Assembly (NCBI RefSeq): GCF_000255135.1 | Contig: NC_016751.1 | Location: 744,001-808,000, forward strand | Direction of reading: 5' to 3' | Length of the DNA: 64,000 nt | Origin: Marinitoga piezophila KA3 | GTDB lineage: Bacteria > Thermotogota > Thermotogae > Petrotogales > Petrotogaceae | In this document: positions 1-64,000 of the stretch, piece by piece | Numbering within the stretch: position 1 is the first letter of the stretch | How the letters are laid out: each line of letters opens with the position of its first letter | Program-made: the position numbers and the translations under genes | Notes under the pieces: generated by a model | The model's input: only the letters and a program-made list of their open reading frames with translations | Told to the model about the DNA's origin: nothing | Database searches by the model: none

Positions 1-650
1 CCTCGCCAGTACATGCAATTCGTGGGCACATTAATCAAAAGGCACGCGGTCACTCCTATGAGCTCCCACTTCTTGTAGGCTTACGGTTTCAGGTTCTCTT
101 TCACTCCCCTCCCGGGGTCCTTTTCACCTTTCCCTCACGGTACTTCTACGCTATCGGTCGACGGGTAGTATTTAGCCTTGGATGGTGGTCCACCCTGATT
201 CACGCAGGATTCCTCGTGTCCCACGCTACTTGGGATCATAATCCAGCCACTCACATGTATTTCGCCTACGGGGCTTTCACCCTCTCCGGCATACCTTCCC
301 AGGTATTTCGGCTATACATGCTTCGTGACCGAGCCTCGTGCTGTCGGCTCCGATTATGTCCCGCTACCCCATACTGGCAACGGCAGCACCCTTTTACACC
401 AGTATGGTTTGGGCTCCTCCCCTTTCGCTCGCCACTACTCAGGGAATCTCTCTTGATTTCTTTTCCTCCGGGTACTAAGATGTTTCCCTTCCCCGGGTTC
501 GCCTCCCTTTCGGGATCTTTTGGGTTCCCCCATTCGGACATCCACGGATCTACGCTCGCTTGCAGCTCCCCGTGGCTTTTCGCAGCTTGCCACGTCCTTC
601 TTCGCCTCCCGTCGCCTAGGCATCCGCCGTAAGCCCTTTTTACCTTGACC
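1..650 (-). rRNA. rrl: 23S ribosomal RNA, 5' part (runs off the window start)
   Basis: The minus strand reads GGTCAAGGTAAAAAGGGC then the conserved start of 23S rRNA (GGCGGATGCCTAGGCG) at about 615-650, followed by domain I sequence down to base 1. It is GC-rich, unlike the surrounding genes, as expected in a thermophile. It lies downstream of 16S and tRNA-Ala in the same operon. The exact 5' end is estimated and the 3' part is outside the window. Confidence 0.95.
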
Positions 651-665
651 TTATCTTTCACTATG

Positions 666-681
666 CACTTGTCAATGAGCT
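666..681 (-). promoter_or_regulatory. boxA-like antitermination element in the 16S-23S spacer
   Basis: The minus strand reads AGCTCATTGACAAGTG directly after the tRNA-Ala CCA end. It matches the leader copy at 2401-2416 at 15 of 16 positions and resembles bacterial boxA (GCTCTTTRACAA-like). One boxA in the leader and one before 23S is the known arrangement for NusB/NusE-dependent rRNA antitermination. The function is inferred from position and similarity. Confidence 0.7.
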
Positions 682-756
682 GGTGGAGTAGAGGGGACTT
701 GAACCCCTAACCTTCTGCGTGCAAGGCAGACGCTCTCCCAGTTGAGCTACTACCCC
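681..756 (-). tRNA. tRNA-Ala (anticodon TGC)
   Basis: The cloverleaf reads on the minus strand with acceptor GGGGTAG paired to CTACTCC and an encoded CCA. The anticodon stem-loop is TCTGC-CTTGCAC-GCAGA, giving anticodon TGC, and there is a standard GGTTCAAGTCC T arm. It sits in the 16S-23S spacer, the usual place for tRNA-Ala in rRNA operons, and is processed from the same precursor. Confidence 0.97.
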
Positions 757-770
757 TACTCCTTCACTAC

Positions 771-786
771 TGAACAGAGACACCCA
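771..786 (-). repeat. 16S rRNA processing stem, 3' side
   Basis: TGAACAGAGACACCCA on the plus strand is the perfect reverse complement of 2387-2402. The two 16-nt arms flank 16S and would form the long stem that RNase III normally cuts to release pre-16S. Confidence 0.8.
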
Positions 787-803
787 TTCCTTTTTTCTCC
801 TTA

Positions 804-2344
<1,541 letters not shown>

Positions 2345-2386
2345 AAGATTTCGAGTTCGATCTTAACTCTTTGAATCTACTTCCGC

Positions 2387-2402
2387 TGGGTGTCTCTGTT
2401 CA
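2387..2402 (-). repeat. 16S rRNA processing stem, 5' side
   Basis: TGGGTGTCTCTGTTCA is exactly complementary to 771-786 on the other side of 16S. It overlaps the leader boxA by two bases, so antitermination and processing signals are packed together. Confidence 0.8.
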
Positions 2403-2416
2403 CTTGTCAAGGAGCT
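2401..2416 (-). promoter_or_regulatory. boxA-like element in the rRNA leader
   Basis: The minus strand reads AGCTCCTTGACAAGTG between the promoter and 16S. It is nearly identical to the spacer copy at 666-681. Its TTGACA is probably boxA rather than a second -35, because no -10 box follows at the right distance. Confidence 0.7.
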
Positions 2417-2469
2417 TCTCTTCCTTCTCTCTTTTTCTTCCAGACGCTCTCACCCGCGTCCGAGTATAT

Positions 2470-2498
2470 ATATTACCACCTTCTTCCTCTTTTGTCAA
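2470..2498 (-). promoter_or_regulatory. rRNA operon promoter
   Basis: On the minus strand TTGACA (2493-2498) is followed by exactly 17 bp and TATA-type -10 TAATAT (2470-2475). The -35 is consensus. AT-rich sequence lies upstream (2499-2600), as in an UP element. Transcription would start near 2463, giving a leader of about 120 nt before 16S. Confidence 0.85.
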
Positions 2499-2730
2499 CT
2501 TACAGTTTCGTTAATTTCGTTAAGCATCAGTGAATCAATACCATTTTTTAGTTTATAATAACTTATCTTATTTTCTAAAATACTTTTTTATTGCCTCTTT
2601 AATCAATTAACCATTTGATTATATTTAACATCAAAATTCTATCATTACCATAACTATATCCATCATATAATTTATCTTCTTTAGTTTCTCTACCATTGAC
2701 TATAAGCAAAAAACGCATTTTACTCATAAA

Positions 2731-2756
2731 AAAGAAAGCCCTTAAGGGCTTTCTTT
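2731..2756 (-). terminator. Intrinsic terminator after the lipoprotein gene
   Basis: A 26-bp perfect palindrome centred on CCCTTAAGGG lies directly after the stop codon, with a T run on the minus strand. The intergenic DNA from here to the rRNA promoter (2499-2730) shows no gene. Confidence 0.85.
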
Positions 2757-3521
2757 TTATTTCTTAGTTATAAATGATGCATCACCAACAAACACTTTAA
2801 ACCCATAATTATATCCTATTACTCCCTTTATTTCATATTTATTACCCACCTGAACACCTGCATCATCTAATATTGAAGAACAATAACTTACTATTAGCAC
2901 ATCACTCTTTCCATCATCATTTAAATCAAATTCAAAATTTCCATGATCATCTTTTTTTAAATATTTACCTTCAAAAACTACTAAATTACCTATATTATTC
3001 ATTCCAGGCAAATTGTTAACTGTCAAAATTTCTGCTTTATCCCACGGAATTTCAACATTATTTTTAGTAATTTTTATCTCTGCATCATCTTGCGTAGTTG
3101 TAAACCTATACTCAAAATATCCATTATCTTTATCTCTTTCTGTATAATATGGTCTTCCAGTTGCTTCAAAAGTATCTTTTAATGATATTTCTAATGCTTT
3201 ATCTACTTTAAAATACATACCTGTCCCATCATTAGTAACTCCATATACATATCCATATTTTGATCCATCATATACAACTATAACATCGCTAACTTTTTTT
3301 AAAGGTACAAAATCTGGACTTCCAGTATCCCAACCTTCTGTTTTCTTCTCATAGTTTTCTTTAATTTCTTCCTTTATACTAGAAAGACTAAATACCGTGG
3401 TTGTTGCTTCATTTGAAATTTTTTCTCCTTCATCTTCAACAACCTTCTCTTTTGTCAAACAACCTGTTAATAAAAAGATTCCAAGAATACCTGCCAATAA
3501 AAATACCAATGTTTTCTTCAT
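2757..3521 (-). CDS. Predicted lipoprotein, unknown function
   Basis: This 254-residue protein has a lysine-rich start, a hydrophobic core and lipobox LTGC (Cys about 21), so it should be lipidated and exported. The mature part is soluble. The C-terminal third (about 170-254) has a DLNDDGKSD calcium-loop-like motif and a repeating beta pattern ending KVFVGDASF, which loosely resembles an OB fold. No family is recognised. A GGGGGTAGAGGT ribosome-binding site precedes ATG at 3521. It lies downstream of a similar-sized envelope gene on the same strand, 34 bp away, so co-transcription is likely. Confidence 0.75.
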   Translation of the reverse strand: MKKTLVFLLAGILGIFLLTGCLTKEKVVEDEGEKISNEATTTVFSLSSIKEEIKENYEKKTEGWDTGSPDFVPLKKVSDVIVVYDGSKYGYVYGVTNDGTGMYFKVDKALEISLKDTFEATGRPYYTERDKDNGYFEYRFTTTQDDAEIKITKNNVEIPWDKAEILTVNNLPGMNNIGNLVVFEGKYLKKDDHGNFEFDLNDDGKSDVLIVSYCSSILDDAGVQVGNKYEIKGVIGYNYGFKVFVGDASFITKK

Positions 3522-3555
3522 ACCTCTACCCCCTTTGTAAGATTAATTTAAAGTT

Positions 3556-4704
3556 TTAAAAGATTATATTCATTAAAGATCTTTCTGTAATAATAAAATC
3601 TGTCCATGTTGTAAAACCCAATACTATTCTTTGATTTCCATCGGCTCTACCATTTATATCTTCAGCGGCAATTTTTAATGAGATGTTTTCTCCTATTAAT
3701 TCCACACCATAATTTACTATGTAATCTGTAAGTATTCCTTCATCTAATGAATTTCCCTGCGCAAAGACTTCCATTTTCCATGGTTTTGGTAAATAATATC
3801 CAAATCTTACTTCATATAACCATGTTTTTCCTATAGGATTATTAGTTGCTGCATCAACATCTAAATAATATTGATTATCACCATTTTCATCCATATTGTA
3901 ATATACTATTCCCTTTAAATAATATGGATAATAATTTACCTTACCACCTACAACAACTTTTGGTATTGGTAAAATTTCAATTATTTTATCAAAGTTGCTT
4001 ACAATTTCTGAAAATTTTTCAACACTTGAATTTACAGCATATCCAGCACTATAAAATAATTGTGTTATTAATTTTCTATTCCATCTAATTGAGTTGTATC
4101 CAGCTAATGATACTGAAAGTTTGTCGTGCTTATTATCCTGAGAAAGATAGAACATATATTTTTTATATCTTTCATCTAACCCCAAATATGCATAAATTGA
4201 TTTATCTTCTAAACTATATGCTCCTCCAAACTTCAAATCGCCTATCGGTTTTATATATCCCCCAATTGCCATTTTCATAGGATCTAAATCATATTTACTA
4301 TCTCCTAAATCGTCTCTAAACCCTCCAATTCTAAAAGAATAATATCTTCTCATATCGTAAGGATAATCTTTAAATTTAAACTTTCCAAACATTAATAATG
4401 CATCATATCCAACCTTATATTGTAAATAATAATATCTTGGAAGTTTAAAATCTAATGTTTCATCTTCGTTATAATCAATGGATATAGTAGAAGAAGATAA
4501 AGTAATATAATCATTGAAACGCAAAGAAAGATTATCTGTTAATCCAATATCAAAATATGCAATTGGAAAAACATCAACAAAATTCCTGGAATCATCAAGA
4601 TTCATTGTATATATCCCCAACATAGAAAACTTTGTACCACTAAACGCCCCGAAAATTGTAATAAATGAAATAACAATTAATAAAAACAATACACTTTTTT
4701 TCAT
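3556..4704 (-). CDS. Predicted secreted beta-barrel-like envelope protein
   Basis: This 382-residue protein has an N-terminal signal peptide (MKKSVLFLLIVISFITIFG) followed by many alternating aromatic/polar beta strands, and it ends in a C-terminal phenylalanine (NIIF). A terminal aromatic residue is typical of outer-membrane barrels assembled by BamA. Thermotogota have an outer sheath with porin-like proteins, so a toga or outer-membrane role is plausible but unproven. No specific family is recognised. It is divergent from the thermonuclease gene and probably in one transcript with the lipoprotein downstream. Confidence 0.7.
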   Translation of the reverse strand: MKKSVLFLLIVISFITIFGAFSGTKFSMLGIYTMNLDDSRNFVDVFPIAYFDIGLTDNLSLRFNDYITLSSSTISIDYNEDETLDFKLPRYYYLQYKVGYDALLMFGKFKFKDYPYDMRRYYSFRIGGFRDDLGDSKYDLDPMKMAIGGYIKPIGDLKFGGAYSLEDKSIYAYLGLDERYKKYMFYLSQDNKHDKLSVSLAGYNSIRWNRKLITQLFYSAGYAVNSSVEKFSEIVSNFDKIIEILPIPKVVVGGKVNYYPYYLKGIVYYNMDENGDNQYYLDVDAATNNPIGKTWLYEVRFGYYLPKPWKMEVFAQGNSLDEGILTDYIVNYGVELIGENISLKIAAEDINGRADGNQRIVLGFTTWTDFIITERSLMNIIF

Positions 4705-4753
4705 TGAACAACCTCCTCTATTTTGTTGTTGCTAATTTACTTTATTTACCTTA

Positions 4754-4781
4754 TTGACATTCATCATTTTTATGATATAAT
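4754..4781 (+). promoter_or_regulatory. Promoter of the thermonuclease-like gene
   Basis: TTGACA (4754-4759), a 16-bp spacer and TATAAT (4776-4781), with TG one base before the -10. Both boxes are consensus. Confidence 0.8.
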
Positions 4782-4844
4782 ATTCAGGCAACATGAATTT
4801 AACATTACATTATACCACAAAATTTTAAAAGGAGGAATGTTAAA

Positions 4845-5666
4845 TTGATAAAAAAGCTTCTTATATTTACTGTTATTCTGTCATTATTACTTGTAACTAT
4901 CTCTTGTTCCAAACAATCCACATCTGAAATTTCTTTTGAAAAAAGTTATTACGTCTCAAGAATTATTGATGGAGATACTATAAGAGTATTTTATGAAGGT
5001 GATGAAGTATCTGTTAGATTCATAGGTATTGATACACCAGAAACACACAGTGGCGATAAACCGCTTGGCGAATTAGGTGAAAAGGCTTATTGGTTTACAA
5101 GAAATAAAATCAATACTGAAAACCTTAATAAATCACGTGTTTTTCTTGAATTTGATTCTGATAAATCTGGATATTATGGAAGATTATTAGCTTATGTGTA
5201 TTATAAAGATAAAGAAGGGAATTTGCATTTTTTAAATAAGGAAATAATGGAAAATGGCTATGCAAGACCTCTTTTTTATGACGACACCTCAAAACATAAA
5301 GAAGATTTTATCAAAGCATACAAAAGTGCATTCGAAAATAGAAAAGGTATTTTTTCTTTTTACGATTCAAAAGATAGAGAGGTTTTAGACACACAATTAT
5401 CAAGAGAGGATATTGGAAAAATTAGATGGGTAATATTTAATGTAAAAAATGTAAGTAGTTCAGGAAGTTTCTTAAAAATAGAATCCCAGGATAGTAGTTT
5501 TTATGTAACTATAAGAAGAAATGAATACAATGCTTTTTTTGATAGTTTAAATATTTATGATTTAAAAGATAAAAAAATAAAGGTTTATGGAGAAGTCTGG
5601 AAAGATAAATATGGAAAATTTGAAATCCTTGCACGCGCCGAATTTGAATTTGTCGTAATAAAATAA
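4845..5666 (+). CDS. Thermonuclease-family (SNase) lipoprotein
   Basis: This 273-residue exported nuclease-like protein has a signal peptide with Cys21 (SCSK) as probable lipidation site. A staphylococcal-nuclease domain spans about 34-175. The Ca-binding and catalytic set is present: D44 in IDGDT, R58, D63 and E66 in VRFIGIDTPET, and R113 in YGRLLAYV. A C-terminal segment (about 185-273) looks like an added OB-type beta domain. The start is TTG at 4845, chosen because GGAGG lies 9 nt upstream and the nearby ATG at 4837 is out of frame. It likely cleaves extracellular DNA or RNA for nutrition; substrate is inferred. Confidence 0.85.
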   Translation: MIKKLLIFTVILSLLLVTISCSKQSTSEISFEKSYYVSRIIDGDTIRVFYEGDEVSVRFIGIDTPETHSGDKPLGELGEKAYWFTRNKINTENLNKSRVFLEFDSDKSGYYGRLLAYVYYKDKEGNLHFLNKEIMENGYARPLFYDDTSKHKEDFIKAYKSAFENRKGIFSFYDSKDREVLDTQLSREDIGKIRWVIFNVKNVSSSGSFLKIESQDSSFYVTIRRNEYNAFFDSLNIYDLKDKKIKVYGEVWKDKYGKFEILARAEFEFVVIK

Positions 5667-5692
5667 CCAGTGCAATTAAGCACTGGTTATTT
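5661..5692. terminator. Bidirectional terminator
   Basis: A 13-bp stem (5661-5673 with 5680-5692) and a six-base loop sit between the convergent nuclease and Nudix genes. A/T runs on both sides let it work in both directions. Confidence 0.85.
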
Positions 5693-5702
5693 TATTATTA
5701 TA

Positions 5703-6239
5703 TTATATTTCTCCTAAAAGTTTAGCTCGACTATAACAGGCTATAGTTTTTGCATCGGTAATTTTATTTTCAAGTATCATTTTTTCAAACTCTTTTATCT
5801 TTATCTTTTTTATTTCAAGGAATTCATCTTCATCAGGATTTGTTTGTGTCGTTTTTAAATCTTTTACAAGATATAAGTGTATCACTTCATTTGAAAAACC
5901 CGGAGTTGTATGAATATATCCAAGATATATCCATTTTTCTGCTGTTTTTCCTATTTCTTCTTCGAGTTCTCTTTTTCCGCATTCAAGAGGTTCTTCCCCA
6001 GGTTCATCAAACTTTCCAGCTGGTACTTCAAGCAATGTCTGACTTATTGGAAATCTATATTGTTCCACAAGATATACATAATCATCTTCCACAGGAAGCA
6101 TTGCCACTGCCCCTGGATGTACAACTATTTCTCTTGTTGATTCTTTACCGTTTGGAAGCTTTACTGTATATTTTCTAACATCGAGTAATCTTCCTGTAAA
6201 TACTTTTTCTTCATTTATTGGTATTTCAGTTAAATCCAT
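5703..6239 (-). CDS. Nudix hydrolase, ADP-ribose pyrophosphatase type
   Basis: This 178-residue cytosolic enzyme probably cleaves ADP-ribose or related nucleoside diphosphate sugars to AMP plus sugar phosphate. The Nudix box is clear around residues 75-100: PAGKFDEPGEEPLECG, then KRELEEEIG. The loop before the first glutamate is one residue longer than the usual G-x5-E spacing. The length and the position of the box match the ADPRase (NudF) subgroup. Ribosome site AGGAGGG precedes ATG at 6239. It may be co-transcribed with the P-loop protein upstream (38 bp gap). Confidence 0.88.
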   Translation of the reverse strand: MDLTEIPINEEKVFTGRLLDVRKYTVKLPNGKESTREIVVHPGAVAMLPVEDDYVYLVEQYRFPISQTLLEVPAGKFDEPGEEPLECGKRELEEEIGKTAEKWIYLGYIHTTPGFSNEVIHLYLVKDLKTTQTNPDEDEFLEIKKIKIKEFEKMILENKITDAKTIACYSRAKLLGEI

Positions 6240-6277
6240 TTTATTGCCCTCCTATTTATTATAGCAAGATAAAATCA

Positions 6278-8044
6278 TTATTGTTCTTCAATAAGTTTCA
6301 AAAGAGCCTTTGCTGCATATACTGGCCCATCATCCTCAAAACCTGAAACACCTAACTGTGTTTTTATTTCCCCAACCTTAACTCCTGTTTTTATCATTTG
6401 TTCTATGAATTTTTGGGCTATTTTTTCATGTACTTCTTTTCTTTGTATTGCTCCAAATGGATTGGCAAAATAACTATAGGTTAATCCTACTTCTGCTGTT
6501 GTTCCTTTTGCCATTCTTGCACCTTTTGAAAGTACCTCATACGCTGAATCGCAATCCTCAAAGAATGAAATGTATTCATCATTTTCAACTTTAGTATAAT
6601 TATTTGCATATAAGAAATAGTCTATCTTTGTTGGCATAATAATTTCCTTATAATTTGAATATGGCACTATAACTCTTGCATTTGTTTCATTTGGATTCAT
6701 AAATATACTTCTATCAATTGCAGAATATGCATATCCGGGCTGTAAATCATCCAATCTTACAAAAGCCCCTGTTTCAGTTCCATATGCGACCACATTTCCG
6801 TTATCATCTATTTCCAGTGATCCCATATCATCAATTAATATATTAACCTCTGAAACATATTTAGATAATCTATTTAACGCATCAAGCGTTTCAGATTTTC
6901 CAGCACCGCTATCTCCCATTAACATTACATTTGCTTTTTTACCGTTTCTCAATACAATTTCTGCAAGTGCTCCGTGAATAGGAAGATTTCCTGAATCTAT
7001 TACTATTAAATTATGAATTGTAAGTATCATCTTTTTCATATATCCAAAATAATCTATATAATCATCTCGGCCAACCATTCCAACATATGTTCCATCTTCT
7101 TCTTTAAAAATAATGCCATTTCTATATTCATCTTTTTCAAAATATTTATCTTCAAGTCCATAAAAATAAATTCCATCGGGTTTTCTTCTTTGAACTATTC
7201 CATATCCAGCTAATTCAAAAAGATTTGTTAATCCTGCAGCCATAGCAAGAAATTCTTTATATACATATACAAGAATATATTTCTTACCCACATGAATTGG
7301 AAATGCAAACCAATCCTCAGGATTATCAAATTCTATATTTTTCAAAATTGGTTTATCAAAGACTTTAAATAATCCTTTACGCTTATTTGACTTAGTATAA
7401 AAAATCACAGGCGGTTCAAAGACAACTCCCCAGACAAATGGTGTTTTATATAATGATTTAGAACCGTTTAATACTTCAGATTTAAATTGCGGATAATCAA
7501 CAGAAAAGGCTACCTGAGCACCACTTGGCAATTGTCTTAAAACTTTTAACCTTTCATCAGATACGTTTATCAAAATCTGTCTATAAAAGTTAGTAACAAG
7601 GCTTTTGAAATCTGTATTATTCTTCACAAGTATCATTTCTTTATATATTTTTTGAATTCCATTTGATACATAGGCAGTTTTTTGAATCATAAACCTGTGT
7701 TTATTTCTCCAGAGATTATAAATACTTTCTACAAATTTTATAATCTGATCCTTTTTATCGCTTAGTTTTGGAAAGCTATAAAATGGCGATGAATCAATTT
7801 CATCAATTTTTTCAGCGGAAAGAGCAAATAGCATTTTTATAATTTGGTCTAAATCATATCTTTCTTCAATATCTACAGCATCTTCATTTTTCAAAAAAGA
7901 CATAAAAAAGGTCAATAAACTTTCGTTTCTTTCTTCAAGATCTTCGAGATATTCAATAAGCAGTTCTTTCAAAATTTTACTATGAACAATCTGAGCATTA
8001 GACGAATATGATACACTACCGTCAATTAAAACTGTTCTTGGCAT
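6278..8044 (-). CDS. PEP carboxykinase/HPr kinase-like P-loop protein, function unknown
   Basis: This 588-residue cytosolic protein starts at ATG 8044, because GGGGGAGA lies just upstream; an in-frame ATG at 8089 would place that site inside the gene. The first 340 residues are unrecognised. The C-terminal part carries Walker A GDSGAGKSET (377-386), almost the HPr-kinase signature, followed by LIDDMGSLEI (403-412) and NARVIVPY (455-462), which recall the metal-binding and nucleotide segments of ATP-type PEP carboxykinase. It may be a kinase or carboxykinase relative acting on an unknown substrate. True PEPCK activity is doubtful because the canonical P-loop (G-x-SGTGKTT) is not present. Confidence 0.65.
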   Translation of the reverse strand: MPRTVLIDGSVSYSSNAQIVHSKILKELLIEYLEDLEERNESLLTFFMSFLKNEDAVDIEERYDLDQIIKMLFALSAEKIDEIDSSPFYSFPKLSDKKDQIIKFVESIYNLWRNKHRFMIQKTAYVSNGIQKIYKEMILVKNNTDFKSLVTNFYRQILINVSDERLKVLRQLPSGAQVAFSVDYPQFKSEVLNGSKSLYKTPFVWGVVFEPPVIFYTKSNKRKGLFKVFDKPILKNIEFDNPEDWFAFPIHVGKKYILVYVYKEFLAMAAGLTNLFELAGYGIVQRRKPDGIYFYGLEDKYFEKDEYRNGIIFKEEDGTYVGMVGRDDYIDYFGYMKKMILTIHNLIVIDSGNLPIHGALAEIVLRNGKKANVMLMGDSGAGKSETLDALNRLSKYVSEVNILIDDMGSLEIDDNGNVVAYGTETGAFVRLDDLQPGYAYSAIDRSIFMNPNETNARVIVPYSNYKEIIMPTKIDYFLYANNYTKVENDEYISFFEDCDSAYEVLSKGARMAKGTTAEVGLTYSYFANPFGAIQRKEVHEKIAQKFIEQMIKTGVKVGEIKTQLGVSGFEDDGPVYAAKALLKLIEEQ

Positions 8045-8077
8045 AAAATCTCCCCCTTTTTCTGGATTATTATTTAT

Positions 8078-8083
8078 ATTATA
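8078..8083 (-). promoter_or_regulatory. Extended -10 promoter of the P-loop gene
   Basis: The minus strand reads TGTGGTATAAT (TATAAT at 8078-8083 with TG one base upstream). There is no good -35 at 17 bp. It lies 34 bp before the start codon. Confidence 0.6.
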
Positions 8084-8178
8084 CCACAATTAATTATTCT
8101 GCAATAGTAATTTTAATTTTAAATACAAGAAATAGTGGTAGAATATATAATAGAAATTATTGATAGGAGGTCTTGTGA

Positions 8179-8556
8179 ATGTTTAGAATTCTTTTAAAGG
8201 GTAAGATTCACAGAGCTACAGTTACAGAAAAAAATATTCATTACGAAGGCAGTGTAACAATCGATGAAGAATTAATGGAATTAGCAGATATTGAAGAAAA
8301 CGAATTGGTTCAAATAGTTGATATAAACAACGGCGCTCGATTTGAAACATATGTTATTAAAGGAGAAAGAGGTTCAAGAATCATTGGTTTAAATGGGGCA
8401 GCTGCAAGAATGGTTGAGTTAGGGGATAAAGTAATTATAATGGCTTATGGTTTATATGAAAAAGGAGAGAATTCAAAACCAAAAATCGTTGTTGTTGATG
8501 ATAATAATAATCCAAAAATTTTAAAGGATCACGAAGAACCAAAAACGGAGTGTTAA
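8179..8556 (+). CDS. panD: Aspartate 1-decarboxylase
   Basis: This enzyme makes beta-alanine from aspartate for pantothenate and CoA. It is a pyruvoyl enzyme that cuts itself between Gly24 and Ser25; the motif HYEGSVTID is intact here, with Ser25 at the same position as in E. coli PanD. Conserved [22 protein letters not shown] follows. The 125-residue length is normal, with a slightly long acidic tail. A TATAAT at 8146-8151 and AGGAGGT before ATG support the start. It is the first gene of a run with tmcAL, amylase and priA. Confidence 0.95.
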
Positions 8557-8563
8557 TAAATAA

Positions 8564-9874
8564 ATGAAAGTACTTGGCATAATTGTAGAATATAACCCAT
8601 TCCATAATGGGCATTTTTATCATCTGGAACAGGCAAAAAAATTAATAAATCCCGATTTTACCGTTGCTGTAATGAGTGGAAATTTTGTGCAACGGGGGGA
8701 ACCTGCTATTTTGAATAAATTTTCAAGAGCAGAAATAGCCTTAAAAATGGGAATAGATATTGTATTTGAACTTCCATTTTTATATTCAATTCAGGATGCT
8801 GGCGGATTTGCTCTTGGCTCCATTGGAACTCTTAATAGAACAGAGGTTGTAACAGATATTGTTTTTGGAAGTGAATCCTCTGATGTAGAAACTTTAAATG
8901 TTATAGCTGATATACTACATAATCAACCTGAAGAGTATCAAAAACTTTTAAAAATAAAATTAAAAGAAGGATATTCATTTCCAAATGCAAGAAAATACGC
9001 ACTTATTGATTATTGTATAAAAAACAGTTTATTATCAGAAGAAAAAATACTTATAATAGAAAAATCCAATGATATTTTAGGTGTTGAATATTTAAGAGCT
9101 TTAAAAGAATATAATTCAAAAATCATTCCCCATACAATAAAAAGACAGGGTGCAGATTACAATGAAGATAAATTCAAAGGAAAGTTTTCAAGTGCTACAG
9201 CTATAAGAAAATTATGGAATGAAAAAAAATATGATCTTATAAAAGATGCAGTTCCAGATATTACTTTTCAAAAAATATTGGAAGAAGAGAAAAATGGAAG
9301 GGCACCTATTTTTCTTGAAGATATGGAAATCTCTTTTATTTCGCATCTTAGAACACTTGATAGGGACAAATTAAAAAAATACTATGGTATAAAAGAAGGG
9401 TTAGAGCAAAGAATCATCGAAGCAGCAAAACATAATTATACTATTAAAGGATTATTTGAAGATGTAAAAGCAAAAAGATTCACCTATACAAGAATCAAAA
9501 GAAGCATATTAAATATTTATTTTGGAATAGAAGAGAAATTAATTACAGAAGCAAATAAAAAAGGGCCACAATATCTAAGAGTTCTTGGATTTACTGAAAA
9601 AGGAAGAAAATTACTTTCAATTATGAAAAAAAAGGTAAAATACCCTATTATTACAACACCTTCAAATTATATTTCTATAATAAAAAAAATCGAAAGAGAT
9701 ACATCGAATAATAAAAGAATGTGGAATATAGACAAAAAATTATATTTTGAGATGATAAAATACGATTTTAAGGCTACTAACGTTTATTCTTTATACTATA
9801 AAAATAAGGAATATTCTACTTTTGAAAATGATATGAAATTTGGAGCACTATATTTGAAAGGAGATAATACGTGA
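8564..9874 (+). CDS. tmcAL: tRNA(Met) cytidine acetate ligase
   Basis: This 436-residue member of the YlbM/TmcAL family in B. subtilis forms acetyl-adenylate from acetate and ATP and acetylates C34 of elongator tRNA-Met. The nucleotidyltransferase HxGH-type motif is H14-N-G-H17, within IIVEYNPFHNGH. The family motif MSGNFVQRGEPA follows at about 38-49, and FGSESS lies near 97. Length and motif order are as expected. The stop overlaps the next start codon by four bases (GTGA), so the two genes are translationally coupled. Confidence 0.93.
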   Translation: MKVLGIIVEYNPFHNGHFYHLEQAKKLINPDFTVAVMSGNFVQRGEPAILNKFSRAEIALKMGIDIVFELPFLYSIQDAGGFALGSIGTLNRTEVVTDIVFGSESSDVETLNVIADILHNQPEEYQKLLKIKLKEGYSFPNARKYALIDYCIKNSLLSEEKILIIEKSNDILGVEYLRALKEYNSKIIPHTIKRQGADYNEDKFKGKFSSATAIRKLWNEKKYDLIKDAVPDITFQKILEEEKNGRAPIFLEDMEISFISHLRTLDRDKLKKYYGIKEGLEQRIIEAAKHNYTIKGLFEDVKAKRFTYTRIKRSILNIYFGIEEKLITEANKKGPQYLRVLGFTEKGRKLLSIMKKKVKYPIITTPSNYISIIKKIERDTSNNKRMWNIDKKLYFEMIKYDFKATNVYSLYYKNKEYSTFENDMKFGALYLKGDNT

Positions 9875-11862
9875 AAAAATATATTCTTATAATTTTAGTT
9901 TTATTACTTTCATTAATAGTCTTTCCTATAAAAATTTCTTTTTATTATACTCAAGATGCATCAAATGTGTATATAACAGGTGATTTTACGAATTTTTCAC
10001 CTGTTCCTTTAAATAAAACCCAAACAGGCTTATGGAAAACTACATTTAATTTATCAGAAGGCATTTATAAATATCTTTATATAATAGACGGAAAAGAAAC
10101 TCTGGATTATAAGAATATCAATACAAAATATTTTAATGGAAAAATTTATTCATTATTGATTATAAAAAGAGAGGGTGAAAAAATAGTGGCAGTTGGTGAT
10201 GGAATAATAAATCTGGCAAAACATGAATTAAAAAGGAAATATATTAATCCTGTAAAAAAAGGCGAAATATATTTAGCTGTTGAAGTTAAAAAAAATGATG
10301 TTGAAGATGTAATATTCGTTGGCAACGGAGAGATTTTAAATAAAGAAATAATAGATTTTTCAGATACATTATTATATAGATTTCACATAAAAACCCCTTC
10401 AGATATATTAAAATACCATTTTCTCATAAAAGACGGAAAAACAACCATCCAAATTCCCGAAAATAATTTTTTCTTTGATTTTGAAAATCCTGCTATTAAA
10501 TATTTTGACGTGCCAGAATGGGCAAAAGGAAGAATATTCTATCAAATATTTCCTGAAAGATTTAGAAACGGCAACAAAGATAATGACCCGATATATACAA
10601 ATAACTGGAATGGACCATATACTCAGGAATCACTTGGTTCACATAGTTTTTATGGCGGGGATTTACAGGGAGTTATAGATTCTATTGATTATCTTACAGA
10701 ACTTGGTATCGAAGGAATATATTTCAATCCTATTTTTGAGTCAGTTTCAAGTCATAAATATGATACAAAAGATTATTTAAAAATTGATCCGCATTTTGGC
10801 GATGATAATTTATTTGCAAAACTTGTAAACAAACTTCACGAAAAAGATATTAAAATTATTCTTGACGGTGTTTTCAATCATTCGGGTGATGAATTCTTTG
10901 CCATGGAAGATATTTTCAAAAAACAGGATAATTCAAAATATCTCAATTGGTATTATATAAAGAAATTTCCTGTAATAAAATCACCTGAAAGTTATGAATG
11001 CTGGTGGGGATATCCAGATTTACCAAAATTAAACATAGACAATCCAGAAGTAAAAGCTTATTTTTCAAGAATAATTGGCAAATGGATGGAATTTGATATT
11101 GACGGTTGGAGACTTGATGCTGTAGAACAAATTAAAGACTCATTCTGGGAAGATTTTTTTAGGCCTTTAGTAAAAGGAATTAATGATAATGCACTTATAA
11201 GCGGTGAATACTGGAAAGATTCCACACATTATTTTGAAAAACCCGCATTTGATACAGTAATGAATTATCTGTTTAGAGATGCTGCTATATTATATGCAAA
11301 AGGTGGAAGCGCATCATATTTTATAAAAAATACCAATGACTATTTAAAAAAATATCCACCTCAGGTATGGCATATATTATGGAATCTTCTTGATAGCCAT
11401 GATACACCAAGAATTTTGCATGAATTAAACGGCGATGTGCAACGCTTTAAAATAGCTGTAGCCTTACAAATGACATTTATTGGAGCACCTTTAATATATT
11501 ATGGAGATGAAATTGGACTTGATGGTGGTGGAGACCCCTGGTGTAGAAAGCCTTTCCCATGGGATAAAAGCAAATGGAACAAAGATATTTTAAACTACTA
11601 TAAATCATTAATAAAATTAAGAAAAGAAAATCCTGCTTTGCGATACGGTGATTATATTATATTAAAGAAAAAATTAGGCACTTTAATTTATAAACGAGTT
11701 TATAATAATAACGAGGTAATCGTTATTACCAATTCGAGAAAAACACCTGCAAAAATAAATCTAGAACTTAATAATGAATATATAGATTACTTTACAAAAG
11801 AAAAAATTACCAAAATCAATAAAGTAAATGGATTGGAAATAAAAATCTTAATAAGGCAGTGA
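9871..11862 (+). CDS. Secreted alpha-amylase/neopullulanase-type GH13 hydrolase
   Basis: This 663-residue protein has a signal peptide (MKKYILIILVLLLSLIVF). A CBM48/E-set-like domain (about 25-85, VYITGDFTNF and GIYKYLYIIDG) precedes a GH13 barrel. Barrel motifs seen are DGVFNHSG (about 332), GWRLDAVEQ with the nucleophile Asp (about 414), ISGEYW with the acid/base Glu (about 445) and LLDSHDTPR (about 511). It probably degrades alpha-glucans outside the cytoplasm. Its substrate range within neopullulanase, cyclomaltodextrinase and amylase cannot be fixed from sequence alone. The start is GTG, overlapping the tmcAL stop. It likely feeds the maltodextrin pathway that includes mmtA. Confidence 0.88.
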   Translation: MKKYILIILVLLLSLIVFPIKISFYYTQDASNVYITGDFTNFSPVPLNKTQTGLWKTTFNLSEGIYKYLYIIDGKETLDYKNINTKYFNGKIYSLLIIKREGEKIVAVGDGIINLAKHELKRKYINPVKKGEIYLAVEVKKNDVEDVIFVGNGEILNKEIIDFSDTLLYRFHIKTPSDILKYHFLIKDGKTTIQIPENNFFFDFENPAIKYFDVPEWAKGRIFYQIFPERFRNGNKDNDPIYTNNWNGPYTQESLGSHSFYGGDLQGVIDSIDYLTELGIEGIYFNPIFESVSSHKYDTKDYLKIDPHFGDDNLFAKLVNKLHEKDIKIILDGVFNHSGDEFFAMEDIFKKQDNSKYLNWYYIKKFPVIKSPESYECWWGYPDLPKLNIDNPEVKAYFSRIIGKWMEFDIDGWRLDAVEQIKDSFWEDFFRPLVKGINDNALISGEYWKDSTHYFEKPAFDTVMNYLFRDAAILYAKGGSASYFIKNTNDYLKKYPPQVWHILWNLLDSHDTPRILHELNGDVQRFKIAVALQMTFIGAPLIYYGDEIGLDGGGDPWCRKPFPWDKSKWNKDILNYYKSLIKLRKENPALRYGDYIILKKKLGTLIYKRVYNNNEVIVITNSRKTPAKINLELNNEYIDYFTKEKITKINKVNGLEIKILIRQ

Positions 11863-11866
11863 AAAT

Positions 11867-14155
11867 ATGTATCACTATTATGAAATAGCCGTATTTGGAA
11901 CATATACATATAACACATATACATATAAATCAACAAATCAACTAACACCCGGCCAACGGGTGTTAGTTGATTTTAGAAATCAGCAAAAAATAGGCATTAT
12001 ACTTTCAGAAACCTCTGAAAAACCTTATAATGTAAAAGAAATAGAATTATTACTCGATGAAAAACCTTTAATCTCGCAAAAACATATTGAATTAATAAAA
12101 GAAGCTTCTATAAAATTTTTAATGCCAATAAGCGAGATTGCAAAAATTGTTTTTCCGCCAATTTCTTCTGATAGAACTCGCATTAAAATAATACCAAAAT
12201 CGCCTTTAGCTCCTATTGAAAAAACTATTTTTATAAACGAATTTTATAAAAAATTCAAAACAAAAAAGGAAGCAAACAAAAAATTAAAACAATTGCTTGA
12301 AAATCATATAGTTTCTCTTGAATTGTACTATAAAAGAAAAATCGAAAAAAAAGATAGGTATATATCCTTAAACTTAGACTTAAATCAATTACTTGAACAA
12401 AAAGTTTCTCAGGCTGGAATGAATATAATAAATTTTCTTCAGGAAAACAACGGTTGTGTAATAGAAAAAGAATTATATCAAAATAATATAATAAAACCTG
12501 GGTCTACCGCATTAAAAACATTAATAAAAAAAGGAATTATTTCTTATACAGATTATAAAAAGGAAACACCTTTTAAGGTTTCACTTACTGAAAAACAAAA
12601 GGAAATACTTGAAAAAATACTATATTCAAATAAAAATATAGAGTTATTATATGGAGTTACCGGAAGTGGTAAAACAGAAATATTCTTTGAAGCTATGGAA
12701 TCATACTTTAAAAACGAAAAAAAAGTCATGATATTATTACCAGAAATTTCTTTAACCCCACAATTAATCTCAAGAATAAATAATAGATTCCCTGATAAAA
12801 AAATAGGAGTTTATCATTCTGGTATTTCTCCTGCAGAAAAAATCAAAACATGGTATGAAGCTGTAAATGGTGAAATTGATATACTTGTTGGAGCAAGAAG
12901 TGCTGTATGGATTCCCCTGAAAAATCTGGGACTTGTTATTGCCGATGAAGAACATGATCAATCATTTTATCAATTTGATCAATTATCCTATGACGCCATA
13001 GAAGTAATATATTTAAGATCAAAAATAGAAGATATAAAGGTTATATTATCTTCAGCAACTCCAACAATACGTGAAATGAAAAACGCTTTTGAAGGTAAGA
13101 TAAATCTACACAAACTTCAAGAACGTGTATTTACGCAAATGCCGGACATAGAAATTATTGACATAAAAAAAGAAGAAAAGGTTAGCTGGATTTTTACAAA
13201 AAAGGTTATAAAAGAAATTAGTAAAACGCTAAGCAATAACAAAAAAGTGCTTATCTTTTCTCCCACCAAGGGATATGCAAACTATTTGATCTGCACAAAT
13301 TGTGGTGAAATAATTAAATGTAAACATTGTGATATTTCACTAACCTATCATAAACATACCAAAAAGCTTAAATGTCATTATTGTGGATATGAAACAAATG
13401 TACCACCAGTATGTCCAAAATGTGGTTCTCCAACTCTTCAATCACGAGGATATGGAACAGAACGCGTGGTAAATGAAATATTGAGATTTTTCCCTTCAAG
13501 AAAAGTAGTTAGAATTGATAGAGAAATTATAAAAACTCACGAAGACTTAGAAAACGCTTTTAACGAAATAAAAAAAGAAGAACCTATGATTATAGTTGGA
13601 ACAAAAATGATAACAAAAGGATTGGATATTAGTGACATAAAATTGGTAATAGTTTTAGACAGCGACAGATACTTGAGCTTTCCAGAATATACATCATTTG
13701 AACATACCGCATCATTATTAATTCAGGTTGCCGGTCGTTCTGGAAGAAGAGAAAAAGGAAAGGTTATAATTCAAACCTTTAAATCTGGAGAAGATTTTTT
13801 TGATGCTGTCAAAAATCATGATTATGATAAAATCATAGATTTAGAACTAAGCAATAGAAAAAAATTCAATTATCCACCTTTTTCTCAATTAATTATCTTT
13901 CTCTTTTCAAATGAAGATAAAAATAAAGCTTATAAAGAGGCCTTTGATTTTTATGAAGAAATAAATGACTTATTTGACAACTCAATTGAAATTCTTGAAC
14001 CAACAGAACCGTTAATTCCTAAATTGAGAGGATTATATAGATATCAGGTTATTATTAAAGATAATATTAATGATCAAGAAAAATTAATGGAAATAATAAA
14101 AGAATATGGTAAGAAATGCTATATATACGTAAATCCTCCTACAACTTTATTATAA
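11867..14155 (+). CDS. priA: Primosomal protein N', replication-restart helicase
   Basis: This 762-residue DNA helicase reloads the replisome at stalled forks. Visible parts are an N-terminal DNA-binding region, Walker A GVTGSGKTE (about 262-270), DEEH box ADEEHDQ (about 358), and the zinc-binding insertion with paired cysteines CTNCGE, CKHC, CHYC and CPKC (about 476-525). The C-terminal helicase motif VAGRSGRREKG is also present. The order is that of PriA. It starts four bases after the amylase stop and ends at a strong terminator. Confidence 0.96.
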   Translation: MYHYYEIAVFGTYTYNTYTYKSTNQLTPGQRVLVDFRNQQKIGIILSETSEKPYNVKEIELLLDEKPLISQKHIELIKEASIKFLMPISEIAKIVFPPISSDRTRIKIIPKSPLAPIEKTIFINEFYKKFKTKKEANKKLKQLLENHIVSLELYYKRKIEKKDRYISLNLDLNQLLEQKVSQAGMNIINFLQENNGCVIEKELYQNNIIKPGSTALKTLIKKGIISYTDYKKETPFKVSLTEKQKEILEKILYSNKNIELLYGVTGSGKTEIFFEAMESYFKNEKKVMILLPEISLTPQLISRINNRFPDKKIGVYHSGISPAEKIKTWYEAVNGEIDILVGARSAVWIPLKNLGLVIADEEHDQSFYQFDQLSYDAIEVIYLRSKIEDIKVILSSATPTIREMKNAFEGKINLHKLQERVFTQMPDIEIIDIKKEEKVSWIFTKKVIKEISKTLSNNKKVLIFSPTKGYANYLICTNCGEIIKCKHCDISLTYHKHTKKLKCHYCGYETNVPPVCPKCGSPTLQSRGYGTERVVNEILRFFPSRKVVRIDREIIKTHEDLENAFNEIKKEEPMIIVGTKMITKGLDISDIKLVIVLDSDRYLSFPEYTSFEHTASLLIQVAGRSGRREKGKVIIQTFKSGEDFFDAVKNHDYDKIIDLELSNRKKFNYPPFSQLIIFLFSNEDKNKAYKEAFDFYEEINDLFDNSIEILEPTEPLIPKLRGLYRYQVIIKDNINDQEKLMEIIKEYGKKCYIYVNPPTTLL

Positions 14156-14161
14156 ATAACA

Positions 14162-14188
14162 AAAAAGGGCAGAAAATCTGCCCTTTTT
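14162..14188. terminator. Bidirectional terminator between priA and flagellin
   Basis: A 12-bp stem with core GGGCAGA/TCTGCCC and a three-base loop, flanked by A and T runs, so it can end both convergent transcripts. Confidence 0.88.
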
Positions 14189-14202
14189 GCTTTACATTAT
14201 AT

Positions 14203-15015
14203 TTAAGGAGATTGCAATATGTTTAATACTGATGCTGCATTCATCTGACCTGTTTGACCTAACAACATTGTACTCATCTGTTGTAAATTTTGAGTTTTCA
14301 TGTATTCTGCCATACTTCTTGCCATTTCCGTATCAGCTATTCTGCTATTAGCAGCTGTTGTATCTTCTACATTTCTTAAAACATTATTTGCAGCTGCTTC
14401 TAATCTTCTTGTATATGTTCCAACCTGAGTTCTGGTTCCATTCAACTGTTCCAGAGCCTGATCCAACGTTTTAATTGTAGTATTGATATCATCTGTTGTA
14501 TCCAATTTCAAATCATTTAAATTAAGTGCTTCAGGCCTTAAATCTGCAATCTGTGCATTTAAATTATTACTTCCATTCTGATCAAGAGTAATATTAACAT
14601 TAAACTCACCATTTAGCAGTTGTTTATTATTAAATTGTGTATTTCTTACGGTATCTCTAATTTGCATTTTTAACTGCTCAAATTCCTGCTGAATGGCATC
14701 CTTTTCTTCAGCAGTTAACGTCCCATTTCCTGCTCTCACAGCCAATTCTCTCATTCTTCCAACAGTTTCCTGAATCGAACCAATTCCCTGATCTGCAACA
14801 TTCATTGCACCAATACCATCATAAATATTTCTTGCTGCTTGATAACCTGATCTAATCTGATTATCCATTTTCTGAGCAATAGCCATACCTGCTGGATCCA
14901 CTCCAGCATTAATCAATCTATTACCGCTTGCTAATTGTTGTGACTTTTTTAATAACAAATTAGATAGTGTCGATAATTGATTTGTTTGATTTAAATAATT
15001 ATTACCAATTCTCAT
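14203..15015 (-). CDS. fliC: Flagellin
   Basis: This 270-residue filament subunit has the conserved N-terminal coiled region (about 1-140; LASGNRLINAGVDPAGMAIA, GIGSIQETVGRMRELAVRAGNG) and C-terminal region (about 190-270; TAANSRIADTEMARSMAEYMK). They are joined by a short variable part, so the outer D2/D3 domains are essentially absent. The last residues are NILQSP rather than the usual LLG/LLR-type end. AGGGAGGGATCCC precedes ATG at 15015. It stands as a single-gene transcript between two terminators, as is common for highly expressed flagellins. Confidence 0.96.
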   Translation of the reverse strand: MRIGNNYLNQTNQLSTLSNLLLKKSQQLASGNRLINAGVDPAGMAIAQKMDNQIRSGYQAARNIYDGIGAMNVADQGIGSIQETVGRMRELAVRAGNGTLTAEEKDAIQQEFEQLKMQIRDTVRNTQFNNKQLLNGEFNVNITLDQNGSNNLNAQIADLRPEALNLNDLKLDTTDDINTTIKTLDQALEQLNGTRTQVGTYTRRLEAAANNVLRNVEDTTAANSRIADTEMARSMAEYMKTQNLQQMSTMLLGQTGQMNAASVLNILQSP

Positions 15016-15057
15016 ATGGGATCCCTCCCTTTAATTTCTTCCTATACCCTTAGACTA

Positions 15058-15107
15058 ATTATACCAAAAAAAGTTCAATATTAACATAAATTTTACTTAA
15101 AACTTTA
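15058..15107 (-). promoter_or_regulatory. Flagellin promoter region
   Basis: An extended -10 (TGGTATAAT, TATAAT at 15058-15063) lies 43 bp before the start. Further upstream, TAAAGTTT (15100-15107) matches the -35 of flagellar sigma-28, but the expected GCCGATAA is replaced by TATGTTAA 11 bp later. Housekeeping control is better supported. Confidence 0.45.
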
Positions 15108-15128
15108 TATATTATGTTAGGTATTATA

Positions 15129-15156
15129 AAAAAGTGCGCATAAATGCGCACTTTTT
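15129..15156 (-). terminator. Terminator of the chemoreceptor gene
   Basis: A 12-bp stem with core GTGCGCA/TGCGCAC and a 4-base loop, A-rich before and T-rich after. The stop codon of the chemoreceptor lies in the first bases of the stem. Confidence 0.88.
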
Positions 15157-17323
15157 AGTATTTAAATCTTTGAACAAAAGAATTCATTTCATCTATCATA
15201 TCTTCGAGATTATCAATTAAAGCATCAAAATCTTTTATTTTAACCTTCTGTTTTTCCATCATTCCAGAAACTTCTTCAACCTCTTCAGTTATATTCTGTA
15301 TTGAAACTGAAATTGCCTCTATTGCTTTTGTTATTTCAGAAGTAGAAACTTTCTGTTGATTTGAAATATTTGCAGTGTGTTCAACCATTTCAGAAATAGA
15401 ATTAATCTCTGTCAAAATATTTTCCATTTGCATACCTATATTCTTTACAGATTCAACTATGGTATTTACTGTTTTAGTTATATTTGAACTTTCTTCAAGT
15501 GCTTCACTTGCATCATCAACTAACTCTTTTAAATTTTCTGTTATACTATTTGCCGAAAGGTTTGATTCATCTGCCAATTTTCTTATTTCATCAGCAACAA
15601 CAGCAAAACCTTTTCCGGCTTCTCCTGCTCTTGCAGCTTCTATTGCAGCATTTAATGCTAATAAATTAGTTTGCTTTGATATCTCTGTAATCTTACCAAC
15701 AATATCTTCAATTTCTTTACTCTTGTCAAATAGCTTTATAATCATAGAATTACTTTTTTCAATTAATTTTTCAATACTTACAATATCATTTATCATAACC
15801 TGTATATCTTTTTTACTGTTTAACGCATTATTTGATATTTCAAGTGTTTTATTATTTAAATCCTGAGCAGCATTTGAAACCATATCTGCTCCAGATGTAA
15901 TCTCTTCAATATTTGCAGTTGTTTCTTCTGCAGATGATGCAACAACTTCGAGATTTTCTTTAATTCTATTAAACGATGTAAATGTTTCTTCTGAAATCTT
16001 GCTTAACTCACCTGCTGAAGCATCAAGATTATCCTCTACGCCTCTTAATGTTTTTGCATATTTATTAAATGATTCAAGTATATTTTTTATTGTAGCTTTT
16101 AACTGATTAAATAAGTTAGCTATAAGACCTATTTCATCCTTACGCTTAATATGCAACTCATCTCTTAAATCGCCCGTAGTAACCTTTTTAACATTAGTTT
16201 CTATTTTCTTTATTGGTTTAGTCAATGAATTTGAAACAACAATTGAAATAATAACCGCAAATACTATAGTAACTAAAATAATTGAAATTAAGATACTCTT
16301 TAATTTATTTACAATATGAAATGCCTCAGATTCGCTTTCTTCAATAATTAAATACAATTTTTCATTTTTAAGTTTAATCTCACCTTTTACACCAACCACA
16401 GATTTATTCTCAAAATTCTTATATGTAACCAATTTCTTTTCCTGGCCTGGAAGCAATTTATTATCTATAATACTTCCTGTTTTCAATCCATCAATTGAAG
16501 TTATAAGCATATTGTTTGCATTTACAATATAGATATTTAAGTCCTGAGAATTATTTAATTGTGCAAAAATATCCTTTACAACTTTTTCAAAATTCACAGC
16601 TATAACAATATAACCATACCTTGCATATCTATAAATAAATGGCTTACCAATAAATAAAATAGGCTTATTTTGTTTATACTTATAAATTTCTATATTGGAA
16701 AAATCTATATAAGTCTTTTCATCATTTTGCTTTTTTAATTCTTTATATAACTTTCCAAGAGCAGTATTTGAAAGTTCGTTATTCTTTTCGAGATTCTCTG
16801 TAAATTCTTCACCTTTTTTTAAGGAATAAATTATATCTCCTTCTTTGTTTATTAAATAAATATCTGTGATATACTGTGAAAAAGCAAATTGAACTAAATT
16901 TGGATGATATTTTCTATGCAAAAGATTATAATCAGAAATTGAAAATTCATCATCGCCATATTTTTCAAGATTATCTTCATCAACAGAAGTCAATTTATAT
17001 CTTTCTTCAATTTTATATGGATTGGATGTTGCATAAACATCTTTTAAATTTTTTATATCTTCAAACCCTTTAAAATATGAATTCATACTTTTAATCATAA
17101 TTGGAAGATACTGGAAATTTTCGATGCTCTTAATTGCATTTTTATATTTATCAATAAGCATGGAAATTTCAAAATTTCTCGATTCCAAAATATTAACAAA
17201 ATTTGTTTCTATCTGTTGTGTCATCATATCCTGAGAATTTTTTATGGAAAAGTATCCCAGAATAAATAAAGGAACCAATATTCCCAGAAGAAAAATCAAA
17301 AGTAATTTATACTTTAAATTCAA
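15155..17323 (-). CDS. Methyl-accepting chemotaxis protein with large periplasmic sensor
   Basis: This 722-residue receptor has TM1 at about 7-27, an extracytoplasmic sensor of about 300 residues with a Cache-like pattern ([10 protein letters not shown]-type beta strands, [15 protein letters not shown]), and TM2 near 340-362. A HAMP domain ([15 protein letters not shown]) and the signalling hairpin follow, with the invariant tip [37 protein letters not shown]. It should signal through CheW/CheA; the ligand is unknown. The start appears to be TTG at 17323 after GGAAGGGTGTGATG. It is divergent from cheW. It lacks an obvious CheR/CheB pentapeptide tail. Confidence 0.93.
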
Positions 17324-17543
17324 TTACATCACACCCTTCCTGAATTTTTTATTCTACATTACGCATTATACAAAAAAAACCGCCTTTCTAAGTTAACCTA
17401 ATGATAACTATTTTTTAAGAGAAAATATATTTTTTCAAACAATTCGATTACCAAACTAATTTATAAAAAAGTTATATAAATGCAACAAAAATAAAACGAT
17501 ATAAAAATTATATTGGTATATATGAAATACAGTAAAATTATGA

Positions 17544-17549
17544 TATAAT
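17544..17549 (+). promoter_or_regulatory. Extended -10 promoter of cheW
   Basis: ATGATATAAT, with TATAAT at 17544-17549 and TG one base upstream, 41 bp before the start. No convincing -35 is present. Confidence 0.55.
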
Positions 17550-17589
17550 ATGAATATAGAAACTAACATGGATATAAGGAGGGAGAATT

Positions 17590-18045
17590 ATGTCTGTTGA
17601 ATTAAAAGCTGTAAGTTTTAGTGTTGATGATGAAAAATTTGCTATTGATATTAATCACATCGACACAGTTATCGAATATCAAAAAACAACAAAAATTCCT
17701 GAATCCTCAGATTTTATTGAAGGAATTGTTAATTTCAGGGATGGAGTAATTCCTATAATTAACTTAAGGGTTAAATTTAATTATCCACAATTTGAAGATA
17801 AATTGAAAGCCAAAGTTCTGGTAGTTAAAATTGAAGATAAAAAATATGGTTTAATGGTCGATGAAGTAAAAGAAGTTATGACAATAACTCAGGAACAAAT
17901 TGAAGAAGCACCAGAAGTTGGAGGAACAAAAGCAAATTATATAACAGGTATTATAAAAACAAAAGACAGTATGATTTTCTTAATCGATGTTGAAAAAATA
18001 CTTACAGAAGAAGAAAAAATCGAAATAGAAAAAGCAATAAAATAA
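17590..18045 (+). CDS. cheW: Chemotaxis adaptor CheW
   Basis: This 151-residue soluble protein links chemoreceptors to CheA. The CheW fold signature is visible throughout: FSVDDEKFAIDINHIDTVIE, IPESSDFIEGIVNFRDGVIPIINLRVKF, KYGLMVDEVKEV and the terminal IFLIDVEKIL. Length matches the family. It has GGAGGGAGAATT before ATG and its own promoter. Its stop codon abuts the stop of the convergent TolB-like gene with no gap, so the 3' ends must overlap as transcripts. No cheA is in the window. Confidence 0.96.
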   Translation: MSVELKAVSFSVDDEKFAIDINHIDTVIEYQKTTKIPESSDFIEGIVNFRDGVIPIINLRVKFNYPQFEDKLKAKVLVVKIEDKKYGLMVDEVKEVMTITQEQIEEAPEVGGTKANYITGIIKTKDSMIFLIDVEKILTEEEKIEIEKAIK

Positions 18046-19227
18046 TTATTTTATTCTAACTGCAAAGATATCCGGTTCTCCATTTTTATAATACAGAGAA
18101 AATAAAACTATATCATTATAAATTGACGGATAAAATGCGTCATCAGAGATTCCAAGAGTTATTGGAATCTCTTTTTTGGTTTTATTGTTATATAAAATTA
18201 TAGTATAGTAACCTTTATACAATCTTGAAAAAACCAGATTATCTTTATTTCCAAAAGGGTCAACTTCATTTAAATCTGTATCAATTAATGGATAAATACC
18301 TTCTTTTCTCTTTTCATATATTCCAAATTGCCCGCTTTTTGGATCTTCCATTTGAAAAATAAGTTTATTATTCAATATTCCTGGAATATATTTTGTTGTA
18401 CCTTCCAGGTTTGTAATTTTTTCTAACTCATTGCTTTTTATAGAATATTTATATATTTCCGTCCAGATTTTACCATTTAATTCTTCAATTGAAAAATACA
18501 CATTTCCATTTTCGTAATATGGACTATATGCATTAAAAGATTCATTTGAAATTCTTTTAATTTCTTCTGTATCCGGATTATACATAACAACATCCCATTT
18601 TCCATAAAGAGAAGTTTGAAAAATAAAAGTTCCATCTTCAGTAATATTCGGAAAATACTCTGAAGAAAAATCAAGTGAAACATTAAAATATTTCTCTTTT
18701 TCAAAATCATATCCCCAGATATTTCTATTTCCAATATATCTATCTGAAATAAAAATCAGTTTATTTCCATCTTTTGACATCTTAGGATATTCGTCTATCC
18801 CGTCCCAATAAGTTAATTGTAAAATATGCCATCGTTTATCTTTCTTATAACGTGCAAATGAAATTTTCTCTAAAACCCTTACAACAAAATTATTCAACCA
18901 TTTATCGTTATCCTTTATTCTTTCAGATAAATCAATTTCTTCATCTTCAAAATTCGCAACTATTCTTATAATATTTTGAGATGCATCATCTGAAATACCT
19001 ATTTTTAATGCCACATTATCCAAAGTCATATTATTTGTATCTTTTTCAATAGACTTTGTATAAACCCTATATGTATACGATAACTTATCCTTCAACAAAT
19101 CAAAAACACGAGAAGCAATCCAGGAATCTGAATTGCTCTCTAAAATTGCTATTTCTTTTTTAAATGAAATCTGTGAAAATCCTAAAACTACCAGACTAAA
19201 AAATACAATTAATAAAAATTTCTTCAT
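18046..19227 (-). CDS. TolB-like beta-propeller protein, exported
   Basis: This 393-residue protein has a signal peptide (MKKFLLIVFFSLVVLGFS). A TolB-N-like alpha/beta part (about 22-130) is followed by six or so blades with WD40-like/PD40 motifs: YPKMSKDGNKLIFISDR, YFPNITEDGTFIFQTS and YSPYYENGNVYFS. It is probably periplasmic. TolB is part of the Tol-Pal system in Proteobacteria, but no other tol gene is nearby, so a direct Tol role is not claimed. Three bases separate it from the YqeY gene upstream, so they form an operon. Confidence 0.78.
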   Translation of the reverse strand: MKKFLLIVFFSLVVLGFSQISFKKEIAILESNSDSWIASRVFDLLKDKLSYTYRVYTKSIEKDTNNMTLDNVALKIGISDDASQNIIRIVANFEDEEIDLSERIKDNDKWLNNFVVRVLEKISFARYKKDKRWHILQLTYWDGIDEYPKMSKDGNKLIFISDRYIGNRNIWGYDFEKEKYFNVSLDFSSEYFPNITEDGTFIFQTSLYGKWDVVMYNPDTEEIKRISNESFNAYSPYYENGNVYFSIEELNGKIWTEIYKYSIKSNELEKITNLEGTTKYIPGILNNKLIFQMEDPKSGQFGIYEKRKEGIYPLIDTDLNEVDPFGNKDNLVFSRLYKGYYTIILYNNKTKKEIPITLGISDDAFYPSIYNDIVLFSLYYKNGEPDIFAVRIK

Positions 19228-19230
19228 ATA

Positions 19231-19668
19231 TTATCCCAATAATTTTTTAACAATTTGATTAACCTTTTTACCATCAGCTTTTCCTTTTAATTCTGCCATA
19301 GCCTTTCCCATTACCTGACCAAACTTTGCTCCTTCGCCAAGTTCTTCTATAACCTTTTTAACAACCTTTTCAATTTCTTCATCTGACATTTCTGGTGGTA
19401 AATATTTTTTCAGTATCTCTATTTCATATACTTCATCATCAACTAAATCTTCTCTACCAGCATTTTTATACTGTTCAATAGAATCCTGCCTCATTTTTAT
19501 TTGTTTTCTGATTAATGCAAGAATTTCTTCATCTGTTAATTCTTCTCCTTTATCAACCTCTGCCTTTTTTATTTCTGTTTTTAAAATTTTTATAGCGTTT
19601 AATGCTTTTGTATTTTTCTCTTTCATATATTTTTTTAAATCTTCATTTAATAACTTTTTCAATTCCAT
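19231..19668 (-). CDS. GatB/YqeY domain protein
   Basis: This 145-residue helical protein belongs to the YqeY family, which resembles the tRNA-binding tail of the amidotransferase subunit GatB. Typical segments are ALNAIKILKTEIKKAEVDKG, KQIKMRQDSIEQY, EILKKYLPPEMSDEEIE and KFGQVMGKAMAELKGKADGKKVNQIVKKLL. The start at 19668 is chosen because GGAGGT sits 8 bases upstream; the longer frame to 19686 would swallow that site. Its biochemical role is not firmly known. Confidence 0.9.
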   Translation of the reverse strand: MELKKLLNEDLKKYMKEKNTKALNAIKILKTEIKKAEVDKGEELTDEEILALIRKQIKMRQDSIEQYKNAGREDLVDDEVYEIEILKKYLPPEMSDEEIEKVVKKVIEELGEGAKFGQVMGKAMAELKGKADGKKVNQIVKKLLG

Positions 19669-19703
19669 CAATACCAACCTCCACAAATATTATTTATATA
19701 GTT

Positions 19704-19731
19704 ATTATATCATATTTATTGAATTTATCAA
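19704..19731 (-). promoter_or_regulatory. Promoter of the YqeY/TolB-like operon
   Basis: On the minus strand TTGATA (19726-19731), 16 bp, then TATAAT (19704-19709) with an extended TG. It is divergent from the tetR promoter, about 20 bp away. Confidence 0.75.
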
Positions 19732-19752
19732 CCTCATCTCCATTAACTAAAC

Positions 19753-19781
19753 TTGACACTTTTAAAAAAACATGATATAAT
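19753..19781 (+). promoter_or_regulatory. tetR promoter
   Basis: TTGACA (19753-19758), a 17-bp spacer and TATAAT (19776-19781), with TG one base before the -10. All elements are consensus. The predicted start near 19788 lies just before the operator at 19794. Confidence 0.85.
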
Positions 19782-19793
19782 TTTCGAGAAAAA

Positions 19794-19806
19794 TGACTGA
19801 TGGTCA
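19794..19806. promoter_or_regulatory. Probable TetR operator 1
   Basis: TGACTGATGGTCA is an imperfect dyad downstream of the tetR promoter and just before its ribosome site. It matches the perfect copy at 20482-20494 in its TGAC..GGTCA frame, suggesting autoregulation. Confidence 0.65.
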
Positions 19807-19815
19807 GGTGAAAAT

Positions 19816-20457
19816 ATGCCAAGAAGAAATTTAAGCGAAGAAGAAATACAAAGAAAAAAAAGAATAATAATGCATGAAGCAAAGAAACTTTTCTTTGAAA
19901 AAGGTTTTGAAAATACATCGATGTCTGAAATTGCTAAAGCTTCCAAAATGGCAAAAGGTACTATTTATTTGTATTTTTCAAATAAAAAGGACTTATACTT
20001 TTCTCTTGTATATGAAGGCCTTGAAATACTTGAAAAATTAATAATTTCATATATTCAAAAAGAAAAAAATGCACTAAATAAAATTTTATCCATGGGTAGA
20101 GCATACATTCAATTTTATAGAGAATATCCAGACTATTATAGCTTTGTAATAAAATATGAATCTGAAAAAGCAGATCTCGACCCTGAAGAACCAAAAGTTG
20201 TATCCACTTATGAAAAAAGCGAAAAAATATATGACATATTAAAACTACTTATTTTAAAAGGCCTTGAAGATGGCTCTATTAGAAAAGATATAGATAAAGA
20301 TAAATTAGCTGCATTACTATGGCTACAAACAATAGGTATAGTCCAACAATATGAATTAAGAAAAAAATTATATGAAAACTGGAATGAATTTGTAGCAGAA
20401 TCAATACTGGATTTTTATATTGATTTTATGAAAAAAACATTAGAACCAAGGGATTAA
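19816..20457 (+). CDS. TetR-family transcriptional regulator
   Basis: This 213-residue dimeric repressor-type protein has its helix-turn-helix at about 30-55: KGFENTSMSEIAKASKMAKGTIYLYF. That is followed by NKKDLYFSLVYEGLE, the standard TetR transition. The C-terminal ligand domain is helical and of unknown specificity. Matching operators lie in its own leader and between it and the following fatty-acid genes. It probably controls itself and the FabK-like/ACP pair, perhaps sensing an acyl compound (inference from gene order). Confidence 0.92.
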   Translation: MPRRNLSEEEIQRKKRIIMHEAKKLFFEKGFENTSMSEIAKASKMAKGTIYLYFSNKKDLYFSLVYEGLEILEKLIISYIQKEKNALNKILSMGRAYIQFYREYPDYYSFVIKYESEKADLDPEEPKVVSTYEKSEKIYDILKLLILKGLEDGSIRKDIDKDKLAALLWLQTIGIVQQYELRKKLYENWNEFVAESILDFYIDFMKKTLEPRD

Positions 20458-20468
20458 TCCCTTTTTTC
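20448..20468 (+). terminator. Probable weak terminator after tetR
   Basis: The palindrome AAGGGATTAATCCCTT contains the tetR stop codon and is followed by TTTTCTTT. The stem is short, so read-through into the next genes is possible. Confidence 0.5.
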
Positions 20469-20481
20469 TTTAAAAAATAAA

Positions 20482-20494
20482 TGACCACCGGTCA
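20482..20494. promoter_or_regulatory. Probable TetR operator 2
   Basis: TGACCACCGGTCA is a dyad with five-base arms (TGACC/GGTCA), extended by A and T on either side. It lies just before the ribosome site of the FabK-like gene and pairs with operator 1. Confidence 0.7.
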
Positions 20495-20512
20495 TCAAAA
20501 AGGGGTGAGAAT

Positions 20513-21565
20513 ATTTTCAAAGGTTTAAAAATAGGAGAATTAACAACAAAATATCCGCTTGTACAGGGAGGAATGGCTGTAGGAATTTCACTGGATAATC
20601 TTGCAGGAGCAGTAGCTAAAGCTGGAGGAATAGGTGTAATAGGTACAGCAGGAATAGGATTATTTGAAAATATGAAAAATTATAAAGAAGCAAGTAAAAT
20701 TGCTTTAAAGAAATTTATTAGAAGTGCTAAAGAAAAAGCTAATGGTGGAGTAGTTGGGGTTAATATTATGGTGGCACTAACTAATTATTCTGACATGGTA
20801 AAAACAGCTATAGATGAAGGAATCGACATTATATTTTCTGGAGCAGGATTACCATTATCTTTACCTTCATATTTAACAGAAAAAACAAAAACAAAATTGG
20901 TTCCTATAGTATCTTCTGTAAAAGCTGCACAGGTAATTATAAAAAGATGGGTTTCAAAGTATAATTATATTCCCGATGCAATAGTTCTTGAAGGTCCAAA
21001 GGCAGGAGGACATCTCGGTTTTAAAAACAAAGAGGAAATCTTTTCAGAAAAAAATTCGCTTGAAAATCTTGTTCCACAATTAAAAGAGTTTTTGATTTCT
21101 ATTGAAAAGAAATACGGAAAAAAAATTCCATTAATTGCCGGTGGAGGTTTATTTTCAAAAGACGATGTAAAAAAAATTTTAGATCTTGGAGCAGATGGCG
21201 TTCAAATGGCTACAAGATTTATTGCAACAGAAGAATGCGATGCACATGAAAATTTCAAAAAGGCCATTATCAATGCAAAATCCGATGATATAACAATAAT
21301 AAAAAGTCCTGTAGGAATGCCTGGAAGAGCTATTAAAAATAATTTTATTGTTGCTGTTGAAAATGGTGAAAAGAAACCCTTTGAATGCAGATATCATTGT
21401 ATAAAAACCTGTGATTTCAAAACAACGCCTTATTGTATAGCAAAAGCTTTATATAATGCAGCAATTGGTGATCTTGAAAATGGTTTTGTATTCACAGGCG
21501 CATCGGTTGAAAAAATAACAAAAATAGAAAAAGTTGAAAATATTATTAAAGAATTATTTGAATAA
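20513..21565 (+). CDS. FabK/nitronate monooxygenase-family flavoprotein
   Basis: This TIM-barrel FMN enzyme of about 350 residues is either enoyl-ACP reductase FabK or a nitronate monooxygenase. Core motifs are YPLVQGGMAVG, AGGIGVIGTAG, GPKAGGHLG, PLIAGGGLF, GADGVQMATRF and SPVGMPGRAIKN. A cysteine-rich tail (CRYHCIKTCDFKTTPYC) follows. The first ATG (20573) falls inside QGGM and would delete the conserved start FKGLKIGELTTKYPLVQ. The frame is open upstream and ATT at 20513 lies four bases after AGGGGTGA, so an ATT start is proposed. The neighbouring ACP favours a fatty-acid role. Confidence 0.82.
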   Translation: MFKGLKIGELTTKYPLVQGGMAVGISLDNLAGAVAKAGGIGVIGTAGIGLFENMKNYKEASKIALKKFIRSAKEKANGGVVGVNIMVALTNYSDMVKTAIDEGIDIIFSGAGLPLSLPSYLTEKTKTKLVPIVSSVKAAQVIIKRWVSKYNYIPDAIVLEGPKAGGHLGFKNKEEIFSEKNSLENLVPQLKEFLISIEKKYGKKIPLIAGGGLFSKDDVKKILDLGADGVQMATRFIATEECDAHENFKKAIINAKSDDITIIKSPVGMPGRAIKNNFIVAVENGEKKPFECRYHCIKTCDFKTTPYCIAKALYNAAIGDLENGFVFTGASVEKITKIEKVENIIKELFE

Positions 21566-21584
21566 CTTCAAGGAGGTATAAAAA

Positions 21585-21827
21585 ATGGACAGAAAAGAAT
21601 TATTTGAAAAAGTAGCAGAAATTATATCAGAAAGTTTAAGTATTGACAGAGAAAAAATCACAGAAGATGCTGTATTAACAGATGATCTTGAACTTGATTC
21701 ATTGGAATTGGTTGATTTAACAATGGACTTTGAATCTGAATTGGGGATATCAATTGATGATTCAGAATTAGAAAATATAAAAACAGTGGGAGATATTGTA
21801 GAAATATTATCAAAAAAAGCTGTTTAA
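21585..21827 (+). CDS. acpP: Acyl carrier protein
   Basis: This 80-residue acidic helical protein has the phosphopantetheine site DSLELVDL, with Ser39. It is expected to carry acyl chains as thioesters in the cytoplasm. AAGGAGGT precedes ATG, and it is 19 bp after the FabK-like gene and ahead of a strong terminator, so the two are one transcript. It may be a specialised ACP, since no other fatty-acid-synthesis genes are next to it. Confidence 0.93.
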   Translation: MDRKELFEKVAEIISESLSIDREKITEDAVLTDDLELDSLELVDLTMDFESELGISIDDSELENIKTVGDIVEILSKKAV

Positions 21828-21860
21828 TAAATTAACCATTCTGGAATCCTCAAACAAAAA

Positions 21861-21890
21861 GCCCACTTTTTAAAAGTGGGCCTTATTTTT
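21861..21890. terminator. Bidirectional terminator
   Basis: GCCCACTTTT/AAAAGTGGGC forms a strong stem between the acpP stop and the convergent ABC gene stop, with T runs either way. Confidence 0.85.
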
Positions 21891-22671
21891 TTAAATATCC
21901 AAGAACGACTTCTCTAAAATCAGGAGTTCTTCCAATATCTTCATTGGTTTTTACCAGAATACCATCATCAAGTGGCATAATTATTTCCATTTCTTCTGTC
22001 ATTTCGCTTTGCTTAACTATTTTATGCGCATTTAATGCCTCCTGTATATCACCCTCAAATGTAGTTTTTCCGGAGTTTATAATTGCAAATCTACTTGAAA
22101 TAAGTTCCACTTCTTCTATATGATGGGTTGACATTATTACTATATTCTCGCCATTAGAAACAAATTCTTTCAGCAATTTAAGTATTTTGTCTTTTTTTAC
22201 AGGGTCTATATTCTGTGTTGGCTCGTCCAATATCATTATTTTTGTATTTGATGCAAGCATGAGAATTATATAAAATAATGTTTTCATCCCAGAAGAATAG
22301 GCATTGAGCGGCTTTGTAATAGGCAAATTAAACTCCATCATCAATTCCTTATATCTTTTATCATTCCATTTAGGATAAAGGATTTTCCACAATTCTGCAT
22401 AATCATAGGGGTATAACCCCTTAAACACCACTCTGTCTTCTAACAAAACAGAAATATTTCTTTTTCTAAATTTATTTAATGTCTTTCCATCAATTAAAAC
22501 CTTTCCATTATCAGGTTTTAAATCACCATATATACATTTTAATGTTGTAGTTTTTCCAGCACCGTTTGGACCAACTAAAACATATATATCTCCTGAATTT
22601 ACTGTTAAATTCACATCTATTAATGCCGGTTTTGGTCCATATGATTTCTCTAAATTTATAACCTCTATCAT
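21883..22671 (-). CDS. ABC transporter ATP-binding protein
   Basis: This 262-residue cytoplasmic ATPase has Walker A GPNGAGKTT (34-42), signature YSSGMKT (about 128) and Walker B IMILDEPTQNIDP (about 150), followed by the H-loop STHH. The architecture is that of drug- or lipid-exporter ATPases (CcmA/NatA type) rather than importers. It is encoded 13 bp after its membrane partner. The signature has SSGMK in place of SGGQ, a variation often seen in this subfamily. Substrate unknown. Confidence 0.9.
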   Translation of the reverse strand: MIEVINLEKSYGPKPALIDVNLTVNSGDIYVLVGPNGAGKTTTLKCIYGDLKPDNGKVLIDGKTLNKFRKRNISVLLEDRVVFKGLYPYDYAELWKILYPKWNDKRYKELMMEFNLPITKPLNAYSSGMKTLFYIILMLASNTKIMILDEPTQNIDPVKKDKILKLLKEFVSNGENIVIMSTHHIEEVELISSRFAIINSGKTTFEGDIQEALNAHKIVKQSEMTEEMEIIMPLDDGILVKTNEDIGRTPDFREVVLGYLKK

Positions 22672-22684
22672 AATTTCACCTCTA

Positions 22685-23311
22685 TTATTTTAAGGTATTA
22701 AATAAAAACCACGCTACAATTATTAATATTATCCCTATACCCAGCAGTGTAAAAATTTTATTCTTACTTCTTGTATAATTTGAAGAATCGGTAAAATGAA
22801 AAATAAACATAGACGCAAAAAACAAAAATACTGAAATTATATTTATAAAAATATTTTTTTGCATAACTACACTATAATCGCTTATAACACTATTTGATTT
22901 CAAGAAGAGATCTATAACCCATATTACAATTGGAACATATATTCCTCCCAGTCCTTTTATTGAAGATAAAACGCTTAACCCATAAAAAAAAGCAAAAAAA
23001 AGCAAAGAAAGCATCAGTGTTTTTAAATCGTTATTTTTGGTAATTCCAAAATATATTCCCTTAGATAATAAAAATATACTGGCTCCAAAAATATAATAAG
23101 AAAGGTATATCTCATACTTTGATACTGGCAAAGTTGAAATGAGAGCATAATTTTTTGTTTCTAATTCCCTGGTTAAAATTGTTGATGCGAAAATAACAGC
23201 AAACAAATTACCAAGATCTCCCGGTAGAAATAACAATGCAGAAATAATTATTATTATATATGGTTTTTGCCTTAATTCTTTTTCAAAAACAAAACGCAAT
23301 GTTCTATACAT
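22685..23311 (-). CDS. ABC-2-type exporter permease
   Basis: This 208-residue membrane protein has about six hydrophobic segments. It begins with a cytoplasmic RTLRFVFEKELRQKP segment and has LTRELETKNYALISTLPVSKYEIYLSYY after the first helices, a pattern typical of ABC-2 permeases. It partners the ATPase downstream. AGGTGATTTAA precedes ATG at 23311. No substrate can be named. Confidence 0.75.
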   Translation of the reverse strand: MYRTLRFVFEKELRQKPYIIIIISALLFLPGDLGNLFAVIFASTILTRELETKNYALISTLPVSKYEIYLSYYIFGASIFLLSKGIYFGITKNNDLKTLMLSLLFFAFFYGLSVLSSIKGLGGIYVPIVIWVIDLFLKSNSVISDYSVVMQKNIFINIISVFLFFASMFIFHFTDSSNYTRSKNKIFTLLGIGIILIIVAWFLFNTLK

Positions 23312-23321
23312 TTAAATCACC

Positions 23322-23549
23322 TCATTTTTTTAATATTAGCATAAACTCAAATGGTGGCATAAAATTGGTAATTATTAGCAAAATCATAATAAAAAACAAA
23401 GCAAGATACAACCATTTACCTTTTTCAAAAACCATAGAAAAAGCAATAACAGCAAGAGCTTCTATGATAATTGGCAATATTGGAATTGTAGCGAAAAAAA
23501 CACCTATTAACGATATTACCAAAGCAATTACAACCCATAATAACCTCAT
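23322..23549 (-). CDS. Small membrane protein of the ABC cluster
   Basis: This 75-residue protein has two hydrophobic helices (about 3-35 and 46-66). It is not recognised. A good ribosome site (AGGGGGAGA) precedes the ATG. Ten bases separate it from the permease and 11 from the STAS gene, so it belongs to that operon and may be an accessory subunit. Confidence 0.65.
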   Translation of the reverse strand: MRLLWVVIALVISLIGVFFATIPILPIIIEALAVIAFSMVFEKGKWLYLALFFIMILLIITNFMPPFEFMLILKK

Positions 23550-23560
23550 AAAATCTCCCC

Positions 23561-23869
23561 CTATTTTTGAATATTAAAAACTTCCTGAAGTTTTAATAAC
23601 CCAAAAAGTTTTTGAATTTTATCATCCATATTTATCAATAGCAATTCCTTACCATGTTCTTCCAAACGTTTTTGATAGGAAATCAATTGTCCTATTCCAG
23701 TGCTATCAATAGTCATAAGATTTGAAAAATCTATTATAACCCTGTTTATATCTTTCTTATTCACAAATTCATTCATTTCATTATTAAAGTCATGAATATC
23801 ATAAAGGGTAAATTCACCAATAAGCTTTGCTGTAACCAATTTATTCCTCTTAACTATAACTATTTGCAT
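23561..23869 (-). CDS. STAS-domain anti-sigma-factor antagonist
   Basis: This 102-residue protein resembles SpoIIAA/RsbV. The phosphorylatable serine is Ser56 in the motif IDSTGIGQLISY, after VIIDFSNLM. Its usual partners are a serine kinase anti-sigma factor and a sigma factor, neither of which is in the window. The start is set at 23869, after GGAGGGAGATT; the longer frame to 23884 includes that site. It is the first gene of an operon with the small membrane protein and ABC exporter. Confidence 0.88.
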   Translation of the reverse strand: MQIVIVKRNKLVTAKLIGEFTLYDIHDFNNEMNEFVNKKDINRVIIDFSNLMTIDSTGIGQLISYQKRLEEHGKELLLINMDDKIQKLFGLLKLQEVFNIQK

Positions 23870-23904
23870 AATCTCCCTCCACAAATATTATTTTCTATAC
23901 TTTT

Positions 23905-23910
23905 ATTATA
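23905..23910 (-). promoter_or_regulatory. Extended -10 promoter of the STAS/ABC operon
   Basis: The minus strand reads TGTGATATAAT, with TATAAT at 23905-23910. The leader shares an 18-nt identical stretch with the YqeY leader. Confidence 0.6.
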
Positions 23911-24015
23911 TCACATAAACAACTTCATAACCTTTATATAAATTTAAAATCAGATAATATTAGTGGTAATAATAATAAGGTATTATTAATAGAAAATTCA
24001 AACGGAGGTGAAACA

Positions 24016-25368
24016 GTGAAATTCTATATTAAGACATTTGGATGCCAGATGAATGTAAATGAATCAGAAATTATGACTGGTATCCTGGAAAAAGAAGGCT
24101 TCGAATGGACAGAAAATCCACAAGAAGCCGATGTTATTATCTTAAACAGCTGTGCTGTACGTGAAAAAGCAGAAAATAAGTTATATGGCGCTATTGGAAG
24201 TTACGGAAAGTTAAAAAAGAAAAAAGAAGACCTTATTATTGCTGTAGGAGGTTGTGTTGCTGAAAAAGAAAAGGAAAACATTATTCAGAGATTTCATGAA
24301 GTAAATTTCGTCTTTGGAACAAGAAATTACATGAATATCAAAAAATTCATAGATAGAGCAAAACGCTCAAAAAAACGCTTTGTTGATTTAAGCGATGAAA
24401 TTGATAAAATATCAGCTGATTTACCAAAACATCCATACAGCAAACATCATGGCTGGATTAATATAATATACGGTTGTAATAAATACTGTACATACTGTAT
24501 TGTTCCATATACAAGACATCTTGAAAAAAGTAGACCCGTTGAAGATATTATAAAAGAAGTAAAATACTATAACGATAATGGATACAGAGAAATTACCTTT
24601 TTAGGTCAAAACGTTGATTCTTACGGAAAAGATTTTGGAGACGGAAAACCAAAATTAAATATATTAATAAAAGAAGCTGCAAAATACGATTCCATAGAAA
24701 GAATATGGTTTTTAACTTCATATCCATCAGACATTACAGACGATTTAATCGAAGAAGTTGCAAATAATCCAAAAGCTGCAAAAAATTTCCATTTACCTGT
24801 ACAGGCTGGAAGCAACAATATCTTAAGAGCAATGAACAGAAAATACACAAGAGAATATTATCTTGAATTATTGGAAAAAATTAAAAAAACAGTTCCTAAG
24901 GTTACCATCTCAAGTGATATAATAGTTGGATTCCCTGGCGAAACAGATGAAGATTTCGAAGAAACTGTAGAACTTGTAAAAAAAGCACGTTATGAACGAT
25001 TAAACCTTGCTGAATATTCACCACGCGAAGGTACAATTTCAGCAAAATACTATGAAGACAATATTCCAAAAAGGATTAAAAATAAAAGATTTCAATATCT
25101 TATGAATATTCAAAAACAAATTAACCACGAAGAAAATGAAAAATATCTCGATAAAGTTTTAACCGTTATACAGGAAAATAAAACAAAATCGGGAGCATAC
25201 TTAGGAAGAACGATAAATAATAAAGTTGTAATATTCGAAAGCAATCCTGAGCTTTCCGGAAAGTTTGTAAAGGTTAAAATCAATAAAATTTCAGCTGGTC
25301 CATTATATGGAGAAGTTGTGGCTATCGAAGGAAGCTCCGAATTTAATAAAATAGAAAGTTATATATAA
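24016..25368 (+). CDS. miaB: tRNA-2-methylthio-N6-isopentenyladenosine synthase
   Basis: This 450-residue radical-SAM methylthiotransferase modifies A37 of tRNAs reading UNN codons. The N-terminal UPF0004 domain has cluster ligands C10, C46 and C80. The radical-SAM motif is C154-x3-C158-x2-C161 in YGCNKYCTYCIVPYTR. SRPVEDIIKEV, the FLGQNVDSYG motif and the C-terminal TRAM domain (about 375-440) are present. A start after CGGAGGTG is clear, though the initiator is GTG. A strong terminator follows. Confidence 0.96.
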   Translation: MKFYIKTFGCQMNVNESEIMTGILEKEGFEWTENPQEADVIILNSCAVREKAENKLYGAIGSYGKLKKKKEDLIIAVGGCVAEKEKENIIQRFHEVNFVFGTRNYMNIKKFIDRAKRSKKRFVDLSDEIDKISADLPKHPYSKHHGWINIIYGCNKYCTYCIVPYTRHLEKSRPVEDIIKEVKYYNDNGYREITFLGQNVDSYGKDFGDGKPKLNILIKEAAKYDSIERIWFLTSYPSDITDDLIEEVANNPKAAKNFHLPVQAGSNNILRAMNRKYTREYYLELLEKIKKTVPKVTISSDIIVGFPGETDEDFEETVELVKKARYERLNLAEYSPREGTISAKYYEDNIPKRIKNKRFQYLMNIQKQINHEENEKYLDKVLTVIQENKTKSGAYLGRTINNKVVIFESNPELSGKFVKVKINKISAGPLYGEVVAIEGSSEFNKIESYI

Positions 25369-25371
25369 CTT

Positions 25372-25395
25372 AAAGGTCCCGTTCGGGACCTTTTT
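25372..25395 (+). terminator. miaB terminator
   Basis: AAAGGTCCC/GGGACCTTT with loop GTTC and a T run. Confidence 0.88.
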
Positions 25396-25489
25396 CATAA
25401 CTCGAATATATTGTTAAACAAAAGCGTTAGTAATAGTAACATTTATATTTTATCATTTATGTACATTATTTTTTGTGGGAGGGAAAATT

Positions 25490-26629
25490 ATGGAAGTTAA
25501 CGAATTGATAAGAGAGGCTGCTAAAAAACTTGAAACACCATTTTTGGTTCTTGATATTGAGCAGGTAAAAAAGAATTATATTAGATTAAAAAATTCCATG
25601 AAAAAGGTTGATATCTTTTACGCCGTTAAAGCAAACTCACACATTGAAATCTTAAAGGCATTAAGGGATCTTGGTTCATCATTTGATGTAGCTTCTGTGG
25701 GAGAGATAGATAAATTATTATCCATTGGAGTTAGTCCAAAAAGAATGAGTTTTGGTAATCCGATAAAAAAAGAAAAAGACATTGAATACGCCTGGAAATT
25801 AGGCATTGAATATTTCTCCGTTGATAGCGAAATGGAAGTTGAAAAGGTTGCACGTAGAGCTCCAGGAGCTAAAGTATATGCACGAATAGCAACAAGTTCA
25901 AACGACAGTGATTGGCCTTTATCTGGAAAATTTGGAACAGATATCGATCATGTAATATCAATATTAAAGTGGGCAAATAGAAATGGACTTGTTCCATATG
26001 GAATAAGCTTTCACGTTGGTTCTCAATCATATAACAAATATAAATGGCAGGAAGCTATTCTTGAAGCAAGTGTTGTATTTAATAAATTAATGAAAAATGG
26101 AATTGAATTAAAAATGCTTAATTTAGGTGGAGGCATTCCTGTAAAACATACAAAACCAATTCCAACAGTTGAGGAAATAGGAGAGGTTGTGGACGAATCA
26201 ATACAGGAGTATCTATGGAAACATAAAGATTTGATGATTATTACAGAACCGGGACGTTCAATGGTTGGCGATGCAGGTATACTTGTCTCAAAAGTTATTT
26301 TAAAAAGCAGAAAAGGTGCAAAACAATGGGTATACCTTGATGTTGGCGTTTTCCACGGATTAATGGAAACAATAGAAAACTTTCAATACGAAATTCAAGT
26401 TGAAGGAAAAAGTTATGACAAAACTGGAGTATTCACTCTTGCAGGGCCAACCTGTGACAGTGTAGATACAATTTACGAAGATATTTTATTACCTGCTGAT
26501 ATAGATTATGAAGATATTGTTTATTTTATAAACGCTGGTGCATACACCGTTGAGTATGGTTCTTCATTCAACGGTATAGAACCACCAAAGGTTTATACAA
26601 TTGATGAATTAAAAGAATTGATAAAATAA
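25490..26629 (+). CDS. Group IV PLP-dependent decarboxylase (ornithine/lysine type)
   Basis: This 379-residue enzyme has the alanine-racemase fold. PLP lysine is K48 (FYAVKANSH). Other active-site motifs are ASVGEID, SFHVGSQ, LNLGGGIP, TEPGRSMV, and the cross-subunit GPTCDSVD with catalytic Cys near 320. This is the eukaryotic-type ODC family, which makes putrescine or cadaverine; diaminopimelate decarboxylase is less likely given the length and GPTCDS motif. ATG 25490 is chosen because GGGAGGG sits just upstream; the GTG at 25475 overlaps it. It is probably co-transcribed with rsmB, 31 bp downstream. Confidence 0.88.
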   Translation: MEVNELIREAAKKLETPFLVLDIEQVKKNYIRLKNSMKKVDIFYAVKANSHIEILKALRDLGSSFDVASVGEIDKLLSIGVSPKRMSFGNPIKKEKDIEYAWKLGIEYFSVDSEMEVEKVARRAPGAKVYARIATSSNDSDWPLSGKFGTDIDHVISILKWANRNGLVPYGISFHVGSQSYNKYKWQEAILEASVVFNKLMKNGIELKMLNLGGGIPVKHTKPIPTVEEIGEVVDESIQEYLWKHKDLMIITEPGRSMVGDAGILVSKVILKSRKGAKQWVYLDVGVFHGLMETIENFQYEIQVEGKSYDKTGVFTLAGPTCDSVDTIYEDILLPADIDYEDIVYFINAGAYTVEYGSSFNGIEPPKVYTIDELKELIK

Positions 26630-26660
26630 TAAGACAAAATAATATGAATAGGTGAAATAT

Positions 26661-27944
26661 ATGGTTAGAAAAGACGCTTACATACTCTTGCGAGAATTTG
26701 AAAAAAAACATTATATTCCTCAAACATCATTTGAATACTTCAATAAAATATATTCAAATGAAGATATGGCATTATTAAAAAATCTCGTATGGGGAACCAT
26801 TAGAAATTTAATAAAAATTGATTGGTATTTAAGCTTTTTAGTAAAAAATCTTAAAAAAACACCCCCAGCTTCAAAATGGATGTTAAGGTTGGGCGCATAT
26901 CAGATTTTAAACGGTTTCAAGGAATATGTTGCTGTAAATGAAACGGTAAAAATTGCAAAAAATAAGAGAATAAGGGGATTTGTAAATGCCACTCTGAAAA
27001 ATCTCATAAGAAAAAAAGCTGAATTAGCTCTTAAAGAACCAATATGGGTAAAATACTCTATTCCAGAATGGCTTTATAATTATCTAAAAAAATATTTCCC
27101 GGAAGATTATGTTATGGAATTTATGAAAAAAAGTTATTCTGTAAATCCCACTACATTACGAACCAACACATTAAAAACTAACAGAGAAGAATTAATCTCA
27201 TTATTAAAAGGGATTAATATAAACAGTACAGAATCAAAACATTCACCATATGGAATAACAATAGATAAAGCGGGAATGGCCATTGAAAAAACTGACTTAT
27301 ATAAAAATGGATATTTTTATATACAACATGAAAGTTCTCAAATAATACCTTTAATACTTAATCCAAAATCTAATGAAAGAATTTTAGATATGTGTTCCGC
27401 ACCTGGCGGAAAAACTACAGAATTAGCTCAAATTATGAATAATTCAGGAATAATAGATGCATTGGATATAGATATTGACCGTCTTGAACTTGTCGAAAAA
27501 AACGCAGAAAGATTGGGAATTAAAATAATTAATACAAAACTTATCTCAGGTGATGAATATATTGCTGAAAAATATGATAAAATCCTTTTAGATGCGCCAT
27601 GTTCATCGGCTGGCACTTCGTCAATACATCCTGAAGTTTTGCACAGGATAAATATTGATGATTTTGTTAATTATTCCAATATACAGAAAAAATTACTGGA
27701 AAATGCCATTGAAAATCTTTTAAAACCTGGAGGAACATTGGTATATTCAACATGTACAATTTCAAATGAAGAAAATACACAAAACATGAAATACTTATTT
27801 GAAAAATATAATAATATAACCTTTGAAAAAATAGATTTATCGTTGTATAATATAAAGGGCTATTATGATGGCTATGGATATTATTTTTATCCTGATGAAA
27901 CATTAATTCCATTCTATGTGTGTAAAATTGTAAAAACTAATTAA
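26661..27944 (+). CDS. rsmB: 16S rRNA (cytosine-967-C5)-methyltransferase
   Basis: This 427-residue protein has an N-terminal NusB-like RNA-binding domain (about 1-130) followed by a Rossmann methyltransferase. Motifs are DMCSAPGGKTTELA (SAM binding, about 236), DALDIDIDRL, DAPCSSAGT with the release cysteine (about 314) and STCTISNEEN with the nucleophilic cysteine (about 364). It modifies C967 of 16S rRNA. Start 26661 is preferred because AGGTGA precedes it at the right distance; a GTG nine bases upstream overlaps that site. Confidence 0.92.
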   Translation: MVRKDAYILLREFEKKHYIPQTSFEYFNKIYSNEDMALLKNLVWGTIRNLIKIDWYLSFLVKNLKKTPPASKWMLRLGAYQILNGFKEYVAVNETVKIAKNKRIRGFVNATLKNLIRKKAELALKEPIWVKYSIPEWLYNYLKKYFPEDYVMEFMKKSYSVNPTTLRTNTLKTNREELISLLKGININSTESKHSPYGITIDKAGMAIEKTDLYKNGYFYIQHESSQIIPLILNPKSNERILDMCSAPGGKTTELAQIMNNSGIIDALDIDIDRLELVEKNAERLGIKIINTKLISGDEYIAEKYDKILLDAPCSSAGTSSIHPEVLHRINIDDFVNYSNIQKKLLENAIENLLKPGGTLVYSTCTISNEENTQNMKYLFEKYNNITFEKIDLSLYNIKGYYDGYGYYFYPDETLIPFYVCKIVKTN

Positions 27945-28020
27945 AAATAACCAATTTCCATTTAACTTAATTATTAAACACGGGAGAGGACTTGATATTA
28001 TAAAAGAAAGGGGAATTACT

Positions 28021-29007
28021 ATGAGCAAAGTGGCAATTATTACAACTGGCGGTACTATAGCAATGGTTCACGATCCATTACTTGGCGTGATTCCTTCAGA
28101 TGAAAGAAATAAACACCTAAATGAAATCCCACAACTTAAAGAAATTGCAGAAACAGAGCTAATTGAATTTACCAACATACCAAGTCCTCACATGACTCCA
28201 ACAGTAATGTTTGAATTGTCAAAATTCATAAAAGAAATAATAAAACGTGATGATATTACAGGTGTTGTTATTACACATGGAACAGATACACTTGAAGAAA
28301 CTGCATATTTCTTAGACCTTGTAATGAATGAAGAAAAACCTATAGTTCTAACAGCAGCTATGAGAAACTGGAATGAACCAAGTACAGACGGACCTGCAAA
28401 TTTAATCTCTTCTGTAAGAGTTGCAAAATCAAAAAATGCAAGAAACAAAGGTGTTCTTGTATGTTTAAATGATGAAATACATTCTGCAAGAGAAGTAACA
28501 AAAACATATACAAGCAATGTTGCAACATTTGATTCACCTGGATATGGTCCTTTAGGAATTGTAGATGAAGATGCTGTAATTTTTTATAGGACATCTTTAT
28601 TAAGAATGCATCTTGACACAGAAAGGGTTGAAGAAAAGGTTGCACTTATAAAAACATATACAGGTGATGACGGTTCAATATTAAGGGTATTACCTGAATT
28701 GGGATATAAAGGCGTGGTAATTGAAGGCTTTGGAAGAGGAAATGTCCCACCAAAGGTGGCTGATAATATAGAATGGATAATAAAGGAAAAGAACATCCCT
28801 GTTATTGTTGTATCAAGATGTTTTAAAGGAAGGGTTTTAGGAGTTTATGGCTATCACGGCGGTGGAGCAGATTTGAAAAACAAGGGTGCAATTTTTGGAA
28901 ATGAAGTATCCGGTCAAAAAGCGCGAATAAAATTAACAGTTGCTCTTGGAATTACAGATAACATAGAGGAATTAAGAAAATACTTTGAATTCAATGGAGA
29001 TGATTAA
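28021..29007 (+). CDS. ansA: L-asparaginase
   Basis: This 328-residue enzyme of the bacterial type I/II family hydrolyses asparagine to aspartate and ammonia. Both catalytic threonine motifs are present: ITTGGTIA (Thr12 region) and the THGTDTLEETA motif (about 85-95), as well as LTAAMRNWNEPSTDGPANL. There is no signal peptide, so it is cytoplasmic. AAAGGGGAATTACT precedes the ATG. Confidence 0.93.
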   Translation: MSKVAIITTGGTIAMVHDPLLGVIPSDERNKHLNEIPQLKEIAETELIEFTNIPSPHMTPTVMFELSKFIKEIIKRDDITGVVITHGTDTLEETAYFLDLVMNEEKPIVLTAAMRNWNEPSTDGPANLISSVRVAKSKNARNKGVLVCLNDEIHSAREVTKTYTSNVATFDSPGYGPLGIVDEDAVIFYRTSLLRMHLDTERVEEKVALIKTYTGDDGSILRVLPELGYKGVVIEGFGRGNVPPKVADNIEWIIKEKNIPVIVVSRCFKGRVLGVYGYHGGGADLKNKGAIFGNEVSGQKARIKLTVALGITDNIEELRKYFEFNGDD

Positions 29008-29008
29008 C

Positions 29009-30022
29009 ATGAAACTAAGTGCCAATTTAAAAGGGGCTTTATTTTCAGCATTTTACTTTTCTCTGTTTATAAGCATAGCCTTTATTTCAAAAGATGTCTT
29101 TACAATTATTATATTCACCATAGGATTTGTTCTTGCCATAAACCTTATGGCAAAAGCTTTGCACAGGATCAAAGTCCCCATGAAATTGGCAAATATAATT
29201 TCCTTAATCGCTTCATTATTCTTTTTATATTTATTGTTGGTATTATTAATACCAACGGTAACAAGAGAAATAAGCAATTTTATCGTATTTCTAAATGACT
29301 TTTTCCAGAATGCTCAATGGAAAATACTTTTACAAAATCAACCGGAATCCATTGTGAATAATGTAGAAGAATTTATGAATTCACTTCAACCCAAAGCTAT
29401 AGAAATGCTATCGAGATTTATAGAAGTTATTCCAACATACGGTCAAAAAGCGTTTACATTCCTGTTCTTTTTAACCATTGGAACCATTTATTTCACTTTC
29501 TACTTTGAATCATTTAAAGCAAAATTGCAATATCTTTATCCAAAATCATTAAGAGACACAGCCAGTAAATTTTACAATGAAACCTTTAATCAAATTGAAC
29601 ACTACGTTGTTGCTACTTTATTAGCATCGGCTTTTGTTGGAATATCTGCATTTTTTGCAATGTCTATACTTGGAATAAAATATCAATTACTTTTAAGTTT
29701 CTGGGCAGCAGTAACAAATTTTATTCCTGTTATTGGGGTTATTCTTGAATTTATCCCTATGATTATTGTTGGGGTATCCAGCGGACTTACTACAATGCTA
29801 ATATTTTTACTAACAATGTCCATAATACACGGAATTGCATTTATTATATTTATTAGCATAATGAAAGATTATGGGAGGGTTAATCCTGTTATTACAATAT
29901 TTTCATTATTAATTTTAGGTTCTATAATCAGTTTAACTGGAGCTTTAATTGCAGTTCCAACTGCAATGATAATCCGTGTATTCTGGGATGTTTATATAAA
30001 ACCTGAACTCGAAAGGAGCTAA
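29009..30022 (+). CDS. AI-2E family (PerM/YdiK-type) permease
   Basis: This 337-residue inner-membrane protein has about eight helices. It shows the family layout: two or three N-terminal helices, a middle soluble part (about 95-145), then the conserved helices with FIPVIGVILEFIPMIIVGV and the end GALIAVPTAMIIRVFWDVYIKPE. Family members include transporters of autoinducer-2 and Na+/H+ antiporters, so the substrate is open. ATG 29009 is favoured, directly after the asparaginase stop, with GGAG upstream; a frame from 28985 would overlap ansA. Confidence 0.85.
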   Translation: MKLSANLKGALFSAFYFSLFISIAFISKDVFTIIIFTIGFVLAINLMAKALHRIKVPMKLANIISLIASLFFLYLLLVLLIPTVTREISNFIVFLNDFFQNAQWKILLQNQPESIVNNVEEFMNSLQPKAIEMLSRFIEVIPTYGQKAFTFLFFLTIGTIYFTFYFESFKAKLQYLYPKSLRDTASKFYNETFNQIEHYVVATLLASAFVGISAFFAMSILGIKYQLLLSFWAAVTNFIPVIGVILEFIPMIIVGVSSGLTTMLIFLLTMSIIHGIAFIIFISIMKDYGRVNPVITIFSLLILGSIISLTGALIAVPTAMIIRVFWDVYIKPELERS

Positions 30023-30023
30023 A

Positions 30024-31448
30024 ATGCGGGGGAAATTATTTATTATTATTTATTTATTATTATTTATTATCTTATCCTTTTCAACATCGATTGAGGATAT
30101 AAAAAATCTATCAAAAATGCCTTCTACATTAGATGATGCATGGGCTGAATTTGTAAAATACCTGGCAGAAAATCCAGGTGATCCTTCTATTGGAATTATT
30201 GGAGAAGTAATATCTGCAAAACAGTATTTTTATAACAAATATAAAAATGCTCCTTTTATAGAACCTTTAATTGAAGAGAGGTTTAACAAATTTTGCAGTT
30301 CTCTTGGACTTTATAACTCAACATTCTCGGAAGATGAAACAAATTTGATACTAAAAATATTTCCACAAATTCCATTGGTTGTCAAAAGAACACTGGAAAC
30401 AGGAATTATGGAATCAAACGCATATAAATACCTCTACAAATTAAATGGCCTTGAAAAATATGTAATGCCATTTTCTTATACTGGTTTTTTACAACTTTTT
30501 GTTGATAAATCCATTACATCACCGGTATTTTTGGATAAAGATATGGAAAAATTTGTATCAAAATTTGTACCTCATTCAAAATTACAGGATATAAACAATA
30601 TATTAAATAATTCCACTTATTTTCTCGATGAAAACAATTATCTTGGTGGTTTTAAACTTCTGGATTTCTTAAAAAGAGAAGGTATAATCGATTCAAAAGA
30701 ATTAAAAACTTATTCTTTGCTAAAACAATATTTCGATTTAAAAAAAGAAATAGGGCAATTAGCTTCAAACATATATCTTGTAGATATCGATAAACTAAAA
30801 GATTTTACAATAAACGTACTTGATTTAACCAATAAAGTTATTAATCTCGATATAAAAAAAGAGTCTTTATACACCCTATTAAATGGTGTTATAAAGACTA
30901 TTAGAATACGTATTGAAAGCTCAAATAAAATCATTTTCGATACTGTTCCAGAAAATCTCGATAAATTAATTGACAGTTCTTCTGATCCATTAAAAAGCGA
31001 ATTATTAAAGTTAAAAGAAGTAATTGTTGCAGCATCAGCAAGTAGCAAGGCTAAAAGTCAAAATAATAACACAACAGAATCTACTACATCTCAAAAAGGA
31101 AATGAAAACAAATCAACCGTCGTATCCAAAAACGATAATAATACTAACTCAACAAAAAAGCATAGCTTAATAACTTATATTATTTTAATTGCAATTCTCG
31201 TTATAGTATCAATATTAACAATTCCATATTTCTTCGTATCTCATAAAAGTATAGAATTCTATATGAAATTAAAAATGTTTAAAACAGCTCTAAAACTTGC
31301 TGAAAAGCTCGTCATAAAAAATCCTGATGATTATAAAGCTTATATATTAATGGCACGCATATTGGAAGAATTAAATGAAGTTGATCAGGCAATGATGGCA
31401 TATAAAATGGCTCATAAAAAAAGACAATCTCAAGATTCCTTAAAATGA
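30024..31448 (+). CDS. Predicted membrane-anchored protein with TPR-like tail
   Basis: This 474-residue protein is not recognised as a family. It has a signal peptide or N-terminal anchor (about 1-22) and a helical extracytoplasmic part (about 23-335). A Ser/Thr/Asn/Lys-rich linker (about 338-378), one transmembrane helix (about 384-408) and a short cytoplasmic tail with a TPR-like pair (about 420-465: KTALKLAEKLVIKNPDDYKAY, ILEELNEVDQAMMAYK) follow. It could couple an envelope complex to a cytoplasmic partner. It starts one base after the permease stop and overlaps the convergent gene by 19 bp. Confidence 0.65.
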   Translation: MRGKLFIIIYLLLFIILSFSTSIEDIKNLSKMPSTLDDAWAEFVKYLAENPGDPSIGIIGEVISAKQYFYNKYKNAPFIEPLIEERFNKFCSSLGLYNSTFSEDETNLILKIFPQIPLVVKRTLETGIMESNAYKYLYKLNGLEKYVMPFSYTGFLQLFVDKSITSPVFLDKDMEKFVSKFVPHSKLQDINNILNNSTYFLDENNYLGGFKLLDFLKREGIIDSKELKTYSLLKQYFDLKKEIGQLASNIYLVDIDKLKDFTINVLDLTNKVINLDIKKESLYTLLNGVIKTIRIRIESSNKIIFDTVPENLDKLIDSSSDPLKSELLKLKEVIVAASASSKAKSQNNNTTESTTSQKGNENKSTVVSKNDNNTNSTKKHSLITYIILIAILVIVSILTIPYFFVSHKSIEFYMKLKMFKTALKLAEKLVIKNPDDYKAYILMARILEELNEVDQAMMAYKMAHKKRQSQDSLK

Positions 31449-31972
31449 GCATCTAAAAATAAATGAACAAAAAATCCAAATACTAAAGCTGTAGAAATAT
31501 ATACACTTTCAATATCTATGCTATAATAATTTTTGGTTATTAATGCATAAAGTATTATTCCCAAAAATATTCCGGTTATGGGGCTATGCCATTTCCCACG
31601 ATGCTTTGTTATTTTATTAAACAAAATACCCATAATTCCGCCTGCTAAAATTCCCAGAATAATATATATTGTCTTCAGAACATATAATCTCATATGTAAA
31701 AAAGAGAGAAAATCATAATAATATGAGATCTTAAAAACAATTTGTATTCCTATGCCTACGAGTAAAATTCTAAAAAATTTATTTATCAAAGAAAAATTAT
31801 GATCCACATCAGGAAGATCGCTCCCTAAAACAAAAATAAAAAATCCTGATAAAATAACCTTTAATGAAGAAATAAAATCAATACTAAAAAAATCAGCAAT
31901 TAAAGAAAAAAGCAAGAAATATAGAGGATATAATATTATTCCTGTAATAACATGCGTTCTAAAATTTGGCAA
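31430..31972 (-). CDS. YdjM-family membrane-bound metal-dependent hydrolase
   Basis: This 180-residue protein has about five hydrophobic segments. The family metal motifs are all seen: THVITG near the start, GSDLPDVDH (about 50-58), HRGKWHS (about 124-130) and HLFLDAH near the end. The family (LexA-binding, inner-membrane-associated hydrolase) has poorly known substrates, possibly lipids. It is convergent with the preceding gene, sharing 19 bp. Confidence 0.85.
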   Translation of the reverse strand: MPNFRTHVITGIILYPLYFLLFSLIADFFSIDFISSLKVILSGFFIFVLGSDLPDVDHNFSLINKFFRILLVGIGIQIVFKISYYYDFLSFLHMRLYVLKTIYIILGILAGGIMGILFNKITKHRGKWHSPITGIFLGIILYALITKNYYSIDIESVYISTALVFGFFVHLFLDAHFKES

Positions 31973-32004
31973 TATAAAAACTCCTTTCTATGGTGGTGAT
32001 TAAA

Positions 32005-32679
32005 ATGAATATTTTAGGAATAGATGCTTCAAACAAAGGAATAATTATAGCATTAAAAAAAGACAACAAAATTTTTGTGAAAGAATCATATGAAAAAAAT
32101 TCCGGTACATATATTATAACCCTGATAAATGAAATTTTAAAAGAAAATAATTTGACAATAGATGATATAAATCTTTACGGATGCACAATAGGACCGGGTT
32201 CATTTACCGGAATACGAATCGCAATTGCCGCTATCCAGGGATTATTATTTAATAGAAACAAAAAAGTGGTGCCAATTATTTCAACTGAAATTTTATTCAA
32301 AAGCTCTTCTCATTTAACTCACCAAAAAATCGCCATATTAAAAAGAGCTCGTGTTGACGCTGCTTATATACATATTTTTAATAACGGTATCTCAGAATTT
32401 GGTCCTGAATTAGTTGAAATTTCAAAAATCCCTGAAATAACCGATGGTGCAATTCTTTTAGGTGAAGAAGCTGAATATTTCAAAGAAAAATTAAAATTGC
32501 CAAATATCTTAGAATATGCTAAATATAATCCTGAAAGCCTTATTGAACAAATAATTGAAAACAATGAAAAATCTGTTTCCCCTTCAGAACTAAAGGTTTT
32601 ATACTTACAAAAACCCTTAGCTGTTGAAAACTTTGAAAAGAAACATAATATTTCCATAGATAATGAAATATATAATTAG
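32005..32679 (+). CDS. tsaB: tRNA threonylcarbamoyladenosine biosynthesis protein TsaB
   Basis: This 224-residue non-catalytic ASKHA-fold partner works with TsaD and TsaE in making t6A37 in tRNA. Characteristic motifs are ILGIDASNKG at the start and GCTIGPGSFTGIRIAIAAIQGL at about 58-79. Start 32005 follows GGTGGTGATTAAA; the frame from 31990 begins on that site. The stop codon lies inside a long terminator stem. Confidence 0.93.
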   Translation: MNILGIDASNKGIIIALKKDNKIFVKESYEKNSGTYIITLINEILKENNLTIDDINLYGCTIGPGSFTGIRIAIAAIQGLLFNRNKKVVPIISTEILFKSSSHLTHQKIAILKRARVDAAYIHIFNNGISEFGPELVEISKIPEITDGAILLGEEAEYFKEKLKLPNILEYAKYNPESLIEQIIENNEKSVSPSELKVLYLQKPLAVENFEKKHNISIDNEIYN

Positions 32680-32710
32680 GTTGTTCATACGAACAACCTA
32701 ATTTTTTTCA
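32674..32710. terminator. Bidirectional terminator overlapping two stop codons
   Basis: A 13-bp perfect stem AATTAGGTTGTTC/GAACAACCTAATT with loop ATAC and a T run. The tsaB stop (TAG) is in the left arm and the stop of the convergent gene is in the right arm. Confidence 0.9.
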
Positions 32711-33978
32711 AGATCTACATCAATTGAAATTGTATTATAAAAATTACAGTAAAAAAATTCCACATCAAACTGAACTTTCTTCTTTAAATTATCCTTTAAA
32801 AAAACCCTAAATCTGTTATTTTTAATATAAACCTTTTTTCCATTATAAAAAACTGATACACTCTCAGGTTGAACACTTTCAGAATTCCAGAAATATATCC
32901 TTGGATTTTTCAATAAAAACTCTGCATAATCGTTATTATAACCAAGAAACTCTATTTCTACAGATGTATTTGATATATTTTTTGGATTATCAATTACTTT
33001 AATTTTTGAACTTCCGGCAATCTCTTTTCCTTCAATCTCAGCGCTATACACAATTGTATATTCACCGGAATTTTTAAATTCATTTAAAAATACTGTATTA
33101 TCAAGATAAGAATATTTTATTTCCCTATAATCTCCCAGTACCTTAAAACTTAAAAAATCTAACTCTGGCATTTCAATTAAATTACCATATTTATCATACA
33201 TTTTTAAAGACTTTATGTGCAAAATTTCAGGAATTTCTGTATATATTATATCCTTATCAAATTCTATTTTTAAACTATATACTCTATCTGGAAAAACTCT
33301 TAAAATTATTTCCTTCATTCTAACTTCTTTATCTTCAGCAAATATATTAATAGTATATTCTCCTGATTTAAATACCGGAGGTATCCATATTTTTAACATT
33401 CCATTCTCATCTGTCTTACCTGAATACACCTTCTCATTATTATTAATACTATAAAATACATGAATCCCTTCAGCTGGAACCGTTTTATTATACGCTTTTA
33501 CATAAAAAGATATCTTTCTTCCAGCAATTACACTTATATTATCCGGAGTATCAATATATGTGAAATTCTCATTTCCAAACTTTATCAAGGAAAATTTCAA
33601 TCCAAAACCAAAGGAAACATTAATTTTATCTTCTTTATAAATATCCGAAAAAAACAATAAATTCTTATATCTTAAATTAATCCCTGTATATACCCCTTTA
33701 TTAAAAATATATCTAAAATAAGGTTCAAGATATACGCTTTTTAATACCATCATACTCCCAACAGTAATTTGAGGATAAAAATTATTATCGTACAAAAATC
33801 CTCCTCCAATATTTAAAGGAATATTACCACCATCAAACCCAATATGCAATAAATGCATATTGGGATTAACAATATCTTTTGAATAAAAAGTGTAATCATA
33901 TTCTGTATAAATATTACTCAATCTTCCAAAAATTACTATTCCTAATATCAAAAATGCCGCAATTGCTATTCTTTTCAT
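32698..33978 (-). CDS. Secreted protein with Ig-like domain, unknown function
   Basis: This 426-residue exported protein has a signal peptide (MKRIAIAAFLILGIVIFG). The first 150 residues alternate like a small outer-membrane or beta-sheet domain (HIGFDGGNIPLNIGGGF, YLEPYFRYIFNKGVY). From about 155 there is a bacterial Ig-like region (VIAGRKISFYVKAYNKTVPAEGI, TDENGMLKIWIPPVFKSGEYTINI) and further beta segments. It is probably an envelope protein. It is 23 bp downstream of the giant FN3 lipoprotein gene on the same strand, so the two are likely co-transcribed. Confidence 0.7.
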   Translation of the reverse strand: MKRIAIAAFLILGIVIFGRLSNIYTEYDYTFYSKDIVNPNMHLLHIGFDGGNIPLNIGGGFLYDNNFYPQITVGSMMVLKSVYLEPYFRYIFNKGVYTGINLRYKNLLFFSDIYKEDKINVSFGFGLKFSLIKFGNENFTYIDTPDNISVIAGRKISFYVKAYNKTVPAEGIHVFYSINNNEKVYSGKTDENGMLKIWIPPVFKSGEYTINIFAEDKEVRMKEIILRVFPDRVYSLKIEFDKDIIYTEIPEILHIKSLKMYDKYGNLIEMPELDFLSFKVLGDYREIKYSYLDNTVFLNEFKNSGEYTIVYSAEIEGKEIAGSSKIKVIDNPKNISNTSVEIEFLGYNNDYAEFLLKNPRIYFWNSESVQPESVSVFYNGKKVYIKNNRFRVFLKDNLKKKVQFDVEFFYCNFYNTISIDVDLEKN

Positions 33979-34001
33979 TTTATCCTCCTTATTTTAACTT
34001 T

Positions 34002-37000
34002 TTATTCGGGAGTGCTCCAACCTAACAAATTGGAATCTGTCTTTATAATATATGAATTTCCGTTAGTCTTATCATCAAAAGACTTCGTTTTTCCAAATAT
34101 AATATATCCGTCATCAGAAGATTCTATAATTCCATTAGCCACATCTTCTCCTGTTCTTCCAAAAATAACCTGTTTTTCTATATTCATTGAATCGTCTGTT
34201 TTTAGTACTTCTATATCACCATCTGTTGTATTTAACAATATAACAAAACCATTATTACTCTTTAAAAGATTTCCATTCTCAGAACCATAACTATTTTCTA
34301 TAATTGGACTGTACAACTCATTTCCCCTATAACTTATCTGTTTAAGAACAATATTCGTATCCTTATACCCAAAAATCCAGAAATCTGGATCTGTATCCAC
34401 AATAGATACTATTTTATCCATATCATCAAATTCTTTTTCAAATATTATCTCACTAAACGCATTATCTAACTTTGCTATATATCCTTTGCTGCTTTTACTT
34501 CCAGCTACTATATATCTTTCATTACCATCTTCATCGGTAATTTTAATAACATCATATAATGTTGTATCGCTAATTGTTGTAGCAGCAATAGATATTGAAT
34601 AATCTTCGTTGAATTCCACCAATATAGAGTCAGAATTATATGTTCCTACGATATCTATTTTATTATCAGAATTAATATAAATACTCTGAACTTCTGAAAT
34701 ATCCACAGTTGTGGAATATGGATTAGTTGCTGGCGGATTTGTAGTTCCTGAAAGATCTGATGCAACCTCTTCAAAACTTATTTTATCATTACTATCTTTA
34801 CCAACAACAACTATATGATTTGAAGTATTTTCAAATAACTTACACGGCTCTGATAAATTCACATTATAAGTATCTATACTATTACCATTAGAATCTACTT
34901 TCTTTAATTCATACGAGGAATCTATTTTCTCTAAATAAACGAAATTTCCATCGCTTAATTCAATCATATCAAGTATTTCTTCTACTTTATCTGAATCACC
35001 AGATTCTTTTGTGTATATATTTGTATCAACAGTTGGTGTATTATACTCATATGTACTTTCACTTATATCTCCTTTATCATCTATAGCTCTAACTTTGAAA
35101 CTATAAGTCTTAGCTGGAGTTAATCTTTCCATAAAATATTCAGTATCGCTAATATTATATGCAACTGTGCTATAATCACTTGCTCCCTCTTCCTTTTTCA
35201 ATACATCATATGTTATACTTTGATTTTCAGGATCTCTTGAAGACCATTTTAAATTAAATTCCAGTAAATCTTCATCTATATTTTCGATTTCCGGTGTTAC
35301 TGGAGGACGATTTACCGTAAATTTCAAAATTTCTGATGATGTTTCTCCACCATATTTATCCTTTGCAATTATCTTCCAGTAATATGTCTTTCCGTTTTCA
35401 AGATTAGAATGATTATAATATGCTAAACTTTGATCTGCTAACTTTAATAGAGAATCTATTGCATCACCAAACCATATTTCATATGTCAATTCTCCAGAAA
35501 CAGCATCACTATCACTACATTTCCATTTTAATGTTACATTTTTATTAATTCCAACCTCATTATTCTGAGGACTAAATGCTGTTTTATCAAATTGAGGCAA
35601 TGCATTAGTTTTAAATGAAACAACATTAGATTCAACCTCTGCTCCTTTTGAATCTATTGCCTTAACTTTCCAATAATATGTTTTATTGGAATCAAGATTA
35701 TTAACAACTAACTCATTATTTTCCGTTTCGCCAAAATACTTTAAAGAATTTGAACTTTCGCCGAGATAAATTTTATATGTTAAATCATCATCATCTGGAT
35801 CAAAAGCAGTCCATGTAAATTTGCTACCATTTGTAAAATGATTAACTGTGCTATCAGGATATAATGAATCATTATAAATAACAGGACTTCTTGTAGTTTT
35901 AAATGAAATCTCCTTAGTGGTTTTTGCTGATTTATTGTCCTCTGCTGTAATTACAAATTTATATTCGGTATTCACTTCAAAATCCAGTTTTATATAATTT
36001 AACGTTCCAAGATCTTTTGTATAATAAGGCGTTCCTTCGCCATTCTTATATACCTCAATTTGATATTCAAGCAAATCCCCGTCTGGATCCTCAAAATCCC
36101 AGCTTATTTCAACATCATTAACAGCCTCATTTGTTGAACCATCTGTAATTCCTGTTATACTCTTAAATACAGGAGCATGTGTGGTGGTAAAACTTCTAAT
36201 ATCAGTTTCTGTTACACCATACATTTCATCTTCAAGTTTTAATTTCCAGTAATATTTTTCACCTGGATCTAAATCTTCTGTTATTGTATATTCTCCATTC
36301 ATTGATTGTCTCTCTATCTTCACAGAATTATTGAGATTATTTTCATCTTTTCCATAATAAATATAAACATCAACATACGAAGAATCATTATCTTCAGCTA
36401 TCCACATTATTGTTGGATTCAACTTAACATTATTATCATCCGATCGCGGAGAATAATCCATAACTTTAGGATTAGCATTTATTTTTAAATTAATACTCTT
36501 ACCTTTTAATACCATTCCTTTATCATTAATTGCTTCCACATAAACTGTATATGTTTTTCCATCTTTAAACTCAACAATTGCGCTATTTGATGTTAAATTA
36601 TCTGCTAATATTTCTTTTTCATCTAAATATTCACCCACTATTCTGTATTTAATAGAACCATTATATGGATCGCTACTTGGATTCCATATCAACTTTAATT
36701 TTGATGGATATTTACTTTCATTAAATGTATATTTTTTATCTGGTTCATAATAATCATAAATATCTATAATATCAGGAGAGTTTTCTGGAGCCTGAGCTGT
36801 TATAAATGTTGCTACATCAGAAACTGCTGTAGCAAATTTACTATCCTCAGCCACAACATACCAGGAATATTCTGTATCTGGTTCAAGATCCTTAACCTCT
36901 TCAAGACTATACTCTTTTTCAGTTGTGGTACCTTCCAGAGTGTCATTAAGATACACATAATATAACAAAGAATCACCATCAGGATCAGAAGCATTCCAGC

Positions 37001-39161
37001 TTAAATTTTCTGATGCGGCTACACCTTCAACTCCAGATGGATCAAGATTTGATACTGTTGGTTCTTGAGATGTGGTAAATGAAAACTCATCAGAAACATT
37101 TGTTGCAAATTTGCTATCCTCCACCTCAATATACCATTTATATTCACTATCAGGTTGCAATAACAAGTTTACAGATATATTTGTATCTGTAGTTTCTTCG
37201 GTTAATACAACATTTTCCTCTGAATCCTTTACAACAACCTTATAACTCATATCTTCATCATTATTATCAGGATCTTCTGCAGACCATGACAATATTGGTT
37301 TTAAAGAAATGTTATGAGCTCCATCGGCAGGAGACATTTGGGAAATATCAGGCTTTTTAGTTGTTTCAAAATACAATTCCCCTGAATCAGTAAAATCACC
37401 ACATGTGTCATAGGCTATTACTTTCCATTTATATTTAGAATCAGAATCCAATAAATCTTCTATTTTATATTTTGTATCTGTAACAGTAGCTATTAATGTA
37501 AAATCTTCCGAACTTTTAGCCAGATATACCTGGTAATATGAAAGATTGGAATCTTCAAATTCCCATTCAAGCTCAGGTAATAAAGAAATATTATTTTCAT
37601 TATTTACAGGAGTTGCATCCTTAAAAACAGGTTTTGCATTTGTCATAAATGTTGCTACAGAACTTATAGTAGATGCTCCTGTATTATCAACTGCTTCAAC
37701 CCACCATGAATATTCCTTATTATATTCAAGAATATTCAAAACATAATAATACACACCTTTATTTTCATCATAATCCTTTGAAGATGCTGATTTCTCAAAC
37801 GGATGAACAATAAAGGTTAAATTACCGTCTGGATCATATGTTTTCCAGGATAACGTTGCATTTTTAGTTGGATAATCTATTGTTCCAGATTCTGGTTTTA
37901 AATCATACGGTTCCTGCGGATCAACATTCATTCTAAATTTTATTCTCTCTTCAACCTCATTTCCTTTACCATCATTTGCTTTTAACAAAATACCATACCA
38001 CATTCCTTTTTCCAGAGGAATGTTAGATGTATCCAATGATTTTTGATTTGTTGTTGTCTCATATATACATCCATTATCAAAATCAACATATTTTAAAATA
38101 TCGCTTTCATTTATCTTCTTTATTTTTATATTAAACGAAAGAGAATCATTATCCACATCTGTAGCCTTCCAGGTTATTGAAAATCCTTCTGGAACACCTA
38201 CTTCATTATTTTCTGGATATGTAATTTCTATTTCAGGTTTATACGATGTTGTAAATGTTGCTATTGGACTCTCAACATTTTTCACTGTATCAATAACATA
38301 CCATGAAAATTCTAACCCCGGCGGAAGATTATCTATTATATAGTACGAATTTGATGTTGAAACTCTTACAACATCATTATTATCAATAGAATTATTTGGA
38401 GAATAAACAACTTCAAACTTTGAAGGCTTTGAATATTTCCACTGTAACTTTATATTGTTAATATTAACGCTTTTACTTCCTGGAGCTGGGGAAATAATTT
38501 GAAAAACATATGACTTTACAGAAAATTCATATGTTTTATATGACCAAATATCATTGGTATCATAGGCAACAAGCTTTAAATAATATGTTTTCCCATAATC
38601 GAGATTTTTTAATAAAAAACTATTAACAGATGCATTAAATTCATTAATCTGTGTTTTATCTTCTGGAAAATCTGGATCCTCTGAAAAATACAACATAATT
38701 TTTTTTATACCGTTATTATCACTAACCTTCCATTTCACTTCATACTCCGTTGTTTCAATAACATTATCTTCCATTAAAAATTCAATTTTTGGAATATCAG
38801 AAGTTTTAAGCTCATATATATCAGAATCTGTAAATTGACCTTTCTTTACCGTTCTAATCTTAAAATAATAGGTTGAATTATCCTCAAGACCTTCAATATT
38901 TATAGATGTATTCTGTGTTGAAATAGTCCCTGTAAAATTATCTTTTGATTTACCATAATAAACTTCAAATGTAAATTCATCTGATGACGCATTACCTTCA
39001 AGATGCCACGACAACAAAAAACTCGTCGGCAAATTATCCCGTTGTGAAGGATAATCCAGAATGGCTTTAGGCGGTTTAACAAAAAAACAGCCATTTAGCA
39101 AAAATAAAATTACTACTATTAAAAATATATAAAGAATTTTTTTCTTAAATATTTTACCCAT
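34002..39161 (-). CDS. Giant lipoprotein with about 14 fibronectin-III-like repeats
   Basis: This 1719-residue protein has signal peptide and lipobox LNGC (Cys about 25). I count about 14 tandem FN3-like modules of 90-110 residues, each with a W in strand B (LSWxxxDPDGD) and a final YxWxVxAxDxxG, joined by linkers such as TTxxPxF. The last 300 or so residues form a repeat region with EDVANGIIESSDDGYIIFGK-type motifs, like a beta-propeller or delta-60 repeat. Start 39161 follows AAGGGGTGA; the longer frame to 39194 overlaps it. It probably forms a long rod on the cell surface, for adhesion or scaffolding (inference). Confidence 0.85.
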   Translation of the reverse strand: MGKIFKKKILYIFLIVVILFLLNGCFFVKPPKAILDYPSQRDNLPTSFLLSWHLEGNASSDEFTFEVYYGKSKDNFTGTISTQNTSINIEGLEDNSTYYFKIRTVKKGQFTDSDIYELKTSDIPKIEFLMEDNVIETTEYEVKWKVSDNNGIKKIMLYFSEDPDFPEDKTQINEFNASVNSFLLKNLDYGKTYYLKLVAYDTNDIWSYKTYEFSVKSYVFQIISPAPGSKSVNINNIKLQWKYSKPSKFEVVYSPNNSIDNNDVVRVSTSNSYYIIDNLPPGLEFSWYVIDTVKNVESPIATFTTSYKPEIEITYPENNEVGVPEGFSITWKATDVDNDSLSFNIKIKKINESDILKYVDFDNGCIYETTTNQKSLDTSNIPLEKGMWYGILLKANDGKGNEVEERIKFRMNVDPQEPYDLKPESGTIDYPTKNATLSWKTYDPDGNLTFIVHPFEKSASSKDYDENKGVYYYVLNILEYNKEYSWWVEAVDNTGASTISSVATFMTNAKPVFKDATPVNNENNISLLPELEWEFEDSNLSYYQVYLAKSSEDFTLIATVTDTKYKIEDLLDSDSKYKWKVIAYDTCGDFTDSGELYFETTKKPDISQMSPADGAHNISLKPILSWSAEDPDNNDEDMSYKVVVKDSEENVVLTEETTDTNISVNLLLQPDSEYKWYIEVEDSKFATNVSDEFSFTTSQEPTVSNLDPSGVEGVAASENLSWNASDPDGDSLLYYVYLNDTLEGTTTEKEYSLEEVKDLEPDTEYSWYVVAEDSKFATAVSDVATFITAQAPENSPDIIDIYDYYEPDKKYTFNESKYPSKLKLIWNPSSDPYNGSIKYRIVGEYLDEKEILADNLTSNSAIVEFKDGKTYTVYVEAINDKGMVLKGKSINLKINANPKVMDYSPRSDDNNVKLNPTIMWIAEDNDSSYVDVYIYYGKDENNLNNSVKIERQSMNGEYTITEDLDPGEKYYWKLKLEDEMYGVTETDIRSFTTTHAPVFKSITGITDGSTNEAVNDVEISWDFEDPDGDLLEYQIEVYKNGEGTPYYTKDLGTLNYIKLDFEVNTEYKFVITAEDNKSAKTTKEISFKTTRSPVIYNDSLYPDSTVNHFTNGSKFTWTAFDPDDDDLTYKIYLGESSNSLKYFGETENNELVVNNLDSNKTYYWKVKAIDSKGAEVESNVVSFKTNALPQFDKTAFSPQNNEVGINKNVTLKWKCSDSDAVSGELTYEIWFGDAIDSLLKLADQSLAYYNHSNLENGKTYYWKIIAKDKYGGETSSEILKFTVNRPPVTPEIENIDEDLLEFNLKWSSRDPENQSITYDVLKKEEGASDYSTVAYNISDTEYFMERLTPAKTYSFKVRAIDDKGDISESTYEYNTPTVDTNIYTKESGDSDKVEEILDMIELSDGNFVYLEKIDSSYELKKVDSNGNSIDTYNVNLSEPCKLFENTSNHIVVVGKDSNDKISFEEVASDLSGTTNPPATNPYSTTVDISEVQSIYINSDNKIDIVGTYNSDSILVEFNEDYSISIAATTISDTTLYDVIKITDEDGNERYIVAGSKSSKGYIAKLDNAFSEIIFEKEFDDMDKIVSIVDTDPDFWIFGYKDTNIVLKQISYRGNELYSPIIENSYGSENGNLLKSNNGFVILLNTTDGDIEVLKTDDSMNIEKQVIFGRTGEDVANGIIESSDDGYIIFGKTKSFDDKTNGNSYIIKTDSNLLGWSTPE

Positions 39162-39304
39162 ATATAAATCACCCCTTATTATTATATTCGTCAATATATC
39201 ATTCTACATTACATAACAAATTTCTTAAATTTCCAAAATAGTTTCTTCCTCAACAAATAATATTAAAATCAAATTACAACCAGTCGCATTTATATCCTTA
39301 TCTA

Positions 39305-39318
39305 TGTAACCGATTACA
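39305..39318. promoter_or_regulatory. LacI/cre-type operator
   Basis: TGTAACCGATTACA fits the cre pattern TGWNANCGNTNWCA at all fixed positions and is palindromic except for one pair. It lies between the divergent FN3 lipoprotein and cohesin-lipoprotein genes, so a LacI-family regulator could control both. No such regulator is in the window. Confidence 0.6.
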
Positions 39319-39347
39319 TTTAATTATATTAATTTTTTCAAAATTTG

Positions 39348-39369
39348 TGAATGAAAAATTTTTCATTCA
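39348..39369. promoter_or_regulatory. 22-bp perfect palindrome upstream of the cohesin-like unit
   Basis: A perfect 22-bp inverted repeat (arms TGAATGAAAAA) with no loop lies 25 bp before the -35 of the cohesin-lipoprotein gene. No T run follows and it is upstream of a promoter, so a protein-binding site is more likely than a terminator. Confidence 0.5.
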
Positions 39370-39393
39370 TATTTAAATTTACATTTTTTTAAC

Positions 39394-39422
39394 TTGAAAA
39401 GAATTTAAAATTAGTATATAAT
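39394..39422 (+). promoter_or_regulatory. Promoter of the cohesin/dockerin unit
   Basis: TTGAAA (39394-39399), a 17-bp spacer and TATAAT (39417-39422), 35 bp before the start codon. Confidence 0.8.
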
Positions 39423-39456
39423 TTATTGTTGTGAAATATTATATCAAGGAGGGGTT

Positions 39457-40836
39457 GTGGTGAAAAAGTACATAGGGTTATTTTTGATCCTTATTTTAAG
39501 TTTGTTTATTTTCACAGGTTGTTTAACAAAGCCTGACTCTGAAAAATTAGATGAAGAAGTTTTGCCGTTATACACTATTCACTCAAACATTGAAAACGGA
39601 TCAACGGTTATTCCAAATTCAGTAGTTGTATTTAAATTAACAGACAACAACAACCAAATAGTTGAAAGTACATTGAAGCTGTACAAGGACGGTAAGATTA
39701 TAAAAGAAGAAAAAGCTTTTGAACACTTTATCACAGTAGTTGATGAAGGTTTTTATTCTGTTAATTTAATTTCATCTGATTCTGCAGTTACAAAAACCTT
39801 TGAATTTAAGGTCACAAATCTTGAAAAAGAAGTATATCAGGATGGCGGAACATGGCATATTGAGACTTTCTCTTCAGAATTTTTATATTACTCTACTATA
39901 GAACCAACTACAATACATTTAAGATTTTATAAATATGTCGAAGAAAAACTCGAAGGAACAAATGAAGTAATTAGTAAACAGGTAAGATTAAATCCTATTG
40001 ATACCAACAATGATAAAATATATGATAATTGGAATGAAATTCCATTAGAAACTGCACCTGCAACAATAAGTTTTGTATCTTATATAGAGGATACGGAGAC
40101 AAATACTACTTGGCGAGCAGATAAATTATTTTTATCCGAAGATAATGTTAAAGTTTATTATTTAGGTATAGATGGTGATTATAAAGGATATTATTTCACC
40201 CAAACATTAGTTTATAAAGGATTTGAACTAAATACATATTATAGATACTACCTCTATTTAGGAGATGACATTTATAAATCACCAACAAAAATCGATAAAC
40301 AATTTATTCTAAGAGAAAGATACAATTCAGATGATAAACCTGTATTTTCATTAAAATCAGATATTAGCGAGGTTGCTACAGATTCAGAATTAAAAGTAAC
40401 AATAAACGCTAAAAATGTTGCTGATTTTGCTAAATTATACGATGTTAGATATATGCAATTAGCTGTAAAATACAGCAAATACTTAACCTTAGAAAATGTT
40501 GAATTCCCTGAATTTATGGATGGTTATGCAGATTTTTCATCTTATAAGATTTCAAGTGGTGCAACATCTGTAATCCTTTATAAAGGCTTCACACTTGATA
40601 CAGATGAAACAGAACCAGCAAGCGAAAACTTCGCTGTATTAACCTTTAAAGTAAGCAATGACGCAACTGGAACGCTGAAAATTAATCTTGCTTATGAAGG
40701 CTATCTTGATGATTATGATACATATATTGATGTTCCAAATCCTATATTCAAAGACAAGGATAATGCAAATGTGGATGGATTTATTGTAGATCATACAGAT
40801 CTTTCCGTTGCTGTAAGCGGAGGTGATGAAGAATGA
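39457..40836 (+). CDS. Lipoprotein with C-terminal cohesin-like domain
   Basis: This 459-residue protein has a signal peptide and lipobox FTGC with Cys22, so it should be anchored in a membrane. Two beta-rich parts follow (about 35-125 Ig-like; about 126-290 unrecognised, with a DTNNDKIYD calcium-like loop). Residues 296-452 resemble a cohesin: ELKVTINAKNVADFAKLYDV, MQLAVKYSKYLTLENVEF, SVILYKGF and NFAVLTFKVSNDATGTLKI. Cohesins bind dockerins, and the next gene ends in one. The start is GTG after AAGGAGGGG. The genes overlap by four bases (ATGA). The cohesin call is by eye and moderately sure. Confidence 0.78.
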   Translation: MVKKYIGLFLILILSLFIFTGCLTKPDSEKLDEEVLPLYTIHSNIENGSTVIPNSVVVFKLTDNNNQIVESTLKLYKDGKIIKEEKAFEHFITVVDEGFYSVNLISSDSAVTKTFEFKVTNLEKEVYQDGGTWHIETFSSEFLYYSTIEPTTIHLRFYKYVEEKLEGTNEVISKQVRLNPIDTNNDKIYDNWNEIPLETAPATISFVSYIEDTETNTTWRADKLFLSEDNVKVYYLGIDGDYKGYYFTQTLVYKGFELNTYYRYYLYLGDDIYKSPTKIDKQFILRERYNSDDKPVFSLKSDISEVATDSELKVTINAKNVADFAKLYDVRYMQLAVKYSKYLTLENVEFPEFMDGYADFSSYKISSGATSVILYKGFTLDTDETEPASENFAVLTFKVSNDATGTLKINLAYEGYLDDYDTYIDVPNPIFKDKDNANVDGFIVDHTDLSVAVSGGDEE

Positions 40837-42299
40837 AAAAATTAATTATTCTCACAATCTCATTATTAATGATAATAAATCTTTTTGCAGGAAATATTGT
40901 AGATGAAATGAAAAGCAAAGTTCCAGAAATTAAAAACAATGTAGAAAAATTAAATCTCAAATGGACTCCAGGAACAAATGAAGACTTTTATTCATTCTTT
41001 GAAAGATTTGACGGAGTTACATTAGAAGATGTAAATAAAAAATTAGCCGCTTATAAGGAATTACCAGACGCCATTAAAGAAAAACTTTTAAACCATTTCA
41101 AATCCTTAAACAATTTCCCCGGTGGAAAAGTCTCACCAGATGAAATGGTTACAACAGATGATTTAATAATGTCTTCTTTTATAATGATTAAACCAGAAAA
41201 TATTATAGATAAAACATTTTATAGATTAGAACCAATAAGAGATCAAAAATATCATGGCAGTTGTTGGGCATTTTCTACAGCAGCTATGATGGAAAGTGAT
41301 TATGCAGTTCAGGTTTTAGGAGAAACAATAGACGGAAACAAGGATAATTTGATAGATTTTTCAGAAAGATGGGCAGCATATCATAACATTGATTGGGAGG
41401 TTTTAATATATTCAGGTGGTGACGTTATCCAGGATAGAAATTCTTTGGAAGGTGGAAATGTTTATTTTTCATCATATAACATGATTAGATACGGTATGAT
41501 AAAAGAAGAAAATGCACCATATTCAGATATATTCTTAACCGATGAAGAACAAATCCCGCTTCCGCCACAGGCATATGGTGCTCCAAGATATAAAGCAAAT
41601 AAAACTATACTAATTCCTGACGCAGCTTCTTCAAAAGAATTAGGATATACTTATGATGATTATATAAATATGATAAAAACAGCCTTAAAAAATTACGGTT
41701 CATTGTCAGTTGCATACCTTGTCCCTGGCGATTTCTATTATTACACAAAAGGAATTTATACACCAACTGTTTCACCATCTGGAGGACATGCTGTAACTTT
41801 AGTTGGTTGGGTTGCTGCTGAAGATCTTGATGATGTAGTTCTCGCAGGTAAAATTAGCGCCAATGCAACACCAATTCTTGACACAGAAGTTTCAAGTATT
41901 ACATATTATGACCCAACAGTTGATGCAACATATACAGCAAATTTATTCTGGATTGTAAAGAATTCATGGGGATATGACTGGGGTGACGGAGGATACTTTG
42001 TAATTCCAGCTATAACAAAAGATGCATACGATAATGGCGTTGTACAAAAATGGAATATCAATTCAAGAAATATGTACGCTTTAGTATTTGATTCAGAAGC
42101 AAAGCATGAAGGAGTTAACCTCGATATCAATGGTGACGGAACGGTTAATTTTGACGACTTTAAGGCTTTAGTTAACAAAGTCGGCTCAACAGATGCTGAG
42201 GATATTTCAAAATGTGATATTGGATATCCAAAAGATGGTAAAATAACAGGCGACGATGTTTCAACATGGATTTATCTTTATAACAAATCTAAAGAATAA
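40833..42299 (+). CDS. Secreted papain-family cysteine protease with dockerin-like domain
   Basis: This 488-residue exported protease has a signal peptide (1-19) and a propeptide-like segment (about 20-130). A C1 peptidase domain has the full catalytic set Gln138, Cys144 (HGSCWAFS), His319 (GGHAVTLVGW) and Asn377 (VKNSWG). A perfect EF-hand-like loop, 167-178 (DGNKDNLIDFSE), is inserted after the catalytic helix. Residues 429-486 resemble a type I dockerin: LDINGDGTVNFDDFKALV, then CDIGYPKDGKITGDDVSTWIYLY, with the first calcium loop intact and the second partly degenerate. It probably docks on the cohesin lipoprotein encoded just upstream. Confidence 0.85.
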   Translation: MKKLIILTISLLMIINLFAGNIVDEMKSKVPEIKNNVEKLNLKWTPGTNEDFYSFFERFDGVTLEDVNKKLAAYKELPDAIKEKLLNHFKSLNNFPGGKVSPDEMVTTDDLIMSSFIMIKPENIIDKTFYRLEPIRDQKYHGSCWAFSTAAMMESDYAVQVLGETIDGNKDNLIDFSERWAAYHNIDWEVLIYSGGDVIQDRNSLEGGNVYFSSYNMIRYGMIKEENAPYSDIFLTDEEQIPLPPQAYGAPRYKANKTILIPDAASSKELGYTYDDYINMIKTALKNYGSLSVAYLVPGDFYYYTKGIYTPTVSPSGGHAVTLVGWVAAEDLDDVVLAGKISANATPILDTEVSSITYYDPTVDATYTANLFWIVKNSWGYDWGDGGYFVIPAITKDAYDNGVVQKWNINSRNMYALVFDSEAKHEGVNLDINGDGTVNFDDFKALVNKVGSTDAEDISKCDIGYPKDGKITGDDVSTWIYLYNKSKE

Positions 42300-42308
42300 T
42301 AATCATTA

Positions 42309-42333
42309 ATTCCGGGGCCTTTCGCCCCGGAAT
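42309..42333 (+). ncRNA. GC-rich hairpin between the protease and the next gene
   Basis: ATTCCGGGGC/GCCCCGGAAT with loop CTTTC is one of the strongest hairpins in the window, but it is followed by ATATTCTATTGGAGGG rather than a T run. It may be a partial terminator, an mRNA 3'-end stabiliser or an attenuator. It lies 10 bp after the protease stop. Confidence 0.55.
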
Positions 42334-42353
42334 ATTCTATTGGAGGGATTTAA

Positions 42354-43073
42354 ATGAAAAAAATTATTATTGGATTATTATTTACTCTTTTAAGTATTAA
42401 TTTATTTGCCAATATACTCATTCATGAAAGCTCTTTCTTTCCAGAGAATGGTTTTAATGTTATAAATAATGACAATTTTCATATTGAAATAATTAAATTA
42501 TACGAAGATAATAATTCCAAAGCTTTTTTAATAAGAGCTGATAAAATCTATTTTGATCCAGATTATAAATTTGTATTTAAATTGAAGATAATAACAGAGA
42601 ATGAAACTTATGAAAAAAACTTATATCCTGACAGAACAGATAAAAAATCATTAAAATTGTCTCCACAATTGATTATAATGCCATCAAAAGCTAAAATCTA
42701 TTTAAATGATATTCCTTTAGAAAAATATTATGCATTTCCAGATGCAAAAAGCTTATCAGAGATATTAAAAGATATAAAAATCCACACTTTTTATTTTTAT
42801 AAAAAGGTTTCCGAAGATAAATACATACCTGTTAAAAACTTTGAAAAAAATGAGGAAGTATATTTACTTTTTGCCGGTAATCCAAAATTCACAAATAAGG
42901 CTATTATTAATATAAACAATGGAAAAATGAATATATTGACATATCCAGAATTTAAGATTTTAAGTGGAAAAAGCTATGTTTTTCAAAAAATTGGAAAATT
43001 AACAGAATCAAAGTATATAATTACTCTCAAATACGACAAAAGATCATATAGCTATGAAATAACAATAAAATAA
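42354..43073 (+). CDS. Secreted protein of unknown function
   Basis: This 239-residue protein has a signal peptide (KKIIIGLLFTLLSINLFA) and no lipobox. The rest is beta-rich and lysine-rich, without a family I can name. GGAGGG precedes ATG. It follows the protease gene after a hairpin, so it is probably in the same transcriptional unit but at a lower level. A role with the protease or the surface lipoprotein is possible but unsupported beyond gene order. Confidence 0.65.
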   Translation: MKKIIIGLLFTLLSINLFANILIHESSFFPENGFNVINNDNFHIEIIKLYEDNNSKAFLIRADKIYFDPDYKFVFKLKIITENETYEKNLYPDRTDKKSLKLSPQLIIMPSKAKIYLNDIPLEKYYAFPDAKSLSEILKDIKIHTFYFYKKVSEDKYIPVKNFEKNEEVYLLFAGNPKFTNKAIININNGKMNILTYPEFKILSGKSYVFQKIGKLTESKYIITLKYDKRSYSYEITIK

Positions 43074-43096
43074 CGGACCAGCAACGGTCCGTTTTT
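43072..43096. terminator. Terminator, left copy (flanks the toxin-antitoxin module)
   Basis: AACGGACC/GGTCCGTT with loop AGCAAC and a T run on the plus strand. It is duplicated at 43745-43770. The first stem bases are the stop codon of the preceding gene. Confidence 0.85.
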
Positions 43097-43110
43097 ATTG
43101 TGATTCAACT

Positions 43111-43389
43111 TTACTTATATTCTCCACCACGTGGCGCAATATCAACAACCAGTATAATCAATTCATCGTTATGCATACTAAAAATCACACGATAATCTCC
43201 AACTCTTAATCTCAATAATCCTTCAAATTTTCCACGGAGAGTTTTCACATCGGGCATAGCTACATTTCTTTTTCCATCATAATAATCTATCATATCTCCT
43301 ATGGCATCAAATATACGATTTTTCATTCTGGTATCAAGTTTTTTGAATACTTTTTGAGCTCGTTTTGTTAATTTAACGGTGTATTTCAT
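43111..43389 (-). CDS. RelE/ParE-family toxin
   Basis: This 92-residue basic protein matches the RelE fold: YTVKLTKRAQKVFKKLD, a helical pair, LRGKFEGLLRLRVGDYRVIF and a final LVVDIAPRGGEY. RelE-type toxins cut mRNA on the ribosome; ParE-type toxins hit gyrase, and the two cannot be separated here. Start 43389 (MKYTV) overlaps the antitoxin end by 17 bp; a TTG 12 bases upstream lies too close to its AAAGG. Confidence 0.88.
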   Translation of the reverse strand: MKYTVKLTKRAQKVFKKLDTRMKNRIFDAIGDMIDYYDGKRNVAMPDVKTLRGKFEGLLRLRVGDYRVIFSMHNDELIILVVDIAPRGGEYK

Positions 43390-43645
43390 AACTTTCAACA
43401 ACCTTTAGATCATCTTCGGTCAATGTTTCTAACATTTCAGTTAGCTCTTTATTTTCTTGATCATCACATGCTGGCACATTAGCCATCATTTTAAAATATA
43501 CTTTATTGTACTTATTAGTTTCGAGAAAACTGTTAACAGCTTCACGTAAAATAGCACTTATACTTTTGTTTTGTATACGTTTCAATTCTTGAAGAATCTT
43601 CCATGTTTCCGGATCGATCATTATATTGTGACGTTCTAAACTCAT
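43373..43645 (-). CDS. Ribbon-helix-helix-type antitoxin
   Basis: This 90-residue protein has an N-terminal MetJ/CopG-like DNA-binding segment (LERHNIMIDPETWKILQELKRIQNKSISAILREAVNSFLETN) and an acidic C-terminal tail that would bind the toxin. Start 43645 follows AGAGGTGATTT; the longer open frame to 43702 runs over the promoter and operator. It precedes and overlaps the toxin gene, the usual order for a type II module that represses itself. Confidence 0.85.
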   Translation of the reverse strand: MSLERHNIMIDPETWKILQELKRIQNKSISAILREAVNSFLETNKYNKVYFKMMANVPACDDQENKELTEMLETLTEDDLKVVESYEIHR

Positions 43646-43668
43646 ATAAATCACCTCTATTGTGTATG

Positions 43669-43684
43669 ATGTGTAATTACACAT
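43669..43684. promoter_or_regulatory. Toxin-antitoxin operator
   Basis: ATGTGTAATTACACAT is a perfect 16-bp palindrome across the expected transcription start of the antitoxin-toxin operon. Related half-sites (TGTGTA, TATGTGAT) flank it. Antitoxin binding here is the likely autoregulation. Confidence 0.75.
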
Positions 43685-43686
43685 AA

Positions 43687-43715
43687 AGTATATCACATAC
43701 AAATAAAAAAGTCAA
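43687..43715 (-). promoter_or_regulatory. Toxin-antitoxin promoter
   Basis: On the minus strand TTGACT (43710-43715), 17 bp, then TATACT (43687-43692) with extended TG. Confidence 0.8.
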
Positions 43716-43744
43716 GATAAATATAGATTCTGAAATTGTAATAA

Positions 43745-43770
43745 AAACGGACCGTTGCTGGTCCGTTTTT
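43745..43770. terminator. Terminator, right copy (mmtA 3' end)
   Basis: AAACGGACC/GGTCCGTTT with loop GTTGCT, with A and T runs on both sides. It ends the mmtA transcript on the minus strand and is a near copy of 43072-43096 with the loop inverted. Confidence 0.88.
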
Positions 43771-43774
43771 ATTG

Positions 43775-45805
43775 TTATTCAACAAGATATATTTTAGCTT
43801 CTCCTGGATTTAATGTTATATTCAACCATGCCCCTTCATCCCATTTGAATTCACAGCGCCTATAATTTTCCAGTAAAAGGCTTATTTTATGATGTCCTCG
43901 CCATGTATGATACCCTAAATCATATGCAAAATTTACAGACTTATCAAAATTAAGGTTTACAGGTATTAATAATCCTTTATTTCCATCCCAATAGAATATT
44001 GAAAATACTTTATCCATATGATCGGTATATCTGAAGTTGGATATATTTGCAATTAAATCTGCATGTTCTTTCTTTATTTTTCCCAATGCCACAAGCAATC
44101 TTACCATATGCCTGTCTGTATCCCAGTGAAGTGCATAATAATCAAAGAACGCAAGTTTTCCATAGAATTGATCTGTAGGTTCTAAGTATTTAAATCTTTC
44201 TTCTTCTGGTTTCTCAAAGTCAAGCCCTAAATTCATTGGCTGTTTTTCAAAAATTTCGCTTCCTGAATTTATAAATGTTATTCCATTTGGCATAAATGTA
44301 TTAACAACTGCAGAAAGTTTTGAGAATAATTCTCCGCCATCTCTTGTTACTGCCCTTGGAGAATCAGGTGTTTCCGCTGTTGCAAATGATGGAACAGATA
44401 ATGCTGGCATTATATCTCTTGTTGTTTTTATAAACCAGCTTTCTTTATGTCTTGGCTCTGCCCACCATGTATTCCCAAGAATCGCATCATATCCGCTATT
44501 TTTTGCCTTTATATGATTATCCATTGATAATTCTTCTGCTATTATTGCAAATGAAGGATCATAATTTTTCGCATTTGATATAATCTGATGTTCTAATTCT
44601 TTTGGAAGTGCATGTCCCATATCAAGTCTTGCGCCATCTATACCAAAATTTTTCTGGAAATATGGCATTATATTGGAAATCATTTCCCATAATCCCGAAT
44701 TTATTTCTTTTCCAGGAAATTTGCTGGATTTCACAACGTCATATAACACATATGGTGGTTGTTCCTGCGGATTTTCAAGATATTTTTCTGATTCTTCTGG
44801 ATGACTCATAAATAATCTTAAGAATGTAACATCATCCCATGTTGGTTGTGGATCATTTATCCAGTCAGAAAAACCTGGAACTGTAATAACCTTAAATTCT
44901 CTTACTATTTCTTCAAGAAAATCTGGATTATTTTTGTTTTTCTTTACAAAATTTTCCCATTTTTGCGGGTCTGTAATATTCGGTGCCCATCTAAATTTCT
45001 TTAAATGCCTTTTTACTTCTTCATTTGAATATAATACAGGCAAATTTTCAGCTGACGGTTGTTCAAAATCCAATCCTTCGATTTTTGGTGGTCCGTATGA
45101 GGATAATTCCTTTATATCAATCCAATAGAACCAATCTGGATGTTCAAGTATTAAATCATTATCCCTCGCAGCTGTTCTTGGAATAAAGTCAAGTATAACT
45201 CTCATGCCATACATATGCGCTGCTTCAACAAAGGCTGCAAATTCCTCATCTGCATTGAATTTTTCAAGAATAGGATCATGATAATCCTTTTCAACGTGAT
45301 GAAAACTCTTTACTGCATATGGAGAACCTACTTCACCTTTTTTAAATTTATTGCTTGATTGTGTAATTGGCAATAAATATATGGCATCTACATTGTATTG
45401 TTTTAAATATGGCAGCAGCGCTATCATCTTTAAAAATGTTCCACTTTCTTTAAATCCTAAATCATCAACAGGCATAAAAAATGGGGCATCTGCATTATGT
45501 TGATATGCTGTTGTCATTCTTACATGAGCACTATATACTATGGCTTTTTTTATCCATTCGCTGGATTTTTCTCCTGTTACTAAAGATAATGGTTTTGAAT
45601 AATCAATATTCTCATCTGCATTTTTCATAATTTTTTCAATTACTCTTGAAAAATATTCATAAGGATTTACTACAAACTTTCTCCCCCTGATTTTCACAAT
45701 TCCTTCATAATCATCAGGCATCCATCTTTTTGGTATGGCATAATTTGTCTTTCCCGAATCTATTTTTTCCTTTAAAAAAAGATAAAGATTCTTTAAATTT
45801 TTCAT
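43775..45805 (-). CDS. mmtA: Maltosyltransferase (GH13)
   Basis: This 676-residue cytoplasmic enzyme transfers maltosyl units between maltodextrins. The sequence follows the Thermotoga maritima maltosyltransferase along its length as I recall it: YAIPKRWMPD, VILDFIPRTAARDNDLI, HPDWFYWI, INDPQPTWDDVTFLRL, PPYVLYDVVKSSKFPGKE, IDGARLDMGHALPKEL (nucleophile Asp), IIAEELSMD (acid/base Glu) and AETPDSPRAVTRDGG. The start is set at the second of two adjacent ATGs, six bases after GGAGGG. The open frame continues upstream through a tRNA gene and is not coding there. Confidence 0.93.
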   Translation of the reverse strand: MKNLKNLYLFLKEKIDSGKTNYAIPKRWMPDDYEGIVKIRGRKFVVNPYEYFSRVIEKIMKNADENIDYSKPLSLVTGEKSSEWIKKAIVYSAHVRMTTAYQHNADAPFFMPVDDLGFKESGTFLKMIALLPYLKQYNVDAIYLLPITQSSNKFKKGEVGSPYAVKSFHHVEKDYHDPILEKFNADEEFAAFVEAAHMYGMRVILDFIPRTAARDNDLILEHPDWFYWIDIKELSSYGPPKIEGLDFEQPSAENLPVLYSNEEVKRHLKKFRWAPNITDPQKWENFVKKNKNNPDFLEEIVREFKVITVPGFSDWINDPQPTWDDVTFLRLFMSHPEESEKYLENPQEQPPYVLYDVVKSSKFPGKEINSGLWEMISNIMPYFQKNFGIDGARLDMGHALPKELEHQIISNAKNYDPSFAIIAEELSMDNHIKAKNSGYDAILGNTWWAEPRHKESWFIKTTRDIMPALSVPSFATAETPDSPRAVTRDGGELFSKLSAVVNTFMPNGITFINSGSEIFEKQPMNLGLDFEKPEEERFKYLEPTDQFYGKLAFFDYYALHWDTDRHMVRLLVALGKIKKEHADLIANISNFRYTDHMDKVFSIFYWDGNKGLLIPVNLNFDKSVNFAYDLGYHTWRGHHKISLLLENYRRCEFKWDEGAWLNITLNPGEAKIYLVE

Positions 45806-45844
45806 CATAAACCCTCCCAATAAAAATTTGAATATATAAAAAAA

Positions 45845-45935
45845 TGGCGGAGGCGGTGGGACTCGAACCCACACGAGGATATTATCCTCACCGGTTTTCG
45901 AGACCGGCTCCTTAGCCAATTCGGAACACGCCTCC
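45845..45935 (-). tRNA. tRNA-Ser (anticodon CGA)
   Basis: A 91-nt minus-strand cloverleaf with acceptor GGAGGCG/CGCCTCC and an encoded CCA. Anticodon loop CTCGAAA gives CGA. A long variable arm (GAGGATAATATCCTC) marks it as a class II tRNA. An extended -10 (TGATATAAT; TATAAT at 45947-45952) lies just upstream. It may be read through into mmtA, 40 bp downstream, as no terminator separates them. Confidence 0.96.
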
Positions 45936-46126
45936 GTTACATTTATATTATATCAGAAATAAGTTATTTATATTTGAAGGTATAATTAAATTTAAAATGT
46001 TAATTGCCTTATATCATAAATAATTAGCATCGAAAACTTAAAATTGCCTTTTTTAATGTTTGAAAAAAACTTCATATTTATTATAATATAATTTGTTTAA
46101 TAATTCAATAGATATGGAGGAATAAA

Positions 46127-47275
46127 ATGGAAGAAAAAGAAATTGTTCAAAAAACCAATCTTTTAGAACCCACACTTTTTGTTATTATTTCCCTTATCAT
46201 TTTTATTCCTGTAATGAATATTATGGGGGTTAGCAACTTTTTTAAAACTCTAATGTCTACAGCACATGATCTATTGTTGAATACTGTTTTCTTTATTATG
46301 GCAGTTGCTGTTTTAACAAGCGCTTTTGGTAACATCCTTTCAGAATTTGGCGTTGTATATCTATTGAATAAATTATTATCAAAATTAATGCGCCCTCTTT
46401 ACAACCTTCCAGGTGCAGCTTCACTTGGAATTTTAACAACATATCTATCTGACAATCCAGCTATTTTATCCCTTGCCCAGGATAAGCAATTTGTAAAGTA
46501 TTTTGAAAAATGGCAGATTCCCTTATTATGTAATTTAGGGACTTCTTTTGGAATGGGTTTAATAGTTACTACATTTATGATTGCTCAATCTTCTAATATG
46601 GGAACAAATCTTGTAGGTCCTGTATTATTAGGGAATTTGGGCGCTGTAATTGGAAGTATTATAAGTGTAAGAATTTTTTCAATTTATACTAAAAAATATT
46701 ATAAAAATAGTGAAAGTTTTAGCGGAACGGAAAATGTAAATTACTGGAATGCAACAAAAGGTGGTTATGTTTCACGTTTAATAGATGCTTTGCTTGAAGG
46801 TGGAAAAGTTGGGGTTGATCTTGGACTTTCTATAATACCTGGCGTTTTAATTATAAGTACAATGGTTATGATGTTCACAAACGGTCCAAAAGATCCTTCA
46901 ATTGGATATCAAGGTTTGCCTTATGAAGGTGTTCCTGTTTTACAGTGGATTGGCGAAAGATTGGAATTTATACTAAATTTCCTTTTTGGATTTAAATCAC
47001 CAAAGTTAATCGCATTTCCTTTGACATCTCTTGGTTCAACAGGTGCCGCATTGGCTTTAGTGCCAAGATTTATTGAATCAAACTCCATAACCGCAAATGA
47101 TATTGCGGTTTTAACCTCAATAGGAATGACATGGAGCGGCTATCTTTCAACACATATTGCAATGATGGATTCTTTAAAAGCAAGAAAACTTGCAAGTAAA
47201 GCTATTCTTTCTCATACAATCGCCGGTATACTTGCCGGGTTTATTACTCATCTTTTATATGTGCTAATTTTCTGA
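46127..47275 (+). CDS. Gate-domain (nucleoside-recognition family) membrane protein
   Basis: This 382-residue protein has about nine hydrophobic segments. It shows two Gate-like halves: one begins near MSTAHDLLLNTVFFIMAVAVLTSAFGNILSEFG and the other near ALLEGGKVGVDLGLSIIPGVLIIST. These resemble the nucleoside recognition domains of SpmA/SpmB and CNT-type carriers. Conserved LSDNPAILSLAQD and LTSLGSTGAALALVPRF lie between. It probably moves a small solute, not identified. GGAGG precedes ATG. A terminator about 120 bp downstream (47394-47429) would end its transcript. Confidence 0.8.
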   Translation: MEEKEIVQKTNLLEPTLFVIISLIIFIPVMNIMGVSNFFKTLMSTAHDLLLNTVFFIMAVAVLTSAFGNILSEFGVVYLLNKLLSKLMRPLYNLPGAASLGILTTYLSDNPAILSLAQDKQFVKYFEKWQIPLLCNLGTSFGMGLIVTTFMIAQSSNMGTNLVGPVLLGNLGAVIGSIISVRIFSIYTKKYYKNSESFSGTENVNYWNATKGGYVSRLIDALLEGGKVGVDLGLSIIPGVLIISTMVMMFTNGPKDPSIGYQGLPYEGVPVLQWIGERLEFILNFLFGFKSPKLIAFPLTSLGSTGAALALVPRFIESNSITANDIAVLTSIGMTWSGYLSTHIAMMDSLKARKLASKAILSHTIAGILAGFITHLLYVLIF

Positions 47276-47393
47276 TTTTTTATTTTCAAAAGCTTTCGTA
47301 ATTACAAAAGCTATTAAAGCAAAAATAAAAAATATCAATAATGTTATGGAAATTCCTTCCAGAGAGTCAATAATAGTTCTTAAAATTTCAAGT

Positions 47394-47429
47394 ATCCATC
47401 TCTCAGAGGTTAGGGAGATGGATTTTTTT
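47394..47429 (+). terminator. Terminator downstream of the Gate-domain gene
   Basis: An 11-bp stem ATCCATCTCTC/GGGAGATGGAT with one G-T pair, an 8-base loop and seven Ts. Confidence 0.88.
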
Positions 47430-47635
47430 AATTATACCTCTTTTAAATGTAAATACTTCATTGAGAATGAATTAAATTTTTCTTTCTATTATAGAAATCA
47501 AATTGTAACATTAAATTTTCCAGGTTCTCACATTTTGTTCAATAGAATTCATGAAAAAAAAGAATTTTTATAGTATACTAGACATGTATTTTTTATGTTA
47601 ATTCATTAAACAAGGATTATATCTAAACTAATAAA

Positions 47636-47689
47636 AGATTATAGCAAAAAGGGGATGGAGCTATAATCTACGATATTTTTTTATTTTTT
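47636..47689 (+). terminator. Hairpin with T tracts in the ffh leader
   Basis: AGATTATAGC/GCTATAATCT with a 14-base loop (AAAAAGGGGATGGA) is followed after six bases by two long T runs. It lies 56 bp before ffh, so it is either an attenuator of ffh or the end of a short upstream RNA. Confidence 0.6.
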
Positions 47690-47724
47690 ATAGATTTATA
47701 AGTAATCCGCCGGAGGTGTCTGTT

Positions 47725-49053
47725 TTGTTTGATAGCATACAAAAAAAATTATCAAAAGCTTTTAAAAACTTAAAAGGACAGGGAAAATTATCAGAAAAAA
47801 ATATAAAAGATGCTGTTAGAGAAGTAAAAATGTCTCTTCTTGAGGCGGATGTTAATTATAAGGTTGTAAAGGACTTTGTTGAAAGAGTAAAAGAAAAAGC
47901 TCTTGGTAAAGAAGTTCTTGAAAGTTTAACCCCTGACCAGGAATTTATAAGAATTGTTAGAGATGAATTAATCGAATTAATGGGTGGAAATGAAAAACCA
48001 AAGTTAAATATTTCAAAAAGACCTGGTTATATAATGCTTGTAGGGCTTCAGGGAAGCGGTAAAACTACACATGCAGCAAAACTTGCTAAATATTTTAAAA
48101 AACAGGGAAAGTCCCCTTTACTTGTTGCTGCTGATACTTACAGACCCGCAGCTATTGATCAATTAGTACAGTTAGGCGAAAGCATTGGTGTTCCTGTATT
48201 TACCGGCGATAGAAAGAATGCTGTAAATATAGTTAAAGAAGCTATGGACTATGCAGAAAAATTGTTGCATGATATTGTAATACTCGATACTGCCGGTCGA
48301 TTACATATAGACGAGGAAATGATGAATGAATTAGTTGAAATAAAAAAACTCGTTGAACCTGATGAAATCTTAATGGTTGTAGATGCAATGATTGGTCAGG
48401 ATGCTGTTAATTCCGCAAAAGAATTCAATGATAGGCTTGAATTAGATGGATTTATTGTCACTAAACTTGACGGTGACGCAAGAGGCGGGGTTATCATTTC
48501 CATTAGACAGATAACTAACAAACCTATTAAATTTGTTGGTGTTGGTGAAAAGGTTGATGACCTTGAACTCTTCTATCCAGATAGATATGCAAGTAGAATT
48601 CTTGGAATGGGTGATGTTCTTTCATTAATTGAAAAGGTTGAAACTGAAATTGATAAAGAAAAGGCTGAAGAGGCTGCTAATAAGTTTCTTGAAGGAAAAT
48701 TTGATTTAAATGATTTTCTTGAACAGATTCAACAAATAAGAAAATTAGGTCCTCTTTCAAAAATTCTTGAAATGATACCAGGAATTCCAAAAGAAGGTAT
48801 AGATTTTAACAAAGGTGAAGAAGAATTGAAAAAGATTGAAGCTATAATAAATTCTATGACAAAAGAGGAAAGAAGAAAGCCAAGAATTATAAATTATTCA
48901 AGAAAACAGAGAATTGCAAAAGGTAGCGGAACTACTTTACAGGATATAAATAAGCTTCTTAAATCTTATGAACAGATGAAAAAGATGATGAAGCAGGTAA
49001 AAAAGATGAAAAATAAAAAGTCTTTATTTGGAAAAATGCCATTTGGATTTTAA
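47725..49053 (+). CDS. ffh: Signal recognition particle GTPase Ffh
   Basis: This 442-residue protein binds SRP RNA and signal sequences and delivers ribosomes to FtsY. The NG domain has GLQGSGKTTHAAKLA, DTYRPAAIDQL, DTAGRL and TKLDGDARGG. The M domain (from about 300) contains KLGPLSKILEMIPG, SRKQRIAKGSG and methionine-rich helices with MKKMMKQVKKMKNKK. TTG 47725 is chosen because GGAGGTG lies 6 bases upstream and it gives the usual MFDSIQKKLSKAF start; a GTG at 47716 overlaps the ribosome site. Confidence 0.95.
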   Translation: MFDSIQKKLSKAFKNLKGQGKLSEKNIKDAVREVKMSLLEADVNYKVVKDFVERVKEKALGKEVLESLTPDQEFIRIVRDELIELMGGNEKPKLNISKRPGYIMLVGLQGSGKTTHAAKLAKYFKKQGKSPLLVAADTYRPAAIDQLVQLGESIGVPVFTGDRKNAVNIVKEAMDYAEKLLHDIVILDTAGRLHIDEEMMNELVEIKKLVEPDEILMVVDAMIGQDAVNSAKEFNDRLELDGFIVTKLDGDARGGVIISIRQITNKPIKFVGVGEKVDDLELFYPDRYASRILGMGDVLSLIEKVETEIDKEKAEEAANKFLEGKFDLNDFLEQIQQIRKLGPLSKILEMIPGIPKEGIDFNKGEEELKKIEAIINSMTKEERRKPRIINYSRKQRIAKGSGTTLQDINKLLKSYEQMKKMMKQVKKMKNKKSLFGKMPFGF

Positions 49054-49103
49054 TTAGAAAATTAAAATAAAAAACTAAAAAACTCAGGAGGTGTATTTTT
49101 AGC

Positions 49104-49379
49104 ATGGTAAAGATAAGATTGAACAGGATGGGAAGAAGACATAGACCTTTTTACAGAATTGTAGTAGTTGATTCAAGGGAAAAAAGAAGTGGAAAGTATA
49201 TTGAATCATTAGGATTTTATGATCCACTAAGAGAAAACGACACTTTCAAAGTTGATGTTGATAAAGCTGTAGAATGGATTTTAAAAGGTGCACAACCAAC
49301 AGAAACAGCAAGATCAATATTATCAAAAGCTGGAGTAATGAAAAAGGTACACGAAATAAAATTTGAAAAGAAAGCTTAA
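49104..49379 (+). CDS. rpsP: 30S ribosomal protein S16
   Basis: This 91-residue protein begins [25 protein letters not shown], the S16 signature, with [12 protein letters not shown] and [16 protein letters not shown] later. AGGAGGTG precedes ATG. It is the first gene of the conserved rpsP-khpA-rimM-trmD-rplS run, 50 bp after ffh. Confidence 0.97.
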
Positions 49380-49398
49380 TGCCACAGGAGGCATATAA

Positions 49399-49629
49399 AT
49401 GAAAGAATTATTAGAAACCATAATTAAAGGAATAGTAAAAAATCCTGACGCTGTTAAGATTACTGAATCAAAAAACGGTGATGAAATAATATTTGAAATA
49501 CATACAGATCCAGCAGATGTTGGACAAATTATAGGTAAAGACGGAAGAACTATTAAATCAATAAATACATTATTAACAGCTGCTAAAAAGGACGAAAACA
49601 CTAAATTCCTTTTAAAGGTAATCAGGTGA
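49399..49629 (+). CDS. khpA: KH-domain RNA-binding protein KhpA
   Basis: This 76-residue protein is a single KH domain with the GxxG loop in IIGKDGRTIKSINTLLTA. KhpA usually pairs with KhpB and acts on RNA during cell division and envelope growth. Its place between rpsP and rimM is conserved in many bacteria. Ribosome site AGGAGG. Confidence 0.95.
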   Translation: MKELLETIIKGIVKNPDAVKITESKNGDEIIFEIHTDPADVGQIIGKDGRTIKSINTLLTAAKKDENTKFLLKVIR

Positions 49630-49633
49630 TAAG

Positions 49634-50171
49634 ATGAAGAGGTTAGAAGACCTCTTGAAGGATAGAATAGCTATTGGTGAAATATCCAATACTCATGGAT
49701 TAGATGGAAGAATGAAATTATTTCCTCTATCAAATGAGGAAAGTTTGTTTGAAAATTTAACAGATGTATTATTATACAATCCTAAAACAAGAAAATTTCT
49801 GTATGCAAAGATAACCGAAATAAAAAAAGCAAATAAACTGTATATTATCAGGATTGCTGGTGTGGAAAATATAGCCAGCGCACAAAGATATAAGGATTTT
49901 GTAATATATATAAATAAAAACGAATTACCGGAATTAAATGATGATGAATTCTATTATTTTGAACTTCTTGGCAAGAATGTTTATTATGAAGATGGAGAAT
50001 ATATTGGAAAAATAAAGGATATTCTCGAAACAGGTGCCAATGAGGTTTTGATCATTGAAAATCAAATAAACAAATATGAAAAAGACGAAACCTTATATCC
50101 TTTATTAAAAGAAAATCTCATTTCTTTTAATAAAGAAAAAGATGATATTACAGTAAAGAGATTGGAATGGT

Positions 50172-50200
<29 letters not shown>
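49634..50200 (+). CDS. rimM: Ribosome maturation factor RimM
   Basis: This 188-residue factor helps 30S head assembly and binds S19. The N-terminal beta barrel begins IAIGEISNTHGLDGRMKLFPLS. The PRC-like C-terminal domain has ELLGKNVYYEDGEYIGKIKDILETGANEVLII. It starts five bases after khpA and overlaps trmD by 29 bp. Confidence 0.94.
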
Positions 50201-51489
<1,289 letters not shown>

Positions 51490-51519
51490 GAATAAAAATA
51501 TACTCAAGGAGGGTTTAAC

Positions 51520-51867
51520 ATGGATCAGTATATCAGAGCCATTGAAAAAGAATATATAAGAGAAGACATTCCAGAATTCAGACCAGGAGATACAGTAAGA
51601 GTTTATGTTAAAGTTGTTGAAGGCGGAAGAGAAAGAGTACAGGCTTATGAAGGCATTGTTATAAAAATCAAAGGTGGCGGAATGGGAAAAACATTCACTG
51701 TTAGAAGAATAGGAGCTAACGGTATAGGTGTTGAAAGAATATTCCCAATGCACTCACCAGCAATTGAAAAGATTCAGGTTGTAAGAAAAGGTAAAGTAAG
51801 AAGAGCAAAACTTTACTACTTAAGAAATATCAGAGGTAAGATTAAGATCAAGGAGAGAAGGGACTGA
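51520..51867 (+). CDS. rplS: 50S ribosomal protein L19
   Basis: This 115-residue protein has the L19 core: [66 protein letters not shown] and KLYYLR. GGAGGG precedes ATG. The lepB start follows after two bases. Confidence 0.97.
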
Positions 51868-51869
51868 TC

Positions 51870-52805
51870 TTGCCTAACGACGATTTAAAGAAAAAAATAA
51901 AAAAGGAAACCTATGAGTGGATTAATGCACTCATATATGCGGTAATATTCGGAACAATTATACGTTTATTTGTATTTGAAACAATGATGGTTCCAACTCC
52001 TTCTATGGTGCCTACCATAAAGGAGTTGGACCGTTTATTCATTGAAAAAATTACATATGATTATAAAGAACCTCAAAAAGGAGATATAATAGTTTTCTGG
52101 ACACCTTTTGTTGATAAAAGTGCAGAAAAAAAACTTGGTCCATTTGATAAATTTATGGATTCATTTGCTCCAAAGGAATTTAATGGTCATGTAAAATATG
52201 TAAAAAGGCTTGTAGGTACTCCAGGAGATACATTAGAATTAATTCCTGATACTGAAATATGGGAAAAAATAAAAAATGATAAAGATTTTCAACTCCCATA
52301 TTGGCTGGAAAAGATTATAAATTATTATGGCGGTGCCGACAAAGTTCCAAAAAGTGTAAAAGATTCAGTGGCAAGATTATATGTTAATGGAAAGATTCCA
52401 GAAGGATTTGAAAACAGATATTATTATATAGACGGTATTTTTGCCTCAAAGAATTATTATAAATATATGGCATATCCTGAAAGATATAGCAGCGATATAT
52501 ATCGTGAGTTCACTGAATTAAGAAAGCCTATGTTTGATCTTGGTGCTTTTAGATATTACAATAAAACGTTAGATTACACTGCATATTATGAAAAATATCT
52601 TGCAAAAATAGACTATAATAAATATTTCATTGAAGAAAACGGCCATGTTAAGATTATACTTCCAGAAGGATTCTATTTCTTTATGGGAGATAATACAACA
52701 GAAAGTTTTGATAGCAGATATTTTGGTATAGTACCAGGAAAAAATATCATTGGAAGACCTTTTTTAAGAATATGGCCATTAAGCAGATTTGGCTCCGTAA
52801 AATAA
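51870..52805 (+). CDS. lepB: Signal peptidase I
   Basis: This 311-residue membrane protease removes signal peptides. One N-terminal helix (about 17-37) precedes box B with nucleophile Ser45 (PTPSMVPT). The general base Lys112 lies in YVKRLVGTPGD, and box E GDNTTESFDSRYFG is near the end. A long insertion of about 130 residues lies between box D and box E. Its abundance of exported proteins in this window makes it a central partner. The start is TTG, since the next methionine would delete the membrane anchor. Confidence 0.93.
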   Translation: MPNDDLKKKIKKETYEWINALIYAVIFGTIIRLFVFETMMVPTPSMVPTIKELDRLFIEKITYDYKEPQKGDIIVFWTPFVDKSAEKKLGPFDKFMDSFAPKEFNGHVKYVKRLVGTPGDTLELIPDTEIWEKIKNDKDFQLPYWLEKIINYYGGADKVPKSVKDSVARLYVNGKIPEGFENRYYYIDGIFASKNYYKYMAYPERYSSDIYREFTELRKPMFDLGAFRYYNKTLDYTAYYEKYLAKIDYNKYFIEENGHVKIILPEGFYFFMGDNTTESFDSRYFGIVPGKNIIGRPFLRIWPLSRFGSVK

Positions 52806-52810
52806 ACCAA

Positions 52811-52833
52811 AAACCGCCCATTAAGGGCGGTTT
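52811..52833 (+). terminator. Hairpin after lepB
   Basis: AAACCGCCC/GGGCGGTTT with loop ATTAA, followed by only a short T run. It may also act as the 3' terminator of the convergent tRNA-Ser. Confidence 0.7.
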
Positions 52834-52838
52834 ATTAT

Positions 52839-52927
52839 TGGCGGAGACGGTGGGACTCGAACCCACACGGGGCGTCAACCCCATCGGTTTTCAAGACCGA
52901 CGCCTTAGCCAATTAGGCTACGTCTCC
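52839..52927 (-). tRNA. tRNA-Ser (anticodon TGA)
   Basis: An 89-nt class II tRNA with acceptor GGAGACG/CGTCTCC, encoded CCA, anticodon loop CTTGAAA (TGA) and a long variable arm (GGGGTTGACGCCCC). It is antisense to the flanking genes and has its own promoter. Confidence 0.96.
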
Positions 52928-52934
52928 GAGAATT

Positions 52935-52963
52935 ATTATACCACATCAGGAGGTATTAGTCAA
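52935..52963 (-). promoter_or_regulatory. tRNA-Ser(TGA) promoter
   Basis: TTGACT (52958-52963), 17 bp, TATAAT (52935-52940) with extended TGG on the minus strand. The -35 ends on the first base of the rsmG start codon, and the rsmG ribosome site lies in the spacer. Confidence 0.82.
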
Positions 52964-53670
52964 TGAATTTTATGTTGAGAGTTCTTGAAAAATATGAAAT
53001 TTTCTTGAATGAAAATTCATATAAAAAGCTGGAATCCTTTATTGAGTTAATAATAAATTACCCCGTTAATCTTACAGCAATAAAAGATAAAGAAGAGGCT
53101 TCAAAACATTTGATAATTGATAGTATTTTTCCTTTTGAAAAATATTATCAATTAAAAGATAATATGAAAATGATTGATATTGGCACAGGTGGTGGCATCC
53201 CTGGAATTCCTTTAAGCATTATATATAACAATGTTGATTTTACTTTGCTCGATAGCATTGAAAAGAAAATAAATGCCGTGAAATATTTTATAAAAACTCT
53301 CAATATCAATAATGCAAATTCTGTTAATTCTCGTGTAGAGTTATTTTCCAAAGAACATAGAGAAGAATATGATTATGCAACTGCCAAGGCTGTTTCAAGA
53401 AGCGATATACTTCTTGAGTATGCAGCGCCTCTTTTAAAGATAGGTGGAATGTTATTCCTATATAAAGGTCCAACATATATTACTGAAGAAAAAAAATATC
53501 TTGAAATTGCAGCAGAAAAAATAGGATTTAAAATAGAAAAAGAAATTAATTATCAATTGTTTGATAAGGAAAGATACTTTATCATATTGAAAAAAGAAAT
53601 AGAGACGCCTAAAAAATATCCACGAAAAGTTGGTATGGCTGTAAGAAAACCTTTGGGAGGTATTTTATGA
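52963..53670 (+). CDS. rsmG: 16S rRNA (guanine-527-N7)-methyltransferase
   Basis: This 235-residue SAM enzyme acts on G527 in the 530 loop. It shows the GidB pattern: NLTAIKDKEEASKHLIIDS, MIDIGTGGGIPGIPLSI (SAM site), FTLLDSIEKKINAVKYF and ATAKAVSRSDILLEYAAPLLK. AGGAGGT precedes ATG. Its own promoter is not obvious; it overlaps lipM by four bases downstream. Confidence 0.94.
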   Translation: MNFMLRVLEKYEIFLNENSYKKLESFIELIINYPVNLTAIKDKEEASKHLIIDSIFPFEKYYQLKDNMKMIDIGTGGGIPGIPLSIIYNNVDFTLLDSIEKKINAVKYFIKTLNINNANSVNSRVELFSKEHREEYDYATAKAVSRSDILLEYAAPLLKIGGMLFLYKGPTYITEEKKYLEIAAEKIGFKIEKEINYQLFDKERYFIILKKEIETPKKYPRKVGMAVRKPLGGIL

Positions 53671-54452
53671 TCAGGCTTATTATTGATACTTATCATATGG
53701 GTTCCTGGAATATGGCTTGTGATTTAGCTATTGCAAAACACGTTGGCAAAAAAGTACAGCCAACAACTATTAGACTATACAGCTGGAATTTAGCAACGCT
53801 TTCAATTGGAAGGTTTCAAAAAATAGAAGATATTGACATTGACTATTTAAAGAAAAAATATATCGATCTTGTTAGAAGACCCACCGGAGGACGTGCTGTT
53901 TTGCATCACAAAGAAATAACCTATCTCTTTGCGGCAAATATAGATCATCCCAAATTGCCAAAAAGCGTTGTGGGTAGTTATAAAGTAATAGCCGAGGCAT
54001 TAATTAAAAGTATGGAAGAATTAGGAATAAAATGCGATATGGAAAAGAATAAGAATAATCATAACAACACGCCTGCATGTTATGATGCACCATCTATTTA
54101 TGAAATTACCGTAGATAAAAAGAAATTCATTGGAAGTGCTCAATATAGAAATGAAAGTTATGTATTGCAACATGGTTCAATTCCACAAATCTTTCCTTTA
54201 AGGGATTATGTTAATCTATTTAAAATGCCTGAAGATAAAAAGGAAAAACTTTATAAACATCTTGAAAAAAGGGTTATTGATATTAATACGCTTATTGGAA
54301 GAACTGTAGATTGCGAAGAAATGGCAAATGCATTCAAAAAAGGGTTTGAAGATGTTTTTGAAGAAGAAGTTGTACTTGGAGAGTTATCTCCTTCTGAGAT
54401 TGAATTAACCAAAAAACTCGTTGATAAGTTCGAAATTAATTTAGATGATTAA
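53667..54452 (+). CDS. lipM: Lipoyl/octanoyl transferase, LipM-like
   Basis: This 261-residue protein of the BPL/LplA/LipB fold has RRPTGGRAVLHHKEITYLFA (about 70-89) and the LipM-type catalytic cysteine Cys138 in PACYDAPSIYEI. Lys153-FIGSAQ follows. LipM moves octanoyl groups from ACP to lipoyl domains such as GcvH. An LplA-type lipoate ligase is the alternative; the cysteine favours LipM. Confidence 0.8.
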   Translation: MIRLIIDTYHMGSWNMACDLAIAKHVGKKVQPTTIRLYSWNLATLSIGRFQKIEDIDIDYLKKKYIDLVRRPTGGRAVLHHKEITYLFAANIDHPKLPKSVVGSYKVIAEALIKSMEELGIKCDMEKNKNNHNNTPACYDAPSIYEITVDKKKFIGSAQYRNESYVLQHGSIPQIFPLRDYVNLFKMPEDKKEKLYKHLEKRVIDINTLIGRTVDCEEMANAFKKGFEDVFEEEVVLGELSPSEIELTKKLVDKFEINLDD

Positions 54453-54484
54453 AGGCGCGGTGAAATTCACCGCGCCTTTAATTT
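54451..54484. terminator. Strong bidirectional terminator
   Basis: AAAGGCGCGGTG/CACCGCGCCTTT, with an extra inner pairing and a T run, between the convergent lipM and chemoreceptor genes. The lipM stop codon falls at the stem base. Confidence 0.9.
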
Positions 54485-56443
54485 TTATATTTTAAATTTC
54501 TTTATGTTTTCTTTTAATGCTTCTGAATGCTGTTTTAATTCCTGAGAGACTGAATTTAATACCTTTGCATCATCTTTTTGTTCAAGTGAGAATCTTGTTA
54601 TTTCACTTATTTTATTGGATATTTCAAGTATTGTTTTCATACTTTTATCCATTGCTGCAGCCATTTCTTCTGTTGATGCACTTTGCTCTTCAGAACTTGC
54701 TGTTAAGCTTTCAACTCTTTGATTAATTATTTCGATCTTTTCAAGTATTACATCAAAGTTTTCATTAACTTTTTGAGTTCCAGATTCTATTTGATTTATT
54801 ATATCTACTGTTTTTAATGTGGCTCCATTAACATCCTTTACCCCATTTTGTACATGAGATAATATCTGGGCTATCTCTTCAGTTGCTTTTTTACTTTCTT
54901 CAGCTAATTTTCTAATTTCATCAGCAACAACAGCAAAACCTTTTCCTGCTTCTCCTGCCCTTGCAGCTTCAATTGCTGCATTTAATGCCAACAGGTTTGT
55001 TTGCTCTGTTATTGTATTAATTGTTTCTACAATTTCACCTATATTCTCCGCTAATTTCAACAGTTCTTCAACCTTATTTTCTGTAACTTTTGACTGATTT
55101 ACAGCTTCTTCTATAATTTCTGCTATTTCTTTTAAGCTCTTTGTGCCTTCTTCTGCATTTTGTATTGTCTCACTGGCAATTGCTGATAACTCCTGAGCAT
55201 TTTCTGATACCATTTGTGCAGAAGATGCTATCTCTTCAACACCAGAGGTTATTTCTTCCATTGCTGAAGCTACATCATTTGTATTTTTTTCTATTTCTGC
55301 TGATTCATCATGGAAAAATACAGCATTTTTCTCTGTTTTTTGTGCAACTTCTATTAATTTCCCTGAAGAGCTATCAAGCTCATATCCTGTTTCAATTACT
55401 GTTTTTAGCATACTTTTAAATTTATCCATCATCTGTTCCAATCTTTTAAATACATGGCTCATTTCATCTTTACCATGATCAATTAATTCTACTGTTAAAT
55501 CGCCTTCAGACATTCTTTCAAGGCCTTCAATGAGATGATGTATTCGTTTAAGCAATACCTTTGTAACTATATAAGCAAAAATTACTACAAGAATTAGAGT
55601 TATAAAAATGGTTAATAGAATTGTTCCTCTTATTTTAGAATTTAATGTATCTATTTTTCTTGTATCTACTAATACACTTAAAACACCTATTAAATTACCA
55701 TTTGGTTCCCTTAAAGGTAATACTAAATATGAAATTCCTTTTTTATCGCTATGTATTAATTCATATTTTTTATCACCAATTTCATTGAATATCGGTAGAA
55801 TTTTATCCTTATTAAGCGTAAATTCATCACTTGTTGTTGCATATAACCCATCTTTTGTATAAACTGCCATATCTGTTGTTAGCATCTTTTTAAATAAATC
55901 CAATGATTCTTTTGAAAATGGAATTCCAGTTTGAACAACACCTATAACATTTCCATTATCCATTATTGGTACAAAAGTTCTTAATCCAAATCCACTTTTT
56001 CCAAAATCAAATCCATAGTTTGCTTTTCCCTGTAATGCCAGTTTTACACCTACAACTTCACTTTTGTTATCTCCAAATTTTCCAGGATGATGTCCTCTAT
56101 AAAATACCACTCCATTTTTATCCTCAACTTCAAGAACCTTTATTCCAATAGGTTTCAGAGTTTCAAATGCTGTTACTAGAATTTCTTTTGCCTTTTCTCT
56201 ATCTTCATTTTTTAGTGCTTCTTTTAATTCAATATCCAGTGCATATTTCTTTGCAATATCCGATAATTGTTCAAATTCATTTTGAAAAAACCTTGAAACT
56301 GAACTTTCAATGAGTTCATAACGTGATTGGGAATTAAAATGCATTACTTTCTTATTTCCATTTAATACAACAAGAAAAAGCGCAAGAATAGGTAAAAGAC
56401 CAATAATCAAAAAATAAAGTAGATATCTATGAAACATCTTCAT
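54485..56443 (-). CDS. Methyl-accepting chemotaxis protein with Cache-type sensor
   Basis: This 652-residue receptor has TM1 (about 6-27), a sensor (about 28-270) containing [20 protein letters not shown], typical of Cache_3/Cache_2-type domains, and TM2 (about 275-297). HAMP and the conserved tip [41 protein letters not shown] follow. The tip is nearly the same as in the other receptor at 15155, but the sensor is unrelated, so it should answer a different ligand. AAAGGAGGATG precedes the first of two nearby ATGs. Confidence 0.93.
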
Positions 56444-56643
56444 GGCAACATCCTCCTTTTATTTATATAGAATATAAATATGAAATACATATAAATTATA
56501 CTATTTTTTTCTCTATTTTACAAATATTCGTATATCTAACTATTTTAATTTTTAAATTCACCTCCCCTTGACTTAGTGTTAATATTTTCCTATAATTTAA
56601 TTATGGAAAAATTAATCCAACTCACAAAATTAGGGGGAATTTT

Positions 56644-57921
56644 ATGCTACCAAAAGTTATTGCTTTGATTATTTTCTTTTTTACTTACTATCTAATTATC
56701 TTTGGAAAGGGAAATAAAGCTGTTGTTGCATTTAGTATGGGATTATTAATTTCACTTGTAAAGGTTTCTGATACTCTCAGGGTTTCAAATGCCGGTGATT
56801 TTATCGATTTTAACACTCTGGGAATTTTGCTTGGAATGATGATTATTGTGGGAATTTTAAAAACAACAGGTTTGTTTCAGGCTATCGCTATATACATCGT
56901 CAAAAAATCCAACGGAAATGTTATTTCTATCTTTATTTTTACAATGCTTGCAGTTGCTATACTTTCAAGTTTTCTTGATAACGTAACGACTTTAATTCTT
57001 TTTTCTCCTGTAATTATTTATATCTGTCAGGAAATTGAAGTTAAACCAGAAACCTTTCTCTTTCCTATGATATTTTCTGCAAATATTGGCGGTACAGCCA
57101 CAATGATAGGTGACCCACCAAATATCCTCGTAGGAAGCGCTTCAGGAAAAAGCTTTCTGGAATTTTTAATTGTAATGTCCATTCCTTCTTTTATTGTTCT
57201 CTTTTTATCTATAATATACTTTTTGAATATTCATAAAGAACTTAAAGATGTTGAAAAAAGCAAACTGGATAATCTTATGAAAGCAGATCCTAATAAGGCT
57301 ATTGTAAATTATCCTCTTTTAAAGAAAGGTTTAATCGTTTTTGCTCTGGTAATTGTTGGATTCTTTATACATGAATATCTCGATTACGAAGCAGCCTTAA
57401 TTGCTTTAACCGGCGGTGCAATTATGTTATTAATATCAAAAATGGATTTTGACGAAATATCGCATGAAATAGAATGGGATACGTTGTTTTTCTTTGTTGG
57501 ATTATTTGCCATTGTAAAGGCCTTAGAAGATGTTCATGTTATAGAGGATATAACGAATCTAATATATAACTTTATTTCACATCCATATTTATTGCTCTTA
57601 ATAGTATTATGGAGTTCCGGATTTTTGGCAGCATTTATGGGGGCAGTTCCTATTGTGACAATATTTATTCCTATAATCCGTTCTTTAATTGGTACATTTC
57701 CACATAGTGAATTGTTATGGTGGGCATTGGCATTAGGAGCAAGTTTTGGAGGGAATGGAACTATTAGTGGTGCAGCTTCAAATATGGTTATTGTTGGAAT
57801 GATTGAAAGTAACTTTGATAGAAAGATTAAGTTTTTCGATTTTATGAAAATTGGAATGAAGGTTGCTGTCTTTGGACTTTTAATTTCCTCATTATATCTA
57901 TACATTTTAATGAATTTATAG
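56644..57921 (+). CDS. ArsB/NhaD-superfamily permease
   Basis: This 425-residue membrane protein has about 11 helices. The superfamily motifs are LDNVTTLILFSPV (about 112-124), ANIGGTATMIGDPPNILVGS (about 148-167) and, in the second half, LGASFGGNGTISGAASNMVIVGM. Members move arsenite, Na+/H+ or dicarboxylates; which one cannot be told here. No ars genes are nearby. AGGGGGAATTTT precedes ATG. Confidence 0.87.
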   Translation: MLPKVIALIIFFFTYYLIIFGKGNKAVVAFSMGLLISLVKVSDTLRVSNAGDFIDFNTLGILLGMMIIVGILKTTGLFQAIAIYIVKKSNGNVISIFIFTMLAVAILSSFLDNVTTLILFSPVIIYICQEIEVKPETFLFPMIFSANIGGTATMIGDPPNILVGSASGKSFLEFLIVMSIPSFIVLFLSIIYFLNIHKELKDVEKSKLDNLMKADPNKAIVNYPLLKKGLIVFALVIVGFFIHEYLDYEAALIALTGGAIMLLISKMDFDEISHEIEWDTLFFFVGLFAIVKALEDVHVIEDITNLIYNFISHPYLLLLIVLWSSGFLAAFMGAVPIVTIFIPIIRSLIGTFPHSELLWWALALGASFGGNGTISGAASNMVIVGMIESNFDRKIKFFDFMKIGMKVAVFGLLISSLYLYILMNL

Positions 57922-57957
57922 TTTTTAGATTTTATTATAATTTTTGTAAAGTTATGG

Positions 57958-57963
57958 TATAAT
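57958..57963 (+). promoter_or_regulatory. Promoter of the sugar ABC operon
   Basis: TATGGTATAAT is an extended -10 (TATAAT at 57958-57963) with no clear -35. Immediately downstream is the dyad ATTAGT-GAA-ACTAAT (57964-57978), placed over the expected +1 as a repressor site would be. Confidence 0.65.
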
Positions 57964-58000
57964 ATTAGTGAAACTAATTTTACATAAAGGGGGAGTTTTG

Positions 58001-59263
58001 ATGAAAAAGTTGTTTTTGGTATTGGTATTATTAATTACTTCCGTTTTTTTAATTGCTGAAGATACTGTTGTTTTAAACTTAATTGAGGCATTTTCAAGTC
58101 CATGGAGAACTCCTACTCTAAATAAAATCATAGAAATGTTTGAAACATTAAATCCCGGTGTAAAAATTAACGTAATATCCCCACCATATGAAACTGCTTA
58201 TCAGAAAATTAATTTAATGGTAAGCACAGAACAACCACTTGATATTGTTGAAATAGGCGATTGGAATTTAAGTACCCTTGCAGCAATGGGCAAATTGGAA
58301 GATTTGACACCATATATCAACGAATGGCCTGAAAAAGATGATTTAATAGATGGTGTTTTAAAAGCAGCAAGCATATATAAAAATACCCCTTATCTATTAC
58401 CTCATGGTATTTATGTAAAAACTTTATTCTATAGACCAGATATACTTAAAAAATACGGTTTTAACACTTATCCAAAAACTATGCAAGAAATGTATGATAT
58501 GGCAAAAAAATTGACAGAAGCTTCAAAGAATCAATATGGTTTTGATTTTAGGGGTAAAGGATACCCAACATCATTTATAGATCTTGTGGTTACATCATTC
58601 TTTGATGATATTGATCCAGATAATATGTATCTGACAAAAAGTGGAAAAATTATTTTTGAAGATCCAAGAGCTATTGAAGGTTTGAATTTCTATGTAAGTT
58701 TATATAAGGATACAGCTCCTAAAGATGCTATTAACTGGGGTTGGGATGAACAAGTTAATTCATTTGTTTCAGGTATCACTCCATTATTGTTCCAGGATCC
58801 AGATACAACAGGTATGCTCAACGAAATGTTAAAACCTGGACAATATAAAACAGCTCCACTACCTGTTGGAAAATATGGAAAAGCTTATCCTACATTTGGT
58901 TTTGTTGGTTGGGGAATTCCAACATATTCCAAACATAAGGATTTAGCTTGGAAATTTATAAAATTTGTAAGTTCCGCAGAGATGAACGGATATTGGAGTA
59001 AAAGTTATGGTGCATTACCAATATTAAAATCAGTATATAAATATGATTCTTACTTCAGTTCAGATGTATTTGAAGGCTGGACAGAAATGTTTAAAGATTC
59101 TGAACATTATCAATTTACACAATACCCACTTGATAACGAAAGCTGGGGAAAATGGAACGAATATCAGGAAAAAACTATGCAACAGGTATTACTTGGAAAA
59201 TTATCAGTTGTTAGATGTTTAAAAATGTGGACAGATTTCTGGAAAAAGGCTGGTTTAAAATAA
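58001..59263 (+). CDS. Sugar ABC transporter substrate-binding protein
   Basis: This 420-residue secreted family-1 solute-binding protein has a signal peptide (MKKLFLVLVLLITSVFLIA) and no lipobox. Typical motifs are IIEMFETLNPGVKINVI, PLDIVEIGDWNLSTLAAMGKLEDLTPYI and a C-terminal WKFIKFVSSAEMN. It binds oligosaccharides or similar carbohydrates; the ligand is unknown. Start 58001 follows AAAGGGGGAG. It is followed by two permease genes in the classic MalE-MalF-MalG order. Confidence 0.9.
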   Translation: MKKLFLVLVLLITSVFLIAEDTVVLNLIEAFSSPWRTPTLNKIIEMFETLNPGVKINVISPPYETAYQKINLMVSTEQPLDIVEIGDWNLSTLAAMGKLEDLTPYINEWPEKDDLIDGVLKAASIYKNTPYLLPHGIYVKTLFYRPDILKKYGFNTYPKTMQEMYDMAKKLTEASKNQYGFDFRGKGYPTSFIDLVVTSFFDDIDPDNMYLTKSGKIIFEDPRAIEGLNFYVSLYKDTAPKDAINWGWDEQVNSFVSGITPLLFQDPDTTGMLNEMLKPGQYKTAPLPVGKYGKAYPTFGFVGWGIPTYSKHKDLAWKFIKFVSSAEMNGYWSKSYGALPILKSVYKYDSYFSSDVFEGWTEMFKDSEHYQFTQYPLDNESWGKWNEYQEKTMQQVLLGKLSVVRCLKMWTDFWKKAGLK

Positions 59264-59284
59264 TTTAAATATGACGGTGATTAT

Positions 59285-60166
59285 ATGAAAAGACATAGTA
59301 AAAGATTTATTATTCTTATGTTGTTGCCAACAATTACTTTAATTTCATTTATAATTCTTTACCCCACTATAAGTGGGGTTTTGCTTTCTTTTAAAAATTA
59401 TTCTCTTTTTAATTTTGGAAATATTCAATGGGTTGGATTTGAAAATTATCGGGAAATATTTTCCGATTTCTTTTATATGGACATAGTGATAAATACCATA
59501 AAATGGATTTTCTTTTCTGTATTCTTTCAATTGATCTTTGGCTTTATACTGGCACTTTTAATGAAAGAACCATTTAAAGGTAGAGGAATATACGCCGGAC
59601 TTGTATTTTACCCATGGGCTATCTCTGGATTTGCAATAGGTTTAATATGGTCATGGCTTCTTAATGGACAGTTTGGTGTAATAAACGATATTTTAATTAG
59701 AACCGGCATTCTTGAAGAAGGGCTTAATTTTCTTTCTGATCCGTCACTTGCAATGTTTTCTGTTATATTAGTAAATGTATGGTATGGAATACCCTTTTTT
59801 GCAATTATGCTACTTGCAGCTTTACAATCAATCCCACAATCTTTATATGAAGCTGCTGAAATTGATGGAGCTGGTTATTTTTCAAAACTTTTTCATATTA
59901 CAATTCCATATATAAAACCAACTATTGTAAATACCGTGTTATTGAGAATAATATGGGTTATGAATTTTCCTGATATTATTTACGGTATGACAAGAGGAGG
60001 ACCTGCTGGAAGTACGGAAATCCTTTCTGTAAAAATGATTAATGTAGTATTTTATGAATCAAATTACAGCAAAGCTGCTGCACATGGAGTAATTATTGTT
60101 CTCGTATTATTTATATATACAATGATGTACCTAAAATTAACCTCTAAAAAGGAGTTTAGCCTATGA
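59285..60166 (+). CDS. Sugar ABC transporter permease (MalF-like)
   Basis: This 293-residue protein has about six helices. The ATPase-docking EAA loop is YEAAEIDGAGYFSKLFHITIPYIKPT (about 197-222). MalF-type N-terminal LLPTITLISFIILYPTISGVLLSFKNY is present. A four-base overlap joins it to the next gene. It forms the channel with the MalG-like partner. Confidence 0.92.
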   Translation: MKRHSKRFIILMLLPTITLISFIILYPTISGVLLSFKNYSLFNFGNIQWVGFENYREIFSDFFYMDIVINTIKWIFFSVFFQLIFGFILALLMKEPFKGRGIYAGLVFYPWAISGFAIGLIWSWLLNGQFGVINDILIRTGILEEGLNFLSDPSLAMFSVILVNVWYGIPFFAIMLLAALQSIPQSLYEAAEIDGAGYFSKLFHITIPYIKPTIVNTVLLRIIWVMNFPDIIYGMTRGGPAGSTEILSVKMINVVFYESNYSKAAAHGVIIVLVLFIYTMMYLKLTSKKEFSL

Positions 60167-60993
60167 AAAAGAAAAAGCAGGTTAAGATTTTACGATTTAT
60201 ATTGTTATTACTGTTTGCTATTTTTGCATTATTTCCACTATACTGGATTATTTTAACCTCTTTTAAACCTGTTAGTGAATTATATACATTTCCAATAAAA
60301 TACTGGACAAATAATCCATCATTGTATGGATATAAAAAGTTATTTCAATTTGTTAATTTCAAACAGTATTTTTCAAATAGCATTATTGTTGCATTGGCTG
60401 CATCTTCCATTTCAACTGTTTTTGCCATGCTGAGCGGATATATACTTTCAAGAAAGGAATTTAAATTTAGAAATGCAATAACCTTATTTTTATTCTTTTC
60501 GCAAATGATACCAACATATCTGATTATGGTTCCTCAATATGTTATGTTTTCCAATCTTCATTTGATTAATAAATTAATTAGTATAACAATTGTATATAGT
60601 GGTTTTGGCGCAGCTTTTAGTACAATTATGGCAAAAGGTTTTTTTGACAGAATTCCAAAAAGCCTCGAAGAAGCTGCTTTAATTGATGGATGCAATGAAA
60701 TAGAAGCTTTATTTAAAATAACAATTCCTTTGATGTTGCCAGGATTATCTGCTATTTTAAGCTTTTCTTTTGTAAATAACTGGAATGAATTATTTACTGC
60801 TGTTATGTTTTTAAATACATCGGATAAATATACTGTTCCAGTTGGTTTATATTCTATTGTTTCAAAAGCAGGCGTTCAATGGAATGTATTGGCAGCAGGG
60901 ATAGTTATTGCGCTTTTGCCAACTATTATCGTTTTTGCTGTTGCTCAAAAATATATTATAGCCGGATTAACTCAGGGAGGATTAAAAGATTGA
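60163..60993 (+). CDS. Sugar ABC transporter permease (MalG-like)
   Basis: This 276-residue protein has about six helices. The EAA loop is LEEAALIDGCNEIEALFKITIPLMLPG (about 167-192). The start LLLFAIFALFPLYWIILTSFKP is typical of the MalG subgroup. No ATPase gene follows, so the transporter probably shares an MsmX/MalK-type ATPase made elsewhere. Confidence 0.92.
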   Translation: MKKKKQVKILRFILLLLFAIFALFPLYWIILTSFKPVSELYTFPIKYWTNNPSLYGYKKLFQFVNFKQYFSNSIIVALAASSISTVFAMLSGYILSRKEFKFRNAITLFLFFSQMIPTYLIMVPQYVMFSNLHLINKLISITIVYSGFGAAFSTIMAKGFFDRIPKSLEEAALIDGCNEIEALFKITIPLMLPGLSAILSFSFVNNWNELFTAVMFLNTSDKYTVPVGLYSIVSKAGVQWNVLAAGIVIALLPTIIVFAVAQKYIIAGLTQGGLKD

Positions 60994-61027
60994 AATATTT
61001 ACACCTTAAATAAAGAAGGTGATAGTT

Positions 61028-62716
61028 ATTTTACAATTAGACGTTTTAAAAAACGCTTTAAACATATATTCAAGATCATTATTTTCTAATAATGAAATAT
61101 ATATTGGTTTTGCTTTAAGACTTGAAAATCATAATTATTTAAATATATTTACATACAATAATTTAAAAAAATTCTACTTTAAACAATCAGAAGATATTGT
61201 GTTTAAAATACCGGAAAAAATATTTGACTCTTTTTTTGAGAAGAAAGAGTCAAATTTCAGGATTTCTTATTCAAATGAATTTTCATTTTTAATAAATGAT
61301 CAGCTTAATGAATTCTATTTGAAATTATATGGATTACCTTCAAAAGAAAAAAATTATGGATTTTTATATATTATTTCAAAAGAAAAATTTTCTTTCGATG
61401 AAGAAAAAAAGAATATTTTTAGAAAGTTTATTTCTGTTTTTGAAAATAATGTGGATACAATTTATTTTGATAAATACAGCAAATATTCTATAAATGCTTT
61501 TGTAAAGAATTATCTCACAATTTTAAGAAACCATTCCAGAATAATTTATGAACATTCTTTAAGAGTTTCTGATCTTTCAAGTATAATAGCTTCATTACTT
61601 AATCTTGATGAAGAAAGTATTTTTAAACTTCAAATTGCATCATTAATTCACGACATTGGATATATCTGGGTTTCACAAAAAGCTATTTCTGAATACATTA
61701 AAAATCCTGAATTTGATAACAATTTAATTGGAATACATTTAAATAGATTAGAAGAAATGTTTTTAGGCAATGTATTAATGACACCATATGTAAATATTGC
61801 TATAAATCATCATGAGAGACTTGATGGAAAAGGATATTTTGGAAAGAGTAACCTTTCAATAGAAGATAACATTCTTATTATTTCAAATTATATAGACGAA
61901 CAGATTGTTTTAACAGAAAATGAAGACATAACTTTTGTTATTAAAGATATAGAGAAAAAAGCTGGAAAAATTTTTAATAAAGATGTTGTAAATGTTGCTG
62001 CAGAAGCAATAAAGATTTATTATACGGAATTTCATACTGAATCATTTAGTGATCTAATCTTAAAATCAAAAACTCTTAACCTCTTTTATGAGGCACCCGG
62101 TGGAGAAGTTATAGAATTTTCCGGAATAATAGAAAAAAAATTTGGAGATATTATTCATATTAATTCAAAAACATTTGACGAAATATCAAAAGATAGTATA
62201 TTAAAATTAAAGATTACCACAAAGGATTTCCCGGAATATGCAAAAGCACGAGTAATTTTAAAAACTCCATATGGTTATGTTTTAAAAATTATAGAAACAA
62301 AAATAAGTAAAAAATCAAAATTAAAGGTTTTCTGGGGATTTGATTTTTATATAGGATTTAAAAACGATATAACTCCTCTTTTAAAGGAAAAGTTAACTCC
62401 TGTTATGAAAAATATTTTAAAATCAAAATTTAAAAGAGCAAAATGCAAGATTTTTGGAGCAGAAGGGATTATTTTCACTATTAATAGTGAAAATGATGTA
62501 TTCAAGGTTGGAGATGTTGTGATATTTCACATAACAGAATTTGGCGAAAGTTTATATATTCCGGCAACTTTAATAGAAAAAAAGACCGGGTTACATTGCA
62601 ATGAATATACTTCGAAATTTTTTGAATTACCTGAAAGAATGCAGGCTGCAATTTATAGACTTATATTCAGGAGACAAGCTTCTATACGTTCAATTGGCGG
62701 GTTTCATGAAGAATAA
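61028..62716 (+). CDS. HD-GYP-like protein with degenerate motif and PilZ-like tail
   Basis: This protein of about 562 residues has a GAF-like or unrecognised N-terminal part (about 1-140) and an HD domain (about 160-320) with HSLRVSDLSSIIA, LIHDIGYIW and NHHERLDGKGYFG. In HD-GYP phosphodiesterases these read HDIGK and HHE-DGxGYP; here Lys is Tyr and the Pro is Phe. The last 200 residues resemble YcgR plus PilZ layouts and end with PERMQAAIYRLIFRRQ. It may sense or cleave cyclic di-GMP, or be inactive. Start uncertain: ATT 61028 fits AAGGTGA better than GTG 61019. Confidence 0.7.
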   Translation: MLQLDVLKNALNIYSRSLFSNNEIYIGFALRLENHNYLNIFTYNNLKKFYFKQSEDIVFKIPEKIFDSFFEKKESNFRISYSNEFSFLINDQLNEFYLKLYGLPSKEKNYGFLYIISKEKFSFDEEKKNIFRKFISVFENNVDTIYFDKYSKYSINAFVKNYLTILRNHSRIIYEHSLRVSDLSSIIASLLNLDEESIFKLQIASLIHDIGYIWVSQKAISEYIKNPEFDNNLIGIHLNRLEEMFLGNVLMTPYVNIAINHHERLDGKGYFGKSNLSIEDNILIISNYIDEQIVLTENEDITFVIKDIEKKAGKIFNKDVVNVAAEAIKIYYTEFHTESFSDLILKSKTLNLFYEAPGGEVIEFSGIIEKKFGDIIHINSKTFDEISKDSILKLKITTKDFPEYAKARVILKTPYGYVLKIIETKISKKSKLKVFWGFDFYIGFKNDITPLLKEKLTPVMKNILKSKFKRAKCKIFGAEGIIFTINSENDVFKVGDVVIFHITEFGESLYIPATLIEKKTGLHCNEYTSKFFELPERMQAAIYRLIFRRQASIRSIGGFHEE

Positions 62717-62748
62717 AAAAATCCCCGAACTAAGTTCGGGGATTTTTT
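62716..62748. terminator. Bidirectional terminator
   Basis: AAAAAATCCCCGAAC/GTTCGGGGATTTTTT with loop TAA between the HD-domain gene and the convergent tRNA operon; its last T is part of the tRNA-Phe CCA. Confidence 0.92.
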
Positions 62749-62823
62749 GGTGGCCAGGGACAGAATCGAACTGTCGACACCTGGATTTTCAGTCCAGTGC
62801 TCTACCAACTGAGCTACCTGGCC
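62748..62823 (-). tRNA. tRNA-Phe (anticodon GAA)
   Basis: Acceptor GGCCAGG/CCTGGCC with encoded CCA; anticodon stem-loop CTGGA-CTGAAAA-TCCAG gives GAA. It is the last of three minus-strand tRNAs transcribed together. Confidence 0.97.
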
Positions 62824-62835
62824 ACTATTTAAAAA

Positions 62836-62911
62836 TGGTGGGTGCTGCAGGGATCGAACCTACGACCTTCTGCTTGTAAGGCAGACGCTCTCCCAGCTGA
62901 GCTAAGCACCC
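62836..62911 (-). tRNA. tRNA-Val (anticodon TAC)
   Basis: Acceptor GGGTGCT/AGCACCC with encoded CCA; anticodon stem-loop TCTGC-CTTACAA-GCAGA gives TAC. Confidence 0.97.
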
Positions 62912-62925
62912 ACTCATGTTTTATC

Positions 62926-63001
62926 TGGCGCCCCCAACGGGATTTGAACCCGTGTCTTTGGCGTGAAAGGCCAATGTCCTAGGCCGCTAGACGATGGGGG
63001 C
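62926..63001 (-). tRNA. tRNA-Glu (anticodon TTC)
   Basis: Acceptor GCCCCCA/TGGGGGC with encoded CCA; anticodon stem-loop TTGGC-CTTTCAC-GCCAA gives TTC. It is the first tRNA of the operon. Confidence 0.97.
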
Positions 63002-63023
63002 AATCTCTTTCACAACCGAGTAT

Positions 63024-63052
63024 ATAATACCAGAAATATCAAAAAAAGTCAA
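63024..63052 (-). promoter_or_regulatory. Promoter of the Glu-Val-Phe tRNA operon
   Basis: TTGACT (63047-63052), 17 bp and TATTAT (63024-63029) with extended TGG on the minus strand. It lies just downstream of the rdgB stop, with no terminator between. Confidence 0.82.
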
Positions 63053-63073
63053 GAAAACAATAAGTTAAAAAGT

Positions 63074-63679
63074 TTAAGAGTTCTTTTCTATTGTTGTAAT
63101 ATTATTCAATATCCTAAATAACTTTTCAAATGCTCTTTTTCTATGACTTATTTTATTCTTTACTTCCTGTCCCAATTCTCCAAAGGATATTGTATAACCA
63201 TCTGGAATAAATATTGGATCGTATCCAAATCCTTCCTTTCCTGAAATAGAATAACCAATCTTACCTTTTACCTCTCCTTCAACAGAGAATAACAGGTTCT
63301 TTTTTGGATCATAATATGTAGCAACACAAACAAATCGTGCTGTTCTTCTTTCGTATGGAACGTTATTTAATTTTTTTAGTATATATTTCATTTTTTCATT
63401 ATAGCTTTTCCCTTCCATAAACCTTGCAGAATATATGCCAGGAAATCCATTTAATATATCTATTTCCAATCCCGAATCATCAGCAATTACCGGCATTCTT
63501 AAAAGTGTTGCTGCCTCTATTGCTTTTTTTATTGAATTTTCTATAAAGGTTTTTCCGTCTTCATTAACAGAAAAACCCTTTATTATTTCAAAAATTCCTC
63601 TTAACTCAATATTTTTTGGCTTTATCTCATTTATTTCTTTTACTTTATGTTTATTTCCAGTGGCAAGATATATCGTCAT
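63074..63679 (-). CDS. rdgB: dITP/XTP pyrophosphatase
   Basis: This 201-residue HAM1 enzyme removes non-canonical purine triphosphates (dITP, ITP, XTP) from the nucleotide pool. Motifs are LATGNKHKVKEI at the start, VIADDSGLEIDILNGFPGIYSARF (about 64-87), EGFGYDPIFIPDG and the final KISHRKRAFEKL. Its ATG overlaps the rpe stop by four bases, so they are co-translated. Confidence 0.95.
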   Translation of the reverse strand: MTIYLATGNKHKVKEINEIKPKNIELRGIFEIIKGFSVNEDGKTFIENSIKKAIEAATLLRMPVIADDSGLEIDILNGFPGIYSARFMEGKSYNEKMKYILKKLNNVPYERRTARFVCVATYYDPKKNLLFSVEGEVKGKIGYSISGKEGFGYDPIFIPDGYTISFGELGQEVKNKISHRKRAFEKLFRILNNITTIEKNS

Positions 63680-64000
63680 TCTCCCAAACCAACCTTCTTC
63701 AATTCTTCTGCTGCTTTTGCAGAATCTTCCTGATGAAACACTCCAGCACCAACAACAAATTCTCTAACTCCTGCAAGATATAAGTCTCTTATATTTTTCA
63801 ATCCAACACCACCATCAACCTCTATGGTAACATTAAGGTTCTTTTCATCTATCATAGATTTTAATTTTCTTATTTTCTCTAAAGATGAAGGAATAAACTT
63901 CTGTCCTGTAAAACCTGGATTTACACTCATTATAAGTACTCTATCTAAATATGGCAATATTTCTTCGAGGAGAAATACAGGAGTATGTGGGTTTAATGAA
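63676..64000 (-). CDS. rpe: Ribulose-phosphate 3-epimerase, C-terminal part (cut by the window end)
   Basis: The visible 107 residues continue in frame to the edge: SLNPHTPVFLLEEILP, then VLIMSVNPGFTGQKFIP and VDGGVGLKNIRDLYLAGVREFVVGAGVF, all classic Rpe motifs with the catalytic Asp in EVDGG. It interconverts ribulose-5-phosphate and xylulose-5-phosphate in the pentose phosphate pathway. An apparent start at 63957 (TTG) is internal. Confidence 0.94.
   Translation of the reverse strand, partial: SLNPHTPVFLLEEILPYLDRVLIMSVNPGFTGQKFIPSSLEKIRKLKSMIDEKNLNVTIEVDGGVGLKNIRDLYLAGVREFVVGAGVFHQEDSAKAAEELKKVGLGE

Follow-up and report, generated by a model that had tools for sequence, protein, structure and literature searches.

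What does a lipoprotein do beside a secreted papain-like protease whose gene overlaps its own, as in Marinitoga piezophila KA3, and does it hold the enzyme at a membrane? The window analysed here is a stretch of 64,000 nucleotides (NC_016751.1, positions 744,001 to 808,000 of the forward strand), from whose first letter window coordinates are counted. A first-pass annotation had read the locus as two genes with a four-base overlap, and both open reading frames and their ATGA overlap were reproduced at the same coordinates. The features of the locus are as follows.

39394..39422, + strand: promoter-like site TTGAAA-17-TATAAT, 11/12 consensus positions in a consensus scan, candidate only
39447..39456, + strand: ribosome-binding-like AAGGAGGGG, adjoining the GTG start of the lipoprotein gene, read from the sequence
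39457..40836, + strand: lipoprotein gene, 459 aa, GTG start; signal peptide and lipobox, N-terminal region of ~260 residues, C-terminal predicted cohesin
39511..39525, + strand: lipobox FTGC(L) with predicted lipidated Cys22, from C22 invariance and LspA in the genome
40309..40833, + strand: predicted cohesin domain, lipoprotein residues 285-459, from AF2 model and Foldseek
40833..40836, + strand: ATGA stop/start overlap of the lipoprotein and protease genes, read from the sequence, with GGAGG just 5' of it
40833..42299, + strand: secreted papain-family (C1) protease gene, 488 aa
42120..42260, + strand: predicted dockerin calcium-loop segments, loop 1 D431-D442 and loop 2 D462-D475, from AF2, profile against PDB and Foldseek
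42309..42333, + strand: terminator-like hairpin 3' of the protease gene, 10 bp stem with 7 G-C pairs

The downstream gene encodes a Peptidase_C1 protein (PF00112, E 1.8e-24) in which the catalytic Cys, His and Asn and the oxyanion Gln that characterise papain family C1 are all present, and Q138, C144, H319 and N377 are invariant in 25 homologues of the protease. Ahead of the protease domain lies a pro-region of ~110 residues; a match to the standard C1 propeptide family was found in only 2 of the 25 members. The window protease has no lipobox. The upstream product has the features of a lipoprotein, namely a signal peptide ending in a lipobox cysteine, with LspA encoded in the genome (E 4e-34); this cysteine (C22, within FTGC) is invariant in 21/21 aligned lipoproteins, and the F at -3 makes the window lipobox a weaker consensus match. 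The ~260-residue N-terminal region that follows is conserved across homologues, differs in size between families and gave no confident family match.

Structural tests were applied to both C-terminal domains because their Pfam scores fall below the curated cut-offs, with PF00963 matching lipoprotein residues 304-412 at 19.6 bits (E 1.1e-3, cut-off 24.1 bits) and PF00404 matching protease residues 431-477 at 15.8 bits as a single match (E 0.016, cut-off 22.9 bits), the latter reaching 25.5 bits with neighbouring matches in frame. Searched against the PDB, the full lipoprotein gave no match by phmmer, and a profile of the lipoprotein alignment retrieved four cohesins with E of about 0.2. An AF2 model of residues 285-459, from an alignment of 14 natural relatives, had a pLDDT of 85.5 and a pTM of 0.83, and cohesins made up 50/50 of the Foldseek matches listed against the PDB (probability 1.00). 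The best of these was 2jh2 from C. perfringens (E 1.8e-7, probability 1.00), and the Archaeoglobus cohesin 2xdh was also among them. The lipoprotein C-terminus is accordingly modelled as a cohesin-type beta-sandwich (jelly-roll), and the cohesin that the first-pass annotation had placed at residues 296-452 agrees with both the Pfam segment and the predicted fold. Conserved Y332 and Q334, in predicted strand 3, were considered as equivalents of the dockerin-contact residues of the C. thermocellum cohesin 1OHZ; the match was plausible by eye and was set aside, as three MAFFT modes and hhalign did not support the register.

For the protease tail, the paired calcium loops on which the tether proposal depended were checked in an AF2 model of residues 420-488 (pLDDT 93.1, pTM 0.81), which shows two loop-helix units, the predicted counterpart of the two calcium loop-helix repeats of a type I dockerin. 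The earlier placement of a dockerin at residues 429-486 is in line with this fold and with the PF00404 segment. Loop 1 is canonical (D431, N433, D435, N439, D442). Loop 2 (D462 to D475) carries a two-residue insertion in the window copy; most relatives also have an irregular loop 2, in some cases devoid of acidic residues. Both loops are canonical at loci L089 and L090. A profile of the tail found cellulosomal dockerins as its best PDB matches (E 1.2e-7), and almost all Foldseek matches of the model were dockerins (ranks 1-27 all dockerin chains), among them 2ozn from C. perfringens; the small size of the domain keeps their E-values weak (best 0.07). Copies elsewhere pass the Pfam cut-offs: the L089 dockerin scores 28.3 bits against 22.9, and the Mesoaciditoga pair (L100) is above both, at 30.0 against 24.1 bits for the cohesin and 33.2 against 22.9 for the dockerin. 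The tail might alternatively be a calcium-binding domain of paired EF-hand-like loops that stabilises the enzyme and binds no cohesin, the genes adjoining for some other reason; its best single Pfam match is EF-hand_1 (E 1.3e-5), Dockerin_1 is sub-threshold and loop 2 is irregular. However, its structural neighbours are dockerins and not calmodulin-type EF hands, it is missing exactly in those proteases that bear a lipobox, and the number of cohesin copies agrees with that of dockerin copies from genome to genome (both described below), and we regard this alternative as very unlikely.

Among about 85,000 species genomes searched, the architecture was restricted to Thermotogota, and no cohesin or dockerin was found with these profiles beside C1 proteases outside the phylum (48 loci). 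On every contig that carries both genes, the protease gene directly follows the lipoprotein gene on the same strand, usually within ~20 bases. As this order and adjacency recur across Thermotogota, the match is beyond chance, and the locus is confirmed, at the level of sequence, as a cohesin lipoprotein gene adjoining a dockerin protease gene. Among 103 Thermotogota genomes, 26 have both domains, 1 the cohesin only, 3 the dockerin only and 73 neither (Fisher p 6e-20), where the cohesin profile matches 27 genomes and the dockerin profile 31, G076 and G077 being left out as weak partial matches. Each genome with both has one cohesin and one dockerin, save G032 with two of each; the single cohesin of G062 came out as two segments of the same gene. 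The second pair of G032 (L069:6787-9611) is diverged, directly follows the first and repeats its four-base overlap; it is a tandem duplication of the cassette. In the dockerin-only genomes (G033, G036 and G061) the contig breaks off within the protease gene, on the side where the lipoprotein gene is expected. The cohesin-only genome, G024, retains a lipoprotein remnant broken into several frames (L194:3684-4806), with no protease between it and a leucyl-tRNA-synthetase-like gene within a long contig; this is as expected if the lipoprotein is useless without its enzyme, and the frameshifts may be sequencing or assembly error.

Because the profiles used in the count derive from loci that had been recognised as pairs, the positive cases are biased towards pairs, but this bias does not touch the 73 genomes with neither domain, the equal copy numbers or the remnant in G024. 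The co-occurrence could also partly reflect co-inheritance of an operon, and co-inheritance of neighbours alone is no proof of contact. A further possibility is that the protease dockerin binds another cohesin and that the lipoprotein binds something else. The genome does encode another cohesin, which Pfam matches more strongly (31.3 bits, above cut-off) and which lies C-terminally in a large Fn3 protein (G000:C2:1012374-1012703; also L004 and L082:830-8499). Yet every match of a profile specific to the lipoprotein's cohesin family is next to a protease gene, one per genome except for the two in G032, and the tree of the lipoproteins agrees with that of the proteases (Mantel r 0.81, 0/2000 permutations as high), so that we consider a different cohesin partner very improbable. 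The gene after the second cohesin encodes a 1125-aa lipoprotein with cohesin-like and dockerin-like stretches (by eye) before an LVIVD propeller, and this locus is possibly a second cohesin-dockerin neighbourhood. The first-pass annotation had suggested looking for other dockerins in the genome; in a profile search the protease tail was the only one above the Pfam cut-off, and such a tail is usually the sole dockerin found per genome.

The relationship between the dockerin and membrane attachment is most apparent in four sister C1 proteases (G053, G052 copy 2, G057 copy 2 and L101) that lack a dockerin and each carry an LSGC lipobox, a motif found in 0/25 of the dockerin-bearing proteases compared. 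The four form one clade with 100/100 support, and the swap is therefore counted as one event; several independent events were considered and rejected on the same ground. Where scanned, the upstream neighbours of the lipobox proteases encode beta-propeller lipoproteins without a cohesin match, and G053, which has the lipobox form of the protease only, has no cohesin of this lipoprotein family by the family-specific profile. A row of large ORFs elsewhere in G053 (C64:2492-7541) contains four dockerin matches. These sequences suggest that the enzyme can be attached either by direct lipidation or through the cohesin-dockerin pair, and the swap thus supports membrane tethering; no other argument for tethering is as strong as this loss of a domain coinciding with gain of a lipobox, which is a single event. 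It also bears on the proposal that the lipoprotein serves the protease specifically as a chaperone, activator or inhibitor, in which any cohesin-dockerin contact would control folding or activity and not location. Strict one-to-one operon partnership, the conserved N-terminal region of the lipoprotein and the pro-region with its rare propeptide match would all suit such a role, but the dockerin-less sisters carry their own lipobox and G053 has no cohesin partner of this family, which makes membrane attachment the feature that was replaced; in addition, the size of the N-terminal region varies between families. We therefore judge a role in folding or control unlikely.

The reading that we prefer, and hold to be very probable, is that of a dedicated enzyme-and-anchor pair, in which a lipid-anchored cohesin holds the dockerin protease one-to-one and non-covalently. 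In this mechanism the lipoprotein would be exported, lipidated at Cys22 and present one cohesin at its C-terminus, and the protease would be exported by an ordinary signal peptide with the dockerin at its end. Judging from their families, the dockerin would fold with calcium and bind the cohesin of its partner, so that each lipid anchor would hold one protease, and the enzyme would be proteolytically active, probably degrading or processing proteins in the envelope or near the cell. Translational coupling through the ATGA overlap would keep both products in similar amounts. The cohesin, the dockerin, the dedicated one-to-one arrangement and the lipid anchor of the initial tether proposal are all retained, whereas its placement of the complex on the outer membrane or cell surface is not supported as worded. 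Thermotogota are diderm. As LspA is encoded in the genome and no LolA was detected there, the cytoplasmic membrane is a possible site for the anchor, which would then face the periplasm, and in a diderm envelope the complex could on the same evidence face either the periplasm or the outside.

The pair also seems to have moved between lineages. Flanking genes, named by eye from sequence, vary between families (relA-like, xanthine-dehydrogenase-like, leuS and others), and the window protease is closest to those from genomes of other families (60-64% identity, against about 37% for G007 of its own family). Together with the absence of the pair from six genomes of the same genus, this proximity to other families points to transfer as a cassette. 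We also lean, with less assurance, towards a broader reading in which the pair is a Thermotogota-wide, lipid-anchored one-to-one lock for a single envelope protease, interchangeable with direct lipidation, carried as a mobile two-gene cassette and standing apart from cellulosomes.

Cohesins outside cellulosomes have been described from C. perfringens and Archaeoglobus, and we know of no protease partner for the Archaeoglobus fulgidus one; non-cellulosomal cohesin- and dockerin-like modules were reportedly covered by a survey in 2009. OlpA and OlpC of C. thermocellum are anchored at the S-layer. As in the window, these two proteins (PDB 3ul4, 4dh2) present one type I cohesin on a cell-anchored protein, but they have many possible dockerin partners and no dedicated operon pair. 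The C. perfringens pairs (PDB 2jh2, 2ozn) likewise operate outside a cellulosome, but their modules join glycoside hydrolases together, whereas the window pair combines a lipid anchor with a protease. The A. fulgidus cohesin (PDB 2xdh) is another case from a hyperthermophile without a cellulosome, an archaeal one. With one cohesin in the lipoprotein, one enzyme, and the protease tail as the only above-cut-off dockerin in the genome, the pair lacks the make-up of a cellulosome, in which the several cohesins of a scaffoldin gather many dockerin enzymes; it would work like a single-cohesin cell anchor. The suggestion that a protease is in itself an unusual dockerin partner was too strong, as dockerin-bearing peptidases of cellulosomes are known (PMC3573020, PMC5590126, PMC12484212), including 71 putative peptidases linked to dockerins in Bacteroides cellulosolvens (PMC5590126). 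In Ruminococcus flavefaciens, the cysteine peptidase RflaF_05439 bears an X-dockerin and is bound by the single-cohesin anchor ScaE (PMC3573020), and is thus also held at the surface by an anchored one-cohesin protein; it differs in its NlpC/P60 rather than papain C1 fold, its X-dockerin dyad and its sortase-type anchor, and ScaE has other partners too and belongs to a large cellulosome in a Gram-positive. An S8 protease of C. thermocellum with a double dockerin prefers the cell-bound scaffoldin ScaD and is thought to be anchored at the surface (PMC12484212). There too a dockerin is proposed to anchor a protease to the cell, but this is a serine protease with two dockerins on a scaffoldin common to many enzymes.

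In the openly readable literature we found no description of a dedicated lipid-anchored one-to-one pair in Thermotogota, although priority is not assured. If the preferred reading is correct, the pair would reduce a cohesin-dockerin system to a natural minimum of one anchor and one enzyme from a single operon, found in diderm thermophiles without a cellulosome, and would bear on the uses of cohesins and dockerins outside cellulosomes. Growth temperatures are high in Thermosipho and Kosmotoga and moderate in Mesotoga; with carriers spanning so wide a range, the pairs may supply heat-stable orthogonal plug-and-socket parts. Because dockerin and lipobox have been exchanged in nature, the tether hypothesis is open to direct test.

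Two further genes lie beside the pair. A 1730-aa lipoprotein with ~12 fibronectin type III stretches (34002-39194, - strand) is divergently oriented to the pair and was not seen adjoining it in other genomes. Past the hairpin, downstream of the protease gene, lies a gene for a secreted 239-aa protein of no Pfam family (42354-43073, + strand), left out as a candidate third component because it had no match in the 40 relatives searched; outside those 40, G049 has a counterpart at the matching position next to its protease gene (L087:1520-2269), with 24% identity (E 4e-14).
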